A stretch of 64,000 bases of DNA. It comes from Halorientalis sp. LT38 (lineage in GTDB: Archaea > Halobacteriota > Halobacteria > Halobacteriales > Haloarculaceae). Numbering within the stretch: position 1 is the first letter of the stretch; every line of letters begins with the position of its first letter. Below are positions 1 to 64,000 of the stretch, piece by piece. A program made the position numbers and the translations under genes. The DNA lies in NCBI RefSeq assembly GCF_037031225.1, contig NZ_JAYEZN010000001.1, positions 3,224,001-3,288,000 on the forward strand. Direction: 5' to 3'. The notes under the pieces were generated by a model. The model worked only from the letters and a program-made list of their open reading frames with translations. It did not search any database and had not been told where the DNA came from.

Positions 1-249
1 TTCCCGATCACAGCGCTCGACCACTTGCGTTCGGTCTGCCGGGCGCTGAACGCCTGGGTCGTCCCGCATCAGGCGGCGATTCCGCGCGCGAGCAGCGCCT
101 TCGAGGGCGACGCAGAGGACTGGGAGTTCGTCGACGAGAGCGCGGCCCAGCGGGTGGCCGTGCTGGGCGAGCGCGCGGTCGAGTACGCGCGCATCGAACC
201 GGACCCGCCGTGTCTGGAAGCCGCCGAGAACGTCGGCGCGGACGACTGA
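1..249 (+). CDS. NADPH-dependent FMN reductase-like protein, C-terminal part
   Basis: The gene enters from the left edge, so only the last 82 codons are present and no start is visible. The segment begins near PITALDHLRSVCRALNAWV and continues with a proline and an Ile-Pro-Arg-Ala turn, which resembles the C-terminal part of flavodoxin-fold NADPH-dependent FMN reductases (the chromate/azo-reductase-like family). In that family this region forms the last helix and strand of the FMN-binding fold. The nucleotide- and flavin-binding N-terminal half lies outside the window, so the assignment rests on family resemblance of the tail alone. The next gene follows 45 bases downstream on the same strand. 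Confidence 0.6.
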   Translation, partial: FPITALDHLRSVCRALNAWVVPHQAAIPRASSAFEGDAEDWEFVDESAAQRVAVLGERAVEYARIEPDPPCLEAAENVGADD

Positions 250-294
250 GCCGAACCCGCAACCGTCAAGCCCGGATGCGCCCAAGCCGGGGGC

Positions 295-906
295 GTGACC
301 CAGTGGGTCGAGAATCCGACCGGCGGGCGGGACCGTGGCCCAGTCGCGCTCGCGCGGGCGTGGGTGGAGGTCCTGATCCGCCCCCGCCGGTTCTTCCGGA
401 CGGGCGTCGCCCCCGGCGATCAGGCGCCGGGGCTGATCTTCGCCGCCGTCGTGGTCCTGATCGAGGAGGCGACGCGGCTCGTCCTCGTTCCGGGGGCCTA
501 TCCCGTTCTCGCCGGCCAGCCGGTGGCCTCGCGCGCGCTGGGCCTCGCGCTCGCGGTCGTGCTCGTCATGCCGGCGGCCCTGCACCTGACGGCGGCGCTG
601 CAAACGCTCCTGCTGATGGCGACCGCACCGAACCGCGGCGGCGTCAGCGAGACGGTGCAGGTGCTCGCGTACGCGACGGCACCCTGCGTCTTCGCCGGCC
701 CGGCGATTCCGGAACTCAGGGTGGCCTGCACCGCGTTCGGGGCCGGGCTGCTGGTCGTCGGCACCGCCGAGGTCCACGACCTCCCGATCTGGAAGGCGGT
801 CCCCGTCGTCGCGGTGCCGGCGGCGCTCGTCTTCGGCTACGGCTTCCGGGGGTTCGCCGCAGCGGGGGCCCTGCTGGCAGAGGCCGGCGTCACCCTCGGG
901 TTTTAG
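295..906 (+). CDS. YIP1-family-like integral membrane protein
   Basis: A 203-residue membrane protein. After a short polar N-terminus with WVEVLIRPRRFF it shows about five hydrophobic segments, roughly residues 45-65, 78-108, 118-138, 142-160 and 165-185. The opening 'W..VL..P..FF' motif followed by a compact five-helix bundle is typical of haloarchaeal proteins placed in the YIP1 family, whose role in archaea is unknown. The start is a GTG at 295. An A-rich/CAAG box about 27 bases upstream is compatible with a leaderless transcript. No catalytic motif is visible, and the family assignment is tentative. Confidence 0.6.
   Translation: MTQWVENPTGGRDRGPVALARAWVEVLIRPRRFFRTGVAPGDQAPGLIFAAVVVLIEEATRLVLVPGAYPVLAGQPVASRALGLALAVVLVMPAALHLTAALQTLLLMATAPNRGGVSETVQVLAYATAPCVFAGPAIPELRVACTAFGAGLLVVGTAEVHDLPIWKAVPVVAVPAALVFGYGFRGFAAAGALLAEAGVTLGF
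899..906 (+). promoter_or_regulatory. TATA-like box for the 930 gene
   Basis: A GTTTTAG core overlaps the stop codon of the upstream gene. Its centre is about 27 bases before the ATG at 930, so the transcript should be leaderless. Confidence 0.5.
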
Positions 907-929
907 CCGGCCGGCGGCGTACCCCAGGT

Positions 930-1193
930 ATGCTCAGCTTGCAACTCGACGAGTTCATGATCGAACTCAAAGAGGGGTCGATCAAGAACGTCGGGCCGGC
1001 GAACAAGGACGCCACGGCGAAGCTCTACGACGTCGACGCCGTCGACGTCCGTGAGTTCGGGGACAAGCGTGTGAAACTCGCCTTCGCCGACGACGAGGGA
1101 AACGAGGTCGAGGTCGCGCTGTTCCCCGACGCCGCTCGTGAAGTCGCGCGCGGGATCGAGATGCTCGAAGACGAGAGCGGCATCTTCGAGTAA
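930..1193 (+). CDS. small conserved haloarchaeal protein of unknown function
   Basis: An 87-residue soluble acidic protein beginning MLSLQLDEFMIELKEGSI and ending EDESGIFE. The frame stays open far upstream, but the ATG at 930 is chosen because a TATA-like box sits 27 bases before it and because the upstream extension is arginine-rich, like a shadow frame. The predicted content is a small alpha/beta fold of strands and one helix, with no cysteines and no motif that I recognise. It stands between a membrane protein and the DHH-family gene, each with its own promoter, so the neighbours give little functional hint. Confidence 0.7.
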   Translation: MLSLQLDEFMIELKEGSIKNVGPANKDATAKLYDVDAVDVREFGDKRVKLAFADDEGNEVEVALFPDAAREVARGIEMLEDESGIFE

Positions 1194-1290
1194 CGACCGG
1201 CTTTCGGGTCGCAGGAGGTCGGTCGCCGGCGATTCGGGATCGCGGTTCGGGGGCCGCGATAGGCGCCTCCCGTCGACCGCGATTCGACAA

Positions 1291-1300
1291 CAGTTTTAGG
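1291..1300 (+). promoter_or_regulatory. TATA-like box for the DHH-family gene
   Basis: CAGTTTTAGG lies in a GC-rich gap, centred about 27 bases before the ATG at 1323. It supports the inner ATG and not the one six codons upstream, which would lie between the box and the start point. Confidence 0.6.
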
Positions 1301-1322
1301 CCGGGTGTATTTGCTTCCTCTA

Positions 1323-3491
1323 ATGGGAAGCTGTATCATTTGCGGGACGTCTGTCGAGGGCCACATCTGCGAGACGCACCAGCAGGACGTGGTCTTCGAG
1401 TTCCGCGGTACGAACGCAGACCAGCTGACGCCGGGGCGGTTCTACCGAGGCACGGTCGACGGCTACGCCGAATTCGGCGTCTTCGTCGACATCGCCGACC
1501 GCGTGACCGGGCTCCTCCACCGGAGCGAACTCGACCAGCGACTCGAGAGCTTAGAGTGGGAGCCGGGCGACGCCGTCTACGTCCAGGTCAAGAACGTCCG
1601 CGACAACGGAAACATCGACCTCGGGTGGTCGATCCGCCAGTCCGAACGCGAGTTCCGCGGGACGCTGATCGACGACCCGAGCGAGGACTTCGCCCTGCTC
1701 AAAGAGAACGTCGAGAGCGACGATGACGACGACGACCAGGGACCGGTCCGCCACACCGTCGGCGACGTCTCGGACGACAGCGGTGGCCGCAGCCGGGACG
1801 CCGGCCAGACCGGTTCGCAGACCGACGAGGGCGACGCCGGTGCAGACACGGACTCCGACGCCGATTCCGGAGCCGACGCCAGCGCCGAGTCCACGACCCC
1901 GGACCGCGGTTCGACCGGGGGCTCGGGCGGCGGCGCGGTCGTCGAGACCGAGCCGCAGACGACCAACGAGGAGCAGGCCGCCGTCGAACTGACGCAGGTC
2001 GCCATCGAGACCCTGGAGGACCGCGTCGGCGACGACGTCCGCATCGAGGGCGAGATCGTCGACATCCGACAGACGAGCGGCCCGACGGTCTTCGAGTTGC
2101 GCGACGAGACGGCCGTCGTCGACTGCGCGGCCTTCGAGGAGGCCGGCGTCCGCGCCTACCCCGACGTCGAGGAGGGCGACCTCGTGCGACTCGACGGCGA
2201 GGTCCGGAAGCGACGCGGCGAACTGCAGGTCGAGACCGAGGCCCTCATCGTCCTCGAAGACGACGAGCGCGAGGCCGTCTCGACGCGGATGGCCGACGCG
2301 CTGACCGAGCAGGCCCGCCCGGAGGACGTCGAACCGCTGGCCGAGGACCCGGCAGTCGACGCCGTGATCGACGGCGTCCGCGAAGCCGCCACCGCCGTCC
2401 GACGCGCCGTCCTCGAGGACCGGCCGGTCGTCGTGCGCCACAACGCGACCGTCGACGGCTACGTCGGCGGCGTCGCGATCGAGCGCGCGACGCTCCCGCT
2501 GGTCACCGAGCAGCACGGCGCGGCCGACGCCGAGTACCACTACTTCGACCGCCGCCCAGTGGAGGACGGCGTCTACGACATGCAGGACGCCACCCAGGAC
2601 GTGACCGGGATGCTCGACAACCGCGAACGCCACGACGAGAAACTCCCGCTGTTCGTCTTCGTCGCCGCCGGCGCCACCCGCGAGTCGTTGGACGGCTTCG
2701 ACCTGCTGTCGGTGTACGACGCCGAGCGCGTCGTCGTCGACTCCGCCGACGCGGACCCGGAAGTCGGCGACGCCGTCGACACGCTGGTCTCCCCGTCGCT
2801 CACCGACGCGGACGGGTCGACCACCGCGAGCGCCATCGCCGCGACGATCGCCGCCCACGTCAACGGTGACGTGCGCGAGGAACTCGGCCACCTGCCCGCC
2901 GTGAGCTTCTGGGAGGACGCCCCCGCGTCCTACGTCGACCTGGCAGCCGAGACGGGCTACGACGAGGACGACACTCGCGAGATCCGCGAGGCCATCGCGC
3001 TGGAGGCCTACTACCAGTCCTACGAGGACAAGCGCGAACTGATCGCCGACCTCCTCTTCCCCGAGACCGACGAGGAGCGCGGGCTGGCCGGCCACGTCAG
3101 CGAGCAGTTCCGGACGAAACTCGACGCGGAGGTCGAGACGGCCGAGGCCAACACCGAGCGCCGCGAGGTCAACGGCAAAGACGTGCTCGTCCTCGACACG
3201 GACGCATTCGCCCACCGCTACGAGTTCCCGCCGACGAACCTGCTGCTCGACGAACTGTTCCGCCGGCACCGCGACGACGTGGACGTCGTCGTCGGACTGG
3301 CCAAGGACGAACTCTACCTGCGCAACTCGGGGCACCTGGACGTGCGCGCCGTCGCCGCGACGGCCGCCGAGGCGGCGCCGAACGCCGGGCTCCACGCCAA
3401 GAGTACGCGCGACGGCTGCCTCGAGTTCCTCTCGGGCGAGCGCGACGCGGTCCTCGACGCGGTCCTCGACGCGGTCGCCGACACGGCCTGA
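1323..3491 (+). CDS. DHH-family (RecJ-like) protein with S1 and OB-fold domains
   Basis: A 722-residue multidomain nucleic-acid protein. Residues 4-16 form a small cysteine cluster (CIIC, then C). Residues about 36-105 are an S1 RNA-binding domain with the typical GRFYRGTV...GVFVDI pattern. A highly acidic, probably disordered linker spans about 135-215. An OB-fold of the tRNA/helicase type follows (about 237-300, VRIEGEIVDIR). From about 310 the protein is RecJ/DHH-like. The canonical DxDG motif is degenerate (HNATVDGY) and no clear DHH triplet is visible, so nuclease activity is doubtful. Haloarchaea carry several RecJ-like paralogues used in replication and repair; this architecture fits an RNA- or ssDNA-binding member. 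Confidence 0.8.
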   Translation: MGSCIICGTSVEGHICETHQQDVVFEFRGTNADQLTPGRFYRGTVDGYAEFGVFVDIADRVTGLLHRSELDQRLESLEWEPGDAVYVQVKNVRDNGNIDLGWSIRQSEREFRGTLIDDPSEDFALLKENVESDDDDDDQGPVRHTVGDVSDDSGGRSRDAGQTGSQTDEGDAGADTDSDADSGADASAESTTPDRGSTGGSGGGAVVETEPQTTNEEQAAVELTQVAIETLEDRVGDDVRIEGEIVDIRQTSGPTVFELRDETAVVDCAAFEEAGVRAYPDVEEGDLVRLDGEVRKRRGELQVETEALIVLEDDEREAVSTRMADALTEQARPEDVEPLAEDPAVDAVIDGVREAATAVRRAVLEDRPVVVRHNATVDGYVGGVAIERATLPLVTEQHGAADAEYHYFDRRPVEDGVYDMQDATQDVTGMLDNRERHDEKLPLFVFVAAGATRESLDGFDLLSVYDAERVVVDSADADPEVGDAVDTLVSPSLTDADGSTTASAIAATIAAHVNGDVREELGHLPAVSFWEDAPASYVDLAAETGYDEDDTREIREAIALEAYYQSYEDKRELIADLLFPETDEERGLAGHVSEQFRTKLDAEVETAEANTERREVNGKDVLVLDTDAFAHRYEFPPTNLLLDELFRRHRDDVDVVVGLAKDELYLRNSGHLDVRAVAATAAEAAPNAGLHAKSTRDGCLEFLSGERDAVLDAVLDAVADTA

Positions 3492-3542
3492 GGCAGTTCC
3501 GTCTTTTGGCTGTGCATAACCAAGCCCGTTCCCGCCTAGCCG

Positions 3543-4079
3543 ATGGTCATGCGCCGAGAGTCGGCTCTGGGGTCGCTCGCCTGGGTGGTCTCCCGGCTAC
3601 CCTGCTCCTCCGAGCGCGTGTCGCGACTGCTCGCGTCGGTCGGGCACGGGTCCGAGCCGGCGCCGGTGCGGAAGTCGGCGACGGCTGCCCACGTCCCCGT
3701 GGAACTGGGACGGCTGCCGCCCTTCGAGACGATCACCGTCGGCGAGTCCGGTGCGAGTGAACGCCGCGGCCGCTCGCACGGCATCACCGTCTGGAACGCG
3801 GGCCCGAAGCGCGAGCTGACGGTGTGCGTGGAGTCGGCCGGTCGGGGGCACCTGCTGACGACCGACGAGACGCTGCACCCGGACAGGCCACTCCGGCTGG
3901 AACTGGCGCCGGTCGACGAGTACACGGTCGCGGTGGGGACGGATCGCGCCCTCCTCTCCGAGTTCACCGTGGCGCCCGAGTGGTTCGACCGCGACGCGTC
4001 CGTGACCGACGTGGTGGTCGACGACGCGGGGACGGTGCGGTATCACACGCTCGCGGTGCGGGGCGACCCCGAGGCGTGA
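3543..4079 (+). CDS. conserved hypothetical protein with Ig/beta-sandwich-like C-terminal half
   Basis: A 178-residue protein I do not recognise. There is no clear signal peptide. The N-terminal 60 residues are basic and serine-rich. The rest (from VELGRLPPFETITV) alternates short beta strands with turns, as in a small beta-sandwich: GITVWNAGPKRELTVCVES, then RPLRLELAPVDEYTVAVGT. An ATG lies at 3543 and another at 3549. A GCATAACC box about 27 bases upstream of 3543 favours the first. It stands alone between the DHH gene and elp3, and no function can be inferred. Confidence 0.6.
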   Translation: MVMRRESALGSLAWVVSRLPCSSERVSRLLASVGHGSEPAPVRKSATAAHVPVELGRLPPFETITVGESGASERRGRSHGITVWNAGPKRELTVCVESAGRGHLLTTDETLHPDRPLRLELAPVDEYTVAVGTDRALLSEFTVAPEWFDRDASVTDVVVDDAGTVRYHTLAVRGDPEA

Positions 4080-4142
4080 GCTCCGGGTCCGGAGACGACA
4101 CCCTTATTCTCGCCACGCGACGACTAGCCTTCAGATAGCGGT

Positions 4143-5849
4143 ATGAGCACGGAGACGTCCGACCCGACCGACACGGAGGCGTTCGAGCAGGTCTGTGAGG
4201 AGCTGGTGAGCCGCATCCTCGCGGGCGAACTCGAACGCGACGAGGTCGAGTCGGCCAAGCTCGAGGTCTGTTCGGAGTACTCCGCGCCGAAGGTCCCCAA
4301 GAACTCCGAGCTGCTGGATTACGCACCCCTCGAACGCCGGGAGGAACTGGAGGAGGTCCTCCGGCGCAAGCCAGTCCGGACCGCCTCGGGCGTCTCCCCC
4401 GTCGCGATCATGACCTCGCCCGAGCGGTGTCCCCACGGGAAGTGTCTCTACTGCCCCGGTGGGCCGGATTCGGAGTTCTCCAGCGCCCAGAGCTACACGG
4501 GCCACGAGCCGGCGGCCGCCCGCGGGAAGCAGAACGACTACGATCCCTACGGGCAGGTCACGCTCCGGCTCGAACAGTTGCGAGAGATCGGCCACCCGGT
4601 CGACAAGGTCGAACTCATCCTCATGGGCGGGACGATGACCGCACGGAGCCACGACTACCAGGAGTGGTTCGTCAAGCGCGCACTGGAGGCGATGAACGAC
4701 TACGACGCCGACGCCCAGCCCGAACCCGCCGAGGGCGAGAGCTTCGCCGAGTCTCCCGAGGCGTACGAGTTCAGCTACCTCGAGGACGTCGTCGCCGAGA
4801 ACGAGACCGGCGACGTGCGCAACATCGCGACGACCTTCGAGACCAAGCCCGACTGGTGTGACCCCGAACAGATCGACCGGATGCTCGACCTGGGCGGGAC
4901 GAAGGTCGAGGTGGGCGTCCAGACCACCTTCGAGCGGATCAACCGCGAGATGCACCGCGGCCACGGCGTGCAGGACGCCATCGACGCCAACCGCCGCCTT
5001 CGCGACTCGGGGTTCAAGGTCGGCTTCCACATGATGCCGGGCCAGCCCGGGATGTCCAGGGAGATGTGTCTGGAGGACTTCCGCCGCATCTTCGAGGACG
5101 CCGAGTGGCGGCCGGACTTCCTCAAGATCTACCCCACCCTCATCGTCGAGGGGACGGCCACCTACGACATGTACCACCGCGGGGAGTTCGAGCCGCTGGG
5201 CAACGAGGACGCGGCCGAACTGGTCGCCGAGATCAAGTCGATGATCCCCGAGTACACGCGCCTCCAGCGCGTCCAGCGGGACATCCCCGCGGACTTCATC
5301 GAGGGCGGCGTCTGGAAGTCCAACCTCCGCCAGCTGGCCCGCCAGCGGATGGACGAGCACGGCTGGACCTGCGACTGCATCCGCTGTCGCGAGGTGGGGA
5401 TGAACGACGAGGAACCCGAGCGCGTCGAGTTACAGGAGATGGAATACGAGGCCGGGGGCGGCACCGAGCACTTCCTCTCCTTCGAGGACCCCGACAAGGG
5501 CCTCCTGATCGGGTTCTGTCGGGTCCGGTTCCCGAACGACCCCGTGCGGCGGGAGTTGCAGGACGCCGCCGTCGTGCGCGAACTCCACGTCTACGGGAGT
5601 CAGGTGGGAGTGGGGAGCGAGCCGCGGAGCGGCTCGGAAAGCGCGAGCGGCGAGCAGCCGCGAGCGGGCGGCGGCGATCAGCACCAGCACCGCGGCTACG
5701 GCCGGCGACTGCTGGAGCGGGCCGAGGAACTGGCGGTCGAGAACGGGTTCGAGAAGCTCTCGGTGCTCTCCGGGATCGGCGTCCGGCAGTACTACCGGGA
5801 GAAGCTGGACTACTACCAGGACGGTCCCTACGTGTCGAAGCGGCTGTAG
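4143..5849 (+). CDS. elp3: tRNA uridine(34) 5-carboxymethyl modification radical SAM/acetyltransferase Elp3
   Basis: A 568-residue Elp3, which makes 5-carboxymethyluridine at the wobble position of tRNA using acetyl-CoA and S-adenosylmethionine. The radical-SAM cluster is CPHGKCLYC (Cys96, Cys101, Cys104), followed by PGGPDSEF. The SAM-barrel core continues with GVQTTFERI and FKVGFHMMPGQPG. The C-terminal GNAT domain has RELHVYG and the acetyl-CoA loop QHRGYGRRLLERA. Length is slightly above family norms because of a roughly 20-residue Ser/Gly/Glu/Arg insertion at about residues 491-510, just before the acetyl-CoA loop and encoded by a hairpin-forming GC-rich stretch. A CCTTATTC box near 4102-4109 gives a leader of about 10 bases. 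Confidence 0.95.
   Translation: MSTETSDPTDTEAFEQVCEELVSRILAGELERDEVESAKLEVCSEYSAPKVPKNSELLDYAPLERREELEEVLRRKPVRTASGVSPVAIMTSPERCPHGKCLYCPGGPDSEFSSAQSYTGHEPAAARGKQNDYDPYGQVTLRLEQLREIGHPVDKVELILMGGTMTARSHDYQEWFVKRALEAMNDYDADAQPEPAEGESFAESPEAYEFSYLEDVVAENETGDVRNIATTFETKPDWCDPEQIDRMLDLGGTKVEVGVQTTFERINREMHRGHGVQDAIDANRRLRDSGFKVGFHMMPGQPGMSREMCLEDFRRIFEDAEWRPDFLKIYPTLIVEGTATYDMYHRGEFEPLGNEDAAELVAEIKSMIPEYTRLQRVQRDIPADFIEGGVWKSNLRQLARQRMDEHGWTCDCIRCREVGMNDEEPERVELQEMEYEAGGGTEHFLSFEDPDKGLLIGFCRVRFPNDPVRRELQDAAVVRELHVYGSQVGVGSEPRSGSESASGEQPRAGGGDQHQHRGYGRRLLERAEELAVENGFEKLSVLSGIGVRQYYREKLDYYQDGPYVSKRL
5618..5661 (+). repeat. GC-rich hairpin element inserted in frame in elp3
   Basis: Two adjacent inverted repeats: an 8-bp stem CGAGCCGC / GCGGCTCG with a 3-base loop at 5618-5636, and GCGGC / GCCGC with a 5-base loop at 5647-5661. 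Both are in frame and encode low-complexity residues rich in Ser, Gly, Glu, Arg and Ala. They sit between two conserved stretches of the GNAT domain, so they look like an acquired or expanded element and not part of the fold. Confidence 0.6.
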
Positions 5850-5869
5850 GTCGACAGCGGTTCTGGAAC

Positions 5870-6271
5870 TTACGCGTCCGGATTCTCGGGCTGCCCGAGC
5901 GAGACGTAGCGGCTGCCGCGGATCACGTCCACGCCGATGAAGGTCAGGACGACGCCGCCGACGATGCCGGCCGCGAAGATGGTGTAGTCGGTCGGCGTCG
6001 CCGCGGGACCGAGGACGCGGTTCAGCAGGGTCAGCGGGAAGCCGATCCCGAGTGCGATGTCGGCCGCGCCGACGAGCTGGTGCCACGAGAACGTCCAGTC
6101 CCCGATCTCGACCGTGTCGCGGCGGGCGGCGGCGATGAACAGCAGGCCGCCGATCCCGAGCAACGTCGTGCCGACCGAGTCGTACGGCCCCGACGTCGTG
6201 TCGACGAGCAGCGACGGGAGCGTGGTCAGGAGCAGGACCACGCCTGCGAACAGGTAGATTCTGCGACGCAT
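5870..6271 (-). CDS. small four-helix membrane protein, unknown function
   Basis: A 133-residue integral membrane protein starting MRRRIYLFAGVVLLLTTLPS, with about four hydrophobic segments (residues 5-25, 34-50, 64-85 and 98-117) and a short polar C-terminus. The positively charged N-terminus suggests it begins on the cytoplasmic side. A TTCTTTGCC box about 27 bases upstream on the minus strand predicts a leaderless message. It is convergent with elp3 (20 bases between stops) and divergent from the FAD oxidoreductase. I recognise no family. Confidence 0.65.
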   Translation of the reverse strand: MRRRIYLFAGVVLLLTTLPSLLVDTTSGPYDSVGTTLLGIGGLLFIAAARRDTVEIGDWTFSWHQLVGAADIALGIGFPLTLLNRVLGPAATPTDYTIFAAGIVGGVVLTFIGVDVIRGSRYVSLGQPENPDA

Positions 6272-6399
6272 GGCGCCATCTCCCCACCCCAGGGCAAAGA
6301 AGCTCCCGACACCGAGCGGAACGGCGCTGGACGCTCCGGGACGAGGGGGTCGGTCGTCTCGACGGGGGGAACTTTGCCGCTCGCGCCCGACCGGGACGT

Positions 6400-7440
6400 A
6401 TGGGCGAAGCCATCGCGATCGTCGGCGCCGGCGCCGCGGGCGCGGGCGTCGCGTACGCGCTCAGGGACGCTGACGCCTCTGTGACGGTCTTCGAGAAGAG
6501 CGGAGGCGTCTCCGGGCGGGCGGCCACGCGACGGGCCGAGGGGTGTCACTACGACTACGGGGCCAACTACGTCAAGGCCGACGACGACCGGGTGGCCGAC
6601 CTGGTGACCGAGGAACTCGACGCGGACGGACTGGTCGACGTCACCGACCCGGTCTGGGTGTTCGACGGCGACGGGTCGGTCTCCGAGGGCCGCGACGCCG
6701 ACGACCACAAGTGGACCTACGCCGAGGGGATCTCGCAACTGGGGACGCGAGTCTTCGACGCCACCGACGCCACGATCGAGACCGGCACTCGCGTGACCGA
6801 ACCCGTCCGCGAGGGCGGCGGTTGGCGACTCTACGGCGCCGACGGTGAAGATCTGGGGCGGTTCGACGCCGTCGTGCTGACGCCGCCGGCGCCCCAGACG
6901 GCGGACCTGCTCGGGAACGCGAACTGGGAACACGAGCTCTGTCGCGAACTGCGCGAGGCGGTCGCCGTCGTCCCCTACCGGACGATCGTCTCGGCCGTCC
7001 TGCACTACCAGTTCGAGCTGGATCGGCCCTACTACGCCCTCGTGAACACCGACGACGACCACGACGTCGGCTGGGTCTCCCGCGAGGAGTGCAAGGCCGG
7101 CCACGTTCCCGACGGCGAGTGCCTGCTGATCGTCCAGATGAGCCCCGACTGGTCGGTGGCACACTACGACGACGAGGACGCGGCGCTCACCGCGGCCGCC
7201 GCCGAGCGCGTCGCGAGCCTCCTCGACGACGAGCGACTCGGCGATCCGGGCTGGACGGATCTGCAGCGCTGGCGGTACGCGCTTCCCGACGACGGGGTGG
7301 ACACGGAGGCAGTCGAGCGCGCGACCGACCACGGGCTCTACGTCGCCGGCGACTGGGTCGCCGGCGAGGCGCGCGTCCACGCCGCCCTCCGCCAGGGCCT
7401 CGAGACGGGCGACTCGATCGCCGACCGATCGGGTGGCTGA
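6400..7440 (+). CDS. NAD(P)/FAD-dependent amine-oxidase-like oxidoreductase
   Basis: A 346-residue flavoprotein. The N-terminus carries the dinucleotide-binding motif IVGAGAAGAGVAYAL followed by a VFEKSGGVSGRAATRR loop, the pattern of renalase-like and other small amine-oxidase-family flavoproteins. The C-terminus has GLYVAGDWVAGEARVHAAL, the second FAD contact, where a conserved Asp binds the ribityl chain. The middle is the substrate domain, and its substrate cannot be read from sequence. An AACTTTGCC box at about 6370-6378 places the transcript start at the ATG. The gene is transcribed away from a small membrane protein and toward the transhydrogenase operon, from which it is separated by about 100 bases plus a new promoter. 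Confidence 0.8.
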   Translation: MGEAIAIVGAGAAGAGVAYALRDADASVTVFEKSGGVSGRAATRRAEGCHYDYGANYVKADDDRVADLVTEELDADGLVDVTDPVWVFDGDGSVSEGRDADDHKWTYAEGISQLGTRVFDATDATIETGTRVTEPVREGGGWRLYGADGEDLGRFDAVVLTPPAPQTADLLGNANWEHELCRELREAVAVVPYRTIVSAVLHYQFELDRPYYALVNTDDDHDVGWVSREECKAGHVPDGECLLIVQMSPDWSVAHYDDEDAALTAAAAERVASLLDDERLGDPGWTDLQRWRYALPDDGVDTEAVERATDHGLYVAGDWVAGEARVHAALRQGLETGDSIADRSGG

Positions 7441-7507
7441 GGTTTTCTTCGTACCCGGACGCGAACATCTCCGGAAATATGGCAGCTATCTTATTCCTGT
7501 GGTAGGT

Positions 7508-7514
7508 CTTTAAG
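7508..7514 (+). promoter_or_regulatory. TATA-like box of the transhydrogenase operon
   Basis: CTTTAAG lies in an AT-rich pocket. Its centre is about 28-30 bases before the ATG of the mini-ORF at 7541 and about 137 bases before the pntA start, so it predicts a leader longer than 100 bases for pntA. Confidence 0.6.
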
Positions 7515-7540
7515 TAGATGCCAAAAAACCGTGTACGTCA

Positions 7541-7651
7541 ATGCGAGAGGAGATACGAAACGACGTTCGGTGGCGCCCACGCCGGGTCGCACAGGTGAAC
7601 GCGATGGGCAGTGTTCGATCGACCGACACGACGCGGGGGCGTTCGACGTGA
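7541..7651 (+). CDS. candidate leaderless mini-ORF coupled to pntA (36 codons)
   Basis: A 36-residue, arginine-rich open frame starting MREEIRNDVRW, in a different frame from pntA. Its ATG sits where the TATA-like box at 7508-7514 predicts transcription to begin. Its TGA at 7649-7651 overlaps the GTG start of pntA at 7648 (GTGA). The peptide resembles no family I know. It may be a leader peptide whose translation delivers ribosomes to pntA, or a chance frame. The same layout recurs at four other loci in this window. Confidence 0.4.
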   Translation: MREEIRNDVRWRPRRVAQVNAMGSVRSTDTTRGRST

Positions 7652-8862
7652 TCGTCGGCGTTCCGACCGAGACGGCCGCGGACGAGCGCCGAGTGGCGCT
7701 CGTCCCGTCGGTGGCGGGCGAACTGGTCGACGCGGGCCACGAGGTCTGCGTCGCGGCCGGCGCCGGCGAGCGGGCGACCTTCGCGGACGAACAGTACGAG
7801 GCGGAGGGCTGCGAGATCGTCGAGGACCGCGAGGCCGTCTTCGAGCGAGCGGACGTGCTCTTCCAGGTCACCGGCCTCGGCGCGAACGACGCCGAGACGG
7901 ACCCCTACACCGATGGGCAGATCGTCGTCGGCCTGCTCGGCCCCTACGACGTCGAGGACGACACGCTCGCGGATCTGGCAGACCGGGACGTCAGCGCCTT
8001 CGCGCTCGAACTGATGCCGCGGATCAGCCGCGCCCAGAGCATGGACGCGCTGTCCTCGCAGGCGAGTCTGGGCGGCTACCATGCGACGCTCCTGGCAGCG
8101 GAGGCCTTGCCCAAGATGTTCCCGATGGAGATGACCGCCGCGGGCACGATCAAGCCCGCAGAGGTGTTCGTCATCGGCGCGGGCGTCGCCGGGCTGAAGG
8201 CGATCGCGACCGCCGAACGCCTCGGCGCGTCGACCAAGGGCCACGACGTTCGCCTCGAGGTCAAACGCGAGGTCGAGAGCCTCGGCGCGGACTTCGTCGA
8301 ACTCGAACTCCCAACCGAGGAATCGGGCGACGCGGAGGGCTACGCCGTCGAGATGGGCGAGGAGTTCTACGCCGAACAGCGCAAACAGATGGAGCGGGTC
8401 GTGCCGGAGTCGGACGTCCTGATCACGACGGCCGCGATCCCCGGCCGGCCGGCGCCCGAGATCGTCACGACCGAGATGATCGAGGAGATGGACGCGGGCT
8501 CGGTGGTCGTCGACCTGGCCGCCGAGACCGGCGGCAACTGCGAACCGACGGAGGCCGGCGAGACGGTCGAGGTCGACGGCGTCTCGGTTCACGGCCCGAC
8601 GGATCTCCCCTCGCGGGTCGCTCACACCGCGAGCAGCCAGTACGCGAACAACCTGCAGAACTTCCTCGACAACCTCAGTGACGAGGACGGCGAGATCGAC
8701 TTCGACTTCGAGGACGAGATCGTCGATTCGACGCTGCTCACACACGATGGCACGGTACGCAACCCACACCTCGACGACGAACCGGACGAGACGGACGAGG
8801 ACGCCGACGGCGACGACGCGGCAGCCGCAGACGGTGACGGAGGTGACGCCGATGCGGAGTGA
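7648..8862 (+). CDS. pntA: NAD(P) transhydrogenase subunit alpha, soluble NAD(H)-binding part
   Basis: A 404-residue domain I of proton-translocating transhydrogenase, which transfers hydride between NAD(H) and NADP(H) coupled to ion translocation. It opens IVGVPTETAADERRVALVP, as in alanine dehydrogenase/PntA proteins, and carries the Rossmann motif VFVIGAGVAGLKAIATAERLG with TTAAIPGRPAPEIV downstream. The last 30 or so residues are an acidic, probably disordered tail that replaces the membrane part found fused in E. coli PntA. The GTG at 7648 is chosen because family homology starts there; the frame is open upstream but the extra residues look non-coding. It is followed after 48 bases by the membrane alpha subunit and then by pntB. 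Confidence 0.92.
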   Translation: MIVGVPTETAADERRVALVPSVAGELVDAGHEVCVAAGAGERATFADEQYEAEGCEIVEDREAVFERADVLFQVTGLGANDAETDPYTDGQIVVGLLGPYDVEDDTLADLADRDVSAFALELMPRISRAQSMDALSSQASLGGYHATLLAAEALPKMFPMEMTAAGTIKPAEVFVIGAGVAGLKAIATAERLGASTKGHDVRLEVKREVESLGADFVELELPTEESGDAEGYAVEMGEEFYAEQRKQMERVVPESDVLITTAAIPGRPAPEIVTTEMIEEMDAGSVVVDLAAETGGNCEPTEAGETVEVDGVSVHGPTDLPSRVAHTASSQYANNLQNFLDNLSDEDGEIDFDFEDEIVDSTLLTHDGTVRNPHLDDEPDETDEDADGDDAAAADGDGGDADAE

Positions 8863-8910
8863 GCCGAAGACCGTGGCTCGGACGCCGCGTGCGGCGCGGG
8901 AGGTGGGCCG

Positions 8911-9192
8911 ATGACGTTCGTCCAGAACCTGACGCTGTTCGTCCTCGCGGCCTTCGTCGGCTACGAGATCATCACGAAGATTCCGACGAACCTGCACACG
9001 CCGCTGATGTCCGGCGCCAACGCGATTTCGGGCATCACGCTGCTCGGGTCGATCGTCGTCGCCGGGTCCGGATCGACGGGGCTCGCGACGGGCCTGGGCT
9101 TCGTCGCGGTCGTCATGGCGACCATCAACGTCGTCGGCGGCTACCTGGTGAGTCACTCTATGTTGAAGCAGTTCAGCGGAGGGAGGAACTAG
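8911..9192 (+). CDS. NAD(P) transhydrogenase alpha membrane subunit (PntA C-terminal domain)
   Basis: A 93-residue integral membrane protein that corresponds to the C-terminal transmembrane part of PntA, encoded separately as in the Rhodospirillum-type arrangement. It begins MTFVQNLTLFVLAAFVGYEI and contains the conserved TPLMSGANAISGI segment, which contributes to the proton pathway in domain II. About three transmembrane helices are visible (5-20, 36-58 and 62-82). Its stop at 9190-9192 is followed at once by the ATG of pntB at 9194, so the three subunits are certainly one operon. Confidence 0.92.
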   Translation: MTFVQNLTLFVLAAFVGYEIITKIPTNLHTPLMSGANAISGITLLGSIVVAGSGSTGLATGLGFVAVVMATINVVGGYLVSHSMLKQFSGGRN

Positions 9193-9193
9193 C

Positions 9194-10648
9194 ATGGCCG
9201 GCATCATCTCGTCGTACCTGCCCGAAGCCGCGCTCCAGTTGGCCTACCTCGTCGCGGGGATCCTGTTCATCCAGGGGCTCCGGGACATGACCCATCCACG
9301 AACCGCCACGCGGGGGAACCAGATCTCCGCGGCAGGGATGTTCCTGGCCGTGCTGGTGACGGCGCTGTGGTTCGAGATTCTCTCGCCGTTACTGGTCGGC
9401 GCGGCCCTGCTCATCGGCGGGGCGGTCGGCGTCTGGCTGGCCGTCACCGTCGAGACGACGGAGATGCCCCAGCTGGTCGGTCTGTTCAACGGGTTCGGTG
9501 GCGGCGCCTCGGCGCTGGTCGCCGGCGCGGAACTGATCGACCAGTTCAACGGGTTAGCCGTCGGCGCGCTGCCGATCGGCCTGACGGCCTCGGCGGCGAT
9601 CGCCGGGATCATCGGCTCCGTGACGTTCTGGGGGAGCCTCGTCGCCGGTGGGAAACTGCACGGCGTCGTCGGCGACTCGCCGGTCAGTACGAACGTGGGC
9701 CACGCGCTCAAGGCGTCGTCTCTCGGGATCGCCCTCGTGGCCGGTCTCTTCCTGATCGTCCAGCCCGACCTGCTGGGGGCCGCCCCGCTCGCTGGCTGGA
9801 TCCCGTCCTACTGGGTGCTGGTCGTGGCCGCCTCGTTGCTGGGGATCTTCCTCGTCGTCCCCATCGGGGGCGCAGACATGCCCGTGGTCATCGCGCTGTT
9901 GAACTCCTACTCGGGGCTCGCAGCCGCGACGACCGGGTTCGTGCTGAACAACACCGTCCTCATCATCGCCGGGACGCTCGTCGGCGCCTCGGGGATGATC
10001 CTGACGGTCATCATGTGCGAGTCGATGAACCGCTCGCTCACCAACGTCTTCTTCGGCGGTCTGGGGAGCGACGACGGTGACAGCGAGGACATGGAGGAGA
10101 TCTACGAGGGGCAGATCCAGGAGACCTCGGGCGACGAGGTCGTCATGCTCTTGGAGACGGCCCGGCGCGTCGTGGTCGTCCCGGGCTACGGGATGGCGGT
10201 CGCCCAGGCCCAGCACGCCGTCGCGGAACTCGTCGAACTCCTGGACGAGGACGGCGTCGACGTGGAATTCGGCATCCACCCGGTCGCCGGCCGGATGCCC
10301 GGCCACATGAACGCGCTGCTGGCCGAGGCGGACGTGCCCTACGAGAAGATGCGCGAACTGGAAGAGGTCAACCCGACCTTCTCCCAGACCGACGTGGTGA
10401 TCGTCACCGGAGCGAACGACGTCGTGAACCCGAAGGCCAACGAGGACGACGGCAGCCCCATCTCGGGGATGCCCGTGCTCAACGTCGAGGAAGCGGGCCA
10501 GGTGATCGTCAACAAGCGGAGCCTGAGCCCCGGGTTCTCCGGGATTCCGAACCCGCTGTTCGCCCGGGACAACACGAGCATGCTCTACGGCGACGCCAAG
10601 GCCTCGATGCAGGACCTGGTCAACAAGTACAAGGAAGCGCGGTCCTGA
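9194..10648 (+). CDS. pntB: NAD(P) transhydrogenase subunit beta
   Basis: A 484-residue beta subunit. The first 270 residues or so are membrane domain II, with many hydrophobic helices and the conserved GLFNGFGGGASALVAGAEL loop. The C-terminal 190 residues are the NADP(H)-binding domain III, with VVVPGYGMAVAQAQHAVAEL, HPVAGRMPGHMNALLAEA and the ANDVVNPKA motif. Together with the two preceding alpha genes it forms the complete enzyme in the cytoplasmic membrane. In a haloarchaeon it probably supplies NADPH using the ion gradient. A regulator-like HTH gene follows under its own promoter. Confidence 0.95.
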   Translation: MAGIISSYLPEAALQLAYLVAGILFIQGLRDMTHPRTATRGNQISAAGMFLAVLVTALWFEILSPLLVGAALLIGGAVGVWLAVTVETTEMPQLVGLFNGFGGGASALVAGAELIDQFNGLAVGALPIGLTASAAIAGIIGSVTFWGSLVAGGKLHGVVGDSPVSTNVGHALKASSLGIALVAGLFLIVQPDLLGAAPLAGWIPSYWVLVVAASLLGIFLVVPIGGADMPVVIALLNSYSGLAAATTGFVLNNTVLIIAGTLVGASGMILTVIMCESMNRSLTNVFFGGLGSDDGDSEDMEEIYEGQIQETSGDEVVMLLETARRVVVVPGYGMAVAQAQHAVAELVELLDEDGVDVEFGIHPVAGRMPGHMNALLAEADVPYEKMRELEEVNPTFSQTDVVIVTGANDVVNPKANEDDGSPISGMPVLNVEEAGQVIVNKRSLSPGFSGIPNPLFARDNTSMLYGDAKASMQDLVNKYKEARS

Positions 10649-10733
10649 CCGGCCCGGGTACCCCATCTTCGTAACGCGACCGCCGGGGTAACCAGGGCCA
10701 ACCGATTCAAGTGGCCGACCCCTACTTCCGGGC

Positions 10734-11384
10734 ATGGCTATCGAAGCGTCGTTTACGATCGATGCCGAAAACTTCCCGCTGAGCGTCATCTTCGAGCAAC
10801 TCGCCGACGCCACGATCGAACTGGATCGCGTGGTGCCCACGGCCAGGTCGATCGTCCCGTACTTCTGGATCTACGCCGACGACACGGACAAGCTCACGAC
10901 CGACCTCAGCGAGGACATCGGCGTCGAGAGCGTGACGGTCATCGACAGCGTCGAGGGGCAGATGTTCGTCCGCGTCGACTGGAACCTGGACTACGAGAGC
11001 GTCCTCACCGCCATCGTCGACACCGACGTCACGCTGCTCTCCGGGCGCGGGAACGACGAGCAGTGGACCTTCGAGGTCCGCGTGGCGAAGCAGGAGGAAC
11101 TGTCGGCGTTCCAGACCTACTGCCGGGAGCGGGACATCCCGATCGAACTCAGGCAGTTGCACGCGCTGTCGTCGATCAAGTCCGACCGGGAGTACGACCT
11201 GACCGACGGGCAACGCCAGGCGCTGGAACTGGCGTACGCCCGGGGCTACTTCGACTCGCCGCGGGACGCGACCCAGGACGACCTCGCCGACGAGATGGGA
11301 ATCACGCGGCAGGCCGTCTCCTCGCGGTTACAGCGCGGGATGCGCCGGCTGGTCGCCAGCACGCTGATCACCGATACCGCCTGA
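10734..11384 (+). CDS. Bat-type (HTH_10) transcriptional regulator
   Basis: A 216-residue protein of the haloarchaeal bacterio-opsin-activator family. The C-terminal domain has YDLTDGQRQALELAYARGYF followed by DDLADEMGITRQAVSSRLQR, the hallmark HTH_10 fold, and ends with a helix (MRRLVASTLI). The N-terminal 150 residues form the associated beta-rich domain, probably a sensor or oligomerisation module; no PAS or GAF domain is present. A GATTCAAGTGG box at 10703-10711 puts the transcript start at the ATG. Its place directly after pntB invites the idea that it regulates the transhydrogenase, but its target is unknown. Confidence 0.85.
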   Translation: MAIEASFTIDAENFPLSVIFEQLADATIELDRVVPTARSIVPYFWIYADDTDKLTTDLSEDIGVESVTVIDSVEGQMFVRVDWNLDYESVLTAIVDTDVTLLSGRGNDEQWTFEVRVAKQEELSAFQTYCRERDIPIELRQLHALSSIKSDREYDLTDGQRQALELAYARGYFDSPRDATQDDLADEMGITRQAVSSRLQRGMRRLVASTLITDTA

Positions 11385-11395
11385 CTCCCGGAACC

Positions 11396-11406
11396 ACTTA
11401 AAAAGG
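11396..11406 (+). promoter_or_regulatory. TATA-like box upstream of the HalOD1 gene
   Basis: ACTTAAAAAGG is a good archaeal TATA box with a G-rich flank. The start point is predicted near 11428, giving a leader of about 30 bases to the ATG at 11459. Here no mini-ORF starts at the predicted +1. Confidence 0.6.
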
Positions 11407-11458
11407 AGTTGCGGGTGCAAAAGTCACCTTCTCCCCCGCAGATGCCGTCTGATCTGCT

Positions 11459-11812
11459 ATGTCATCATCCTGTGCTCCCGGTCCGAAAGTCGACCTGATC
11501 GATTCGATGGGGCCCGTCGAATACGACGCCGAGAAGAACTGCTTCACTGCGTCCTACCGCGCGAGTCGGGACTCGACCAGCCTCGCAGTGGTGTCGATCG
11601 TAGCGACGGCGCAGGGGAACGACCCCGTCGACATGCCGCCGCTCGGGTCCGTGATCGATACGACGGCACTGGAGGAACTGTTCGCCACGGCACCCGACGG
11701 CCGATCCCGTATCGGGGACGTCTCCTTCCAGTACGCGGGCTTCGACGTGCGCGTGTACAGCGACGGCCGCATCGAAGCAGCCCGGACGGGGACGGGCGTC
11801 GACGTGTCGTGA
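11459..11812 (+). CDS. HalOD1 output domain protein
   Basis: A 117-residue stand-alone HalOD1 domain, a haloarchaeal output module found alone or at the end of response regulators and predicted to act in signalling. The conserved core is visible as CFTASYRASRDSTSLAVVSIVA, then DPVDMPPLGSVIDTTALEELF and FQYAGFDVRVYSDGRIEA. The ATG at 11459 follows a TATA-like box by about 58 bases. Its stop overlaps the ATG of the next small gene (TGATG), so the two are probably co-translated. Confidence 0.8.
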   Translation: MSSSCAPGPKVDLIDSMGPVEYDAEKNCFTASYRASRDSTSLAVVSIVATAQGNDPVDMPPLGSVIDTTALEELFATAPDGRSRIGDVSFQYAGFDVRVYSDGRIEAARTGTGVDVS

Positions 11813-11991
11813 TGGGGGACGATCCGACGCTCGATTCCGAGGCGGAACTGCAGGCCGAACTGACCGATCTCTTCAGGCGGGCCCACGAGGAGGGCGTCGA
11901 CGTGCTGGGCGGGTGGGAGTGTTCGAACGGCTCCGAGGACCCGCACTGGGACGTGATCGTCACCGAAGTGCAGCGGTCCGACGAGGACTGA
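11812..11991 (+). CDS. small acidic protein coupled to the HalOD1 gene
   Basis: A 59-residue acidic protein (ends QRSDED) with a helix of the type EAELQAELTDLFRRAHEEG and the segment WECSNGSEDPHWDVIVTEV. The ATG at 11812 overlaps the stop of the HalOD1 gene; a GTG one codon earlier is possible. Similar short proteins accompany HalOD1 genes in haloarchaea, so a role in the same signalling step is a fair guess. I recognise no named family. Confidence 0.65.
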   Translation: MGDDPTLDSEAELQAELTDLFRRAHEEGVDVLGGWECSNGSEDPHWDVIVTEVQRSDED

Positions 11992-12079
11992 TCGGCAACG
12001 GTTGGGGTGGCCGGACGGGCTCCTGTCACGGTCCGAGTATGCCTGACGTATAGGGAGCTGTAGTGCGAACGTGACGGTG

Positions 12080-12283
12080 ATGTCCGACGCCGAACCGACT
12101 CGCTGGGAGTACGAGGTGCTCCGCCCGCCGCGCGACGAGAACCGGAAGGAGGCCGAGGATCCGTCCACGGAGTTGAACGACCTCGGGGCCAAGGGCTGGG
12201 AGCTCGCTGAGACCGTCGACTACGAGGGCGGCGGCACGAAGTACCTGGTCTTCAAACGCCCGGCCGAGGGGAGCGAGCCGTGA
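12080..12283 (+). CDS. DUF4177-like small protein
   Basis: A 67-residue protein with the pattern WEYEVLRPP...ELNDLGAKGWELAETV...YLVFKRP, which matches the DUF4177 fold (a short strand, the LN.LG..GWEL helix turn, then two strands). The role is unknown. The ATG at 12080 is favoured over a GTG at 12071, since a CGTATAGG box at 12047-12054 is centred about 29 bases before it. The last four bases overlap the GTG of the following membrane protein gene, so the two form an operon. Confidence 0.75.
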   Translation: MSDAEPTRWEYEVLRPPRDENRKEAEDPSTELNDLGAKGWELAETVDYEGGGTKYLVFKRPAEGSEP

Positions 12284-13296
12284 GCGACGACACGGATATC
12301 GGCACGGCCGACACGATGCGCGAGCGCGCCGGCGAGAGCCACCTGAAGCTCTGGCTCCTGCTCCGGGCCAACAGGCTGGTCGTCGCCGGCGTCCTGACGG
12401 CCGTCGTCTTCGTCTGCTTCGTGGTCGCCGTCACCGTCCTCCCACCGTCCTTCGCCGCACAGGTGGCCGCGGGCGACATGATCGACACGCTGTTCTCGAC
12501 GATGATCACCGTGATCGTGACCGGCACGACGCTGGTGGTCACCATCGGCCAGCTGGTTATCTCGCAGGAGGAGGGGCCGCTCGGCGATCAGCGCCAGCGC
12601 ATGAGCGGCTCGATGGACGCCCGTGATTTCACGGAAGAGCTGATCGGGTCGCCAAGCCCCACCGACCCGGCGGCGTTCCTGAGCCAGCTCATCGGCGTCG
12701 CCGCCAAGGAGGCTCGGTCCCTGCGGGACGCCGTCGAGGGGACCGCAGACGAGGAGATCCGGGAGGAGGTGACGACCTTCGCGAACAGCGTCGTGGGGAA
12801 CGCGGAGACCGTCCGCGACCAGCTCGAGGGCGCCCAGTTCGGCTCGTTCGACGTGGTGTTCGCCGCGCTGAACTTCAACTACGGCTGGAAGATCTTCCAG
12901 GTCGAGCGCATCGCGAACGACCACGCCGAGCAACTCGGCGAGCGGGAACACGAGATCCTGGCCGAGTTGAAGACGGCGCTATCGATGTTCGCCCCGGCCC
13001 GGGAACACATCAAGACGCTGTACTTCCAGTGGGCGCTGATCAACCTCTCGCAGATGATCCTGTACGCCGCGGTCCCGGCGCTGATCATCTCGGGGATAAT
13101 GGTCGGCGTGGTCGACGTGGCGACGTTCCCGGGGCGCACGCTCGGCGTCGACGACATCACCTTGGTGGTCGGGGGCGCCTTCGCGGTGACGCTGCTGCCC
13201 TTCATGCTGTTCGTCTCGTACGTGCTCCGGATCCTGACCGTCGCCAAACGGACGCTGGCCATCGAGCCGCTGATCCTACGAGAATCCCAACGGTAG
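12280..13296 (+). CDS. four-helix integral membrane protein, unknown function
   Basis: A 338-residue protein with two transmembrane helices near the N-terminus (about 30-55 and 66-90) and two near the C-terminus (about 248-275 and 285-310). Between them lies a roughly 150-residue hydrophilic, mostly helical domain (KEARSLRDAVEGTADEEIREEV...NDHAEQLGEREHEILAELK) that is probably coiled and cytoplasmic. The layout resembles sensor or channel-like proteins of the haloarchaeal membrane, but no catalytic motif is present. It starts at a GTG that overlaps the stop of the DUF4177-like gene. The rqcH promoter follows within about 20 bases. Confidence 0.7.
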   Translation: MSDDTDIGTADTMRERAGESHLKLWLLLRANRLVVAGVLTAVVFVCFVVAVTVLPPSFAAQVAAGDMIDTLFSTMITVIVTGTTLVVTIGQLVISQEEGPLGDQRQRMSGSMDARDFTEELIGSPSPTDPAAFLSQLIGVAAKEARSLRDAVEGTADEEIREEVTTFANSVVGNAETVRDQLEGAQFGSFDVVFAALNFNYGWKIFQVERIANDHAEQLGEREHEILAELKTALSMFAPAREHIKTLYFQWALINLSQMILYAAVPALIISGIMVGVVDVATFPGRTLGVDDITLVVGGAFAVTLLPFMLFVSYVLRILTVAKRTLAIEPLILRESQR

Positions 13297-13351
13297 GCCA
13301 GTGACGTGGTCCGAACGACACCCTCTTTGCACGCCCGGCGGACCGGTGATC

Positions 13352-15541
13352 ATGGACCGCAAGCGGGAGCTGACGAGCGTCGACCTCGCGGCGCTCTGTG
13401 GCGAACTGGGGGCCTACGAGGGCGCGAAGGTCGACAAGGTCTACCTCTACGACGACGGGCTGGTCCGGTTCCGGATGCGCGACTTCGACCGGGGCCGGGT
13501 CGAGTTGCTCGTCGACATCGGGGAGACCAAACACCTCCGCGTCGCCGACGCCGAGAACGTCCCCGACGCGCCGGGGCGACCGCCCAACTTCGCGATGATG
13601 CTGCGCAACCGACTCTCTGGGGCCGACCTCGTCGGGGTCGAGCAGTACGGATTCGACCGCATCGTCACCCTGGAGTTCGAGCGCGGCGACGAGGACACGA
13701 CCGTCGTCGCGGAACTCTTCGGGGACGGGAACATCGCCGTCCTGGACGAGACGGGCAAGGTCGTGGACTGTCTGGACACAGTCCGGCTCAAGTCCCGCAC
13801 CGTCGCCCCGGGATCGCCCTACGAGTTCCCCTCCTCGCGATTCAATCCCCTCGAGGCCGAGTACGAGGCCTTCGCCGAGCAGATGGCCGACTCCGATACG
13901 GACGTCGTGCGGACGCTGGCGACGCAACTGGACTTCGGCGGTTTCTGGGGCGAGGAACTCTGCACCCGCGCCGGCGTCGAGAAGACCATGGACATCGCCG
14001 AGGCCGGCGACGAGGAGTTCGAGGCCCTCTTCGCGGTGATCGAGGACCTCCGCGAGCGGCTGGCGGCGGCCGACCTCGACCCACAGGTCTACTACGAGGG
14101 GAGCGAGGACGGCGAGGCAGATGATGGTGAGGACGAGAACGAGGAGAGCGACGCGGACCGCGGCCTCCGCGTCGACGCGACGCCGATGCCGATGGCCGAG
14201 TACGAGGACCGCCCGAGCGACGCCTTCGAGACGTTCACCGAGGCGCTGGACGACTACTTCACCCACTGGGAGGCCGAACCGGATGTCGGGCCCGAGGACG
14301 GCGGGGGGCGCGATCGCCCGGACTTCGAGAGCGAGATCGAGAAGCAGAAACGGATCATCGAGCAACAGCAGGGGGCCATCGAGGATTTCGAAGCCGAGGC
14401 CGAAGCCGAACGCGAGAAGGCCGAACTGCTGTACGCCGAGTACGATCTGGTCGACGAGATCCTCTCGACGGTGCGGGCGGCCCGCGAGGACGACGTCTCC
14501 TGGGACGCCATCGAGGCGAAGTTCGAGGAGGGCGCCGATCGCGGGATCGAGGCCGCCGAAGCGGTTCGGGGCGTCGACGGCAGCGAGGGCACGGTCACGA
14601 TCGAACTCGGCGACCACCGGATCGACGTGGACGCGAGCATGGGCGTCGAGAAGAACGCCGACCACCGCTACACCGAGGCCAAGCGAATCGAGGAGAAAAA
14701 GGAGGGCGCCCAGGCGGCCATCGAGAACACCCGCGAGGAACTCGAGGCAGTCAAAGAGCGCCGAGATCGGTGGGACGCCGAAGACGAGGCCGAGGGGAGC
14801 GGCGGCGCGTCCGACGCCGACGGCGACGCCGACGAGGAAGCGGAGACGGTCGACTGGCTCGCCCGGTCGTCGATCCCGATCCGCTCCTCCGAGCAGTGGT
14901 ACGAGGAGTACCGCTGGTTCCACACGAGCGACGACTTCCTCGTCATCGGCGGGCGCAACGCCGACCAGAACGAGGAACTGGTCAAGAAGTACATGGACGG
15001 GGGAGACAAGTTCTTCCACGCCCAGGCCCACGGCGGTCCGGTGACGATCCTCAAGGCGACGGGACCGAGCGAATCGGCCAGGGACGTCGACTTCCCCGAC
15101 TCGACGCTGCAGGAGGCCGCACAGTTCGCGCTCTCGTACTCCTCGGTCTGGAAGGAGGGCAAATACGCCGACGACGTCTACATGGTCGACCCCGACCAGG
15201 TGTCGAAGACGCCCGAGAGCGGCGAGTACCTGGAGAAGGGCGGGTTCGCGGTCCGGGGGGACCGCACGTACTTCGAGGACGTGGCGGCGAGCGTGGCGGT
15301 CGGGATCAAGTGCGAACCCGACACCCGGGTGATCGGCGGGCCGCCGTCGGCGATCGAACCGCGCGTCGCGACCAGCATCGAACTCGAACCCGGCCGGTAC
15401 GCCCAGAACGACGCGGCCAAGATGTGCTACCGGAAGTTCAAGGAGCGCTTCGCCGACGATTCCTTCGTGCGAAAGGTCGCCAGCGCGGACCTGATCCAGG
15501 AGTTCCTGCCGCCCGGCGGATCCCGGATCGTCGAGGAGTGA
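13352..15541 (+). CDS. rqcH: ribosome rescue protein RqcH (NFACT family)
   Basis: A 729-residue NFACT protein, the archaeal homologue of RqcH/Rqc2, which binds stalled 50S subunits with peptidyl-tRNA and promotes C-terminal tailing. The NFACT-N domain has NFAMMLRNRLSGADLVGVEQ and the pair Asp102-Arg103 in YGFDRIVTLEF, at the place of the functional Asp-Arg dyad of bacterial RqcH. Two long coiled-coil arms follow (about 330-385 and 440-475), then the NFACT-R domain with EEYRWFHTSDDFLVIGGRNA. An acidic linker at about 485-505 is typical of halophiles. The ATG at 13352 is used because a CTCTTTGC box lies 27-30 bases before it. Confidence 0.93.
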   Translation: MDRKRELTSVDLAALCGELGAYEGAKVDKVYLYDDGLVRFRMRDFDRGRVELLVDIGETKHLRVADAENVPDAPGRPPNFAMMLRNRLSGADLVGVEQYGFDRIVTLEFERGDEDTTVVAELFGDGNIAVLDETGKVVDCLDTVRLKSRTVAPGSPYEFPSSRFNPLEAEYEAFAEQMADSDTDVVRTLATQLDFGGFWGEELCTRAGVEKTMDIAEAGDEEFEALFAVIEDLRERLAAADLDPQVYYEGSEDGEADDGEDENEESDADRGLRVDATPMPMAEYEDRPSDAFETFTEALDDYFTHWEAEPDVGPEDGGGRDRPDFESEIEKQKRIIEQQQGAIEDFEAEAEAEREKAELLYAEYDLVDEILSTVRAAREDDVSWDAIEAKFEEGADRGIEAAEAVRGVDGSEGTVTIELGDHRIDVDASMGVEKNADHRYTEAKRIEEKKEGAQAAIENTREELEAVKERRDRWDAEDEAEGSGGASDADGDADEEAETVDWLARSSIPIRSSEQWYEEYRWFHTSDDFLVIGGRNADQNEELVKKYMDGGDKFFHAQAHGGPVTILKATGPSESARDVDFPDSTLQEAAQFALSYSSVWKEGKYADDVYMVDPDQVSKTPESGEYLEKGGFAVRGDRTYFEDVAASVAVGIKCEPDTRVIGGPPSAIEPRVATSIELEPGRYAQNDAAKMCYRKFKERFADDSFVRKVASADLIQEFLPPGGSRIVEE

Positions 15542-15571
15542 CTCGCGACGACCGCCTTCGTCTCCGGCTAC

Positions 15572-15799
15572 TCAGTGCTTGTGCGTGAACAGCAGCGGAT
15601 TGCCGTCGTGGGTACCGGTACAGAGGTCCATCGCGAAGTCGAGCTCGAGCGAGTTGAAATCCTCCTTGCAGACGATCAGGTTGTCGAAGGGCTCCTCGCA
15701 GGCCGGACAGGCCAGGCCCACCGTGTTCTGGTAGATGTTGACCGAGTCGCTCTCCGTGCGGGGCGTCAGCGACGAGATGAGTTCGTCGTAACCGTCCAT
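15572..15799 (-). CDS. small zinc-finger-like haloarchaeal protein (DUF7385-like)
   Basis: A 75-residue protein starting MDGYDELISSLTPRT. It carries LACPACEEPFDNLIVC in the middle and a C-terminal DLCTGTHDGNPLLFTHKH, so one CxxC, further cysteines and several histidines could bind a metal. The family resembles small haloarchaeal proteins labelled flagella-cluster or DUF7385, which is a tentative match. The ATG at 15799 is preferred over a codon 11 positions earlier, because GTATAAAT at 15822-15829 is 27 bases upstream on the minus strand. It is convergent with rqcH. Confidence 0.65.
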   Translation of the reverse strand: MDGYDELISSLTPRTESDSVNIYQNTVGLACPACEEPFDNLIVCKEDFNSLELDFAMDLCTGTHDGNPLLFTHKH

Positions 15800-15821
15800 A
15801 CAGGAGCAGGTGACCCTGCGG

Positions 15822-15829
15822 GTATAAAT
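15822..15829 (-). promoter_or_regulatory. TATA box for the small zinc-finger gene
   Basis: On the minus strand this reads ATTTATAC, a strong match to the archaeal TATA consensus, 27 bases before the ATG at 15799. Confidence 0.65.
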
Positions 15830-15870
15830 CACACGCCGCCGGCCCCCGCCGGCCCGCGCGAGCGAACGTG

Positions 15871-15876
15871 TTAAAT
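15871..15876 (+). promoter_or_regulatory. TATA-like box of the cobT-cbiA operon
   Basis: TTAAAT stands in a GC-rich setting, centred 27-28 bases before the ATG at 15901, which opens a 12-codon mini-ORF. The cobT start lies 29 or 38 bases further on. Confidence 0.6.
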
Positions 15877-15900
15877 CGCACTTGGACTAACGAAAGCGCC

Positions 15901-15939
15901 ATGGAACGAGGACGGCGGGTGAGCCACCCGTGCGCCTGA
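15901..15939 (+). CDS. candidate leaderless mini-ORF coupled to cobT (12 codons)
   Basis: The mini-ORF encodes [12 protein letters not shown]. The ATG sits at the transcription start predicted from the TATA-like box. The TGA at 15937-15939 forms TGATG with the cobT ATG at 15939, and the frame also overlaps the alternative GTG at 15930. It is short enough to arise by chance, but it matches the other four loci in layout. Confidence 0.35.
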
Positions 15940-16943
15940 TGCTCGTCGCGGGAACGACCCGGACCGCGGAGATCGAGGGGATCAGCGCCGCGGGTGCAGA
16001 TCCCGATCTGCTGGTCCACACGCCGAGCGCGGACGCCGAGATCGTGGCCTACGGCGAACCCGTCAGGGCGCCGGTCGTGCCGGTGAGCCCGAGCGGCTGT
16101 CCGACGCCGGCCGTGATGACTCGCGCCGTGACGGAACTGCTGAACCTGGACGTGACGACGGTCGACGGGGGACTCGCCCAGCCGACCGGCGCGCCGACGG
16201 TCACCGTGGGCGCGCGACCGGGCGAGGATATACGCGAGCAGGATCCGGTGTCGACGGCGCCGGGCGCGCTCGCGGCGGCCCGGGAGTTCGGACGAGCGAT
16301 CCCGGACGACGAGGTGTACCTGGCCGAGACGATTCCCGGTGGGACGACCACGGCGCTCGGCGTCCTCCGCGCCCTCGGTGAGGAGGCCACGGTGTCGTCG
16401 TCCCTGCCGGAGAACCCCCTCGCGTTGAAACGCGACGTCGTCGCGGAGGGGCTGGACGCCAGTTCGCTGGAACCGGGCGACGCCGCCGGGGAACCGGCCG
16501 TCGCCGTCCGGCGCATGGGCGACCCAGTGCTGGCGACGATCACCGGCCTGCTCCTCGGACTGGTAGAGGGAGACACCGCAGTGACGCTCGCCGGTGGGAC
16601 TCAGCTTCTGACCGCCGCGGCGCTGGCCCGCCACGCCGGCGTTGAGACGCCGCTGTCGCTCGCCACCACCTCGTTCGTCGCCGAGGACGAGGGCGTCGAC
16701 CTCCGCGCGGCGGCCCGGGAACTCGACGTCGACCTGACCGTCACCGACCCCGGCTTCGAGGCCCGCGACCACCCGGCGATGGACGCCTACGTCGCCGGCG
16801 AGGCAAAGGAGGGCGTCGGGATGGGCGGCGCGCTCGCGCTGGCAGACGCCGCCGGCGTCCCGATGGCCGACGTGCGCGACCGGATCGCGACCGTCTACGA
16901 CCGACTGCTCGACGACGCCGAACCGGAGGGTGCCCAGCCGTGA
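15930..16943 (+). CDS. cobT: nicotinate mononucleotide:base phosphoribosyltransferase-like protein (archaeal CobT family)
   Basis: A 337-residue protein of the archaeal CobT-like family (UPF0284), thought to activate the lower-ligand base of cobamides. It begins [26 protein letters not shown] and has the Gly-rich [20 protein letters not shown] segment with [13 protein letters not shown] further on, matching the nicotinate phosphoribosyl-binding fold. The start is either the GTG at 15930 or the ATG at 15939; the ATG forms TGATG with a mini-ORF stop, and both keep all conserved residues. Its end overlaps the GTG of cbiA by four bases, so the two are translated together and serve cobamide synthesis or salvage. 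Confidence 0.85.
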
Positions 16944-18262
16944 GAGGGCTCGTCCTCGGCGGGACCAGTTCCGGCGTCGGCAAGACCGTGGCGACGCTCG
17001 CCCTGCTCCGGGCCTTCGCTGACGCCGGCCACTCGGTTCAACCGGCGAAGGCCGGGCCGGACTTCATCGACCCGAGCCACCACGCCGTGGTCGCGGACCG
17101 CCCCTCCCGGACGCTGGACGCCTGGATGCAGGGCGAGGACGGCCTCCGGCGCAACTATCACCGCGGCGAGGGCGACGTGTGCGTCGTCGAGGGCGTCATG
17201 GGCCTGTACGACGGCGACGGCTCCAGCACCGCGATGGTCGCCGAAGCCCTCGACCTGCCGGTCGTCCTCGTCGTCGACGCGAAGGCGGGGATGGAGAGCG
17301 TCGCCGCCACGGCGCTCGGCTTCAGGCAGTACGCCGACCGGATCGGTCGGGAGATCGATGTGGCCGGCGTGATCGCCCAGCGCGCCCACGGCGGTCGGCA
17401 CGCCGAGGGGATCCGCGAGGCGCTCCCCGACGAACTGACCTACTTCGGGCGAATTCCGCCCACTCCCGATCTGGAGATCCCCGACCGTCACCTCGGCCTG
17501 GAGATGGGCGCGGAGTCGCCCGTCGACGACGAGACGCTCGCGGCCGCCGCCGAGCACCTCCGGGTCGAGGCGCTGCTGGACGCCGCGCGGGAGCCGCCGG
17601 AAGCCGCCGACCGCCGGGCAGACGACCGTTCCCCCACGGCGGCTCGGGTGGCGGTCGCCGACGACGCGGCCTTCTGCTTTCGCTATCCCGCGACGATCGA
17701 ACGACTCCGGGCCCGCGCCGAGGTGGTGACGTTCGCGCCGACGGCGGGCGACGACCTGCCCGACTGCGACGGCGTCTACCTCCCCGGTGGCTACCCCGAA
17801 CTCCACGTCGAGGCGCTGGCCGACGGTCCGGCCCTGGATACGATCGGGGAGCTAGCGAGCGAGGGACTCCCAGTCCTCGGGGAGTGCGGCGGCCTGATGG
17901 CGCTGGCCGAGTCGCTGACGACGGCCGATGGCGAGACGGGAGAGATGGCGGGCGTCCTCCCGGCGGAAGTCGAGATGCGCGACCGGTACCAGGCGCTCGA
18001 TCACGTGGCGTTGCGCGCGACCGACGGGACGCTCACGGCCGACGTAGGCGAATGCCTTCGAGGGCACGAGTTCCACTACAGCCAAGCCACGGTCGGTCGG
18101 GACGCCCGATTCGCCTTCGAGGTGGAACGGGGCGACGGCATCGACGGGGAACGGGACGGGCTGACGGAGTACAATACGCTTGGCACCTACGCGCACGTCC
18201 ACGCCGAGAGCGGCGCGTTCGATCGGTTCGTGGACCGGCTGCGGGAGCGGTCCTCTGTCTGA
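16940..18262 (+). CDS. cbiA: cobyrinate a,c-diamide synthase
   Basis: A 440-residue amidotransferase that amidates carboxylates a and c of the corrin ring using glutamine and ATP. The N-terminal dethiobiotin-synthetase-like domain has the P-loop [10 protein letters not shown] (residues 7-16). The C-terminal class-I glutamine amidotransferase-like domain has LPGGYPELH and GECGGLMAL with the nucleophile Cys at about residue 316. The GTG start overlaps the stop of cobT (GTGA). Other cobalamin genes are not in this window, so the pathway is split over the chromosome. Confidence 0.93.
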
Positions 18263-18270
18263 ACCGACCA

Positions 18271-18275
18271 TTTAA
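18271..18275 (+). promoter_or_regulatory. TATA-like box upstream of the SDR gene
   Basis: CATTTAACC, with its core at 18271-18275, is centred 28 bases before the GTG at 18301 that opens a 15-codon mini-ORF, and 72 bases before the SDR start. Confidence 0.6.
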
Positions 18276-18300
18276 CCGACATCCGCTCCCGTGCCACCGT

Positions 18301-18348
18301 GTGCGCACTCGAATACGCAACGGACGGTCGCGAGGGGGGCACCGGTGA
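18301..18348 (+). CDS. candidate leaderless mini-ORF coupled to the SDR gene (15 codons)
   Basis: The mini-ORF encodes MRTRIRNGRSRGGHR from a GTG at the predicted transcription start. The TGA at 18346-18348 overlaps the GTG start of the dehydrogenase (GTGA). A GAGGGGGG run at 18332-18339, just upstream of the overlap, could help reinitiation on the second frame. Confidence 0.35.
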   Translation: MRTRIRNGRSRGGHR

Positions 18349-19145
18349 CGGTTCTCGATCAGTTCCGCGTCGACGGCGACGTCGCACTCGTCACGGGGGC
18401 CGCGAGCGGGATCGGGGCGGCCTACGCCGAGGCGATGGCCGAAGCCGGTGCCGACGTCGCCCTCGCGGACATAGACGAATCCGGGCTCGCAGACACCGCC
18501 GCGGACCTCCGGGCCGCGACGGACGCGACGGTCCTGCCGATCGAGGCCGACGTGACGGAAGAGGCCGACTGTGAACGAATGGTCGAGCGGACCGTCGACG
18601 AACTCGGCGGCCTCGACGCCTGTTTCGCGAACGCCGGCATCTCGGGGCTGGGCAACAAACTCACGAACGTCTCGCTCGAAGACTGGCGGGAGATCAACGG
18701 CGTGAACCTCGACGGCGTGTTCCTGACGACCAAAGCGGCGGGTACAGTCATGGAGGAGCAAGGGCACGGCCGACTGGTCGTCACCGCGTCGATGCTCAGC
18801 TTCGTCGCCGAACCCGCGATCGGCATCGGGCCCTACGTGGCCTCGAAGGGCGGGGCCAAGCAACTCACGAAACAGCTGGCCGCCGAACTCGCCCCCGCGG
18901 TGCGGGTCAACGCCGTCTGTCCGGGCTACGTCCGAACCAGTATCGGTCACGGGCTGTTGAGCGAGACGGCCGCCGAATCCCCGGCCGTCGAAGACCTTCA
19001 CGACCAAATCGAGGACCGGACGCCGCTCGGTCGATTCGCCCAACCGGCCGAACTCAAGGGGATCGCGCTCTATCTCGCCTCGGAGGCCTCGTCGTACTGT
19101 ACCGGATCGACCTTCGTCGTCGACGGCGGCTGGACCGCGATCTGA
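18345..19145 (+). CDS. SDR-family NAD(P)-dependent oxidoreductase
   Basis: A 266-residue classical short-chain dehydrogenase. It has the cofactor loop TGAASGIG (17-24), an acidic Asp at the end of beta strand 2 (ADID near 41-44) that suggests NAD preference, the NAG motif (NAGI near 97), and the catalytic Ser149 with YVASKGG supplying Tyr164 and Lys168. The C-terminus has the usual GSTFVVDGGWTAI ending. The substrate is unknown. The GTG at 18345 is chosen by family alignment and because an SD-like G-run precedes it; its first bases overlap the stop of a 15-codon mini-ORF. Confidence 0.88.
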   Translation: MTVLDQFRVDGDVALVTGAASGIGAAYAEAMAEAGADVALADIDESGLADTAADLRAATDATVLPIEADVTEEADCERMVERTVDELGGLDACFANAGISGLGNKLTNVSLEDWREINGVNLDGVFLTTKAAGTVMEEQGHGRLVVTASMLSFVAEPAIGIGPYVASKGGAKQLTKQLAAELAPAVRVNAVCPGYVRTSIGHGLLSETAAESPAVEDLHDQIEDRTPLGRFAQPAELKGIALYLASEASSYCTGSTFVVDGGWTAI

Positions 19146-19163
19146 GCCGGCGAGGACCGCCGG

Positions 19164-19988
19164 TCAGTACACCTCGTCGAGGAACTCACGGATCGCAGCG
19201 TTCGCGGCTTCGGGGTTCTCGGTGTTCGAGGAGTGGCCGGCCTCGGGGATCCGTTCCATCCGGGCGTCGGGCAACTGCTCGACCATCGGTTCGGCGCGCT
19301 CGGGTTCGATCGAGACGTCCTCTTCGCCGTGGGTGATCAGGACCGGCACCTCGATCTCGTCCAGTCGGTCCTCGACGCCCGGCCGGTGGAGCCAGGACTT
19401 GACCTCGTCGTGGACCGCTTCGCCGGGGTAGGTCAGCCATCGGTCTTTCCAGTGCTCGACGAGGTCGGACCGCTCCTCGATCGAGGTCTGTCCGAACAGC
19501 ATGTGCGAGACGGCTTCGGCCATCGGGTCGGGGACGTCGCCCTGGGCTTTCGCCTCGTCGACCATGTCGCCGTACTGTTGCTGTTCGGCCTCGTCGTGGG
19601 GCGTCGCCATGCTGTCGATCAGGACGATGCCGTCGAGCAGGTCCGGGTACCGGAGCGCGAAGCGCAGCGCCATGAACCCGCCCATCGACATGCCGACGAG
19701 GACGCAGGAGTCGACGTTCTTCGCGTCCATGAGGGCGCGACAGTCGTCGGCCAGGTCGTCGAGGTCGTACGGGCCCCCGAAGCGGTCGGTGCGGGCCCGG
19801 AGGTTGTAGGCGATGGTGCGGTACTCGTCCGAGAGCGCCTCGAGTTGCGGTTCGAACATCGTCCAGTCCATCAGGGTGCCGTGGGCGAACACGACCGCCG
19901 GGCCGGTGCCACGCTCTTCTGAGACGGTCTCCGTACGGTGTCGGTACAGTCGCGTCGCCGGGTCGGGATCGTCCGGGAGGTCTGACAT
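19164..19988 (-). CDS. alpha/beta hydrolase
   Basis: A 274-residue serine hydrolase. The oxyanion loop HGTLMDW lies at about 36-42, the nucleophile elbow is GMSMGG with Ser101, and the late HG.EDVS loop and GHSS supply the probable acid and His. A cap domain rich in Asp and Glu lies between. The reaction may be ester, lactone or epoxide hydrolysis; the substrate cannot be told. The ATG at 19988 is supported by a CTTTTACGG box about 27 bases upstream. It is convergent with the SDR gene and divergent from dacZ. Confidence 0.85.
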   Translation of the reverse strand: MSDLPDDPDPATRLYRHRTETVSEERGTGPAVVFAHGTLMDWTMFEPQLEALSDEYRTIAYNLRARTDRFGGPYDLDDLADDCRALMDAKNVDSCVLVGMSMGGFMALRFALRYPDLLDGIVLIDSMATPHDEAEQQQYGDMVDEAKAQGDVPDPMAEAVSHMLFGQTSIEERSDLVEHWKDRWLTYPGEAVHDEVKSWLHRPGVEDRLDEIEVPVLITHGEEDVSIEPERAEPMVEQLPDARMERIPEAGHSSNTENPEAANAAIREFLDEVY

Positions 19989-20120
19989 GACCCGGACCAC
20001 GGCGGGCGGCCGTAAAAGGACTGGCCCCCAGTCGTGGGGGTCCAGCGGCGCGGCCAATCCGGCGCGACGCGGATTCTGGCGGGTCTGACGGACGACGGAC
20101 GCGCGACGGACGGGCCGCAA

Positions 20121-20128
20121 AACTTAAT
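20121..20128 (+). promoter_or_regulatory. TATA-like box of dacZ
   Basis: AACTTAAT is centred about 28 bases before the ATG at 20153, so a leaderless transcript is predicted for the dacZ-channel pair. Confidence 0.6.
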
Positions 20129-20152
20129 CGCATCTGCCAAGTCTGTACGGCA

Positions 20153-20965
20153 ATGAGCGATTTGCGCGACCTGCTCGGGGAACTGGTCTCCGACGTGGAC
20201 GCCGTCTTCCTGTTTTCCCCGAGTTCTTCCTTCTACGAGGACTTCGAGGACGTCGAGGACACGCCGGTCGTGGTCGTCGCCCCGGACGACTCGGTCGGGG
20301 CCGACGAGTACGTCGAACTCCCGCTCGAGTTCAACGACGTGGCCAGCCGCGTCCGCTTCGGCGTCGAAGGGGCGCTCGGCCAGGAACTCGTCGAGGACGG
20401 CGACGAGATCGCCTGCGCCGTCAAGACCTTCGACGACGACATCGACACGGTGATGCGCGTCCGGGCCAGCGACTTCTCGCCCTCGGGCGTCTACGGCCTG
20501 TTCACGAACTCCCGGGCCGATCCGGCGGTCATCCGTGACGTCCTGGAAGTGGCCGTCGAACTCGGGAAGAAAGGCCAGAAGGGCAAACCCGTCGGCGCGC
20601 TGTTCGTCGTCGGCGACGCCGGGAAGGTGATGAACAAGTCCCGCCCGCTCTCGTACAACCCCTTCGAGAAGTCCCACGTCCACGTCGGTGACCCGATCGT
20701 GAACGTGATGCTCAAGGAGTTCTCCCGGCTGGACGGCGCCTTCGTCATCTCCGATTCGGGGAAGATCGTCTCGGCCTATCGCTACCTCGAACCCTCCGCG
20801 GAGGGCGTCGACATCCCGAAAGGCCTCGGCGCGCGACACATGGCGGCGGGAGCGATTACCCGGGACACGAACGCCGTCGCGATCGTGCTCAGCGAGAGCG
20901 ACGGGCTGGTGCGTGCGTTCAAGGGCGGTGAGCTGATCCTCGAACTGGACCCGGAGGAGTACTGA
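20153..20965 (+). CDS. dacZ: diadenylate cyclase DacZ
   Basis: A 270-residue archaeal diadenylate cyclase that makes c-di-AMP from two ATP. The N-terminal half is the archaeal-specific domain. The C-terminal DAC domain has RLDGAFVIS with the DGA motif at 194-196, and GLGARHMAAG at 224-233, where the third residue after Arg-His is Met in place of Arg, as in haloarchaeal DacZ. In Haloferax this enzyme is essential and its level is tightly set, with links to osmoregulation. The stop overlaps the ATG of the following membrane protein gene by one base, so they form a pair. Confidence 0.92.
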   Translation: MSDLRDLLGELVSDVDAVFLFSPSSSFYEDFEDVEDTPVVVVAPDDSVGADEYVELPLEFNDVASRVRFGVEGALGQELVEDGDEIACAVKTFDDDIDTVMRVRASDFSPSGVYGLFTNSRADPAVIRDVLEVAVELGKKGQKGKPVGALFVVGDAGKVMNKSRPLSYNPFEKSHVHVGDPIVNVMLKEFSRLDGAFVISDSGKIVSAYRYLEPSAEGVDIPKGLGARHMAAGAITRDTNAVAIVLSESDGLVRAFKGGELILELDPEEY

Positions 20966-21744
20966 TGGTAACGCTGGAGGCCGCTCTGCGGTACCTGACG
21001 AGTTCGCCCTTCCTCGTCGCGAGCGCCATCTTCGTCTTCGGGCTCGTCGCCGGCTACCTGCTGGGCCTGTTGATTCGCCGCCTCCTCCGGGCCATCGGTC
21101 TCCCGGAGGTCGTCGAGGGGACGGCCTTCGAGCGCTCCGCTCGCGGACTGGGCACCTCGACGGTCGGCCTGCTCTCGCAACTGGTCGCGTTCTCGGTCTA
21201 CATCGGCACCACCATCGCCGCGCTCGACGTCGCGGGGTTGCTCCAGATGGTCGCCGTCCTCCCCTTCTTCGCCGCCCTGCTCCCGCAGGTGTTCATCGCC
21301 GTGCTGGCGGTCATCGCCGGCCTCGTCGTCGGCGACAAGGCGGCCCTGCTGGTCAGCGAGTACCTCCGGGGCGTCAAACTCCCCGAGGTCGGCGTCATCC
21401 CGACGCTCGTGAAGTACAGCATCTTCTACATCGCCGGCCTGATCGCGCTGAACCAGCTCGGCGTCGCGACCCGTGCACTGCTCATCCTGCTCGCGGCGTA
21501 CGTCTTCGGCATCATCTTCCTCGGTGGGATGGCCTTCCGCGACCTGCTCTCTGCCGGCGCGGCCGGCGTCTACCTCCTCCTGAACGAACCCTACAGCATC
21601 GGCGACGAGATCCGCGTCGGTGAACGGACGGGGATCGTCCAGGAGGTCGACCTGTTCGTCACCCACGTGGAGAACGACGGCACCGAGTACATCATCCCGA
21701 ACCAGCAGATCCTCCGCGACGGGATCGTCCGGATCCGCGACTAA
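20965..21744 (+). CDS. small mechanosensitive-channel-like (MscS-type) membrane protein
   Basis: A 259-residue protein with five or six hydrophobic segments (about 14-36, 60-88, 93-122, 145-165 and 170-195), followed by a short MscS-like beta domain (YSIGDEIRVGERTGIVQEVDLFV...IIPNQQILRDGIVRI). That beta domain is the Lsm-type fold of MscS, but the protein ends there and lacks the large C-terminal vestibule. Translational coupling to dacZ suggests that c-di-AMP and membrane tension or osmotic state are handled together. Channel activity is inferred and not shown. Confidence 0.8.
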   Translation: MVTLEAALRYLTSSPFLVASAIFVFGLVAGYLLGLLIRRLLRAIGLPEVVEGTAFERSARGLGTSTVGLLSQLVAFSVYIGTTIAALDVAGLLQMVAVLPFFAALLPQVFIAVLAVIAGLVVGDKAALLVSEYLRGVKLPEVGVIPTLVKYSIFYIAGLIALNQLGVATRALLILLAAYVFGIIFLGGMAFRDLLSAGAAGVYLLLNEPYSIGDEIRVGERTGIVQEVDLFVTHVENDGTEYIIPNQQILRDGIVRIRD

Positions 21745-21747
21745 GTG

Positions 21748-22317
21748 TTAGACTTCCTCGGCCGGCACGCCGGCAACGGTCGTCTCCGGCGGCACGTCCT
21801 CGGTGACCAGTGAGTTCGCAGCCACCTGTGCGCCCGCGCCGATCTCGACGCCCGGGAGCACGATGGCGCCCGCCCCGATCATCGCCCGCTCGCGGACGAC
21901 GATCTCCCCGGTCCGGTACTCGTCCTGCAGGAACTCGTGACAGAGCAGCGTCGCGTCGTAGCCGACGATGGCGTGATCCTCGACCGTTATCAGTTCGGGC
22001 CAGAACACGTCGGGCGTCGATTCGAGTCCCCAGGAGACCCCCTCGCCGACGGTGACGCCGATCCGGCGCAGCAGCCAGCTCTTCAGCCGGAGACTGGGCG
22101 CGATACGGGCGAGGACGATCACCGCGTAGTTGAGACAGACCACGAGCGGGTTGCGCGCCTCGAGCCAGTGCTGGAGGGAGTTCTTCGGTCCGCCGGTCGC
22201 GTGGACGGTCGTGGCCTCGTGGCGCCCGGGCCGGCCGGTGTCTCCCTCGGCGCCGCCGGTGACGTCCCCATCGGCCGCCCCCGCGCCGGCCGAACCGGGA
22301 TCTGATTCGTCGGTCAC
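21748..22317 (-). CDS. LbH (hexapeptide-repeat) acyltransferase
   Basis: A 189-residue protein with left-handed beta-helix repeats in the C-terminal half (TVEDHAIVGYDATLLCHEF, then RERAMIGAGAIVLPGVEIGAGAQVAANSLV), ending in the DVPPETTVAGVPAEEV cap typical of the family. The N-terminal 55 residues are Gly/Ala/Asp-rich and probably disordered, followed by a helix around NYAVIVLARIAPSLRLKSWLL that may touch the membrane. It probably transfers an acetyl or acyl group to a sugar or small molecule. It is convergent with the dacZ pair and divergent from the GNAT gene. Confidence 0.8.
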   Translation of the reverse strand: MTDESDPGSAGAGAADGDVTGGAEGDTGRPGRHEATTVHATGGPKNSLQHWLEARNPLVVCLNYAVIVLARIAPSLRLKSWLLRRIGVTVGEGVSWGLESTPDVFWPELITVEDHAIVGYDATLLCHEFLQDEYRTGEIVVRERAMIGAGAIVLPGVEIGAGAQVAANSLVTEDVPPETTVAGVPAEEV

Positions 22318-22387
22318 GACAGAGCGGTTCGACGGCGACGGATATCAAAGGTACCCATCGACGCACTCGTAGTCGGTCCCTACCCGG

Positions 22388-22396
22388 GGTATATAC
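22388..22396 (+). promoter_or_regulatory. TATA box of the GNAT gene
   Basis: GGTATATAC predicts a start near 22419 and a leader of about 20 bases to the ATG at 22439. Confidence 0.55.
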
Positions 22397-22438
22397 TGCA
22401 TAGTAACCTGTGAGGACGGCGTCGAATCCGGAAAACAC

Positions 22439-23554
22439 ATGAAGTCGACCACGCCCGCCACGCAGCGCGAACCGAGCTACGAGATTCGGGGCTTCCAGGC
22501 GGGGGACGACGAACGGTTCCTCGACCTCCACGGGACGGTCTGGGGGCGACGGCGCCACGCCGACTGGTTCGACTGGCGGTTCCGCGACAATCCAGCGGCA
22601 GACGGCGTCCGCATCGTCTTCGCGGAGCGCGACGGCGAGCTCGTCGGCGCCGAACCCGTCCTCCCCTACCGGCTCTCGATCGGCGGCGAGACGGTGACGG
22701 CTCTCCAGCCGGTCGACTGGATCGTCCATCCCGACCACCGGGGCGAGGGGCTGGCGACGCGGATGACCGAGGCGCGGATCGATCGCGACGGCGACGCCGC
22801 GCTGTACTTCAACTTCCCGTCGCCGCCACTGCGGCCGCTTCTGACGAAACTCGGCTGGCGGACCGTCGGCCGGACGACGACCTACTACCGGGTGCAGGAT
22901 CCGCCGGCGGTCGCCCGGCGACGGGGTGGCGGTCGCCGGGCTCGCATCGCAGCGACGCTCGCGACGCCGCTCGCACGCGGATATCTCGGGACCCGCGACT
23001 GGCTGGCGGACGCGCCGACGGACGTGGCGGTCGAACGCATCGACGGCGTTCCGACGGTGACGCTCGCGGACCTCTACCGCCGGTCCGTGCCGGACCGGAT
23101 CCACGTCGTCCGGGACGAATCCTTTCTCGACTGGCGGTTCGCCAACCCCGACTGGACGGTCCGGACGTATCTGGCCCGCCGGGACGGACGACTCGTGGGC
23201 AGCCTCGTCACCTGTACTGAAAGCGGTTCGGGGGCGCGAACCACGCTGCTCGCCGACGCCCTGCCGCTGGCTGGCGGGAGCCGAGCCGCCTTCGCCGCGC
23301 TCGTCGGTGCCGCGGTGGCCGACGCCCCGCGGGCGGCCGTCCTGACGGCGACGGCGAATCCCATCCCGCCCGCCGTGCTCGCCCACCACGGGTTCGTCGC
23401 CGACGATCGGTTCCCGCTCTCACGGTTCGGGACGGACACGACCCACGTCGCGCGGCCGCTCCCTGAACCGGACGGGAACTGGCAGCTCGGTGGTGTGGAA
23501 CTGGACGCGGCGGAGAACTGGCAGCTCTCGCTGTCGGACCAGGACGTCGCCTAG
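22439..23554 (+). CDS. GNAT-family N-acetyltransferase
   Basis: A 371-residue acetyltransferase. The first domain has YEIRGFQAGDDERFLDLH, a GELVGAEPVLPYRL strand, and the acetyl-CoA loop VHPDHRGEGLATRM. A second degenerate GNAT-like half follows (VVRDESFLDWRFANPDWTV), so the protein is a two-domain member like Eis-type or mycothiol-synthase-like enzymes. The substrate is unknown. Its stop is the TAG in a CTAG shared with purD on the opposite strand, so the two genes overlap by four bases tail to tail. Confidence 0.8.
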   Translation: MKSTTPATQREPSYEIRGFQAGDDERFLDLHGTVWGRRRHADWFDWRFRDNPAADGVRIVFAERDGELVGAEPVLPYRLSIGGETVTALQPVDWIVHPDHRGEGLATRMTEARIDRDGDAALYFNFPSPPLRPLLTKLGWRTVGRTTTYYRVQDPPAVARRRGGGRRARIAATLATPLARGYLGTRDWLADAPTDVAVERIDGVPTVTLADLYRRSVPDRIHVVRDESFLDWRFANPDWTVRTYLARRDGRLVGSLVTCTESGSGARTTLLADALPLAGGSRAAFAALVGAAVADAPRAAVLTATANPIPPAVLAHHGFVADDRFPLSRFGTDTTHVARPLPEPDGNWQLGGVELDAAENWQLSLSDQDVA

Positions 23555-24843
23555 TCGCTTCGCAACTCGGCCATGTGGTCGATACGGCGCTGGACGAGGT
23601 CGGACTTGCCGATGTCGTGGCGAACCCGGAGACCGTCGGTCCCGGCCCGTTCGAGGGCGTCCTCGGCGATCTCCTCGGCCTCGGTGATCGAGTCGGCGAC
23701 GCCGACGACCGCGAACGAGCGGGAGGTGGTGGTGTAGATCCCGTCCTCGCGCTCGTCGACGGAGGCGTAGAAGAGGATGGCCTCGCCCGCGGACTCGTCG
23801 TCGATGGTGACCTTCGCCCCGCTCTCGGGGTCGGTCGGGTAGCCGTCCGGGACGGCGTACTTGCAGACGGTGGCCTGGCGCTGGAACTGGAGCTTCGGGA
23901 GTTTCTCGTCGTCACGGGCGGCCGTGAGCACGTCGAGGAAGTCCGTGTTCAGCACGGGCAGCGTGTTCATCGCCTCGGGGTCGCCGAAGCGGGCGTTGAA
24001 CTCGACCACCTTGATGCCGTCGGCGGTGAGCATGAACTGCCCGTAGAGGACGCCCTTGTACCCGTCGAGGGCGTCCACGACCGCGCGGAGCACGTCGACG
24101 GCGTCGCGGTACTCGTCCTCGCTCATGAAGGGGAGTTCGAGCGAGCCGTCGCTGTAACTGCCCATCCCGCCCGTGTTGGGCCCCTCGTCGCCCTCGTAGG
24201 CGCGCTTGTGGTCCTGCACGGCGGGGGTGACGCGCAACTCGCCGTTGGCGACGAAGGCCTGGATCGTGAACTCCTCGCCGATCAGGCGCTCCTCGAGGAC
24301 GATCCGGTCGTACTCGGACTCGCGGATGTACTCTTTGGCCTCCTCGGCGTCGACCTGATCGCCGATGACCCGGACGCCCTTGCCGCCGGTGAGGCCGGCG
24401 GGCTTCACTGCGAGGTCGCCGTCGTACTCGTCGACGTACTCGCAGGCGGCCTCGGCGTCCCGGAACTCCGCGAAGTCCGGACAGCCGGGGACGTCGTGTT
24501 TCTCCATGAACCGGCGCTGGAACCCCTTGTCCGTCTCGATGCGGGCCTCTTCCTCCTGTGGACCGAACGTGTAGATGCCCGCGTCGTCGAGGGCGTCGGC
24601 GACGCCGGCCTCGAGGGCGGCCTCGGGACCGATGACGGCCAGCGTGGCGTCGACCTCCTCGGCGAAGGAGCGGACGGCCGGCGGCGTCGTCGTATCGAGG
24701 GTCTCGAACTCGACGGCAATCTCGGCGATTCCGGGATTGCGGTTGCCGGCGCAGGCGTACAGGTCCGCGTCCGAGTCCGCCAGCGCGCGGGCGATGGCGT
24801 GCTCGCGGCCACCGCCACCCACCAGCAGCACTGTCTCTGTCAT
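23551..24843 (-). CDS. purD: phosphoribosylamine--glycine ligase
   Basis: A 430-residue GAR synthetase, the second step of purine synthesis. The N-domain carries VLLVGGGGREHAIARAL. The ATP-grasp part has KPAGLTGGKGVRVIGD, EERLIGEEFTIQAFV, DHKRAYEGDEGPNTGGMGSY and the metal site VVEFNARFGDPEAM. Full family length and all signatures are present. An ACGCTTACG box about 27 bases upstream on the minus strand predicts a leaderless message. Its stop codon lies in the CTAG shared with the GNAT gene. Confidence 0.96.
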   Translation of the reverse strand: MTETVLLVGGGGREHAIARALADSDADLYACAGNRNPGIAEIAVEFETLDTTTPPAVRSFAEEVDATLAVIGPEAALEAGVADALDDAGIYTFGPQEEEARIETDKGFQRRFMEKHDVPGCPDFAEFRDAEAACEYVDEYDGDLAVKPAGLTGGKGVRVIGDQVDAEEAKEYIRESEYDRIVLEERLIGEEFTIQAFVANGELRVTPAVQDHKRAYEGDEGPNTGGMGSYSDGSLELPFMSEDEYRDAVDVLRAVVDALDGYKGVLYGQFMLTADGIKVVEFNARFGDPEAMNTLPVLNTDFLDVLTAARDDEKLPKLQFQRQATVCKYAVPDGYPTDPESGAKVTIDDESAGEAILFYASVDEREDGIYTTTSRSFAVVGVADSITEAEEIAEDALERAGTDGLRVRHDIGKSDLVQRRIDHMAELRSD

Positions 24844-24947
24844 ACGCGAAATCGCAACCCACGGTCACGTAAGCGTTGCCATAGCCCGCTACGAGCCCCG
24901 AGCGGCGGGTCCCGGCCCTCAAGTAGCCCCGGGGCGTAGCCGAATCT

Positions 24948-27116
24948 ATGAGCGACGCTGCCCCCACCGACCGCAACCGCCTCGACGCGGAGGAGAGCCC
25001 CTACCTCCGGCAGCACGCCGACAACCCCGTCAACTGGCAGCCCTGGGACGAGGCCGCCCTCGACGCCGCCCGGGAACGGGACGATCCCATCTTCCTCTCC
25101 ATCGGCTACTCCGCCTGCCACTGGTGTCACGTCATGGAGGAGGAGAGCTTCGAGGACCCCGAGATCGCCCGCCGTCTCAACGACGACTTCGTCCCGATCA
25201 AGGTCGACCGCGAGGAGCGCCCCGACCTGGACTCGATCTACCAGAGCATCTGCCAGATGACGCAGGGGACCGGCGGCTGGCCTCTCTCGGTCTTCCTGAC
25301 GCCCGAGGGCGACCCCTTCTTCGTGGGAACCTACTTCCCGCCGGAACCGAAGCGGGGGATGCCCGGCTTCGGCGACCTGCTCTCCGATATCCGGGAGAGC
25401 TGGGAGACCGACCGCGAGGGGATCGCCGAGCGCGCCGAGAAGTGGGCGAACGCGATCCGCGGCGAACTCGAGGAGACGCCGGAACCGGCCGACGACGCCC
25501 CCGCGGGCACCCTCGAACCCGCCGCGCAGGCGGCCGTCCGTGGTGCCGACCGCGAGCACGGCGGCTGGGGTCGCGGCCAAAAGTTCCCCCAGGCCGGCCG
25601 GGTCCACGTCCTCCTCCGGGCCCACGATCGGACCGGCCGCGACCCCTTCCGCGAGGTCGCGACCGAGGCCCTCGACGCAATGATCGGGGGCGGGCTCTAC
25701 GACCACGTCGGCGGTGGGTTCCACCGCTACTGCACCGACAGGGACTGGACCGTCCCGCACTTCGAGAAGATGCTGTACGACAACGCCGAGATTCCCCGCG
25801 CGCTGCTGGCCGGCTATCAGGTCACCGGCGACGACCGCTACCGCGAGCGGGCGCTCGACGCGCTCGAGTTCGTCTCCCGCGAACTCCAGCACGACGACGG
25901 GGGCTTTTTCAGCACGCTCGACGCCCAGAGCGAGGGCGAGTCGGGCGATCAGGAGGAAGGCGCCTTCTACGTCTGGACCCCTGACGAGGTCCGCGAGGCC
26001 GTCGACGGTCTGGAGTTCGCCTCCCTCGACGCGGCCGTCGACGCCGAGACCGCCGCCGACCTGTTCTGCGACCGTTACGGCGTCACCCAACCCGGCAACT
26101 TCGAGGGCCGGACCGTTCTGACGATCGTCGCGTCAGTCGCCGACCTCGCCGACGCCTACGACCTCGACGCCGACGCCGTCGAGTCGGTCCTCGACCGCGC
26201 GACCGAGGCGGTCTTCGACGCTCGCGCCGAGCGCCCACGCCCCCGTCGCGACGAGAAGGTCCTGGCCGGCTGGAACGGCCTGACGCTCTCGGCGTACGCC
26301 GAAGCGGGCCTCGTGGCGGGCCCCCAGGCCGCCGAGCCGGCGGTCGAGGCCCTGGACTTCTGCCGCGAGCACCTCTGGGACGCCGAGGAACGGCGCCTCT
26401 CCCGGCGGTACAAGGACGGCGACGTCAGCGTCGACGGCTACCTCGAGGACTACGCCTTCCTCGCCCGGGGCGCGTTCGACCTGTTCCAGGTGACCGGCGA
26501 CGTCGACCACCTCGCGTTCGCGCTCGACCTCGCCCGGGCCATCGAGGAGAACTTCTGGGACGCCGACGAGGGGACGCTCTACTTCACGCCCGCCGACGGC
26601 GAGTCACTGGTCGCCCGGCCGCAGGAACTCACCGACCAGTCGACGCCCTCCAGCGCGGGCGTGGCCGCCGAACTCCTCCTCGCGCTCGATCACTTCGTGC
26701 CTCGCGAGGGGTTCGCAGAGATCGCCGAGCGCGCGCTCGCGACCCACGCGAGCGAGATCGAGTCCGGGCCGCTCAGGCACACCTCGCTCGTGCTGGCCGC
26801 CGACGCCTACGAGAACGGGCACTCTGAACTGACCGTCGCCGCCGACTCGCTGCCCGACGACTGGCGAGCGGTCATCGGCGCGGCGTACCTGCCCGGACGG
26901 GTACTCGCACACCGGCCGCCGACGGCCGACGGCCTGGACTCGTGGCTCGACGCGCTCGAACTCGACGAGGCGCCGCCCATCTGGGCCGATCGGGCGGCGC
27001 GAGACGACGAACCGACGGTCTACGCCTGCCGGTCCTTCACCTGCTCGCCGCCCACGCACGACGTTCACGAGGCGCTCGACTGGTTCGCCGAGTCCGGGTC
27101 GACCACGGCTGACTGA
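24948..27116 (+). CDS. YyaL/spermatogenesis-associated-20-like thioredoxin-domain protein
   Basis: A 722-residue protein of the YyaL (DUF255) family. The N-terminus has the signature [21 protein letters not shown] and the thioredoxin-fold motif SACHWCHVM with Cys57 and Cys60. The remaining 550 residues form an (alpha/alpha)6 barrel related to N-acylglucosamine 2-epimerases, with [15 protein letters not shown] and the [13 protein letters not shown] motif. The family is very widespread but its reaction is not established; a redox or sugar-processing role is proposed. It is transcribed alone, and a CTCAAGTAG element about 27 bases upstream may be the promoter. Confidence 0.9.
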
Positions 27117-27125
27117 ACGCTCTGC

Positions 27126-27245
27126 TCAGTCCCACCAGTCGTCGTCATTGTCACCGGAATCGGAGTGAGGGCCTGCTACGCCGTCCGAAGGCGTAGCTGG
27201 CAACTGGCTCCAGAACTTCCCCTGACCGCTACCGAGTCGTTGGTG
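27126..27245 (-). other. possible remnant or read-through extension after the thioredoxin gene
   Basis: After the TGA that ends the thioredoxin gene, the same frame stays open for 39 codons to a second TGA and ends in a strongly halophile-like acidic tail (DSGDNDDDWWD). Third-position GC is clearly lower than in the genes around it. No promoter or convincing start is visible, so this may be a decayed gene end or a chance frame. The rest of the gap holds only the stem-loop noted separately. Confidence 0.25.
27175..27197. terminator. stem-loop between convergent genes
   Basis: A perfect 8-bp stem GCTACGCC / GGCGTAGC with a 7-base loop lies between the ends of the YyaL-type gene and the thioredoxin gene. 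It could mark the 3' end of both transcripts. No U-run follows directly. Confidence 0.35.
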
Positions 27246-27656
27246 TCAGTTCGCCACCGACGCTTGGTCTTCGAGTTCGTTCGCCAGGTAGACGGCGATG
27301 GGAACCTCCGCCTCCTCGACGAAGCGGGCGAGTTCCTCACCCGTTTCCCCGTCCTCGACCACGACAGTCGGGATGTACTCGATGCCGTACTCCTCGACGC
27401 TCGGCCCGGTCTTCGAGCCGTCGTCTTCCTTCTCCGTCGGGTAATGCTCGATCCGGTCCTCGGACACGCCCGCGGCCACCAGGGCCGCGCCGAAGGACGG
27501 CAACTGTGCCCGACAGTCCTTGCACCAGTCGCCGCCCCAGACCCGGAACACCACGTCGTCGTCCAGGTTCGAGAGCGTCTCCACGGTTTCCCCGTAGGAA
27601 TCCTCGTCCCAGACCGGGTCCGGTTCCATCGTCGTGAGTCGACCGCGTTCGCTCAT
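27246..27656 (-). CDS. thioredoxin-family protein
   Basis: A 136-residue thioredoxin-like protein with the active-site motif GGDWCKDCRAQLPSF (Cys45, Cys48) and the cis-proline region YIPTVVVEDGETGEE. The Cys-Lys-Asp-Cys motif is atypical compared with CGPC and fits haloarchaeal members that may act as specialised thiol reductases. The ATG at 27656 is used because a GGTTAAGG box is about 27 bases upstream. It is convergent with the YyaL-type protein, which also has a thioredoxin fold, but the two are not in one operon. Confidence 0.8.
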   Translation of the reverse strand: MSERGRLTTMEPDPVWDEDSYGETVETLSNLDDDVVFRVWGGDWCKDCRAQLPSFGAALVAAGVSEDRIEHYPTEKEDDGSKTGPSVEEYGIEYIPTVVVEDGETGEELARFVEEAEVPIAVYLANELEDQASVAN

Positions 27657-27727
27657 GTCTCTCCCAACACAGTCGGCGGCCTTAACCGGTGCGTTCGAGA
27701 GAGGCCCGACGTCGCGAGTCGAGCGGT

Positions 27728-28183
27728 TCAGACCGACCCATCGGCCACCCGTCGCTCCAGCAGGTCGACCAGCGCGTGTCGGTGACATTGCTTCTTCTCG
27801 GCCTCGAAGCAGACGAGGACGACCGTCTCACCGGATCGAACCCGGTCGGCCAGGTCGTCGAGCGTCTCCTGGGCGGCGTCCGAGGACTCGACGTGCTCGC
27901 GGTAGCGAGCCTCGAAGTCGACCTCCTCCCAGGCGGCGTTGTGGGCTCCCTCGTCGCACATCCCCTGGAGTTTGAGGTCTTCCTGGCGCTGCTTGGTCTC
28001 CTCGAGGAGGTCCTCGGGTGGGCCGAGTTCCGGGCGGTTCTCGTCGACGGCGCCGTGGAACCAGCCCGTGGGCTGGCGGACGACGCCGACGAGGGCGGCG
28101 TCGTCGAACGCCACGAGGTCGTGCTGGAGGGCGGCGACGTACGTCTCCTCGACCGCACCGGCGTCGTTCGAGGTACGTGTCAT
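27728..28183 (-). CDS. DUF488-family protein
   Basis: A 151-residue protein with the DUF488 core: an early beta strand (AALVGVVRQPTGWFHGAVDE), a Glu/Lys-rich helix and the C-terminal hallmark VLVCFEAEKKQCHRHALVDLL, whose Cys-His-Arg is the conserved cluster. The family has no proven function; it is often described as a putative metal- or nucleic-acid-related protein. The ATG at 28183 is favoured because GGTTTTTGG at 28209-28217 lies about 28-30 bases upstream. It is divergent from the cysteine synthase gene. Confidence 0.75.
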   Translation of the reverse strand: MTRTSNDAGAVEETYVAALQHDLVAFDDAALVGVVRQPTGWFHGAVDENRPELGPPEDLLEETKQRQEDLKLQGMCDEGAHNAAWEEVDFEARYREHVESSDAAQETLDDLADRVRSGETVVLVCFEAEKKQCHRHALVDLLERRVADGSV

Positions 28184-28292
28184 GGCGGAGGGGAGGGCCG
28201 GCGCGACCAAAAACCCCGGCGGCCGTCGGCGACCGAGGCCAGCACTGCCGGCGACCGTGGGCACTTATGCCGGGGTGGCCTACCGGGAACAA

Positions 28293-29294
28293 ATGCATTC
28301 GTCGATCCTCGAGACGGTCGGGTCGCCGCTGGTACAGGTGCGGTCGCCGCCCGGGGCGACCGTCGCCGCGAAGGTCGAGTCGAAGAACCCGGGCGGTTCC
28401 GCCAAGGATCGGCCAGCCCTCGCGATGGTCGAGGCCGCCGAGGCCGCCGGCGAGATCGAACCCGGCGACCACCTCGTCGAGCCGACGTCGGGGAACACCG
28501 GCATCGGCATCGGGCTCGTCGCCGCCGCGAAAGGGTACGACGTCACCATCGTCATGCCCGCCTCGAAGTCCGAGGAGCGACGCAATCTCATGAAGGCCTA
28601 CGGTGCCGACCTGGAACTGGTCGAGGGCGAGATGGAAGACGCCCGCGAGGTCGCCGACCGCCTCGAAGCCGAGGCGGGGATGGTTCAGCTCCGTCAGTTC
28701 GAGAACCCGAACAACCCGGAGGCCCACTACCGCTCGACGGGCCCGGAGATCATCGACCAGCTCGGCAGCCGTACCCCCGACGCCTTCGTCGCCGGCGTCG
28801 GGACCGGTGGCACCCTCTCGGGGACGGCACGCCGACTGAAAGAGGCGTACCCCGAGATGGAGGTCGTCGCCGTCGAGCCGGACACCAACGCCGTGCTCTC
28901 GACCGGCGAGTCAGGCGCCGACGACTTCCAAGGGATGGGCCCGGGCTTCGTCAGCGACAACCTCGACACCGACCTCATCGACTCGGTCGAGACCGTCGGC
29001 ATCGAGGCGGCTGAAGCGGAGTGTCGCCGCCTCGCCCGCGAGGAGGGGATCCTCGTCGGGCAGTCCTCGGGCGGGACCAACGTCGTCGCCCACCGCGTCG
29101 CCGAGCGCCTGGCCGATCCCGACGCGACCTGCCCGCCCTCCCCCGACGAGGGCGGCCCAGGTGCGGGTATCGTGATGGACGGCGACGGCCCGACCGATCC
29201 CGGCGACGCGGCGTTCGCCGACTGCCCGCTCGTCCTCACCGTCTTCTGGGACTCGGGGGAGCGGTACATGTCCACCGGGATGTTCGACGGCTGA
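28293..29294 (+). CDS. cysK: cysteine synthase (PLP-dependent)
   Basis: A 333-residue O-acetylserine sulfhydrylase-type enzyme that joins a serine derivative with sulfide. The PLP lysine is Lys39 in SKNPGGSAKDRPAL. The substrate loop is EPTSGNTGIGIGLVAA, the phosphate-binding loop is GVGTGGTLSGTAR, and GQSSGGTN lies near the C-terminus. A Pro/Gly/Asp-rich segment (about residues 288-315), just before the conserved last strand, is an unusual insertion. A CACTTATG box places the transcript start at this ATG; the frame is open upstream. Confidence 0.92.
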   Translation: MHSSILETVGSPLVQVRSPPGATVAAKVESKNPGGSAKDRPALAMVEAAEAAGEIEPGDHLVEPTSGNTGIGIGLVAAAKGYDVTIVMPASKSEERRNLMKAYGADLELVEGEMEDAREVADRLEAEAGMVQLRQFENPNNPEAHYRSTGPEIIDQLGSRTPDAFVAGVGTGGTLSGTARRLKEAYPEMEVVAVEPDTNAVLSTGESGADDFQGMGPGFVSDNLDTDLIDSVETVGIEAAEAECRRLAREEGILVGQSSGGTNVVAHRVAERLADPDATCPPSPDEGGPGAGIVMDGDGPTDPGDAAFADCPLVLTVFWDSGERYMSTGMFDG

Positions 29295-29314
29295 GGGGGA
29301 GCCGCGCGACCACC

Positions 29315-29887
29315 CTACCGCTGTTTCTCGCCGCCGAACTCGTCCTCGGTCACCCTGACGACGAGCGTCTCGTCCACGTCCCGGAGGTCGTACTCGGGCA
29401 GTTCCGGGCCCGTCCGGGTGACGTACATCGGTTCGACGAGCTCCGGGGGCGACTCCGTGGCGGGTTCGGGGGGCGCGTCGTCTTCCGCCCCCTCATCGTT
29501 CTCGGGGCCGGCGGCCTCGTCGTCGCTCTCGAAGTCGTTCTCGGAGCCCTCGTCCGTCGCGACCCCGTAGATCTTCAGGAAGCGCTCTGTCTCCTCGGGG
29601 GTCAGTTCGTCGTCGCGGACGGCCGCGGCCAGCTTTCGGGAGAGCCACTCCTCTTCGCTGACGCTCGCCTCGCGGACGAACGTGTCGCGGGTGAACCGGA
29701 CGAGATACCAGTTCAGGTCGTTGAGCAGCGCGACCGCGGCGCCGAGGCTCACCGTCTCGACGACCACGGTGTTCTCGAAGGGCTCGCGCAGGTCGTAGGT
29801 CGCCAGCGCGTCGCGGGCCGTCTCGCGTGACAGCAACTCGTACCGGAGGTTCACCTCCCGGTTGCCGACGAGACAGACCTGGGTCAT
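29315..29887 (-). CDS. DUF5804-family haloarchaeal protein
   Basis: A 190-residue protein beginning MTQVCLVGNREVNLRYELLS and continuing ETARDALATYDLREPFENTV. I associate this with the haloarchaea-restricted DUF5804 family of unknown role. The middle is mainly helical (LNDLNWYLVRFTRDTFV, EEWLSRKLAAAVRDDEL). Residues about 118-152 are an acidic, disordered segment before a final beta hairpin. The ATG at 29887 is supported by a CGCTTTGCG box about 27 bases upstream. It is convergent with cysK. Confidence 0.7.
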   Translation of the reverse strand: MTQVCLVGNREVNLRYELLSRETARDALATYDLREPFENTVVVETVSLGAAVALLNDLNWYLVRFTRDTFVREASVSEEEWLSRKLAAAVRDDELTPEETERFLKIYGVATDEGSENDFESDDEAAGPENDEGAEDDAPPEPATESPPELVEPMYVTRTGPELPEYDLRDVDETLVVRVTEDEFGGEKQR

Positions 29888-29959
29888 GGCTGAGCACACA
29901 GAGCCCCGACGCAAAGCGGTTTCGGCTCTCTGCGGGCGAGCGGCCCCGCCCGGAGCCTG

Positions 29960-30859
29960 TCAGGCGAGCCGACTCCCGACCAGCGGCGCGCCGACCACCC
30001 CGGCCCCCGTCAGCCCGGCCCCGAGGAAGGTGACGGGATGCGCCGGTTCGAGCGCGTAGACGGCGCCGAAGAGCCCGCCGGCGAGTGCGAGCACGGCGAG
30101 GCCGGCGACGACCTCGCGACGACCTGTCGGCTGTGCGGGCGTCCTCGCGGCCACGCCGCGCCACGCGAGCCACGCGCCGACGGCGGTGCCCAGCGCGGCC
30201 ACGCTGTCGAACGTGACGCCGACGAGGAGGCCCAGCACCCCGACCGCGACGGCGACGGCGAGGACCCGGGCGGGGGCCGTTCCCCGGTCCGCGAGGAGGT
30301 AGAGACCGGTCAGGACAACGAGTCCGACGGCGGCGCCTGCCACGACGTCCACGAGGTAGTGGACGCCGAGGGCGAGCCGGGAGAGGGAAACGAGCGCGAT
30401 CACGCCGGCCGCGAGGCCGACCCGCGTCCGGACGGACTCGTCGTCGAGCAGGAGCGCCAGCCCGCCCCAGCCCATCGTCGTCCCGAGCGCGTGGCCGCTC
30501 GGAAAGCCGTGTCCGTCGGCCGTCGCAGCGCCCGCGAGAGCCCCCTCGAGCAGTGGTGGGAGCCACGAGAACGCGGGCGCCTCGCCGGCGCCGGGCGGTC
30601 GAGGGAGGTCGAAGAGACCCTTGAGGACGCCGATCAGCGCGACGTAGGTCAGCACGATTGCGAACAGGAAGAGGCCACGTCGCCGGTCGAGCCCCAGCCG
30701 CGGGACTTCGTCGGCCGCGACGTACGCGACGCCGCCCAACAGGAAGAGCAACCAGACGTCTCCCAGTTGCGTGAGCAGGGCGACCGCGACGAGGATCGGC
30801 CCCTCCGCGTACCCGTGGAGCCAGTCAGCCACGCCGACGGAACGCCCGGGTCCGAGCAC
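29960..30859 (-). CDS. PAP2-family membrane phosphatase
   Basis: A 299-residue integral membrane protein with all three PAP2 motifs: KGLFDLPRP (C1), PSGHA (C2) and SRLALGVHYLVDV (C3, with the catalytic His). About eight or nine transmembrane helices are visible, including a C-terminal set not needed for catalysis. It probably hydrolyses a lipid phosphate or undecaprenyl/dolichyl-type pyrophosphate outside the membrane. The start is a GTG at 30859, eight bases after the stop of the S-adenosylmethionine synthetase gene, so it is probably co-transcribed with it. Confidence 0.85.
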   Translation of the reverse strand: MLGPGRSVGVADWLHGYAEGPILVAVALLTQLGDVWLLFLLGGVAYVAADEVPRLGLDRRRGLFLFAIVLTYVALIGVLKGLFDLPRPPGAGEAPAFSWLPPLLEGALAGAATADGHGFPSGHALGTTMGWGGLALLLDDESVRTRVGLAAGVIALVSLSRLALGVHYLVDVVAGAAVGLVVLTGLYLLADRGTAPARVLAVAVAVGVLGLLVGVTFDSVAALGTAVGAWLAWRGVAARTPAQPTGRREVVAGLAVLALAGGLFGAVYALEPAHPVTFLGAGLTGAGVVGAPLVGSRLA

Positions 30860-30866
30860 GGGCGAC

Positions 30867-32069
30867 TCAGAAGGTCGAGAGGTCGCCGTCGATCGCGCGC
30901 TGGGTGATCGAGGTCACGTCGGCCAGACGCTCGTCGACGATTGCGGTCACCTCGTCCTCGATGTCGGCCACGGAGACGCCGTCCTCCGTGACGACGTGGG
31001 CGTCGGCGACGTGTGGCTGGTCGATCGGGCGCCCGATCTGGCTGAGCAGGCGGATCTGGAGTTCGCGGATCCCGTCGACCTCGTCGACGACGGCTTCGGC
31101 GACGTCCGTCGAGAGGAGGTTGTAGATCTTGCCGATGTGGTTGACGGCGTTCTTCCCGCTGGTGGCCTCCATGCTCATCGGCCGGTTGGGCGTGATGAGG
31201 CCGTTCGCGCGGTTCCCTCGCCCGACGGAGCCGTCGTCCCCCATCTCCGCGGAGGTCCCGGTGCAGGTCAGGTAGATCGCCCCGTCCTCGTAGTCGTCGG
31301 CGGTGTTGACGTGGACGGTGACCGAGCGGTCCGTGATCGAGCGCGCCAGGTCGCCGACGTACTCGCGGACCCCCTCGACGGCCTCTTTGTAGGCGTCCAT
31401 GTCCGGGACGTGCTGGTCGATCATCGCGACGGCGACGGTCACGTCGACGTGGTCGCCCTCGCGTTTGCCCATCACCTTCACGTCCGGGCCGACCTCGGGG
31501 TTCTCGTCGGCGTACTCCCCGTTGAGACGGTGCTCGGTCTCGTAGACGATCCGCTCGGTCTCGGTGAGGGGCGCGTGGCCGACGCCGAAACTCGTGTCGT
31601 TGGCCATCGGAACCGCGCCGTCCTCGCCGAAGACGTCCCTGAGGTCGCCGCTGCCCTCGCCGAGTTTCACGTCGACGATCACGTCGCGACCCACGTCCAG
31701 CTGTGGGATCTCCTCGTTGAGGTACTCGCGGGCTGCCTCCAGCGCGATGGTCTCGGCCGGTATCTTCGTACCCTCGTACTCCTTGGTGGCGCGGCCGACG
31801 ATCAGCAGGTAGATCGGTTCCTGGATCTCGCCGCCGCCGAACGCCGGCGCGGCGCTGCCGGCGACCAGTTGCGTCTCGTCGGTGTTGTAGTGAAGCGGCT
31901 TCCCCACCCGCTCGATGTAGGCCTGTGCGAGCGCCTGCGAGACGCGCTCGGCAACGCCGTCGCAGATGGAGTCCGGGTGGCCGATCCCCTTGCGCTCGAC
32001 GATCTCGACCTCCTGATCCTCTACCGCGAGCCGATTGGTCGGCTCGACGCGGATGTTCCTGTCGGTCAT
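30867..32069 (-). CDS. mat: archaeal S-adenosylmethionine synthetase
   Basis: A 400-residue methionine adenosyltransferase of the archaeal type, which makes S-adenosylmethionine from ATP and methionine. Recognisable stretches are [20 protein letters not shown] near the N-terminus, [17 protein letters not shown], and the phosphate loop region [23 protein letters not shown]. Full family length. A GTTATAGA box at 32096-32103 lies about 30 bases upstream on the minus strand. The PAP2 gene follows at eight bases. The product is needed by Elp3, the methyltransferase and other genes in this window. Confidence 0.95.
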
Positions 32070-32095
32070 TACCTGTGTCGTTGGCAGGTGGGGAT

Positions 32096-32103
32096 TCTAT
32101 AAC
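32096..32103 (-). promoter_or_regulatory. TATA-like box of the S-adenosylmethionine synthetase gene
   Basis: On the minus strand this reads GTTATAGA, centred about 30 bases before the ATG at 32069. Confidence 0.5.
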
Positions 32104-32129
32104 TTCCGGAAATTTCGCCAGTGACAGAA

Positions 32130-32687
32130 TTACTCAGAAACATCATCGTCGGCGGCGAGCACCATCCCGAGGTATGAGGTCAGGATGCCGTCGTCGGGGT
32201 CGAGGTCGAGGTCGCGCAGCAGGTCCTCGGCCGCTTCGCGTTCGCGTTCGACGTCGGCCTCGCGCTCGCACTCGGTCTCGACCTCGACGAACTCGCCGAC
32301 CCCGTCGACGGCGTCGAGCGTGACGGTGAAATCCCCGACGGCGAAGCGCTCGCGCACCTTTTCGACGGTGGCGGCCGGTTCGAACCCCAGCGCCGCGAAG
32401 ATCGCCCGGACGTTCTCGCCGTCGGCGACGGCGGACTCGATCTCCTCGCGGGTCTTGGACGCGGCCTCGACGAGCGGCCCCTTGTAGGTCAGTTCCGTCA
32501 CGGACCCGCCCTCGCTGCGTTCCTCGCGGAGGCGCAGCGCCTCGTCCGTCTCGGCGAAGTCCCGGTGGGGCGCGTCGAAGTAGGTGTCGACCTGTGTCAC
32601 GGTCCCCAGCGGGTCGGCGGAAAGGGCGTCCAGTCGCTCGCAGACGGCCGCGTGGTCGGCCCGGACCTTGACCTCGACCTCGTACAT
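32130..32687 (-). CDS. CYTH-domain protein, class IV adenylate cyclase-like (CyaB)
   Basis: A 185-residue CYTH protein. The metal/triphosphate signature is at the very N-terminus (MYEVEVKVRAD, i.e. ExExK). The tunnel strands follow: VTQVDTYFDAPHRDF, LRLREER, VTELTYKGPLVE, FTVTLDAVDGVGEFVEVET. The archaeal CyaB family may make cAMP or hydrolyse tripolyphosphates; sequence cannot decide. A GCTTTAGTC box about 27 bases upstream supports the ATG. It is divergent from the FKBP gene. Confidence 0.85.
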   Translation of the reverse strand: MYEVEVKVRADHAAVCERLDALSADPLGTVTQVDTYFDAPHRDFAETDEALRLREERSEGGSVTELTYKGPLVEAASKTREEIESAVADGENVRAIFAALGFEPAATVEKVRERFAVGDFTVTLDAVDGVGEFVEVETECEREADVEREREAAEDLLRDLDLDPDDGILTSYLGMVLAADDDVSE

Positions 32688-32820
32688 ACCCAGTCGATTC
32701 GCGGGGCGGGACTAAAGCGACGGGATTCCGCCCGCACCCCGCATCGGGCGAGCGCGGACCCGGAGCCGTGCGTTCGTGCAGGTCTCGCGAGGTGTCTGGA
32801 AGTCGGGTCGAAACGTTGTG

Positions 32821-32828
32821 CTTATAGG
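32821..32828 (+). promoter_or_regulatory. TATA box of the FKBP gene
   Basis: CTTATAGG is centred 27 bases before the ATG at 32851. It rules out the in-frame upstream codon at 32776. Confidence 0.65.
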
Positions 32829-32850
32829 CGTAACCCCTGACCTTCACGGT

Positions 32851-33837
32851 ATGAGTGACGAAGCCGAGGCCGACGAGGCCGAACAGGCCGATGACGTCGC
32901 GGAGAGCGAGGAGACCGACGAGTCCGAACAGACGGGATTCCAGCCGGGCGACTTCATCGAACTGGACTACACCGCCCGCACCGTCGAAGAGGGCATGATC
33001 GTCGACACGACCGACCCCGAGGTCGCCGAGGAAGAGGGTCTGGACGAGGAAGACCGCGAGTTCGAGCCCCGTACCCTGGTGCTCGGCGAGGGCTTCATCT
33101 TCGAGGCCGTCGAGGACGACATCATCGGCGGCGAGGTCGGCAAATCGGGCAGCGTCGAGATCCCCGCCGAGGAAGCCTTCGGCGAGTTCGACGAGGACGA
33201 CGTCCGCACCGTGAGCGTCAACAAGATCCCCGAGGACGACCAGTACCCCGGCGCGCAGGTCCAGATCGACGGTCAGCAGGGCCGCGTCGAGACCCTCGTC
33301 GGCGGCCGCGCCCGCGTTGACTTCAACCACCCGCTGGCCGGCGAGGCCATCGAGTACGACTACGAGGTCGTCGGCGTCGTCGAGGACCAGCTCGAACAGG
33401 CCCGCAGCCTGATCGACATGTACCTCGGCATGGAGCTGGAGATGTGGCTCCAGACCGACGAGGTCGAGGAGGAACAGCTCGTCCAGTCCGACGAGGACGA
33501 TGAGGAGGAAGCGCCCGAACCCGAGACGGAGGTCGTCGAGGTCGAGAAGGAGACTCTCTACATCGAGGCGACCCCGCAGCTGAGCATGAACCAGCAGTGG
33601 ATGATGCAGAAACAGCAGATCTGCCAGCAGGTCACCGACCTCCTGGGCCTGGATCGCGTGATCATCCAGGAGATCATCGACGGCTCCGGCATGGGGATGG
33701 GCATGGGCGGCATGATGGGCGGCATGGGCGGCGGCCCCGGCGGCGAGGACATCGAGGAGGCCCTCGAGGACGCCGACGTCGACGCCGACGAGATCATGGA
33801 AGAGATCGAAGGCGCGGCCGAGGAAGCAAACGAGTAA
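32851..33837 (+). CDS. FKBP-type peptidyl-prolyl cis-trans isomerase (SlyD-like, extended)
   Basis: A 328-residue protein. Residues 1-30 are an acidic tail. Residues about 31-190 form a SlyD-like FKBP domain: FIELDYTARTVEEG, the inserted flap with EFEPRTLVLGEGFIFEAVEDDIIGGEVG, and GRARVDFNHPLAGE. Residues 190-270 continue with a mixed domain containing ETLYIEATPQLSMNQQWMMQ. The C-terminus is a Met/Gly-rich stretch (GMGMGMGGMMGGMGGG), then an acidic helix. It probably acts as a folding helper for secreted or nascent chains. Promoter spacing fixes the start. Confidence 0.9.
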   Translation: MSDEAEADEAEQADDVAESEETDESEQTGFQPGDFIELDYTARTVEEGMIVDTTDPEVAEEEGLDEEDREFEPRTLVLGEGFIFEAVEDDIIGGEVGKSGSVEIPAEEAFGEFDEDDVRTVSVNKIPEDDQYPGAQVQIDGQQGRVETLVGGRARVDFNHPLAGEAIEYDYEVVGVVEDQLEQARSLIDMYLGMELEMWLQTDEVEEEQLVQSDEDDEEEAPEPETEVVEVEKETLYIEATPQLSMNQQWMMQKQQICQQVTDLLGLDRVIIQEIIDGSGMGMGMGGMMGGMGGGPGGEDIEEALEDADVDADEIMEEIEGAAEEANE

Positions 33838-34024
33838 CCCCCCGGTCGGTTTCCGTTCGCAACTCCTGGAGCGACGCGACCCGGCGTCTCGGCCCCTGTT
33901 GGGGGCGCCGGCGACCTTCCACCAGACGTGAGTATTCCGGGGCGCGTTTTTTCACCGTCCGCGAGGTACCTGTGCTGGGGGCGGCCGTATCACACGCACC
34001 GAGTGCTACCGAGGTTCCACAAGC
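33838..34024 (+). other. 187-base upstream region of halorhodopsin
   Basis: A GC-rich gap with one T-run (GTTTTTTC at 33946-33952) that could serve as a weak TATA element, giving a leader of about 45 bases. I see no clear copy of the upstream activating sequence known from bacterio-opsin genes and no small ORF with correct promoter spacing. Confidence 0.4.
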
Positions 34025-34867
34025 ATGCTCGAACCGGTCGTCACCGACGGCTCGACGCTCGTACAGTTCGGCGTCCCCCTCCAGGCGCAGGCGGACGCGT
34101 CCGAAGTGATCCGCGAGAACGCCCTCCTGAGCGCTTCGCTCTGGGTGAACGTCGCCCTCGCGGGGCTCTCGATTCTCCTGTTCGTCTCCATGGGACGGAC
34201 CGTCTCGACGGCCCGCGCGCGACTGATCTGGGTGGCGACGTTACTCGTCCCGCTCGTCTCGCTCGTGAGCTACCTCGGGCTCCTGTCGGGGCTCACGGTC
34301 TCCCTGCTCGAGATGCCGGCGGGCCACCCGCTGGCCGGTGAGCAGGTCTTCTCGCCGTGGGGCCGCTACCTCACCTGGACGTTCTCGACGCCGATGATCC
34401 TGCTGGCGCTCGGCCTGCTCGCGGGCACGAACGCGACGAAACTGTTCACGGTGATCACCACCGACGTCGGCATGTGTGTCACCGGGCTCATGGCCGCGCT
34501 GGTGACCTCGTCCCTCCTCTTTCGCTGGGCGTTTTTCGCCATCGGCTGTGCCTTCTTCCTCGTCGTCCTCTACGTGCTCCTGGTCGAGTGGCCGGCCGAC
34601 GCCCGCCGGGCTGGCACCGCGGAGATCTTCCGGACGCTCCAGTTGCTGACGGTGGTTCTCTGGCTCGGCTACCCGATCCTCTGGGCGCTCGGCGCGGAGG
34701 GGTTCGCTCTCCTCGACGCGACGGTCACGTCGTGGGGGTACTCCCTGCTGGACGTGGTGGCGAAGTACGTGTTCGCGTTCCTGCTCTTGCGCTGGGTGGC
34801 TGCCAACGAGGACACGGTCGCGGCCGCCCAGGCCGACGCGGTGGGAACTGCAGCGATCGACGACTGA
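34025..34867 (+). CDS. hop: halorhodopsin, light-driven chloride pump
   Basis: A 280-residue seven-helix retinal protein. Helix C reads WGRYLTWTFSTPMILLALG; the three pump-defining positions are Thr117, Ser121 and Ala128, the TSA signature of inward chloride pumps (the proton pumps have DTD). The conserved Arg114 is present, and Lys247 in DVVAKYVFAF binds retinal. The BC loop EMPAGHPLAGE resembles the Natronomonas-type protein. The ATG at 34025 gives a slightly polar N-terminus of normal length. No retinal synthesis genes (brp/blh) lie nearby. The tail-to-tail neighbour is a RAD55-like protein. Confidence 0.96.
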   Translation: MLEPVVTDGSTLVQFGVPLQAQADASEVIRENALLSASLWVNVALAGLSILLFVSMGRTVSTARARLIWVATLLVPLVSLVSYLGLLSGLTVSLLEMPAGHPLAGEQVFSPWGRYLTWTFSTPMILLALGLLAGTNATKLFTVITTDVGMCVTGLMAALVTSSLLFRWAFFAIGCAFFLVVLYVLLVEWPADARRAGTAEIFRTLQLLTVVLWLGYPILWALGAEGFALLDATVTSWGYSLLDVVAKYVFAFLLLRWVAANEDTVAAAQADAVGTAAIDD

Positions 34868-34884
34868 GAGGACCGCCCGACCCG

Positions 34885-35514
34885 TCAGGCGATGTCCCGG
34901 GAGGTGTCGATGGAGACCTCCTCCACCAGATCGAGTTTGATGACGTCGGAGGGCGCGCGGCCGCCGCGGAACTTGGGGATCGCGAGCCGGTTCTCGACGT
35001 CGTCGCCGTTCGTCCCGGTCTCGAGCTGGAAGACCACGTCCGCGAAGTGCTCCGTCGAGTCACGGAGTCGCGGGATCTGGTGGCCCGTCAGGCAGTGCAG
35101 GACCGCCAGCGAGCCGGTGTTGAAGATGTGGTTCTGGAGGTCGTTCATGAAGTTCCGGAACCGCGACGGGGGTTCCTGGGTCTCGAGAACGTTCACCGGG
35201 TCGATGATGAGGTTCGAGGTCTCGGGCAGCGCGGAGACGAGTTTGCCGGCGTTGTCGAGCGGCGCTTCCCCCGGGATGTGCCGGACGGTGGGGTCGCCCG
35301 TCTCGGTGGGCGAGTTGCGGATACTGTCGGTGACGGCCTCCTCGGAGCGATCGAGAGAGAGATAGAGCGTGCCGCGCGTCGCGGTGAGTTCGTAGAGGAA
35401 GAGTTCGGCCTGGCTCGCCGGGTCCGCACAGAGCGCGACGATGCTCCCGGCCGGGATCCCCCCGTTGAGCTTCCGGTCGAGGACGTCGATCCCGGTCCGG
35501 AGCCGATTCTCCAT
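34885..35514 (-). CDS. RAD55/KaiC-like RecA-superfamily protein without Walker A
   Basis: A 209-residue protein with the RecA-like outline MENRLRTGIDVLDRKLNGGIP, a beta strand SIVALCADPASQAELFLYEL where a P-loop GxxxxGKT should stand, and a Walker B-like LIIDPVNVLE. The Lys and the following Ser/Thr are missing, so ATP hydrolysis is unlikely. Haloarchaea have several RAD55/HTR-like proteins of this kind with suspected sensory or regulatory roles. The ATG at 35514 is favoured by TATTTAATC at 35541-35549. It follows the MinD-like gene on the same strand and faces halorhodopsin. Confidence 0.75.
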   Translation of the reverse strand: MENRLRTGIDVLDRKLNGGIPAGSIVALCADPASQAELFLYELTATRGTLYLSLDRSEEAVTDSIRNSPTETGDPTVRHIPGEAPLDNAGKLVSALPETSNLIIDPVNVLETQEPPSRFRNFMNDLQNHIFNTGSLAVLHCLTGHQIPRLRDSTEHFADVVFQLETGTNGDDVENRLAIPKFRGGRAPSDVIKLDLVEEVSIDTSRDIA

Positions 35515-35540
35515 AGTATAAACAGCCAAGCGTATCCAGC

Positions 35541-35550
35541 AGATTAAATA
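35541..35550 (-). promoter_or_regulatory. TATA box for the RAD55-like gene
   Basis: The minus strand reads ATATTTAATC, overlapping the end of the upstream MinD-like gene and centred about 31 bases before the ATG at 35514. Confidence 0.55.
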
Positions 35551-36197
35551 TTCCGTTGCCGAACCTTTCTTGCGAGCGACCTGTAGGCCGAACGAACTGC
35601 TTCGGGCGGGTGACCTCCCTCACCGGTGTAGGAAATCCGGGCCGAAACGGGGCAGGTGAGGGCCTCGCGCGCGGCGGCCGTCGGTACCCTGTCGGCGTCG
35701 TCGGCCGGGGTCGTCTCGACGATCACGGCACCCTCGGCCGGCGCGTCGAGTTCGGCGGCCATCGCGGCCGTCTTGATCGCATCGCCCAGCGCAGCGGGCC
35801 TGGGCGTCGTGACGAGCAGCGTCCGATCGGCCACGCGCAGGGGTCGCGCGGCGTCCCGGAGCGCGCCGGCCGGACAGTCGAGCAGGACGGGACCGGGCCA
35901 CTCGCGTAGCCGGGACGCGGCCGCCGTGAGGTCGTCGGGGTCCGCCCCCGCGCTCGGGAGGACGGCCAGGTTCGGGCGGGTTTCGGGGGTGTGCGCGACG
36001 CTCCGGGGCCGATCTCCCTGGGCCACGGCGGGGAGGCCGGGATCGGGCGGGACGCTGGCGTGGCTGTGGAGGTCGGGCATCTCGACGTCGGCGTCGACCA
36101 GGAGGGGGCTCGCCCCGAGTTCGGCGAGCGCGCGGCCGAGCCGGTGGGTCGTGGTCGTCTTCCCGCAGCCGCCCTTTCCGCCGGCGATCGCGAGCAT
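35544..36197 (-). CDS. MinD/ParA-like P-loop ATPase
   Basis: A 217-residue ATPase of the MinD/ParA group, with the deviant Walker [17 protein letters not shown] and the switch [14 protein letters not shown], followed by [11 protein letters not shown] (Walker B). The C-terminus has no clear membrane-targeting amphipathic helix, so positioning of a chemosensory, motility or other complex is possible but unproven. Haloarchaea carry several MinD paralogues. It is divergent from pyrB, with a GGTTCAAG box about 30 bases before its start. The RAD55-like gene follows on the same strand. Confidence 0.85.
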
Positions 36198-36297
36198 GGC
36201 CGACCCTGGTCGCGCACTCGGTCTTGAACCTTCGGGACGGGTCGGACCGGTCGGGCTAACGAGGGATTCAAGGGGACGCGGGTCGCGGGTTCTCTCG

Positions 36298-37212
36298 ATG
36301 CGGGACGATCACATCATCAGCGCGAAACACCTCTCGCGGGCCGACATCGAGTCGGTGCTGGACCGCGCGGCGGAGATCGCCGCGGACCCGGGCGCGCTGG
36401 CCGACCGCCACGACGGGAAGCTGCTGGGGATGCTCTTCTTCGAGCCGAGCACGCGCACGAAGATGAGCTTCGTCACGGCGATGCGACGGCTGGGCGGGGA
36501 CATCGTCGACATGGGGCCGGTCGACCAGTCGAGCGTCAAGAAAGGCGAGAGCCTCGCCGATACCGTCCGCGTCGTCGAAGGGTACGCCGACGCGCTCGTC
36601 ATGCGCCACCCGCTCGAAGGGTCGGCGAAGATGGCCAGCGAGTTCGTCGACGTACCGCTGATCAACGCCGGCGACGGGGCCGGCCAGCACCCGACACAGA
36701 CCCTGCTCGACCTCTACACCATCCGCGAGTCGGCCGGGTTCGACGACCTGACGGTCGGGATCATGGGCGACCTGAAGTACGGTCGGACGGTCCACTCGCT
36801 GGCTCACGCGCTGACGAACTTCGACGCCCAGCAGCACTTCGTCAGCCCCGAGAGCCTGAAACTCCCCCGGGGGGTCAGATACGACCTCCACGAGGCCGGC
36901 GCGTCGATGCGGGAACACACGGACCTGGAGGAGGTCCTGGAGACGCTCGACGTGCTCTACGTCACCCGGATCCAGGCCGAGCGGTTCCCCGACGAGGACG
37001 AGTACCGCAAGGTCGCCGGCGAGTACCAGATCGACGCCGAGACGCTCGCGGACGCGAAGGACGACCTGGTCGTGATGCATCCGCTGCCGCGAGTCGACGA
37101 GATCGCGGCCGACGTCGACGAGACCGACCACGCCCGCTACTTCCAGCAGGCCCACAACGGCGTCCCGGTTCGGATGGCGCTGCTCGACCAGATTCTGGAG
37201 GGATCGCAATGA
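36298..37212 (+). CDS. pyrB: aspartate carbamoyltransferase, catalytic subunit
   Basis: A 304-residue ATCase catalytic chain, the first committed step of pyrimidine synthesis. The carbamoyl-phosphate motif [11 protein letters not shown] (Ser51-Thr54), the [12 protein letters not shown] motif, [11 protein letters not shown] and the aspartate-binding HPLPRVDEI are all present. The ATG at 36298 gives the normal N-terminus [13 protein letters not shown]. The last four bases overlap the start of pyrI (ATGA), so the two subunits are translated together and form the regulated dodecamer. Confidence 0.97.
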
Positions 37213-37673
37213 CGGACGACCAGCAACTCCGCGTCAGCAAGATCACCGAGGGCACCGTCATCGACCACGTCACGGGCGGCCAGGCCCTGAACGTCCTGGC
37301 GATCCTGGGGATCGACGGCTCCGGCGGCGAAGAGGTCTCCATCGGGATGAACGTCCCCTCGGACCGACTGGGTCGCAAGGACGTCGTGAAGGTCGAGGGC
37401 CGCGAGTTGAGCCAGGACGAGGTCGACGTCCTGTCGCTGATCGCGCCCGCGGCGACCATCAACATCGTCCGGGACTACGACGTGGTCGAGAAACACCGCG
37501 TCGAGCGCCCGGGTGAGGTCGTCGGCGTCCTCCGCTGTCCAAACCGCAACTGCATCACGACGAAGGACGAACCGGTCGACTCGCGCTTCGCCGTCCTCGA
37601 AGAGGGCGTGCGCTGTGCCTACTGCGACACGATCATCCGAGAGTCCATCGCCGAGCACATCCACGTCGACTGA
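37209..37673 (+). CDS. pyrI: aspartate carbamoyltransferase, regulatory subunit
   Basis: A 154-residue regulatory chain. The N-terminal nucleotide-binding domain has [21 protein letters not shown]. The C-terminal zinc domain has the four cysteines in CPNRNC and CAYC, which bind one zinc and contact PyrB. It allows allosteric control by CTP and ATP. The overlap with pyrB assures equal synthesis. A new promoter for a tiny gene follows about 60 bases later. Confidence 0.96.
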
Positions 37674-37733
37674 CCGGCCCGCACCCGCTCCGGAGCGGTC
37701 CAGGCCCGTCTGGACACGTCCGTTCCCCGGAAA

Positions 37734-37740
37734 GATTATA
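37734..37740 (+). promoter_or_regulatory. TATA box of the 24-residue gene
   Basis: GATTATA is centred about 30 bases before the ATG at 37768 in an otherwise GC-rich gap; it predicts a leaderless message. Confidence 0.55.
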
Positions 37741-37767
37741 GCCCGACACGTCGTCGCTTGTCACGCA

Positions 37768-37842
37768 ATGTCAACGAAGGTCAAGCTGGTGGCCGCCCTG
37801 GTCGCCATCGTCCTCGTCTACCGCCTCGCGATCAGCGAGTGA
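37768..37842 (+). CDS. 24-residue single-helix membrane peptide
   Basis: A tiny open frame: it starts MSTKVKLVAALVAIVLV and ends YRLAISE. It has a Lys-flanked N-terminus, one hydrophobic helix of about 14 residues and a polar end. It has its own TATA box at archaeal leaderless spacing and haloarchaeal codon use (nearly all third positions G or C). No frame overlaps it on the same strand. A short membrane peptide that modulates a larger membrane complex is the simplest reading; no family is known to me. Confidence 0.6.
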   Translation: MSTKVKLVAALVAIVLVYRLAISE

Positions 37843-37922
37843 GGGTGGGTTGTAGCTGACGTATCGCGCGCGAACCGCCCTGTCCCCGACGGGCTTTTCC
37901 CGAGTCACGCGTACCGACGGGT

Positions 37923-38747
37923 ATGTACGGCGTCGTCACCCGCAACGAGGAAGAGCTCTCCTGGTCGGAGTTCGACCGGGCGTTCTACGAGGTCAAGGAC
38001 GTCACCGGTCGCGCGGCCGAACCGGTGCCGGAGGGGATCAGTATGGTCTCCTGTTTCGGCGACAACGCGGCCGCGGACGCCAACCCCGACCTCGTCCCGG
38101 TCTCCGAAGACGGTGAGCCCGCCACGCGCGAGCGGCGCTACTTCGACTGGGCGTACGTCTGCCCGACCCGCGAGGACTACCGCGAGGGCCTGCTCGAGAT
38201 CGTCGACGACGCCGCGGCCGTCACCCCCGACGTCCGCCTCGACGACGTGGGCTTTCCCCGCCAGGAGTACTGCCACTGCGACCGCTGTGAACGCCGCTTC
38301 GCCGAGAGCGACTTCGACGACTGGTTCGCCTGGCGGGCCGACGTCATCACCGAGTTCGTCCGCGAGGCCCGCGAGCGCGTCCCGGGCGACCTCTACCTGA
38401 CGCTGTATCCCGACCCCTACCCCGGCCACATCTACGAGCGCGCCGGGCTGGACGTCGACGCGCTGGCCGAGTACGTCGACGAGTTCGTCGTCCCCATCTA
38501 CGACATGGCCTACTCGACGACCTACTGGCTGGAGATCATCGCCTCCGGTTTCGCCGACGAACTGGCCAGGCCCTTCAGCGTCGAACTGTACGCCGTCGAC
38601 GTCGAGATCGACAACCTCATCGACGCCGCGGAGGTCGCCGCCGAGTACGGCGAGAGCGTCCTGTTCGGCTACGACGCCAGCAACGCCCGCGCGACGCTCA
38701 GGCGACTGAACGCGGATCGCCGAGACGGCGAGGAGTTCGGCGTCTAG
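37923..38747 (+). CDS. conserved haloarchaeal protein, possible TIM-barrel glycosidase-like fold
   Basis: A 274-residue protein I cannot name. Strand/helix alternation over the whole length (DVRLDDVGFPRQEYCHCDRC, LYLTLYPDPYPGHIYE, VDEFVVPIYDMAYSTTYW, ESVLFGYDASNARATLRRL) suggests a TIM barrel of the putative glycosyl-hydrolase type, with acidic residues at strand ends. A CHCDRC cluster may bind metal. The GCTTTTCC box near 37890 is about 30 bases before the ATG. The last four bases (CTAG) are shared with the stop of the convergent secreted-protein gene. Confidence 0.6.
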   Translation: MYGVVTRNEEELSWSEFDRAFYEVKDVTGRAAEPVPEGISMVSCFGDNAAADANPDLVPVSEDGEPATRERRYFDWAYVCPTREDYREGLLEIVDDAAAVTPDVRLDDVGFPRQEYCHCDRCERRFAESDFDDWFAWRADVITEFVREARERVPGDLYLTLYPDPYPGHIYERAGLDVDALAEYVDEFVVPIYDMAYSTTYWLEIIASGFADELARPFSVELYAVDVEIDNLIDAAEVAAEYGESVLFGYDASNARATLRRLNADRRDGEEFGV

Positions 38748-39235
38748 TCGTCGAGGACGACGTTCTCGACCGTCTCGTTGCCCTCGGCGGTAACCATCGT
38801 CGAGTAGAGGATGCCGCCGTTCTCCTGCAGTCGCTGCCCGGCACCGAGGCTGACCTCGATCTCGAACTGGCTCGAGACGGCACTTTCGGACGGGATCGAT
38901 CCCGGTTCGGCCTGGCCGGTCCACACCTGCTCGTCTGCGGTCCCGTTCTCGTGTCTGGTGAACAGCGCGTGCGCCACGGACACGTTCAGCGACGCGTTCC
39001 CCGTATTGGTGATCGTCGAGTTCACGCGCCGGCAGGTCAGCCCGCACTCGCTGCGGCCCTCGATCGCGAACGTCAGCGAGGGACCGCTCTCGTTCGACTC
39101 GTCGTTCGTCGGCGGGGCGGCGTCGGTGCCCCCGTCGTCCCCGGGGACGACCCCGAAGACGAACGCCGCGCCGACGCCGGCCGCGGCCACGACCACGACC
39201 ACGCCGACGAGCAGCGCCAGGTTCGATCGCTCCAT
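38744..39235 (-). CDS. membrane-anchored extracellular protein, unknown function
   Basis: A 163-residue protein with an N-terminal signal anchor (residues about 6-28, LALLVGVVVVVAAAGVGAAF), an acidic Asn/Ser/Thr-rich spacer typical of haloarchaeal surface proteins, and a beta-rich domain with a close Cys pair (CGLTC) and several NxS/T sequons. It resembles a DUF4352-like or FxLYD-like adhesion or stress fold only in outline. TTTTAACACG at about 39261-39272 is the probable promoter. It shares a CTAG stop with the convergent gene. Confidence 0.6.
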   Translation of the reverse strand: MERSNLALLVGVVVVVAAAGVGAAFVFGVVPGDDGGTDAAPPTNDESNESGPSLTFAIEGRSECGLTCRRVNSTITNTGNASLNVSVAHALFTRHENGTADEQVWTGQAEPGSIPSESAVSSQFEIEVSLGAGQRLQENGGILYSTMVTAEGNETVENVVLDD

Positions 39236-39338
39236 CTGTACCTCCCGGTCGCTGCCGAAACGTGTTAAAATTGCTCGATGTTTCGTCGAACGAAGGCGGG
39301 GCGGCGACGGTCGACCCGCGATCGGATCCAGCCGCCGG

Positions 39339-39896
39339 TCACAGCGCCCGGTCGCGCCAGGTGAGCAACTCGGCTCTGTCGCGCGTGTCTTCGGGGAGGT
39401 CCGCGAACCAGCGGGCGTCTGAGATCTCGTCGTCCGGGTCCGACACTTCCAGTTCTGTGGTCTCGGCCCGGGCGGCGAACACGGGGAGGACGCCCCAGGC
39501 GTCGTGGCCGTCGCTCCGGAAGTTGACGCGAGCGAGGATGCCCAGCCCCTCGTAGGCGGCCTCGACGCCGGCCTCCTCTCGGAGCTCGCGCCGGGCGCCC
39601 TCGCGCAGGGACTCGTCTCCCTGTACTTCGCCGCCCGGGACGACCCACATGTCGACGCCCTCGTGACGGACCAGCAGGAGTTCCCCGGACTCCCTGTATA
39701 CGAGGGTGTGTGCCCCGAAGGGGAGGCCGTTCTTTCGGATGCGATCGGCGACGGTCCGGAACCGCGACCGTGAGACGGTACGGGTGCGCTCGTACTCGAC
39801 GTAGTCGTCGTGGTCCTGGGCGAGTCGGTGGTAGGCCTGCTCGGCGCGCTGCTCGGCCTCGTCGGCGAGGTACCAGAGGTTGTCGACGGCCGTCAT
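39339..39896 (-). CDS. NUDIX hydrolase
   Basis: A 185-residue NUDIX protein. The Nudix box is GGEVQGDESLREGARRELRE plus EAGV at residues 88-111, with all catalytic Glu residues. The N-terminal 60 residues are helical and Glu/Arg-rich, an extension seen in haloarchaeal members. The substrate (nucleotide, sugar nucleotide or dinucleotide polyphosphate) is unknown. The ATG at 39896 overlaps the stop of a 25-codon mini-ORF (ATGA). The TATA-like box lies 100 bases upstream, so the mRNA is leadered. Confidence 0.88.
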   Translation of the reverse strand: MTAVDNLWYLADEAEQRAEQAYHRLAQDHDDYVEYERTRTVSRSRFRTVADRIRKNGLPFGAHTLVYRESGELLLVRHEGVDMWVVPGGEVQGDESLREGARRELREEAGVEAAYEGLGILARVNFRSDGHDAWGVLPVFAARAETTELEVSDPDDEISDARWFADLPEDTRDRAELLTWRDRAL

Positions 39897-39970
39897 CGTG
39901 GCGAGTCGGTGTGGGCCGGCGGTTGTACGCGATCCGGAGGGGTGACGGGGGAGAGCGAGCGGTCGACCAT
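39893..39970 (-). CDS. candidate leaderless mini-ORF coupled to the NUDIX gene (25 codons)
   Basis: The peptide begins MVDRSLSPVTPPDRVQPPAH and is proline-rich. Its ATG at 39970 is about 29 bases from the centre of the TATA-like box at 39996-40002. Its TGA overlaps the ATG of the NUDIX gene (ATGA). The layout matches the mini-ORFs before pntA, cobT, the SDR gene and tfb. Confidence 0.4.
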   Translation of the reverse strand: MVDRSLSPVTPPDRVQPPAHTDSPR

Positions 39971-39985
39971 GGCTGGCCCTTCCAC

Positions 39986-40040
39986 GGGAACCCGCAATAA
40001 GTCTTCGACACCGTACGACGCTGCCGCGAATCGGGTTCCC
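39986..40040. repeat. 9-bp inverted repeat flanking the NUDIX promoter
   Basis: GGGAACCCG at 39986-39994 and CGGGTTCCC at 40032-40040 are perfect inverted copies on both sides of the TATA-like element at 39996-40002. The first arm is itself nearly palindromic. This may be a regulator site or a cruciform. Confidence 0.4.
39996..40002 (-). promoter_or_regulatory. TATA-like box of the NUDIX transcript
   Basis: The minus strand reads ACTTATT. Spacing points to the mini-ORF ATG at 39970 and not to the NUDIX ATG at 39896. Confidence 0.5.
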
Positions 40041-40116
40041 CCGCCCGGCCCCCAGTCTTCTCTGACTCTCCCCCGCACTCGACCACGGGAGGTCGACCGG
40101 GGGCGCGAATCAGTCC

Positions 40117-40126
40117 CTTTTTAGGC
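40117..40126 (+). promoter_or_regulatory. TATA box of the DUF1918-like gene
   Basis: CCTTTTTAGG is centred 27 bases before the ATG at 40148; a leaderless transcript is predicted for the operon that runs into rnp3. Confidence 0.6.
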
Positions 40127-40147
40127 CGGCGCGAGTAGAGTCGGGAT

Positions 40148-40351
40148 ATGAGTTTCGAGGAAGACGACACGGTCATCCTGCACGACGAGCACAGCGAACA
40201 CGACGGCGAGGAGGGGACCATCACGCAGGTCATGGAGACGATGTTCGGCGACGCGAACTACACCGTCAGCTTCGAGGACGGGCAAGAGCCCGGCCTCTCC
40301 GAGGACCAGCTCGAACTCGTCGAGGACGACGAGGACGAGGACGAGGAGTAA
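40148..40351 (+). CDS. DUF1918-like small SH3-fold protein
   Basis: A 67-residue acidic protein with the pattern DDTVILHDEHSEHDGEEGTITQVMETMFGDANYTVSFEDG, i.e. a small beta barrel (KOW/SH3-like), followed by a pure Asp/Glu tail. It resembles the DUF1918 group; its role is unknown. It precedes the RNA-binding protein gene by seven bases, so it is likely the first gene of the RNase P operon and may be an RNA- or ribosome-associated factor. Confidence 0.7.
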   Translation: MSFEEDDTVILHDEHSEHDGEEGTITQVMETMFGDANYTVSFEDGQEPGLSEDQLELVEDDEDEDEE

Positions 40352-40358
40352 CGCAGCC

Positions 40359-40796
40359 GTGCCGTCGGTCCCCTTCCACTACGTCGACCTCCGCGCCTTC
40401 TGCTACGCCACCGAGGACGACAAACGGGTCGAGCAGGCGCTCCGGACCCTGTTGCCCGAGGAGGTCGAGATCGAACGCGCCACCTCGGAGGGGCACCACG
40501 GCGACCGCATCGTCGTCCTCTCGGCCCGGGTCGAACGGGCCGACGAGATGCGACACGTCCTCGATCGGTTGAGCGATTTGCCGGACGCCCAGCGACTGGC
40601 CGACGAACTCGCGGACCGGGTCGACGAGAACTGCTCGCTGTTCCTGCGACTGGACAAGCAGGCCGCCTTCGGCGGCGACGTGGCCCTGGGCGAGGGGCTG
40701 ACCGTCCGGGCGAAGGTCGAGGCCTACCCGGCCACCAAGGAGAAGGCGGTCGCGAACGCCCGGGAGGCCCTGGAGACGTTCATCGCCGAGGACTGA
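40359..40796 (+). CDS. RNA-binding protein, archaeal exosome-associated family (COG1325)
   Basis: A 145-residue protein of the archaeal RNA-binding COG1325 type: FHYVDLRAFCYATEDDKRVEQAL, then HHGDRIVVLSARVERADE, and RLDKQAAFGGDVALGEGLTVRAKVEAYP. The family was predicted as an exosome-linked factor from its place in the archaeal superoperon. Start is a GTG at 40359. It is directly followed by rnp3 (one base between). This organism class lacks the Rrp41/Rrp42 exosome core, so the protein probably works with RNase P or the ribosome. Confidence 0.8.
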   Translation: MPSVPFHYVDLRAFCYATEDDKRVEQALRTLLPEEVEIERATSEGHHGDRIVVLSARVERADEMRHVLDRLSDLPDAQRLADELADRVDENCSLFLRLDKQAAFGGDVALGEGLTVRAKVEAYPATKEKAVANAREALETFIAED

Positions 40797-40797
40797 G

Positions 40798-41523
40798 ATG
40801 TACGAGGGCGTCCACGCGCGACCGGACGGGACGAGCACGCTCGCGCGCCAGGCGCTGACCGCCGCCGAGTACGGCTTCGACGGCGTCGTCGTCCGCAACC
40901 ACGGCGACCGACCGTGCGAGGACGACCTCGAGGACATCGCCGAGACCTACGGCATCGACGTCGTCGACGGCGTCGAAGTCCGGGCCGACGAGCCCTCCCG
41001 CGCCAGCGGCTACGTCGGCAACTACCGCGAGGAGAAGACCGTCGTCTGCGTCCACGGCGGCGACGACGCCATGAACCGGTTCGCCGTCGAACAGCCGGCG
41101 GTCGACGTGCTCGCCCACCCGATGGACGGCGGCGACTTCAACCACGTCCTGGCCAGGGAGGCCGCGCGAAACGGCGTCCGCGTCGAGTTCTCGCTCGCCC
41201 GCGTCCTCCGCGAGGAGGGCGGGACGCGGGTCCGTGCGATTCAGGACCTCCGGAAACTCCGCGAGATGGTCGAGACCTACGACGTGCCCTACGTCGTGAG
41301 CGCCGATCCGACCAGCCACCTCCACCTGCGCGCCCCGCGGGACCTCCGCGCCGTGGGGGAAGTGATCGGCTTCACGGGCGAACAGATCGAGCAGGGCCTC
41401 GCAGAGTGGGGTCGGCTGGCCGAGCGCAACCGGGAACTGCAGTCCGACGAGTTCGTGGAGCCGGGGGTTCGGCTCGGGGAGTACGACGCGAGTGACGGAC
41501 GAGACCGCGACGAAACCGAGTGA
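40798..41523 (+). CDS. rnp3: RNase P protein component 3 (Rpp30)
   Basis: A 241-residue Rpp30 homologue, part of the protein moiety of archaeal RNase P that processes the 5' end of tRNA. It has the TIM-barrel pattern of the family: YEGVHARPDG, YGFDGVVVRNHGD, the segment DVLAHPMDGGDFNHVLAREA, and VPYVVSADPTSHLHLRAPRD. It lies in the same operon as the RNA-binding protein, and its partner Pop5 is 1.7 kb downstream. The overlapping minus-strand gene that follows breaks the operon here. Confidence 0.92.
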   Translation: MYEGVHARPDGTSTLARQALTAAEYGFDGVVVRNHGDRPCEDDLEDIAETYGIDVVDGVEVRADEPSRASGYVGNYREEKTVVCVHGGDDAMNRFAVEQPAVDVLAHPMDGGDFNHVLAREAARNGVRVEFSLARVLREEGGTRVRAIQDLRKLREMVETYDVPYVVSADPTSHLHLRAPRDLRAVGEVIGFTGEQIEQGLAEWGRLAERNRELQSDEFVEPGVRLGEYDASDGRDRDETE

Positions 41524-41532
41524 GTTCGCCGC

Positions 41533-42480
41533 TCACTCCCCGTCGAGGGACTCGATGTCGATGGTGACCGTCCCGTCGTCGTCGCGGGTGGGCACGCTGG
41601 TGTCGGCGACGTTCTCGAGGGCCGTGCCCGCGTGGGAGACGAGCATCTCCAGCAGCGACCTCGTCTCCTCGCTGAGGCCGTCGTCCCCGCGGTCGAGGGC
41701 GACGATGGCCGTCGTGGTGGTGTCCGTCTCGCTGACCAGCACGGTCAGGACGCGTTTCACGTCACCGGGGAGGCCCGGGGGCAGCCCCTTCGTGTGCGTG
41801 ACGACGGCGGCGCGCTCTGTCCCCTCTGCGAGGCCGGCCAGCGCGGCGACGGTCTCCTCGTCCACGCCGGCGATGGTGCTCTCGACGAGCGTGGCGAACC
41901 CTCCGCGGCGCTCGACGAACGCGACCTCGTGGAGTCCGACGAGGGTCGCGACCGCCTCGACGCAGAGGGAACTCACTTCCTCGACCGTGGCCGACTCGTT
42001 GAGCGCGCGGCCGTAGTGGTTGGTGTCGGCGGCGCGGTTGGCGAAGGTCTCCATCCGGTCGCGCTGGCGCTGGAGTTCGTCCTCCTCGATCCGGCTGCGC
42101 GCGTCGTAGATGCCGACGAGAACGCCCGCCAGCGTCCCCGCGGTGACGTTGTCGACGGCGACGTAGGGGGCGGCGCCGAACACGTCGAAGCTCTCGGTGG
42201 CGACGTTCAGCGAGAAGAGGATCAGGGCGGTGATGGCCGCGAAGGCGACGGCGCCGCCGACGACCCACGCGCCGACGACGGTGCCGTAGTCGCCGTACTC
42301 CTCGGTCCGCGTGACCCAGACGCCGGCGTAGGTGATCGCTGCAGCCATCGCGAAGAAGGGCAGCAGGTCGACGGCGAAGCCGACCGTCGTGGACGTGCGG
42401 ACGGCGGCGTGGCCGACCTGGACGCCCGCGAGCAGCAGCCCGACCGCGGCGATCGCCGACCCCTGGAGCCGACGTTGCAT
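41533..42480 (-). CDS. four-helix membrane protein with a GAF-like domain
   Basis: A 315-residue protein. The first 130 residues hold four transmembrane helices (about 8-28, 36-55, 68-92 and 103-126). A short coiled coil follows (DARSRIEEDELQRQRDRMETFANRAA), then a domain with GAF-like outline (SLCVEAVATLVGLHEVAFV, AALDRGDDGLSEETRSLLEMLVSHAGTAL). It may sense a ligand or redox state but has no output domain. It lies on the opposite strand and interrupts the RNase P operon. A CCATAGAG box at about 42509-42517 and a GGAGGGTGA site precede the ATG. Confidence 0.7.
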   Translation of the reverse strand: MQRRLQGSAIAAVGLLLAGVQVGHAAVRTSTTVGFAVDLLPFFAMAAAITYAGVWVTRTEEYGDYGTVVGAWVVGGAVAFAAITALILFSLNVATESFDVFGAAPYVAVDNVTAGTLAGVLVGIYDARSRIEEDELQRQRDRMETFANRAADTNHYGRALNESATVEEVSSLCVEAVATLVGLHEVAFVERRGGFATLVESTIAGVDEETVAALAGLAEGTERAAVVTHTKGLPPGLPGDVKRVLTVLVSETDTTTTAIVALDRGDDGLSEETRSLLEMLVSHAGTALENVADTSVPTRDDDGTVTIDIESLDGE

Positions 42481-42579
42481 AGGATCCGATCACCCTCCTG
42501 ATAGTTGTCTCTATGGGTCGTTCTCGCCGTCGACTCGCGCTCCGAGGGGTTCATTTGGCCGGCGACCCCACTGTGGGGC

Positions 42580-43224
42580 ATGAAGAAGAGCCTCGAAGAA
42601 CACGCCGCCCGCTTCGACGAGAAGGCCGACGCGTACGACGACGAGGAGAGCGAGGAGTACCGCGCCTGCGCCGGCCTGGTCGTCGAGCACGCCGCGGCGA
42701 CGGCCGACGACGTGGTCCTCGATCTGGGCACCGGGACCGGCGCGATCGCGCTCCGGATCGCCCCCGACGCCGGCCGGGTGCTCGGCCGGGACATCAGCGA
42801 CGGGATGCTGGCGCAGGCCCGCGAGAAAGCCGCGGAGCGCGGGATCGAGAACGCGTCCTTCGGGACGGGTCGGTTCCGCGAACCGAACGTCGACGAACCG
42901 GTGGACGTGGTGACCTCGAACTTCGCGATGCATCACCTGAGCGACGCCGAGAAGCGCGAGGCCATCGACGTGATCGCCGGCCTCGAACCCGACCGGTTCG
43001 TGCTGGGCGACGTGATGTTCTTCGGGGAACCCGACCCCGAAGAGCCGTTCTACAGCCCCGAGGTGGACGACCCGGCGACCGTCGGCGTGCTGGCGGACGC
43101 CCTGACGGACGCGGGCTTCTCCCTGACGGCCGTCGAGCGCGTCCACGACCAGGTGGGCGTGCTGGTGGCCGAGCGGGTCCCAGCGGAGGCGGCCGAGCCC
43201 GTCGACGCAACGGAGGAGTCGTGA
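42580..43224 (+). CDS. class I SAM-dependent methyltransferase
   Basis: A 214-residue methyltransferase with motif I VLDLGTGTGAIALRIA, then VLGRDISDGMLAQAREKA and MHHLSDAEKREAIDVI. It resembles the archaeal RNase P-neighbour methyltransferases; the substrate is unknown, perhaps an RNA or lipid. The ATG at 42580 is favoured by a TTCATTTGG box about 27 bases upstream. Its end overlaps the GTG of rnp2 (GTGA), so methyltransferase, Pop5 and proteasome alpha probably form one operon. Confidence 0.85.
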   Translation: MKKSLEEHAARFDEKADAYDDEESEEYRACAGLVVEHAAATADDVVLDLGTGTGAIALRIAPDAGRVLGRDISDGMLAQAREKAAERGIENASFGTGRFREPNVDEPVDVVTSNFAMHHLSDAEKREAIDVIAGLEPDRFVLGDVMFFGEPDPEEPFYSPEVDDPATVGVLADALTDAGFSLTAVERVHDQVGVLVAERVPAEAAEPVDATEES

Positions 43225-43697
43225 AGCACCTTCCCAAACACCTCCGGCCGCGGTGGCGGTACCTGGCGGTGGCCATCGAGGGGTGGCCCGACGCGGAGTT
43301 CGAGCGCGGGGACTTCCAGCGCCACCTCTGGTACGCCGCCCAGAACCTGCTGGGCGACGCGGCCAGCGCGGACGTGGACCTGACGGTGGTCCGGTTCGAG
43401 TTCGGCGAGGGCGACGGCTGGGCGGCGGTCCGGACGCGCCGCGACGAGGTCGACAGGGCCCGGGCCGCGGTGGCGAGCGTCGACGCGGTGGACGGCCATC
43501 CAGTTGGGGTGCGAGTGGCGGGCGTGAGCGGGACGGTCCGTGCCTGTGAGGAAAAGTATATACGAAACGCTCCGGAATCGACGAAGGAGAGAACGGTCGA
43601 CTTCGCGGACGCCGAGCGGACCGCAACGGTGCGGGACGGGCGGGTGGACGTGCCGGTCGATTCGGCGTTCGCGGGCGCGACGAAACGCGATTTGTAA
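43221..43697 (+). CDS. rnp2: RNase P protein component 2 (Pop5)
   Basis: A 158-residue Pop5/Rpp14-family protein, the partner of Rpp30 in archaeal RNase P. The core has KHLPKHLRPRWRYLAVAIE, QRHLWYAAQNLLGDAASADV and LTVVRFEFGEGDGWAAVRTR. The C-terminal extension (CEEKYIRNAPESTKER...) is typical of haloarchaea. Its start GTG overlaps the methyltransferase stop, and psmA follows after two bases. A TATA-like AAGTATATACG lies inside the gene at 43554-43564. Confidence 0.9.
   Translation: MKHLPKHLRPRWRYLAVAIEGWPDAEFERGDFQRHLWYAAQNLLGDAASADVDLTVVRFEFGEGDGWAAVRTRRDEVDRARAAVASVDAVDGHPVGVRVAGVSGTVRACEEKYIRNAPESTKERTVDFADAERTATVRDGRVDVPVDSAFAGATKRDL
43554..43564 (+). promoter_or_regulatory. possible internal promoter before psmA
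   Basis: AAGTATATACG is a conspicuous AT-rich block inside rnp2 that matches the TATA consensus. It would start transcription about 120 bases before psmA. It also encodes conserved Tyr and Ile residues (EKYIRN), so coding constraint may explain it. Confidence 0.3.
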
Positions 43698-43699
43698 CC

Positions 43700-44509
43700 A
43701 TGCAGGGACAATCACAACAGCAGGCGTACGACCGCGGTATCACCATCTTCTCCCCCGACGGCCGGCTCTACCAGGTCGAGTACGCGCGGGAGGCCGTCAA
43801 GCGGGGGACCGCGTCCATCGGCATCCGCGCCGCCGACGGCGTCGTCCTCGCGGTGGACAAGCGCATCCGGTCGCCGCTGATGGAGCGGTCGAGCGTCGAG
43901 AAACTCCACAAGGCCGACGATCACATCGGCATCGCCAGCGCCGGCCACGTGGCCGACGCGCGCCAGTTGATCGACTTCGCGCGCCGCAACGCGCAGATCA
44001 ACCAGCTGCGCTACGGCGAGCCAATCGGCGTCGAGACGCTGACCAAGGAGGTCACCGATCACATCCAGCAGTACACCCAGATCGGCGGCGCCCGCCCGTT
44101 CGGCGTCGCGCTGATCGTCGGCGGGATCAACCAGCACGGCGAACCCCGCCTCTACGAGACCGACCCCTCCGGGACGCCCTACGAGTGGAAGGCCCTCGCC
44201 GTCGGGGCCGACCGAAGTGAAGTGCGGGACTACCTGGAGGAGCACTACGACGAAGGGATCGACCTAGACGAGGCCGTCGGGCTCGCGCTGGAGGCGCTTG
44301 GCTCGGTCAACGACGGCGAACTCCGGCCCGAGGCCGTCGGGCTGGCGACCGTCGGCGTCGAGGACCGGACCTACCGCCGGCTGACCGACGACGAGGTCGA
44401 GGACTACCTCCTCGATCTGGAGATGCTCGCGACGGACGACGACAGTGACGCGGACGAGGACGACGAGACGGCGGCAGACGACGCGGCGGGCGACGCCGAC
44501 GAGGAGTAG
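43700..44509 (+). CDS. psmA: proteasome alpha subunit
   Basis: A 269-residue alpha subunit of the 20S proteasome, with the N-terminal gate and signature RGITIFSPDGRLYQVEYARE, GTASIGIRAADGVVLAVDKR, and PFGVALIVGGINQHGEPRLYE. It lacks the catalytic Thr of beta subunits, as expected. The last 30 residues are an acidic tail (residues about 240-269) usual in haloarchaeal PsmA. Two bases separate it from rnp2, so it shares that operon; SBDS follows under its own promoter. Confidence 0.97.
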   Translation: MQGQSQQQAYDRGITIFSPDGRLYQVEYAREAVKRGTASIGIRAADGVVLAVDKRIRSPLMERSSVEKLHKADDHIGIASAGHVADARQLIDFARRNAQINQLRYGEPIGVETLTKEVTDHIQQYTQIGGARPFGVALIVGGINQHGEPRLYETDPSGTPYEWKALAVGADRSEVRDYLEEHYDEGIDLDEAVGLALEALGSVNDGELRPEAVGLATVGVEDRTYRRLTDDEVEDYLLDLEMLATDDDSDADEDDETAADDAAGDADEE

Positions 44510-44607
44510 CCCGGCACGGGAGCGGCCGCCCGAATCTGGTCAGGCCCGAAGAAATCCCGGCGGGACGCCGGGAAACACCTTTGACCCGGGCCGCACAACC
44601 TGCGGGT

Positions 44608-45333
44608 ATGATATCGCTCGACGAGGCGGTGACGGCCCGGCTCGAATCTCACGGGCAGCGATTCGAGGTGTTGGTCGACCCGGACGCGGCGCTGGCGATC
44701 AAACGGGGGGAGTTCGACGGCGATCTCGAGGACGTCATCGCCGCGGAGGACGTCTTCGAGAACGCCGACCGCGGGGATCGCCCGCCGGAGGACGCACTCG
44801 AGGAAGTGTTCGGAACGACCGACCCCCTGGAGATCATCCCCGACGTCATCCGCGACGGGGAGATCCAGATCACGGCCGAGCAGCGCCGCGAGATGCAGGA
44901 ACAGAAGCACAAACAGCTCGTCCAGCACATCACCCGCAACGCGGTCAACCCGCAGATGGACGACGCGCCCCACCCGCCCGACCGCATCGAGAGCGCCCTC
45001 GAGGAGGCCGGGTTCAAGATCGATCCGATGGAGCCCGTCGAGAACCAGGTCGACGAGGCGCTGGACCTGCTGCGCCCGGTGATCCCCATCCGGTTCGACG
45101 AGATGACCGTCGCGGTTCAGGTCCCCCCGGACTACGCCGGATCGGCGCAGGCGCAGATCCGCCAGTTCGGCGACCTCGAACGCGAGGAGTGGCAGTCCGA
45201 CGGCTCCTGGGTCGGCGTGATCCAGTTCCCCGCCGGGATGCAAAACGAGTTCTACGACGTGGTCAACGAGCACACGAGCGGCGAGGCCGAGACCCGCATC
45301 ATCTCCGACGAGGACGACATCCAGACGCGCTAG
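44608..45333 (+). CDS. ribosome maturation protein SBDS
   Basis: A 241-residue SBDS family protein, needed for 60S-type subunit maturation. Three domains are readable: the FYSH domain (EAVTARLESHGQRFEVLVDPDAA, VEHIT.. region QHITRNAVNPQMD), the central helical domain around PPDRIESALEEAGFKIDP and the ferredoxin-like C-terminus with PIRFDEMTVAVQVPPDYAGSA. The ATG at 44608 is 28 bases after an ACCTTTGAC box. In many archaea the exosome genes follow SBDS; here the next gene is an S49 protease. Confidence 0.93.
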   Translation: MISLDEAVTARLESHGQRFEVLVDPDAALAIKRGEFDGDLEDVIAAEDVFENADRGDRPPEDALEEVFGTTDPLEIIPDVIRDGEIQITAEQRREMQEQKHKQLVQHITRNAVNPQMDDAPHPPDRIESALEEAGFKIDPMEPVENQVDEALDLLRPVIPIRFDEMTVAVQVPPDYAGSAQAQIRQFGDLEREEWQSDGSWVGVIQFPAGMQNEFYDVVNEHTSGEAETRIISDEDDIQTR

Positions 45334-45411
45334 CGACACGACAACTGCCCTGAGATATCACTCGCGACGAACGGCCGCCGTCTCCGTGAACGGTCGGGAA
45401 CGAGTTGTTAG

Positions 45412-45421
45412 TTTCATAAAC
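45412..45421 (+). promoter_or_regulatory. TATA box of the S49 protease operon
   Basis: TTTCATAAAC is the most AT-rich part of the 120-base gap after SBDS. The predicted leader is about 13 bases to the ATG at 45457. Confidence 0.5.
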
Positions 45422-45456
45422 CTTCTACGCGAGTATCCCGATTCGCCGACTGCATC

Positions 45457-46386
45457 ATGTCAACTGATGATAAGGCGGCTGGCACGTCCGCGTGGCTGTA
45501 CGCGGGCGTCGCGGTCGCCGCCGTCCTGATCGGCGCCGTCCTCGCCCCCCACGCGATGCAGCTCACGCAGGGGATCGGCGGGGGCGCGCCCGACTCGGTC
45601 GCGGTGATCTCCGTCGACGGCCCGATCACCAGTTCGACGGCGGACCAGCTGAGCGCGGACCTGCGCGAGGCCCGCCAGAACGAGTCGATACAGGCGGTCG
45701 TCCTCCGGGTCGACAGCCCCGGGGGCACCGTCCCCGCGAGCGAGTCGCTCTACCTCGCGGTGAACCGAACCACGGCGGCCGGTATCCCGGTCGTCGCGAG
45801 CGTCACCGGCACCGGCGCCTCCGGCGGCTACATGGCGATGCTGCCCGCCAGCGACATCTACGTCACCCCCGGCTCGATGGTCGGGAGCGTCGGCGTGATC
45901 GGCACGCAGCCGTCGAGCGCCGGCGGCGGCAGCCAGATCATCTCCGGACCGGACAAGGGCGCCGGCGGCACGCAGGCGGAGTTCCGCGACCGCGTGGAGC
46001 TGCTCCGCCAGGAGTTCGTCGGGATGGTCTACGACCACCGCGGCGACCGGCTCGACCTGACGCGCGAGCAGGTCTCCTACGCGAAGGTCTACGCCGGCGC
46101 GGAGGCCACCCGCAACGGCGTGGCCGACGAGATCGGGGGCACCGACGCGGCGATCCAGCAGGCGGCCGACGAGGCCGGCCTGGAGGACTACGGCGTCGTC
46201 CGGATGGAGCCGCCCGAACAGCCCGGGCTGGGGCTCATCCTGGGCAGCCAGAACGGCACCGGCGACCGGACGGTCGTCGTCGAGGACAGTCCTTTCGACT
46301 ACGAGGGCGTCCAGACGCCCCAGTACCTGGCGCTGTACGGCACACCGGAGACCGCGGAGACCGGGGAGGTGAGCGCCGATGACTGA
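45457..46386 (+). CDS. S49-family (SppA-like) membrane serine protease
   Basis: A 309-residue protease with one N-terminal transmembrane segment (about 14-34). The ClpP/crotonase-like fold shows VVLRVDSPGGTVPASESL; the nucleophile is Ser122 in GASGGYM, and the general-base Lys167 in ISGPDKGAGG, equivalent to the Ser/Lys dyad of bacterial SppA. It probably clears signal peptides or other membrane peptides. The gene overlaps the next by eight bases, so the DUF4350 protein may be its partner. Confidence 0.85.
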   Translation: MSTDDKAAGTSAWLYAGVAVAAVLIGAVLAPHAMQLTQGIGGGAPDSVAVISVDGPITSSTADQLSADLREARQNESIQAVVLRVDSPGGTVPASESLYLAVNRTTAAGIPVVASVTGTGASGGYMAMLPASDIYVTPGSMVGSVGVIGTQPSSAGGGSQIISGPDKGAGGTQAEFRDRVELLRQEFVGMVYDHRGDRLDLTREQVSYAKVYAGAEATRNGVADEIGGTDAAIQQAADEAGLEDYGVVRMEPPEQPGLGLILGSQNGTGDRTVVVEDSPFDYEGVQTPQYLALYGTPETAETGEVSADD

Positions 46387-47479
46387 CCTCTCCCGCCTCG
46401 TCGGCGTCTTCGTCGCCGTCCTGGCGCTGGTGCTGGTCGTGGCCGCGGCCGCCCCGCTGCTGGCCTCGCCCGGGGGAGAGGCGAACCCGCAGCCCCAGAA
46501 CCCGGACGCGTTCCAGCCCGATCGGATCGTCCCCGAGGACGTGAACAGCAGCGGGTCGGTCAAAGTCGACGCGGACGCCGAGGGGCAGGTCGTGCTGATC
46601 GACCGCGCCCACGGCAACGACTTCGACCGCGAGGAGATCCAGCCGCTCGTGGAAGCGCTCGTCCGGAACGGCCACGAAGTGCGGTTCCACGGCGGCGGTC
46701 CGGGCGGCGCCGGGTCTGCCGGTCCCGGGAGCGAGAGCCCGCTCAACCGGTCGCTGCGCGAGGCCGACGCGTTCGTCGTGATCTCGCCCGACCGGCCCTT
46801 CGCGGACCCCGAACGCCGCGGCGTAGCCGACTTCGCCGACCGCGGCGGTCGCCTCGTCATGCTCGGCGAACCCACGTCGTCTGCTCCGACCGTCAGCAGC
46901 CTGTTCGGGCCCCCGATGGACCAGTCGGCGACGAGCCAGATGGCGTCGCTGTCCTCCCGGTTCGGCATGGGACTGGGCACCGGCTATCTCTACAACATGT
47001 ACGAGAACGGGAACAACTTCCAGAACGTCTACGCCACGGCGGCCGGCGAGGGCCCGCTCACCGAGGGCGTCGATCGGGTGCTGTTCGACCGAGCAACCGC
47101 CCTCAGCGTCGGCGGCGACGCATCGGTGGCGCTCTCGGCCGGCGACCGGAGCGCGCTGTCGACGACGCGACGACAGGGGGAGTTCCCGGTGGCCGCGACC
47201 AGCGGGGACGTGGCACTGATCGGTGACACGTCCTTCCTCACGCCGTCGAACTATCGGGCCGCGGACAACGAAGTGCTGATCGGAAACCTGGCCTCGTTCC
47301 TGGTCTCCGGCGACAAGCAGCCGAAACCGGACCCGGCAGGCCCGCAGGGCCCGGGCGTCGGCCCCGGTCCGCAACCGCCGCGCCCGCCGGCGGTCGAGCA
47401 GCCGCCGACCAACGAGACGATCCCGATGCCGCCGGGACGGACGCCACCGGGGACGACCGTGACCCCCGCCGCCCCGTAG
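46379..47479 (+). CDS. DUF4350-domain secreted protein
   Basis: A 366-residue protein with an N-terminal hydrophobic anchor (about 6-26), a domain of the DUF4350 type (VVLIDRAHGNDFDREEIQPL, then AFVVISPDRPFADPERRGVADFAD and GGRLVMLGEP), and a long C-terminal Pro/Gly-rich tail. The glutamine-amidotransferase-like fold of this group is thought to be non-catalytic. It overlaps the S49 protease gene, so the pair is likely one functional unit at the membrane surface. Confidence 0.75.
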   Translation: MTDLSRLVGVFVAVLALVLVVAAAAPLLASPGGEANPQPQNPDAFQPDRIVPEDVNSSGSVKVDADAEGQVVLIDRAHGNDFDREEIQPLVEALVRNGHEVRFHGGGPGGAGSAGPGSESPLNRSLREADAFVVISPDRPFADPERRGVADFADRGGRLVMLGEPTSSAPTVSSLFGPPMDQSATSQMASLSSRFGMGLGTGYLYNMYENGNNFQNVYATAAGEGPLTEGVDRVLFDRATALSVGGDASVALSAGDRSALSTTRRQGEFPVAATSGDVALIGDTSFLTPSNYRAADNEVLIGNLASFLVSGDKQPKPDPAGPQGPGVGPGPQPPRPPAVEQPPTNETIPMPPGRTPPGTTVTPAAP

Positions 47480-47488
47480 AACCCGCGA

Positions 47489-47824
47489 TTATCCTTTTTT
47501 GAAGCCGACGAGGAAGCCGCCGGAGAAGCCAGCGGTCACCGGCAGCGCAGAGAGCAGGCTCATGATCCAGCCGGGCGCCTCTGCGGCTTCGCTCGCGCCA
47601 TCGCTCGCCGCCCCCGAGATCGCGCTCCAGTCGACCGTCAGGACGCCCTTCGTCTCGAGGAACTTGAACAGCGCCAGTTCGAGCCCGACGATCACGGCGA
47701 TGATCTTCGCGATCTTCTTGGCGGCGAACCCGATGATACCCCCGATGACCGCACCACCCCCGACCTCGATGCCGATCTGCTGGGGGTCCAGCCCGGCGAT
47801 CTGCAGCAACGTTGGGTCTACCAT
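47489..47824 (-). CDS. FUN14-family membrane protein
   Basis: A 111-residue FUN14 protein. It begins MVDPTLLQIAGLDPQQIGIE and contains GGGAVIGGIIGFAAKKIAKI, with two or three transmembrane segments and the C-terminal GGFLVGFKKG end typical of the family. The ATG at 47824 is confirmed by a TATA box 27-30 bases upstream; codons further up would precede the start point. The role of archaeal FUN14 proteins is unknown. It is divergent from hflX. Confidence 0.88.
   Translation of the reverse strand: MVDPTLLQIAGLDPQQIGIEVGGGAVIGGIIGFAAKKIAKIIAVIVGLELALFKFLETKGVLTVDWSAISGAASDGASEAAEAPGWIMSLLSALPVTAGFSGGFLVGFKKG
47495..47500 (+). terminator. oligo-T run after the DUF4350 gene
   Basis: Six Ts lie 16 bases after the TAG of the plus-strand gene. 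Archaeal transcription ends at such U-runs. The same bases encode Lys-Lys at the end of the convergent FUN14 gene. Confidence 0.45.
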
Positions 47825-47850
47825 GTCACGTCGAATATCTGAATACGCCG

Positions 47851-47858
47851 ATATAAGG
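47851..47858 (-). promoter_or_regulatory. TATA box of the FUN14 gene
   Basis: The minus strand reads CCTTATAT, about 30 bases before the ATG at 47824; a leaderless message is predicted. The remaining 160 bases up to the hflX promoter show no feature I can name. Confidence 0.6.
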
Positions 47859-48020
47859 CTTTTGTGCGCGTATCGCCCGCTGACCCAGCGTCTGACGCCG
47901 TCCCCGTCGGGGATATCTGGCGGTCGATACGATCCGGAAGAGCGCGGCCGCTCCAGACGTAATCCCGGAGGCAAGGACCGACGGACCGAACCGAAACCGC
48001 GGGACGGCGTTCGTCCCTGT

Positions 48021-48030
48021 GTTTAAATAC
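48021..48030 (+). promoter_or_regulatory. TATA box of hflX
   Basis: GTTTAAATAC is a near-consensus archaeal TATA box, centred about 29 bases before the GTG at 48054. It supports that GTG as a leaderless start. Confidence 0.65.
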
Positions 48031-48053
48031 CACCGAGCCGTACACACTGGTAA

Positions 48054-49370
48054 GTGACGGCGACACAAACCGAGACGGAGCGAGCGGTCATCGCAAAGCG
48101 CGTGGACTCGGGGACGGCCGACACCGGGGAGATACGCGAACTCGCACGAGCGGCCGGCTACGAGGTCGTCGGCGAAGTGACCCAGACCCGGACCGAGGAT
48201 CCCGCGATGCACTTCGGGGAGGGGAAGGCCGCGACGCTCGCGCGGACGGCCGCCCGCGAGGACGCGACGGTCGTCATCTTCGACAACAAGCTCGGTCCCT
48301 ACCAGACCTACAACCTCGGGAACGAGCTGCCCGACGACGTGCGAGTGATCGACCGGTTCCGGCTCATCCTCGAGATCTTCGGCCAGCGCGCACAGACCCG
48401 GAAGGCCCAGCTACAGGTCGAACTCGCGGAGCTGCGATACGAACTCCCCCGCGCCGAGGCCAAGGCCAGTCTGGCGAAACGCGAGGAACGGCCCGGCTTC
48501 ATGGGGCTGGGCGAGTACGACGAGAGCCGGGAACGGGACATCAAGGCCCGCATCTCCCGCATCCGGGACGAACTCGAGGACATCGAACAGACCGAGCAAC
48601 ACCGGCGCGAACAGCGCCGTGAGTCGGGGTTCGACCTCGTCGCCATGGCCGGGTACACCAACGCCGGCAAGTCGACCCTCTTGCGCCGGCTGGCGGAGGA
48701 CCTCGATATCGACGAGAACGAGGAGTTGCATCCGGACCTCGACACGACCGCCGAGAGCGAGGACCGACTGTTCACGACGCTCGGGACGACGACGCGGCGG
48801 GCCGACATGGACCGCCGGGACGTGCTCGTCACCGACACGGTCGGGTTCATCACGGACCTGCCCCACTGGCTCGTCGAGTCGTTCAAGTCGACGCTCGACG
48901 CCGTCTACCGCGCGGATCTCGTCTTGCTGGTTGTCGACGTGAGCGAACCGACCGAACAGATCCGCGAGAAACTCGTCACCTCCCACGACACGCTCTCGGA
49001 GCGCAATCAGGCCCCCATCGTGACGGTGCTGAACAAGATCGACCGGGTCGACGACGAGGAACTCGAGCGCAAACGAGAGGCGCTCTCCGCGCTGGCGCCC
49101 GATCCCGTGGCCGTCAGCGCCCGGGACGGCGAGAACGTCGCGGCGCTTCGTGACCGCATCGACCGGGAACTGCCCCCCTTCGAGCGCGAGCGTCTGGTGC
49201 TGCCGATGACCGACGAGACGATGAGCGTCGTCTCCTGGATCCACGACCACGCTCGCGTCGACGACGTCGACTACGGCGACCAGGTCGTCATCGAGTTCGA
49301 GGCGCGGCCGCGGATCGTCGAACAGTCCAGAGCGAAGGCGGGCGACCTCGTCGCGGCCGAGTCAGCCTAG
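48054..49370 (+). CDS. hflX: ribosome-associated GTPase HflX
   Basis: A 438-residue HflX. The N-terminal domain has LARAAGYEVVGEVTQTRTED and HFGEGKAATLAR, then a helical arm (residues about 115-195). The G domain carries G1 GYTNAGKST, G2/G3 with TTLGTTTRRADM and DTVGFI, and G4 NKID. HflX splits stalled ribosomes and is heat-shock linked in bacteria. The last nine bases overlap the end of an HtpX protease gene on the other strand. Confidence 0.94.
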   Translation: MTATQTETERAVIAKRVDSGTADTGEIRELARAAGYEVVGEVTQTRTEDPAMHFGEGKAATLARTAAREDATVVIFDNKLGPYQTYNLGNELPDDVRVIDRFRLILEIFGQRAQTRKAQLQVELAELRYELPRAEAKASLAKREERPGFMGLGEYDESRERDIKARISRIRDELEDIEQTEQHRREQRRESGFDLVAMAGYTNAGKSTLLRRLAEDLDIDENEELHPDLDTTAESEDRLFTTLGTTTRRADMDRRDVLVTDTVGFITDLPHWLVESFKSTLDAVYRADLVLLVVDVSEPTEQIREKLVTSHDTLSERNQAPIVTVLNKIDRVDDEELERKREALSALAPDPVAVSARDGENVAALRDRIDRELPPFERERLVLPMTDETMSVVSWIHDHARVDDVDYGDQVVIEFEARPRIVEQSRAKAGDLVAAESA

Positions 49371-50192
49371 CAGCTGGGGTGCGAGTTTCGCGACGCGTTT
49401 CTCCATCGGCGGGTGCGTGGCGAACAGGATCGACAGCAGGCCGCGCTTCCCGCCGAAGATACAGAGCGCGCCGACGCGGTCGTCCACGTCCGGCGCCTGT
49501 TCGTGGTGACCGACCTCGTTGATCTTGACCAGCGCGCGAGCCAGCGCTTCCGGGTCGTCGGTGTAGGCCGCGGCGTCGTCGTCGGCGACGTACTCCCGGT
49601 AGCGGGAGATCGCGAGCACGAAGATCATCACGACGGCGTTGACGATGATACTGAGGACCCAGCCGATCAACGATCCGACGATGCTGTCGTCGGCCAGCGC
49701 GATCACGAAGAACACGAACATCGAGACGAGCGTCGCCACGGACTGCCCGAGCAACATCACGATGGAGTCACGGTTCTTGACGTGGGCGAGTTCGTGGGCG
49801 AGCACGCCCGCGAGTTCGTCGGTCTCCAGCAACTCGAGCAGCGTGTCGGAGACGACCACGACGCCGGCTCCCTTCCGGCCGACGGCGAAGGCGTTGGGCA
49901 CGCCCATCTGCCCGATCAGCAGTTTCGTGTCCTCGACGCCCATCTCGGCGCAGAGACGGTCGAACTCGGCCGCGATCTCCGGGTACTCCTCGCGCGGAAA
50001 CTCCTCGCCGCCGACGCTCCGGACGGCCATCCACTTCCCGAACTTGTACTGTCCGGCGACGAACAGCAGGGTGAGTCCGACCAGAATCGGCAGGTCGGCG
50101 AGCGGTTCGAGGACGGTCACCAGTCCGGCGTAGAACGCGAACAGGACGACGCCGGAGACGGCCATGCGTACTTTCAGGCCCGGATGTCGCAT
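49362..50192 (-). CDS. htpX: HtpX-type membrane zinc metalloprotease (copy 1)
   Basis: A 276-residue M48 peptidase with four hydrophobic segments (about 12-29, 36-52, 145-170 and 180-200) and the zinc motif HELAHVKNRD (His133, Glu134, His137). The third ligand is expected in the YREYVADDDA region. HtpX degrades misfolded membrane proteins. A TGATAAAG box (minus strand CTTTATCA) lies about 25 bases before the ATG. A second copy lies 300 bases upstream with a small membrane protein between. Confidence 0.92.
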   Translation of the reverse strand: MRHPGLKVRMAVSGVVLFAFYAGLVTVLEPLADLPILVGLTLLFVAGQYKFGKWMAVRSVGGEEFPREEYPEIAAEFDRLCAEMGVEDTKLLIGQMGVPNAFAVGRKGAGVVVVSDTLLELLETDELAGVLAHELAHVKNRDSIVMLLGQSVATLVSMFVFFVIALADDSIVGSLIGWVLSIIVNAVVMIFVLAISRYREYVADDDAAAYTDDPEALARALVKINEVGHHEQAPDVDDRVGALCIFGGKRGLLSILFATHPPMEKRVAKLAPQLLG

Positions 50193-50212
50193 GAACTGAC
50201 TGATTGATCGAA

Positions 50213-50220
50213 TGATAAAG
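50213..50220 (-). promoter_or_regulatory. TATA box of htpX copy 1
   Basis: The minus strand reads CTTTATCA, about 25 bases before the ATG at 50192, so this copy has its own promoter. Confidence 0.5.
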
Positions 50221-50259
50221 ACTATACCGTTCGTTTCGGCGACAGGAACGGCGGGTGCC

Positions 50260-50487
50260 TCAGGCGACGAGCGTGTACCCGAACCAGGCGCCGCCGGCGA
50301 TCAGCAAGACGCCGACGGCGCGGGCGATCCACTGCCACGTCTCGGGCGGTTCGTCGTCGCCGTACTCGCCGTGTCGATCCGGTGCGCGACCGGCGGTGTA
50401 CATCCGGACGACGGCACCCGGGAACGCGAGGAAGCCCAGACCGAGAGCGACGCCGAGGACGGCCGCGAGCAACTCGCGCTCGACCAT
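50260..50487 (-). CDS. small two-helix membrane protein between the htpX genes
   Basis: A 75-residue protein starting MVERELLAAVLGVALGLGFL, with a second hydrophobic segment near the C-terminus (AVGVLLIAGGAWFGYTLVA) and an acidic loop of about 25 residues between. It begins at the last base of the second htpX gene (one-base overlap), so the two are in one operon. It may assist the protease; no named family is recognised. Confidence 0.7.
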   Translation of the reverse strand: MVERELLAAVLGVALGLGFLAFPGAVVRMYTAGRAPDRHGEYGDDEPPETWQWIARAVGVLLIAGGAWFGYTLVA

Positions 50488-51305
50488 CAGTAGCTACGGA
50501 GGCGCTTGATGCGTTCCTCGGTCGAGGGGTGGGTCGACAGCAGGCTCGTGTCGCTGCCGAAGATACAGAGGGCGCTGACGTCCTTGGCCTCGGCGGTGGG
50601 TTCGCGCCGCTGGGCGCCCTGGGAGATCTTTTCGAGGGCGCGGGCGAGCGGGTCGCCGCGGCCGATGGCGGTGGCGGCGTCGCGGTCGGCGACGAACTCG
50701 CGGTGCCGGGAGATGGCGAAGACGAAGACCATCACCAGCATCTGGGCGATGTTGCTCACGATCATCCCGAGGAAGATGTCGACGAGGTCGTTGTCCCCCG
50801 ACATGAGCACCGCGAAGTAGGCGGCGAAGCCGATGATCGAGGCGATCCCCTGGCCCAGTTGCATGACGATCGAGTCACGGTTCTGGAGGTGGGCCAGTTC
50901 GTGGGCGATGACGCCTTCGAGTTCGTCCCGCTCGAGGATCTGGATCAGTTCGCGGGAGACGGCGACGGTGCCGTTCCCCCGGCGACCCAGCGCGAAGGCG
51001 TTCGGGACGCCCATCTCCACGAGGTAGAGTTCGGGCTTGTCAATCCCCATGTCGCGGCTCGTCTGCTCGACGAAGCGGTGGATCTCGGGGTACTGGTCCT
51101 CGGGCAGTTCCTGTCCCTTGAGCGACCGGAGGGTGAACCACTTGCTGATCTTGTACTGGACGCCGATGAACACGATGCTCGCACCGATCAGAAGCGGGAT
51201 CGGTGCCCCGAAGGCCACGTAGAAGAACGTGATGCCGGCGGTGTAGAAGGCAAAGAGGATCGTTCCCACGACCGCCATCCGTACTTTGAGTCCAACGTTG
51301 CGCAT
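50487..51305 (-). CDS. htpX: HtpX-type membrane zinc metalloprotease (copy 2)
   Basis: A 272-residue paralogue of copy 1, sharing MGVPNAFALGRRG and the zinc motif HELAHLQNRD (His135, Glu136, His139), plus AISRHREFVADRDA. The hydrophobic pattern is the same. The two copies differ enough to be old duplicates. An AACATAAG box at about 51331-51339 precedes the ATG. The gene ends on the start of the small membrane protein. Confidence 0.92.
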   Translation of the reverse strand: MRNVGLKVRMAVVGTILFAFYTAGITFFYVAFGAPIPLLIGASIVFIGVQYKISKWFTLRSLKGQELPEDQYPEIHRFVEQTSRDMGIDKPELYLVEMGVPNAFALGRRGNGTVAVSRELIQILERDELEGVIAHELAHLQNRDSIVMQLGQGIASIIGFAAYFAVLMSGDNDLVDIFLGMIVSNIAQMLVMVFVFAISRHREFVADRDAATAIGRGDPLARALEKISQGAQRREPTAEAKDVSALCIFGSDTSLLSTHPSTEERIKRLRSY

Positions 51306-51413
51306 AGCTATCCCGATAGTTCGTCGTTCTCGAACTTATGTTTCGTGGTTAGGTGCGAGCCACAAAGTTCACAACAACGCGGCCGTGCGGTCGTCTCGAT
51401 CCCGACGGCCGAC

Positions 51414-51971
51414 TCAGCGTTCGTCCTTCTTTTTCTGAACGACCCGGACGTCCGCGATGGCGGTGTCCGGGTACTGCCCCTCGTCGTCTTTCTCGGCGGC
51501 CTTGACCATGTCCCAGACGACGTTGAGGCCGGTCGTCACGCCCTCCAGCGCCTCCATCTCGCAGCCGGTCTTGCCGGTGGTCTCGACGGCGACGGTCGCG
51601 ACCACGCGGTCCTCGCGGACGTCGAACTCGCAGTCCACGTTCGTGATCGGGATCTGGTGGCACATCGGGATCGTCTCCCAGGTATGTTTGACCGCCTGGA
51701 TCGCGCCGATCCGGGCCGTGGCCAGCACGTCGCCCTTTTCGACGCGATCCGCGCGGATGGCCTCGATCGTGGCGGGCTGGAGGCGGATCTCGCCACGCGC
51801 CACCGCCCGCCTGGCCGAGTCTTGCTTGTCCCCGACGTCCACCATCTGGACCGATCCCTCGTCGTCCGTGTGGGTCAACTCGTCGCTCCCCTCGGCGGCC
51901 GTCGCACCGACCTCGTCCAGGGGATCGGCGTCGTCGCTGGCGTCCGATCCGTCCGCCGAATCCTCAGGCAT
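51414..51971 (-). CDS. moaC: cyclic pyranopterin monophosphate synthase MoaC
   Basis: A 185-residue MoaC that works on the second step of molybdopterin synthesis together with MoaA. The family motifs are MCHQIPITNVD and GKTGCEMEALEGVTTGLNVVWDM, with the active-site Lys in KHTWETIP and a further Asp/Lys pair. The first 40 residues are an acidic extension; the conserved part starts at VQMVDVGDK. The start overlaps the end of the Nnr gene by eight bases, so the two are co-translated. MoaA is not in this window. Confidence 0.94.
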   Translation of the reverse strand: MPEDSADGSDASDDADPLDEVGATAAEGSDELTHTDDEGSVQMVDVGDKQDSARRAVARGEIRLQPATIEAIRADRVEKGDVLATARIGAIQAVKHTWETIPMCHQIPITNVDCEFDVREDRVVATVAVETTGKTGCEMEALEGVTTGLNVVWDMVKAAEKDDEGQYPDTAIADVRVVQKKKDER

Positions 51972-53403
51972 CGCCCTCACCCCACAGGGCCGTCGGGAGC
52001 GCGTCGACGAGGTCCGTCGCGACCAGCCCGTGCCCGCGGTCTTCGACCACGATATCGCCGGCCCGTCCGTTGGCGTAGGCGGCGATCGCGGCCGCGTCGA
52101 CCGGGGCCTGCGTAGCGGCGAGCGCGCCGGCGGCCCCCGCGAGCACGTCGCCCGTTCCACCGACGGTCATCCCGGGGTTCCCGGTCCGGTTGACGCGCGT
52201 GGTCTCGCCGTCGCTGACCACGTCGTAGGCGCCCTTGACCAGCAGCGTCGCGTCGAGGTCCGCAGCGAAGTCGGAGACGAGGGCCGCCCGTTCACGCCAG
52301 TCGTCGTCGGTCTCGCCGCCCATCTTCCGCAATTCTCCCTGGTGGGGGGTACAGAGGAGCGTCGCGTCGGTGTCGACGTCCGGGACGACCTGGAGGGCGT
52401 CGGCGTCCACGACCGCCCGGCCGTCGAACTCGCCCAGGAACTCCTCGACGGCCTCGAGACTCCCTTTCGCGTTCCCCAGTCCCGGCCCGAGGATCACCAC
52501 GTCGTGTTCGACGGCGCGGTCGAGCAACTGGTCGACGTGGCCGGGTTCGAGCAGATCGCCGGTGAACGGCCGGACGATGATCCCCTCGGAATAGCTCTGG
52601 ACTTCACGGGCGATCGAGGAGGGGCAGGCCACCCGGACCAGGTCGGCGCCGGCACGGAAGGCGGCCTGGGCGGACAGGGCCGGCGCGCCCGTGTAGGGCC
52701 CGCCGCCGATCACGAGTACCTCGCCGTGGTCGCCCTTGTGACTCTGGGGAGCTCGCGACAGGCGCAGCAGGTCGCCGCGCTCGACGAACAGTTCCGCCGC
52801 CTCGGGGATGCCGATGTCCGCGACCGTCACGTCGGCCGCCAGGTCCGCGAGTCCCGGCTTGTCGTCGTGGAACGTGACGACGCGATCCGCGTCGACGGCC
52901 GCTCCCGCTGCTTCGCCCGTGTCGGCGTCGACACCCGAGGGAACGTCGACGGCGACGACCGTCGCGTCCGCCTCGTTCATCGCCTCGGCCGCCGTGCCCT
53001 CGGGTTCGCGGAGGGCTCCCGTGACACCCGTACCGAGCATCGCGTCGACGATCACGTCCGGGTCGTCGAGTTCGAGCCCGGTCGAGTCGCGGACCTCCCG
53101 GGCGTCGACCTCGGCGCGCTGCAGGGCCGCCCAGTTCTCCCGGGCGATGTCGGTGGTGATCGTCTCGGCGCGACCGAGCAGGTGGACGGTGACCTCGAAC
53201 TCCGTCAGGAAGCGAGCAGTGACGAAGGCGTCGCCGCCGTTGTTCCCGCGGCCGGCGACGATCTCGACCGCGTCGCCCGGCTCGGCCACCTCCCGGACCA
53301 CTCGCGCCACCGCGTTGCCGCTCGACTCCATCAGCTGTTTCCGTGGGACCCCAAGGGCCGCGGCGTTCGCGTCCAGCACGGCCTGGTCCTGTACCCGCAT
53401 CAT
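51964..53403 (-). CDS. nnr: bifunctional NAD(P)H-hydrate epimerase/dehydratase
   Basis: A 479-residue repair enzyme for hydrated NAD(P)H. The N-terminal YjeF domain (1-210) has the epimerase loop GRGNNGGDAFVTARFL and DVPSGVDADTG. The C-terminal carbohydrate-kinase-like domain (about 215-479) has VLVIGGGPYTGAPALSA, GPGLGNAKGSLEAVEEF and GMTVGGTGDVLAGAAGALA with the catalytic Asp. A GGCTTATCG box about 30 bases upstream predicts a leaderless start. It is followed by moaC. Confidence 0.94.
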   Translation of the reverse strand: MMRVQDQAVLDANAAALGVPRKQLMESSGNAVARVVREVAEPGDAVEIVAGRGNNGGDAFVTARFLTEFEVTVHLLGRAETITTDIARENWAALQRAEVDAREVRDSTGLELDDPDVIVDAMLGTGVTGALREPEGTAAEAMNEADATVVAVDVPSGVDADTGEAAGAAVDADRVVTFHDDKPGLADLAADVTVADIGIPEAAELFVERGDLLRLSRAPQSHKGDHGEVLVIGGGPYTGAPALSAQAAFRAGADLVRVACPSSIAREVQSYSEGIIVRPFTGDLLEPGHVDQLLDRAVEHDVVILGPGLGNAKGSLEAVEEFLGEFDGRAVVDADALQVVPDVDTDATLLCTPHQGELRKMGGETDDDWRERAALVSDFAADLDATLLVKGAYDVVSDGETTRVNRTGNPGMTVGGTGDVLAGAAGALAATQAPVDAAAIAAYANGRAGDIVVEDRGHGLVATDLVDALPTALWGEGDA

Positions 53404-53457
53404 GACCCGGGCTTCGGCGGGGCCGCCGATAAGCCTGCGGGACCGACTCTCACAACC

Positions 53458-53736
53458 TCACCACTTGACGTCGAACCCCTCCAGATCCTCGGGGTCCTCG
53501 TACTCCACCGAAACGTCGTCGACGCGGGCGCGTGGACTCCCCTCGTGGCACCACTCGACCATCGACTCGACGTCCTCGGAGGGCCCCTCGAATACGGCCT
53601 CGACGCGTCCGTCGCCGAGGTTGCGGACCCAGCCGTCGACGCCCCGCTCCTGGGCCGTGTCGCGCGTGTTCGCGCGGTAGTAGACGCCCTGGACTTTCCC
53701 CGTGACGAAGACGTGTGCGCGGACCTCGTCGCTCAT
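53458..53736 (-). CDS. acyP: acylphosphatase
   Basis: A 92-residue acylphosphatase with the catalytic loop VFVTGKVQGVYYRANTRDTA (Arg and Asn) and the usual GWVRNLGDGRVEAVFEG strand pair. It hydrolyses carboxyl-phosphate bonds such as acetyl phosphate. The ATG at 53736 is chosen because AGTATTTTCC at about 53759-53768 is about 27 bases upstream. It precedes nnr in the same direction but has a separate promoter. Confidence 0.92.
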   Translation of the reverse strand: MSDEVRAHVFVTGKVQGVYYRANTRDTAQERGVDGWVRNLGDGRVEAVFEGPSEDVESMVEWCHEGSPRARVDDVSVEYEDPEDLEGFDVKW

Positions 53737-53872
53737 ACGTTCCCATTGCTCGTCCCCTGGGAAAATACTGATCTCTCGCCGTCCGGTCGCGACGCGATCC
53801 ACTGCCGGCACCGGTTCCGACGCGGGAACAATGCACTGGGTAAACGTCTGACGTCCGTCGTTTTGCCGCTCC

Positions 53873-53880
53873 ATAATAAT
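53873..53880 (+). promoter_or_regulatory. TATA box of the lipoprotein gene
   Basis: ATAATAAT is centred about 30 bases before the ATG at 53906, which makes MQRRAYL the N-terminus in place of the upstream in-frame start at 53879. Confidence 0.5.
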
Positions 53881-53905
53881 GCCCTCCCCGTTCGGAGCGG
53901 TCGCC

Positions 53906-54442
53906 ATGCAACGACGAGCCTACCTGACCACGGTAGCGGTCGCGCTCGGAGTGGCCGGCTGTTCCGGGGCCGAATCGACGGAGTCGACGGACACCCAAGA
54001 CGGATCGAACACAGACTCCGACGCCGGGGCGGGGGAGACCGCGACCATGCGCCAGGACCTGACTGACCCGGCGCCGGACGTTCGGACGGTCACGCTGGTC
54101 GAGGAGTGGGCGAACGCCGGCGACGTCAGGCGGAACGCCACGTCGTCGGTCGAGTCCGGGAGCGACGCCGAGATCGGCTACCGGTATCGCGCCTTCGCCC
54201 GGAAGAAACGGCTGGACCTCACGATCGACGTCGCCCTGTACGACGGCGACGAGCGTGTCGCGAACGAGACCAGCGAGGTCGAGCGAACCGCCTTCCGGTC
54301 CGGCTACGGGACCTGGGAGGGGGCGACGGCAGTCAGCACGTCAGACCTGGACCCTGGAGAGTACCGGGCGGAAGTCACGGTCCGGGACGAACTCTCGGGC
54401 CAGGAGTCGAGTGCGACGACGAGTGTCGAGGTGACGGACTGA
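53906..54442 (+). CDS. Tat-type haloarchaeal lipoprotein, unknown function
   Basis: A 178-residue secreted lipoprotein. The N-terminus is MQRRAYLTTVAVALGVAGC: twin Arg (3-4), a short hydrophobic stretch and a lipobox ending in Cys19. A Ser/Thr/Asp-rich spacer follows, then a beta-sandwich domain (EIGYRYRAFARKKRLDLTID, ATAVSTSDLDPGEYRAEVTV) like bacterial FxLYD or CARDB domains. It is probably anchored outside the membrane by the lipid. It is convergent with ogg. Confidence 0.75.
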   Translation: MQRRAYLTTVAVALGVAGCSGAESTESTDTQDGSNTDSDAGAGETATMRQDLTDPAPDVRTVTLVEEWANAGDVRRNATSSVESGSDAEIGYRYRAFARKKRLDLTIDVALYDGDERVANETSEVERTAFRSGYGTWEGATAVSTSDLDPGEYRAEVTVRDELSGQESSATTSVEVTD

Positions 54443-54445
54443 GAC

Positions 54446-55360
54446 TCAGGCCACGGTTCCGCCGTTGCGGAGGTAGTGGAAGACGTAGGTCTGGACGTAA
54501 CCGGCGTACTCGCCCCCGAAGGCGTCGCGGATCGCCCGTGAGGTCTCGGCGTAGGAGCCCCGGTCGCAGTCGGGGTAGTACTCCTCGATGGTCGTCCGGA
54601 TCCAGGTGTCGAGCGGCACGGCTTCGAGGAAGTCGAGCGAGAACAGGAGGACGCAGTCGGCCACCTTCTCGCCGACGCCGACGAATCGCGTGAGGGACTC
54701 GCGGGCCGCCTCGTAGGAGAGGTCGCCAGCCTCCTCGGGGCCGGCCTCCCCGCTTTCGACCATCTCCGCGGTCCGCAGCACGTACGGCGCGCGGTAACCC
54801 AGGCCTAGATCGCGGAGCTCTGCCTCGCTGGCCCCGGCCAGGGCCGCGGGCGTCGGGTACGCGTGGTACGTCTCTCCGTCGAACGTGATAGGCTCGCCGT
54901 ACGCCCGGCGCAGCGCCGTCTGCATGGCGTGGATGCGGGCGACGCGCATCTGCGCCGAGCAGATGAAGGAGATCAGGGAGCCAAAGGGCGGGTCGCGGAC
55001 GATCCGCATCCCCCGATAGGCGTCGAAGGCCGCACGGAGCAGTTCGTCGTCGGGCGCGTCGGCGGCGATCGCCGCCAGGTCGTCGTCGAGGCGGAGCAGT
55101 CGCCGGAGGTGGGGGTCGGCGTCGACGTGGGACTCCCATTCGAGCGCGCCCTCGCGCTGTCGCACTCTGCAGACGGCCGGGTCGTCGCGGTCGGTCGGGC
55201 GCAGGGTGGTCCAGTACCAGGCGTCGCCTCCGTGGGCGCGGTCGCGTTCGTAGGTCGTCTCGTCCTCGCGCGACCAGAGGTACGACTGGCCGCTCTCGAC
55301 GGTCGACTGGAGGTCGACGCCGCCGGCGAGTGTCGTCGCGTCGATCCGACCCCGTTGCAT
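54446..55360 (-). CDS. ogg: 8-oxoguanine DNA glycosylase/AP lyase, OGG1 type
   Basis: A 304-residue repair glycosylase of the eukaryote-like OGG1 family. An N-terminal OGG_N-like domain (residues 1-120, SGQSYLWSRED) precedes the HhH-GPD domain. The hairpin is VGVGEKVADCVLLFSLDF, with the catalytic Lys232, and the Asp251 follows in VPLDTWIR. This matches the Lys-Asp pair of OGG1. It removes 8-oxoguanine opposite cytosine. The start is an ATG at 55360. Confidence 0.9.
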   Translation of the reverse strand: MQRGRIDATTLAGGVDLQSTVESGQSYLWSREDETTYERDRAHGGDAWYWTTLRPTDRDDPAVCRVRQREGALEWESHVDADPHLRRLLRLDDDLAAIAADAPDDELLRAAFDAYRGMRIVRDPPFGSLISFICSAQMRVARIHAMQTALRRAYGEPITFDGETYHAYPTPAALAGASEAELRDLGLGYRAPYVLRTAEMVESGEAGPEEAGDLSYEAARESLTRFVGVGEKVADCVLLFSLDFLEAVPLDTWIRTTIEEYYPDCDRGSYAETSRAIRDAFGGEYAGYVQTYVFHYLRNGGTVA

Positions 55361-55506
55361 CGTCGGACCGCATGCTCCCGAACGTCTTGGGGGTTACGAG
55401 ATCGGCCCCCGTCGGCGGGGCACAGGCCCGCCGTACCCGGAGAAGGCTCCGCATACCGCGTGAACGGACACCAATCTTCTTACGGTAGGACAGCTAACAT
55501 CAATCT

Positions 55507-55998
55507 ATGAATTGCAGAGTTGTCGTAGAGGCCGCTGTTCCGGTCTACGACGTCGAAACACCGGACGAGGCGGTCCGGATCGCCATCTCGAAGACGGGGG
55601 AGATGCTCAATCCCGATCTCAACTACGTCGAGATCAACATGGGCCAGCGCAGCTGCCCGCACTGTGGGGAGGATCAGGAGCCCGCCTTCATCGCCGCCGA
55701 CGAGAGCCTGGTCGCCCTCGAACTGGAGATGACCGTCTTCAACGTCGAGCGCGAGGAACACGCCGCCCGGATCGCCCGCAAAGAGATCGGGCAGCGCCTC
55801 GAGAACATCCCGCTCGACGTCCTGGAGATCGAGGCCATCGACGAGGAGGGTGAGGAGGAAGCCGAAGACGACACGGTCGAGGACAGCGCCGAGTCGGAGA
55901 CGACGGCCGAGGAGATCACGTCCGAGGCGGACGCGGGACGGGAGACCGACGAGGAGGGGGAAGTGCTGCCGGAGTTCGAGGAGCTCATCGACGAGTGA
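55507..55998 (+). CDS. DUF555 (UPF0212) conserved archaeal protein
   Basis: A 163-residue protein of UPF0212, starting MNCRVVVEAAVPVYDVETPD, with the zinc-like CPHCGEDQEPAFIAADESLVALE and a following VFNVEREEHAARIARKEIG helix. The last 50 residues are an acidic, low-complexity tail. The role is unknown; the family is restricted to archaea. A CTTCTTACG box at about 55474-55482 is about 28 bases upstream. Confidence 0.88.
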   Translation: MNCRVVVEAAVPVYDVETPDEAVRIAISKTGEMLNPDLNYVEINMGQRSCPHCGEDQEPAFIAADESLVALELEMTVFNVEREEHAARIARKEIGQRLENIPLDVLEIEAIDEEGEEEAEDDTVEDSAESETTAEEITSEADAGRETDEEGEVLPEFEELIDE

Positions 55999-56076
55999 GG
56001 CGATTTTGGGCCCGACGGAAAGCGGAGATAGAGCAGTCGCTCTGTCGGAGTGCGAGTAGTGAGACGGGGAGAGAAC

Positions 56077-56316
56077 TCAGTCTGCGGCCGCGGGAACGTG
56101 CTCGGTCGTCTCTTCCTCGCCGAACGAGGACGTGATGCCGCCGGCCAGCGCGAAGACGGCGTCCTTGTGGTCGTCCTTCGACATGTGGATCGAGGTCGGT
56201 CGAACGTTGACACGCTCGTACTCGTCGTGTTCGACCTCGTTACCTGTCGTCTCTTCGTAGTGGTTCTGCACCTGTGCAAGCAGGCCGTGAAGATGGATGA
56301 GCTCCTGCTTTTTCAT
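56077..56316 (-). CDS. UPF0058 metal-binding protein
   Basis: A 79-residue UPF0058 protein: MKKQELIHLHGLLAQVQNHYE, then SIHMSKDDHKDAVFALAGGI and a short acidic end. The conserved His and Asp/Glu residues suggest metal binding. The ATG at 56316 is supported by a TACTATAACC element (plus strand GGTTATAGTA at 56345-56354) about 30 bases upstream. It is divergent from aIF2 beta. Confidence 0.88.
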   Translation of the reverse strand: MKKQELIHLHGLLAQVQNHYEETTGNEVEHDEYERVNVRPTSIHMSKDDHKDAVFALAGGITSSFGEEETTEHVPAAAD

Positions 56317-56539
56317 AGTCACCCGTTCGTAAAGTCTGAAGGGTTATAGTACTACTCTGAGTCCCGTTAACACACGGCTCTGCCGTAGCGCCGTCCATAC
56401 ACGGGTTTTCAAGTGTTGGGCAGTCGCCGAGGAACTGGCCGGGAGTTGTTTCATTCCCGACAGGCGCGAAATTTCGGGGTGGTCGGTCTCGCGCGCGCTC
56501 GGCTGAAAGGTTTTTGGCTCGGGATTGGCTTGTACCGGT
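56317..56539. other. 223-base gap between UPF0058 and aIF2 beta
   Basis: The gap holds the UPF0058 promoter near 56345-56354 and the aIF2 beta promoter (AGGTTTTTGG at 56507-56516). The 150 bases between show no ORF with promoter spacing and no tRNA or box C/D motif that I could identify. Confidence 0.4.
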
Positions 56540-56944
56540 ATGGACTACGAGGACCAGCTCGACCGGGCGATGGAACAGACGCCGGACATCGAGGGGAGCA
56601 GCGACCGCTTCGACGTGCCGGACCCGGAGGTCCGCCAGGAGGGGAACGTGACGGTCTACGAGAACTTCCAGGACACGACGTCGCGGCTCGGGCGCGAGGA
56701 CGACCACGTCGTGAAGTCGCTGCAGGGGGAACTCGGGACGAGCGGCCACATCGACGAGAGCGGGCGCGCCCGGCTGACCGGCGAGTTCAGCGAGCGCCGC
56801 ATCCAGGAGGCACTCGACGACTACGTCGAGGAGTACGTCCGCTGTTCGGAGTGTGGCCTCCCCGACACGCGGCTCGAACGCGAGCGGGGGGCGCTGGTGC
56901 TCAGGTGCGAGGCCTGCGGCGCGATCTCGTCGACGAGCGGCTAG
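56540..56944 (+). CDS. translation initiation factor aIF2 subunit beta
   Basis: A 134-residue aIF2 beta. The core domain reads VYENFQDTTSRLGREDDHVVKSLQGELGTSGHIDESGRARLTG in parts, followed by the C2-C2 zinc ribbon CSECGLPDTRLER...LRCEACGA. It is one of the three subunits that deliver initiator tRNA to the small ribosomal subunit. The ATG at 56540 follows the AGGTTTTTGG box by about 28 bases. Its TAG is in the CTAG shared with the convergent zinc-protein gene. Confidence 0.93.
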   Translation: MDYEDQLDRAMEQTPDIEGSSDRFDVPDPEVRQEGNVTVYENFQDTTSRLGREDDHVVKSLQGELGTSGHIDESGRARLTGEFSERRIQEALDDYVEEYVRCSECGLPDTRLERERGALVLRCEACGAISSTSG

Positions 56945-57120
56945 CTCAACGTCTTCAGCGTCTCCAGATCGTGTTCCGTTCGCGTGAACTCCGCGAGCCG
57001 CCGGCTCGCGTGACAGTTCGGGCAGTGAAAGGTCCGCTTGTGCGAGGGCAGATCCCCAGGGGCCGACTCCCAGTCTTTCCGACACTCCGGGCAGAGCAAC
57101 CGGACGTAGGTCTCGGTCAT
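56941..57120 (-). CDS. small double-CxxC zinc protein (DUF7836-like)
   Basis: A 59-residue protein starting MTETYVRLLCPECRKDWES and containing CPNCHASRRLAEFTRTEHDL, i.e. two CxxC knuckles that should bind one zinc. It resembles haloarchaeal DUF7836; the role is unknown, perhaps RNA or ribosome related. An ACCTTTTTGTC box at about 57146-57156 is about 27 bases upstream. Its TAG shares CTAG with the aIF2 beta stop. Confidence 0.78.
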   Translation of the reverse strand: MTETYVRLLCPECRKDWESAPGDLPSHKRTFHCPNCHASRRLAEFTRTEHDLETLKTLS

Positions 57121-57191
57121 GTGAGCACTGTTGACACGCGGCAGGGACAAAAAGGTTCCCGCCAGTTCGGAGATCCGTTCCGAGCGCCCGA

Positions 57192-58181
57192 TCAGGCGGC
57201 CGAGGCGTCGTGTTCGGCCTCGAGGAGTTCCTTGTACCGGTTCCGGATGGTGACCTCGGAGATGTTCGCGACCTCCGAGACCGCCGACTGGGTCACCTTC
57301 TCGTTGGTGAGCAGCGAGGCGGCGTAGACCGCTGCCGCGGCGAGGCCGACCGGCGACTTGCCGGACAGCAGCCCGGTGTCACGGGCGCTCTCGAGCAGTT
57401 CCCGGGCCCGGCGCTCGGTCTCGTCGGAGAGGTCGAGGTCCGAGGCGAAGCGGGGAACGTAGCTCTCGGGGTCTGCGGGCTGGATCTCCAGGTTCAGCTC
57501 GCGGACGATGTACCGGTAGGTCCGGGTCATCTCCATCTCGCCGACGCGGGAGACGGCGATCATCTCGTCGATGCTGCGCGGCGTGTTGGCCTGTCGCGCC
57601 GCGGCGTACAGCGAGGCCGTCCCGACGCCCTCGATGGAGCGGCCGGGGAGGAGGTCCTCGTCGAGCGCGCGGCGGTAGATGACGCTGGCCGTCTCGCGGA
57701 CGTTCTTCGGGAGGCCGAGCGCGGAGGCCATGCGGTCGATCTCACCGAGGGCCTGCTTGAGGTTGCGCTCCTTGGAGTCTCGCGTCCGGAACCGCTCGTT
57801 CCAGGTCCGCAGTCGCTGCATCTTCTCGCGCTGGCTGGAGTTCAGCGACCGGCCGTAGGCGTCCTTGTTCTGCCAGCCGATGTTCGTCGAGAGGCCCTTG
57901 TCGTGCATCATGTTCGTCGTGGGCGCGCCCACGCGGGACTTCTCGTCGCGTTCGCTCGCGTCGAACGCGCGCCACTCGGGCCCGCGATCGATCTCGTTTT
58001 CCTCGACGACCAGGCCGCAGGCCTGGCACACCGTCTCACCGTGTTCCGAGTCGGTCACCAGCGAGCCGCTGCACTCCGGGCAGGTCGTCGTCGATTCGGT
58101 CTCCGTCTCGGTCTCCGCCTCGCCGTCGATCTCCTGTTCTGTGCGTTCGTTCGATATCGTCCGGGTTGTAATGTCGCTCAT
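57192..58181 (-). CDS. tfb: transcription initiation factor TFB
   Basis: A 329-residue TFB (TFIIB homologue). The N-terminal zinc ribbon has Cys34, Cys37, Cys52 and Cys55 (CPECSGSL, CQACGLVVEE), then the B-reader/linker with RGPEWRAF and KGLSTNIGWQNKDAYGRSL. Two cyclin repeats follow (about 130-215 and 225-315). The first 30 residues are an acidic halophile tail. Haloarchaea have several TFBs that pair with TBPs. Its ATG overlaps the TGA of a 13-codon mini-ORF, and an inverted repeat lies in its promoter region. Confidence 0.94.
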   Translation of the reverse strand: MSDITTRTISNERTEQEIDGEAETETETESTTTCPECSGSLVTDSEHGETVCQACGLVVEENEIDRGPEWRAFDASERDEKSRVGAPTTNMMHDKGLSTNIGWQNKDAYGRSLNSSQREKMQRLRTWNERFRTRDSKERNLKQALGEIDRMASALGLPKNVRETASVIYRRALDEDLLPGRSIEGVGTASLYAAARQANTPRSIDEMIAVSRVGEMEMTRTYRYIVRELNLEIQPADPESYVPRFASDLDLSDETERRARELLESARDTGLLSGKSPVGLAAAAVYAASLLTNEKVTQSAVSEVANISEVTIRNRYKELLEAEHDASAA

Positions 58182-58219
58182 GGGGGGTGGATTTCCGTGT
58201 TGCCGGTGGCGAAAGCCAT
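58178..58219 (-). CDS. candidate mini-ORF coupled to tfb (13 codons)
   Basis: The mini-ORF encodes MAFATGNTEIHPP. Its stop overlaps the tfb ATG (ATGA). A TATA-like CTTACAAA at 58246-58253 is about 30 bases before its ATG; a stronger candidate box at 58261-58271 would give it a short leader. In either case it is the first frame on the tfb transcript. Chance cannot be excluded. Confidence 0.35.
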   Translation of the reverse strand: MAFATGNTEIHPP

Positions 58220-58278
58220 AAGAAATTACCGGCTTCAGCTAACTCTTTGTAAGTGCGTAAGGCATAAAAGGCTTTCGC
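58209..58278. repeat. 9-bp inverted repeat in the tfb promoter region
   Basis: GCGAAAGCC at 58209-58217 and GGCTTTCGC at 58270-58278 are perfect inverted copies, each next to an AT-rich TATA-like stretch (CCATAAG, GGCATAAAAGG). This may be a regulator site or autoregulatory element of tfb. Confidence 0.4.
58246..58271 (-). promoter_or_regulatory. two candidate TATA boxes of tfb
   Basis: The minus strand reads CCTTTTATGCC (58261-58271), the better match, and CTTACAAA (58246-58253). The first predicts a start near 58239 and the second near 58221. Confidence 0.45.
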
Positions 58279-58374
58279 TAATCAGGGCTGAAACGACGGC
58301 ACGAAGACAGCCGCTACCACGCCACAGTCCTTCGGTTTTCACAGCTTACTGGCTATAACCGATTAATACCATCA

Positions 58375-58382
58375 AGATATAT
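58375..58382 (+). promoter_or_regulatory. TATA box of the sodium:solute symporter gene
   Basis: AGATATAT is centred about 28 bases before the ATG at 58407; leaderless transcription is predicted. Confidence 0.6.
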
Positions 58383-58406
58383 GCCACGGAGCACAGAGAA
58401 CCGCAC

Positions 58407-59948
58407 ATGGTCGACACTGGACTCGCTCTCGGCGTGACCGTGCTCACCCTCGCCGCGTTCACTGCCCTCGGCGTCTGGTTCAGCCGAGGGCACGTGCGAT
58501 CGGTCGAGGACTTCGTCAGCGCCCGCGACTCCGCGGGCGGGGGCACCCTCACCGCGACGCTGATCGCCTCGAGCATGGGGGCGTGGATCCTGCTTAGCCC
58601 CGCCGAGGTCGGGACATCGCTCGGACTGACCGCGGTCGTCGGGTACGGGATCGGCAGCGCGGTTCCGATGGCCCTCTACGCCGTCCTCGGCCCGCGGATC
58701 CGGACGCTGATGCCCGCCGGCCACTCGCTCACGGAGTACGCACACGCCCGCTACGGGCCGTTCATGCACGGCTACGTCCTGCTCGTCAGCGCGAGCTACA
58801 TGTTCATCTTCCTGGCCGCCGAACTGACCGGGATCACCACGGCACTCGGCCTCGTCGCCGACGTGCCCCGCTGGGCGACCGCCGGCCTCGTGGGCGCGTT
58901 CGTCCTCGTCTACACCGCCTACGGCGGCCTCCGGGCGAGCATCGTCACCGACACCGTGCAGACGCTGCTCATCCTCCCGTTGCTGGTCGTCGGGTTCGCC
59001 GGCGCCGTACTCGCACTCGGTGGGACGGGGCAGATCCACGAACAGGTCCTCGCCGCGAACCCCGCGCTGCTGGACCCCGGCTTCGGCACCGGACTGGCGG
59101 CGGGCTTCACCTTCGTCCTGGCCATCCTCGGCGCGGAGATGCTCAACCAGGCGTGGTGGCAGCGCATCTTCGCCGCCAGCGACGGCGCGACCCTCCGGCG
59201 CTCTTTCGCCGTCACCGCCGTCGCGGTCGTCCCGATGGTCGTCGCCGCCGGCCTGTTCGGCCTCGTCGCCACGGGCCTGGGACTCGTCGGCGAGGGCCAG
59301 GCCAGCGTCGCCTTCTTCCTCGTCGTCGACGCCGCCTTCCCCGAGTGGATCACGCTCTCCGTCGTCGTCCTCGCCACCCTCCTGGTCATGAGCACGACCG
59401 ACACGCTGTTCAACGCGCTGTCGAGCCTCGTGACCGCCGACCTCCCCCGGTTGCTCGACGACCCCGACCGGCGGACGCTGACGCTCGGCGCGCGTCTCCT
59501 GACGGTCGCCGTCGCCCTCGGCTCCGTCTACGTCGCGCTCGCCGCCCGGAGCGTCCTCGCCCTGTTCCTGCTCGCCGACCTGCTCGCAGCCGCGACCTTC
59601 GTCCCGCTGCTGGCCGGCCTCTACTCCCGTCGCGTCACCGAACTCGGCGTCCTCGCCGCCGCTGTCGTCGGGCTGGCGGTCGGCGCCGCCTTCTTCCCGG
59701 ACACGAACGCGGCGCTCGCCGGCCTCCTGGGTGCCGCCCGTCTCCCCGCGCCGAGCCTGCTCTACGCCTTCGTCGGCGCGGTCGCCTGCTCCGCCGGACT
59801 GACGGCGCTCGCCGCCGGGATCGGTGCGGCCAGGGGCCGGTCCTACGAGTTCGACCGCCTGGAGCGCGACGTGACGCGACTCGGTGACGCGCCCGCGGCG
59901 ACCGACGGTGGCCGCGACGACACGGAGCCGGAGGTGAGCGACCGATGA
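58407..59948 (+). CDS. sodium:solute symporter family protein
   Basis: A 513-residue transporter of the SSS family with about 13 transmembrane helices. Conserved SSS features include RSVEDFVSARDSAGGGTLTATL near the N-terminus (the first broken helix) and YAHARYGPFMHGYV, VYTAYGGLRASIVTDTVQTLL, and MSTTDTLFNALSSLV (sodium site region). The solute cannot be told; relatives carry monocarboxylates, urea, proline or sugars. The stop overlaps the ATG of a 46-residue membrane protein gene. Confidence 0.9.
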   Translation: MVDTGLALGVTVLTLAAFTALGVWFSRGHVRSVEDFVSARDSAGGGTLTATLIASSMGAWILLSPAEVGTSLGLTAVVGYGIGSAVPMALYAVLGPRIRTLMPAGHSLTEYAHARYGPFMHGYVLLVSASYMFIFLAAELTGITTALGLVADVPRWATAGLVGAFVLVYTAYGGLRASIVTDTVQTLLILPLLVVGFAGAVLALGGTGQIHEQVLAANPALLDPGFGTGLAAGFTFVLAILGAEMLNQAWWQRIFAASDGATLRRSFAVTAVAVVPMVVAAGLFGLVATGLGLVGEGQASVAFFLVVDAAFPEWITLSVVVLATLLVMSTTDTLFNALSSLVTADLPRLLDDPDRRTLTLGARLLTVAVALGSVYVALAARSVLALFLLADLLAAATFVPLLAGLYSRRVTELGVLAAAVVGLAVGAAFFPDTNAALAGLLGAARLPAPSLLYAFVGAVACSAGLTALAAGIGAARGRSYEFDRLERDVTRLGDAPAATDGGRDDTEPEVSDR

Positions 59949-60085
59949 CCGCGCTCGGGCCGACGGCGTTCGCCGTCGTGGTCTGGGGCGCGCTGGCGCT
60001 GGTGGGACTGGTCTTCGCCTACGAACTGTACGCGGTCTACAGCGAGTTCCGGGCGGCGTCGGCGACCGACGACGGAGATCGCTAA
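59945..60085 (+). CDS. 46-residue companion membrane protein of the symporter
   Basis: The ATG overlaps the symporter stop (ATGA). The protein has a short polar N-terminus, one hydrophobic helix (FAVVVWGALALVGLVFAYEL) and an acidic tail ending TDDGDR. Codon use is typical of the genome. Small single-helix subunits are known beside several SSS transporters, so an accessory subunit is the natural reading. Confidence 0.7.
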   Translation: MTALGPTAFAVVVWGALALVGLVFAYELYAVYSEFRAASATDDGDR

Positions 60086-60092
60086 CCCCGAC

Positions 60093-60377
60093 TCAGACGG
60101 TGAAGAGGTGGCCCTCCTCGGGGACGTCGAACAGGCCGATCCGCGCCCCCGCGTCCAGCCAGGCGTGACCGTAGGAGAAGGCCGCCAGCGCGTTGACGGG
60201 GTCGTCGTCGGCCCGGAAGTGGCGGCCGTCCTCCAGGTACGAGCGGGCCATCTCCTCGCACTCGGCGGCGGCCTCGCCCAGCGGCGATTCGGGCGGCGCC
60301 GTCACTTCGGCGGCCTCGAGCGCCTCGGCCAGCAGGTCCTCGTAGCGGTCGGTCTTCTCGTCCAGGTCGGCGGCCAT
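60093..60377 (-). CDS. DUF357-family protein
   Basis: A 94-residue helical protein of the archaeal DUF357 family: KTDRYEDLLAEALEAAEV, then AAAECEEMARSYLEDGRHFRADDDP and AAFSYGHAWLDAGARIGL, like a short TPR-type helical hairpin. Function unknown; found next to DNA-repair or kinase genes in other archaea. A GCTTAGGG element about 28 bases upstream may be its promoter. It is convergent with the symporter companion. Confidence 0.85.
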   Translation of the reverse strand: MAADLDEKTDRYEDLLAEALEAAEVTAPPESPLGEAAAECEEMARSYLEDGRHFRADDDPVNALAAFSYGHAWLDAGARIGLFDVPEEGHLFTV

Positions 60378-60496
60378 GTCCCACCCGTTCGCCCGGTCGG
60401 CCCTAAGCGTGTCGACGCGGTCCGGCGGCTGCGGGGTCCCTCTCGACGGTTCGGGACAGCGCAGGGTTAATACGCCGTCCGCGACTATCCTCTCAC

Positions 60497-61549
60497 ATGA
60501 CTGACGACGCCGCCGAACATCGAAGACTCATCATCGCTGGCACGGGCATCGCTGGCCTGTCGGCTGCCATCTACGCGGGCCGATCGAACAACGACCCGCT
60601 CGTCCTCGAGGGCGACGAACCGGGCGGCCAGCTCACCCTCACCACTGACGTGGCGAACTACCCCGGCTTCCCGGACGGCATCAGCGGCCCCGATCTGGTC
60701 AACAACATGAAAGAGCAGGCCAAGCAGTTCGGCGCTGACATCGAACACGGGATCGTCACCGAACTGGACGACTCCGAGCGCCCCTTCCGCGTCGAACTCC
60801 GGGACGGGACGGTCTACACCTGCGACGCCTTCATCGCTGCTTCGGGTGCCAGCGCCCGGACGCTCGGCATCCCCGGCGAGGACGAACTCATGGGCTACGG
60901 GGTCTCGACCTGTGCCACCTGCGACGGCGCGTTCTTCCGCGACGAGGACATGCTCGTCATCGGCGGCGGCGACGCGGCCATGGAGGAGGCCAATTTCCTC
61001 ACCAAGTTCGCCGACACGGTGTACATCGCCCACCGCCGCGAGGAGTTCCGCGCCGAGGACTACTGGATCGACCGCATCGAGGAGAAAGTCGCGGCCGGTG
61101 ACGTGAAACTCCTGAAGAACACCGAGGCAATGGAGATCCACGGCTCCGAGGAAGACGGCGTCGACTACGTCGATCTGGTCCGCCACCCCGAGGGCCACCC
61201 CACCGACAAACTCGACGACCCCGAGACCGAGCAGATGCAACTCGACGTGGGTGCGGTCTTCCTCGCCATCGGTCACACGCCCAACACCGACTACCTCGAA
61301 GACACGGGCGTCGAACTGGACGACACCGGCTACCTCCGCACGCAGGGCGGCCGCGACGGCGGCCAGACGAAAACTGCCGTCGAAGGCATCTTCGGGGCCG
61401 GCGACGTGGTCGACCACCACTACCAGCAGGCCGCCACCGCGGGCGGAATGGGGGTAAAGGCCGCGCTGGACGCCGACGAGTACCTCGAAGACGCGGTGAC
61501 CGCAGAGGCCGCCGAGAGTGAGGGCGTCGGCGCGGAAGCCGACGACTGA
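60497..61549 (+). CDS. trxB: thioredoxin-reductase-like FAD/NAD(P) oxidoreductase
   Basis: A 350-residue thioredoxin reductase homologue. The FAD motif is IIAGTGIAGLSAAIYAGRS (residues 12-30), the redox pair is Cys139 and Cys142 in VSTCATCDGAFF, the second dinucleotide motif is VIGGGDAAMEEANFL, and the C-terminal FAD loop is GIFGAGDVVDHHYQQAATA. The last 30 residues are an acidic tail. It probably reduces a thioredoxin with NADPH. A GGTTAATACG box at about 60464-60473 precedes the ATG by about 28 bases. Confidence 0.92.
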   Translation: MTDDAAEHRRLIIAGTGIAGLSAAIYAGRSNNDPLVLEGDEPGGQLTLTTDVANYPGFPDGISGPDLVNNMKEQAKQFGADIEHGIVTELDDSERPFRVELRDGTVYTCDAFIAASGASARTLGIPGEDELMGYGVSTCATCDGAFFRDEDMLVIGGGDAAMEEANFLTKFADTVYIAHRREEFRAEDYWIDRIEEKVAAGDVKLLKNTEAMEIHGSEEDGVDYVDLVRHPEGHPTDKLDDPETEQMQLDVGAVFLAIGHTPNTDYLEDTGVELDDTGYLRTQGGRDGGQTKTAVEGIFGAGDVVDHHYQQAATAGGMGVKAALDADEYLEDAVTAEAAESEGVGAEADD

Positions 61550-61579
61550 GGATCGACGGCCGCGCGAGCCTGGACCGTT

Positions 61580-62662
61580 TTACACTCGCTCTCGCTCGGA
61601 GAGCAGCGCGTATCCGAACCAGGCCCCGACGCCGGCGGCCAGCGCGATCCCGAGCCGGATGCCGGTGAGTATCGGACCGAAGCTCAGTCCCTGGAACCGA
61701 TCCACCGGCGGCAGGAGAGAGAGGGTCACGAGCAGGTACAGCGCAGTCGCCGCACCGAGCCACAGCAGGAGCGACCGTCGGTCCAGTCGTTCGCCACGGT
61801 TCCGCCGGAGCCAGACCACCGCGCCGAGTGACAGCGCGAGGACGACCGCGCCGGGGGCCTGCGTCGCGAGGAAGCGCCCGAGGAACCGCGGGACGGTCAC
61901 CGACGCGATGGCGAGCGTCGCGAGCGGTCCAGCCCACCCACCCGACGGTGCGAACGCGAGGTAGAAGTCCTCCTCGGGGAGCGACGGCGGATCGGTCGCG
62001 TTCCCCGTCAGTGTCAGGGTCCTGCCCTCGACGGTCCCGGCGGAGCCGACGGCGCTCTCCACGTCGTTGGCCAGCGTCGTATTCGGGGGGCCCACGATCC
62101 GGAGTCGATCGACGTCGACGTACCACCCGTTCCCGCGGCCGTCGGTGTGGAACTCGTCGACGAGGAGGACGCCGGCGGGGGTCTCCCGCCCCACCGTCGG
62201 TTCGCGGAACACGACCGTGATCACGGACTTGTTGGCGGAAAGGGATCGGAGTCGTATCTCCTCGTCGCTGTTGTCGTCTGCGGCGTCAGCCATCTCCCGA
62301 GCGATGGTCCGACGCAGACGCCGGTCCGTGGCGAGTGCCGAGGGGTCACGGAACGACTCGTTTCGGTCGGTTTCGGCGGCCTCGCCGCCGTACCGTTCCG
62401 GGACGCGGTCCTCGAATCGACTCGTAACGGTCCACGTCGCGCTCCCGTTGGAGTGGACCCGAACGTCGGCGGTGCTGTCGGTCACGTCGAGGGCGACGCC
62501 GTGGCGGTGGGCGCTCCACTCCAGCCCCTCCTGACAGGGCCGACAGACCGACTCCGGTGGCGGGGCGGCCGTGGCGGGGACCACTGCGAGGAGGGCCAGG
62601 GCCAGCAGGAGGGAGCAGGCGAGCGCCCGGGTGGCGGGGGACACGAGTTCGTGCGTCGACAC
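61580..62662 (-). CDS. signal-peptide-bearing membrane protein, unknown function
   Basis: A 360-residue protein. The N-terminal signal sequence is rich in Leu and Ala and ends near ATAAPPP. The extracellular part has CRPCQEGLEWSAHRHG, a beta-rich domain with several NxT/S sequons, and the C-terminal 130 residues hold four transmembrane helices, the last near GAWFGYALLSERERV. The GTG at 62662 is used, because CAATCTACTT at about 62684-62693 is about 27 bases upstream. I do not recognise the family. Confidence 0.65.
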   Translation of the reverse strand: MSTHELVSPATRALACSLLLALALLAVVPATAAPPPESVCRPCQEGLEWSAHRHGVALDVTDSTADVRVHSNGSATWTVTSRFEDRVPERYGGEAAETDRNESFRDPSALATDRRLRRTIAREMADAADDNSDEEIRLRSLSANKSVITVVFREPTVGRETPAGVLLVDEFHTDGRGNGWYVDVDRLRIVGPPNTTLANDVESAVGSAGTVEGRTLTLTGNATDPPSLPEEDFYLAFAPSGGWAGPLATLAIASVTVPRFLGRFLATQAPGAVVLALSLGAVVWLRRNRGERLDRRSLLLWLGAATALYLLVTLSLLPPVDRFQGLSFGPILTGIRLGIALAAGVGAWFGYALLSERERV

Positions 62663-62699
62663 GAACCCCGCCGGCAAGTAGATTGTCCCACCGGTGTCG

Positions 62700-62837
62700 T
62701 CAGATCCCCGGGTCGCGATCGTCGGTTCCGCCCGGCCCACTCTGCTGGCGGTCCGGCAGTGGCTGGGTCAGTTCGACGTAGAGCCACGCCACGGTGACAG
62801 CGAGCGTCAGTCCCGTGAGGAGCAGGGTTCCGATCAC
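62700..62837 (-). CDS. 45-residue single-helix membrane protein
   Basis: The protein begins MIGTLLLTGLTLAVTVAWLY and has a polar tail rich in Pro, Gln, Gly and Asp (ending DDRDPGI). The start is a GTG. A CTTTTG element at 62861-62867 is centred 27 bases before it on the minus strand, and codon use is typical. It ends 38 bases before the downstream membrane protein gene, so the two may be co-expressed. Confidence 0.6.
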   Translation of the reverse strand: MIGTLLLTGLTLAVTVAWLYVELTQPLPDRQQSGPGGTDDRDPGI

Positions 62838-62860
62838 GGTTCAGAGTCACCGGGTCACCG

Positions 62861-62867
62861 CAAAAGC
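62861..62867 (-). promoter_or_regulatory. TATA-like box of the 45-residue gene
   Basis: The minus strand reads GGCTTTTG, 27 bases before the GTG at 62837, giving a leaderless message. Confidence 0.45.
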
Positions 62868-62986
62868 CTCGCTATGAGCGATATTGAGCCGTCCGTAGCG
62901 ATCAGAGCCGACCGGACGGCTCCGGACGGTCGCCGGCCCCGTCGCGCACCCAACAGATGCATTAGGCGGGTCGGCGAAGGACGGGC

Positions 62987-63277
62987 ATGGCAAATCAGGA
63001 CACCGCGACGCTCACGATCGAATCCGACGACGGCAGCGTGGACGAACTCGAGGTTCCGACAGGCCTGCTCGACATGCTCCGCGAGAGCGACGAGAGCGAC
63101 CCCCAGATCGTCGGGGACATCGCCATGATCGGCCTGGCACAGCGCATCCACGGCGCGATCCACCACGCCCAGGGCGAACCGGGGCCGGAGATCGAGGCCG
63201 CCGAGGACGTGACGATGGACCTGTTCGAGGAGCGCTTCGGTCAGAGCTTCGCGGACATGACCGGCCACGACCACTGA
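62987..63277 (+). CDS. DUF7545-like small haloarchaeal protein
   Basis: A 96-residue acidic protein starting MANQDTATLTIESDDGSVDE, with IVGDIAMIGLAQRIHGAIHHAQGE in the middle and FEERFGQSFADMTGHDH at the end. It resembles a haloarchaea-only family (DUF7545), role unknown. A TGCATTAGG box at about 62957-62965 is about 27 bases before the ATG. It is convergent with the riboflavin reductase gene. Confidence 0.72.
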   Translation: MANQDTATLTIESDDGSVDELEVPTGLLDMLRESDESDPQIVGDIAMIGLAQRIHGAIHHAQGEPGPEIEAAEDVTMDLFEERFGQSFADMTGHDH

Positions 63278-63320
63278 GCGGCCCGGACTACCGAGTCGCC
63301 GGGCCGACCGGCCGCGCTTT

Positions 63321-63983
63321 TCACTCGACCGTCCACTGCAGCAGCGCGCCCTCGTCCAGTCGCTCCACCGTCTCGAGTTCCAGTTCGGGGAACTCGTCGG
63401 TGAAGCCGTCGCCGTCGGCGAGCGTCGGGGCGTCCCGGCCGCCGATCACTCTCGGGCCGACGAACGCTGAGAGTTCGTCGACCAGCCCGTCCCGGAAGAG
63501 CGAGAAGATGAGTTCGCCGCCGCCCTCGACCATGAGCTGCTCGACGCCCTCGCCTTCGAGTTTCCCGAGCGCCGTCGTCAGATTCACCTGGTCGTCCCCC
63601 GTGGCGATCACGGTCGCGCCCGCCGCCTCCATCTGCTCGACGAAGTCGTTCGGCGCGGCGCGGCTGACCAGCAGGTAGGTGTGAGCGGCGGCGTCCAGAA
63701 CCGACGCGTCCGGCGGTGTTCGGACCCGGGAGTCGGCGACGACCCGGGCCGGGTTCGCCGACTCGCCACGCTCTTCGCGTTCCCGGCGGCGCTGCCCGCT
63801 CTTGACGGTCAGCGACGGGTCGTCGGCCAGCACCGTGCCGACGCCGACCATGACGGCGTCGCTGTCGGCCCGCAACCGGTCGACCCGGTCGAAGTCGTCC
63901 GGGCCGCTGATCTCGATCTGGGTCCGCTCCCGGGAGGAGAGCTTCCCGTCGGCACTCATCGCCGCGTTGACGACCACGCGCAT
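63321..63983 (-). CDS. arfC: 2,5-diamino-6-ribosylamino-pyrimidinone 5'-phosphate reductase (riboflavin pathway)
   Basis: A 220-residue RibD-C-type reductase of the archaeal ArfC/Rib7 type that reduces the ribosyl side chain in riboflavin synthesis using NADPH. Motifs are NAAMSADGKLSS at the N-terminus, DRLRADSDAVMVGVGTVLADDP and VEGGGELIFSLFRDGLVDEL. Full family length. The start is an ATG at 63983, 17 bases from the window edge, so its promoter lies outside. Confidence 0.93.
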   Translation of the reverse strand: MRVVVNAAMSADGKLSSRERTQIEISGPDDFDRVDRLRADSDAVMVGVGTVLADDPSLTVKSGQRRREREERGESANPARVVADSRVRTPPDASVLDAAAHTYLLVSRAAPNDFVEQMEAAGATVIATGDDQVNLTTALGKLEGEGVEQLMVEGGGELIFSLFRDGLVDELSAFVGPRVIGGRDAPTLADGDGFTDEFPELELETVERLDEGALLQWTVE

Positions 63984-64000
63984 ACCCGGCGTTTCGGGCT

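Follow-up and report, generated by a model that had tools for sequence, protein, structure and literature searches.

Predicted leaderless mini-ORFs that end on gene starts form a conserved layout in haloarchaea, with a probable role in ribosome delivery

Why would a haloarchaeal promoter point to the start codon of a short ORF that lies out of frame with the gene behind it and ends on that gene's own start? The question is raised by the pntA locus in a 64,000-nucleotide stretch of the genome of the haloarchaeon Halorientalis sp. LT38 (hereafter the window; G+C 68.8%), where the TATA element CTTTAAG starts at -33 from ATG 7541, inside the -33 to -30 range of the genome's leaderless genes. This ATG opens a mini-ORF with the translation MREEIRNDVRWRPRRVAQVNAMGSVRSTDTTRGRST, out of frame with pntA, whose TGA (7649-7651) overlaps the pntA start GTG (7648-7650) in a GTGA overlap. 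An earlier note on this DNA had described the TATA element, the ATG, the 36 codons and the TGA/GTG overlap, all of which are correct in the sequence, and the four further mini-ORFs that it listed, before cobT, SDR, NUDIX and tfb genes, do exist as ORFs ending on a gene start (Table 1). It had proposed that leaderless mini-ORFs load ribosomes, which then reinitiate at the main start, a reading to which we assign a probability of roughly 0.8.

Table 1 Features of the mini-ORF loci in the window.
Feature	Positions	Strand	Basis
TATA element CTTTAAG of the pntA transcript	7508..7514	+	sequence; motif score 4.9
Predicted leaderless mini-ORF (uORF), 36 codons, ATG to TGA	7541..7651	+	ORF translation, relatives
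pntA, NAD(P) transhydrogenase subunit alpha, start GTG 7648	7648..8862	+	NCBIfam, Pfam
TATA element GTTAAAT of cobT	15870..15876	+	score 3.2
Predicted leaderless mini-ORF, 12 codons, before cobT; TGATG overlap with ATG 15939	15901..15939	+	ORF, relatives
GTG-started mini-ORF, 15 codons, GTGA overlap with SDR start GTG 18345	18301..18348	+	ORF, two relatives
NUDIX hydrolase gene downstream of mini-ORF	39339..39896	-	Pfam NUDIX, E 4.9e-16
Predicted leaderless mini-ORF, 25 codons, ATGA overlap with NUDIX gene	39893..39970	-	ORF, ortholog coupling
TATA element ACTTATT of the NUDIX-gene transcript	39996..40002	-	sequence, ortholog spacing
13-codon ORF before tfb; layout present, membership unsupported	58178..58219	-	ORF; promoter score 3.1 (marginal)

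The PntA protein matches NCBIfam NF006942 at 386 bits (cutoff 383) as well as Pfam AlaDh_PNT_N/C, and its start position is aligned among relatives. In the LT38 genome the frame upstream of pntA is open to GTG 7531, so that PntA could in principle begin there with a 39-residue extension; however, a TGA closes this frame in the relatives L005 and L006, protein similarity starts at MIVGVP, and GTG 7531 sits 7-10 nt too near the TATA box, which together make a misassigned start highly improbable. No SD-like motif lies directly before the window's own pntA start, and RNA structure across this start was unsupported (z +1.67). Separately, the block between the TATA element and the ATG (window 7515-7540, GCCAAAAAACCGTGTACGTCA) is near-identical in five genomes of the genus, including L005-L008, while the mini-ORF diverges; this block is possibly a candidate regulator site.

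Comparison among relatives showed that ATG position, frame and overlap persist, and that mini-ORF lengths differ by whole codons. In all eight same-genus genomes the pntA start is overlapped, as NTGA, by the stop of an out-of-frame ORF; in the five genus leaders that can be aligned, the TATA motif begins about 33 nt before the mini-ORF ATG and the ORF keeps 35-37 codons despite much sequence change, and in L009, whose leader is unrelated, a 52-codon ORF likewise ends on the pntA start. Across the family (30 pntA genomes, 8 genera, L012-L033 among them) such an ORF was found at 29 of 30 loci, the exception being L015, with lengths of mostly 20-30 codons; the ORF of L013, with 9 codons only and a poor promoter, probably lacks meaning. 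Leaderless promoter spacing was clear (TATA score of at least 2 at the exact spacing) in 8 of 36 pntA loci and weak outside the core genus, and at several loci a TATA-like block stands some 8-10 nt farther upstream than leaderless spacing. The pntA genes of other families (L274-L278) are without the mini-ORF layout. In L027, from another genus of the family, a preceding SDR-type frame ends with ATGA on the mini-ORF ATG and the mini-ORF ends with ATGA on pntA, forming a two-step stop/start chain; a separate promoter for this mini-ORF is not evident.

For the ortholog tests, the best TATA-placed ATG of each leader was picked blind to frame. NUDIX is the strongest case among the loci of the earlier note. 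In 47 of 49 family and order genomes a TATA-placed ATG was found ahead of the main start and separate from it, and 41 of these 47 couple to the gene start through mini-ORFs of 10-53 codons; the three frames are occupied 41:5:1, the couplable frame first, an excess over one third with p = 3e-14, although this value overstates independence because the genomes share ancestry. In 39/39 orthologs with a detected uORF, the TATA motif starts 33-30 nt before its ATG.

The genome sample described below yielded a further case outside the window, an 11-codon mini-ORF before pccB, which encodes an acyl-CoA carboxylase carboxyltransferase (G000:C1:3330478; Pfam Carboxyl_trans) whose protein in the source genome shares 96% identity with its counterparts in Halorientalis persicus and H. 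pallida. Order-wide, 24 of 26 pccB loci with a TATA-placed ATG couple (frames 24:2:0; 7-11 codons), and among 80 named genomes 62 have such an ATG and 56 of the 62 couple (frames 60:1:1); the corresponding frame excesses over one third have p = 5e-10 and p = 2e-26, both with genomes treated as independent despite shared ancestry. The layout was seen in 13 named genera (Haloarcula, Halorubrum, Haladaptatus, Halorussus, Halosimplex and Halovenus among them) and is missing, or replaced by a direct start, in Natronomonas, Halocatena, Halobacterium, Halococcus and Halomarina. Loci without the mini-ORF include L321-L324 and L333 (Natronomonas), L326 and L357 (Halocatena), and L355 and L375 (Halobacterium). 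In several mini-ORF-free orthologs the TATA box stands at roughly the leaderless distance from the gene's own start, so mini-ORF and direct layouts replace each other between lineages.

GC-rich DNA often has long open frames as well as ATGA or GTGA at gene starts, and we therefore weighed chance as an explanation of the layout. Fixed-length shuffles of the spacer still coupled at 0.40 (pntA) and 0.66 (NUDIX), before the 1-in-3 chance of frame, and with frame and length fixed shuffled spacers succeeded at 0.40-0.82; a single instance is therefore unremarkable, and the earlier note likewise took the overlap by itself to be not rare. The same note had held that the combination with a start codon at +1 stands out. 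A sample of 2.06 Mb from four genomes of one family (1,912 called genes) was scanned with a TATA motif learnt from 460 kb of the LT38 genome, where the motif begins 33-30 nt ahead of the start codons of leaderless genes. At the correct spacing, 22 genes had an ATG mini-ORF that ended on their start, compared to 13 at the next 4-nt offset and a mean of about 3.3 elsewhere. When an out-of-frame ATG lay at promoter spacing, its ORF ended on the gene start in about one third of cases (30/87), versus 41/301 at seven shifted spacings (Fisher p = 3e-5), and the stops of correctly spaced ATGs cluster at exactly +1 (29/161). Among 573 ortholog pairs, both members had the layout in 8 at the true spacing and in 0-1 at five control spacings. 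Counts of this kind, like the leader surveys, miss TGATG overlaps preceded by ATGA; those that follow the ORF forward (30/87, NUDIX 41/47, pccB 24/26 and 56/62) are free of this omission. Gene starts were assigned by a custom script, and some main starts are miscalled, given that 74 of the 161 TATA-placed ATGs are in frame with the gene. The excess corresponds to roughly 1-1.5% of the genes with a clear TATA box, and the true share is probably somewhat higher. An excess specific to the spacing, conservation at the true spacing only, and the frame biases given above (41:5:1, 24:2:0 and 60:1:1) argue against chance, which is already refuted for NUDIX and pccB and is very hard to credit as a general account, while it may still explain tfb and, to a lesser extent, SDR.

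At the remaining window loci the evidence was uneven. For cobT, coupling was found in 8 of the 12 family genomes that have a TATA-placed ATG, and other genomes have a direct leaderless start; in the LT38 genome the promoter of cobT fits leaderless spacing less well than those of pntA and NUDIX, and GTG 15930 is an alternative start of the gene. No close orthologs were found for the SDR gene, but in two relatives (L147, L148) a 7-codon ATG mini-ORF ends on its own gene start; the SDR case rests on these relatives because GTG-started mini-ORFs show no spacing-specific excess in the genome sample, and at the window's own SDR locus an in-frame extension from GTG 18291 is possible. The cobT and SDR layouts are thus partially supported. 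The tfb ORF was rejected as a member, with a coupled TATA-placed ATG in 0/30 tfb loci and a marginal promoter, and looks like a chance case. The earlier note's count of five loci out of roughly seven with the same layout was accordingly too high: it holds for pntA and NUDIX, in part for cobT and SDR, and fails for tfb. Several tfb leaders (the window's, L054-L057, L062 and L065) share a stretch around TTATGGCTTTCGCCACCGG, and a GCCGG/CCGGC stem is possible in the window's tfb leader (58182-58256, minus strand), with a fold no better than that of shuffles (z -0.56). Elsewhere in the window, a 14-codon ATG mini-ORF at 22317 (minus strand), MGTFDIRRRRTALS, stops on a gene's GTG and has a marginal TATA score of 3.1.

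If the peptide itself mattered, the mini-ORF could be a small-protein gene, or a leader peptide that senses a metabolite by stalling, in an operon with the main gene. A few sampled matches are indeed ordinary small genes of 55-66 codons preceding another gene (G020), and the mini-ORFs of pntA have greater lengths, mostly 20-52 codons, and resemble one another within subgroups. However, similarity between genera is absent among the mini-ORF peptides, that of NUDIX changing completely from genus to genus, and close pairs show no third-position excess, with changes by codon position of 11/7/6 (NUDIX), 8/5/6 (pntA) and 5/2/7 (pccB). The peptides are also basic and Arg-rich (K+R 0.16-0.21, D+E 0.06-0.13), haloarchaeal proteins being acidic, they have no NCBIfam match, and no repeated regulatory codon was evident in them by eye. 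A leader-peptide attenuator, which needs a conserved peptide or a run of regulatory codons, was rejected as peptides diverge freely and codon positions are unbiased, and a stand-alone small-protein gene, which needs a conserved acidic protein, was rejected as the peptides are neither; we consider any role of the peptide improbable. Given that ATG position, frame and overlap are kept but the peptide is not, translation itself rather than its product appears to matter, and given that the layout is kept across many genera, its probable role is the delivery of ribosomes to the gene. In its conservation, the observation is stronger than the sequence alone could reveal.

The reinitiation reading can be set out as follows. 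Transcription would start on the mini-ORF ATG or a few bases upstream of it, as judged from TATA spacing, and a ribosome would initiate on this 5'-terminal start codon by the main haloarchaeal initiation route. A short peptide, unimportant in itself, would be made, termination would occur at the TGA overlapping the main gene's start codon, and reinitiation would follow on the main start, in some genes aided by an SD-like motif at the mini-ORF end. Selection would then retain the position of the start codon, the open frame and the NTGA overlap, and not the peptide. SD-like motifs were found just before the gene start in 21 of 30 pntA loci, 22 of 25 pccB loci and 6 of 39 NUDIX loci, and, under another SD definition, in 40 of 59 pccB loci of the named set. 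The earlier note had the main genes translated without SD, which holds only in part: NUDIX orthologs rarely have such a motif, and pntA and pccB orthologs often do. In haloarchaeal termination-reinitiation pairs an SD motif near the end of the first ORF is frequent, though not obligatory. Haloarchaeal SD motifs have been reported to be used at gene overlaps and unused at 5'-UTRs (Huber 2019, PMC6728339), which favours reinitiation for pntA and pccB and would leave NUDIX to the overlap alone. With the layout kept, the peptide not kept, the frame rarely wrong and the spacing leaderless, the proposed mechanism is favoured at pntA and NUDIX and, in part, at cobT and SDR, but not at tfb; it is likely to be right for four of the five window loci.

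A 5'-terminal ATG might instead be tolerated, or selected, as a competitor of direct initiation that lowers expression, the overlap merely limiting the damage. In eukaryotes, uORFs usually lower translation of the main ORF, which counts in favour of such damping. Haloarchaeal leadered genes, moreover, tend toward lower expression (Babski 2016, PMC4983044). Yet the mini-ORF is not obligatory, a direct leaderless start being found in some lineages (pccB in Natronomonas and Halocatena, some cobT), and the near-absolute requirement for frame and NTGA, together with the SD-like motifs at some starts, fits delivery better than damping, which we regard as doubtful.

Haloarchaea are without SD use at 5'-UTRs, and our data suggest an answer for a definable set of their leadered genes, in which the leaderless route would operate on a dummy ORF and the ribosome would be handed over to the gene. 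We see even odds that this is a haloarchaea-specific mode of initiation for leadered genes, in which a leaderless mini-ORF free of sequence constraint is selected solely as a ribosome loader in roughly 1-3% of genes, is acquired and lost in exchange for direct leaderless starts, and may be regulated by how efficiently ribosomes reinitiate. As conserved cases, NUDIX, pccB, pntA and cobT make this model directly testable where genetics exist, and gene finders could use the mini-ORF layout to place starts correctly.

Several known systems bear on this reading. In Hfx. volcanii, 72% of protein-coding transcripts are leaderless, and 16 uORFs of 15-31 aa and low pI were described in 5'-UTRs of 150-250 nt, the only length class examined, with overlap or coupling with the gene start undiscussed (Babski 2016, PMC4983044). 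These are likewise small ORFs upstream of haloarchaeal genes, whereas the mini-ORFs described here are basic and lie mostly in leaders of about 25-110 nt. We found no earlier report of the layout as a conserved archaeal leader device or haloarchaeal class in the literature consulted, which covers Haloferax profiling and small-proteome work incompletely, and some uORFs may have prior mention. In E. coli, 70S ribosomes bind an AUG placed at the very 5' end of an mRNA, and the uORF that begins there can affect the downstream gene (Beck 2016, PMC4965119); as far as the part of that paper used here goes, the 5'-terminal start before the gene is alike, while the uORFs are on SD-led bacterial mRNAs and a conserved stop/start overlap is unstated. 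Termination-reinitiation at overlapping genes is proven in Hfx. volcanii, and coupling was strict in all but one of the 14 overlapping pairs examined (Hfx. volcanii 9, E. coli 5; Huber 2019, PMC6728339). Those Hfx. volcanii pairs share the stop/start overlap and the class of organism with our set; their coupling was established by experiment, while that of the mini-ORFs is predicted, and their upstream partner is a full annotated gene, while the mini-ORF seemingly serves only for ribosome delivery. Ribosome delivery by short ORFs is among the functions named as proposed in a 2025 review (PMC12548453). In mycobacteria, coupled small ORFs begin with a leaderless RTG at the 5' terminus of the mRNA and stop at a TGA that overlaps the start of the following gene (RTGA); they are over-represented, conserved in layout but not in peptide, and proposed to deliver ribosomes (Shell 2015, PMC4633059). 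The haloarchaeal mini-ORFs share with this type the RTGA overlap, the conservation of layout rather than peptide, and the over-representation; the mycobacterial arrangement, in bacteria, is supported by 5' ends and footprints from RNA-seq and ribosome profiling, whereas the haloarchaeal set has TATA promoters from whose spacing the 5' ends are predicted, belongs to Archaea, and has its conservation traced over many genera. The haloarchaeal mini-ORF layout is thus an archaeal form of the arrangement known in mycobacteria.
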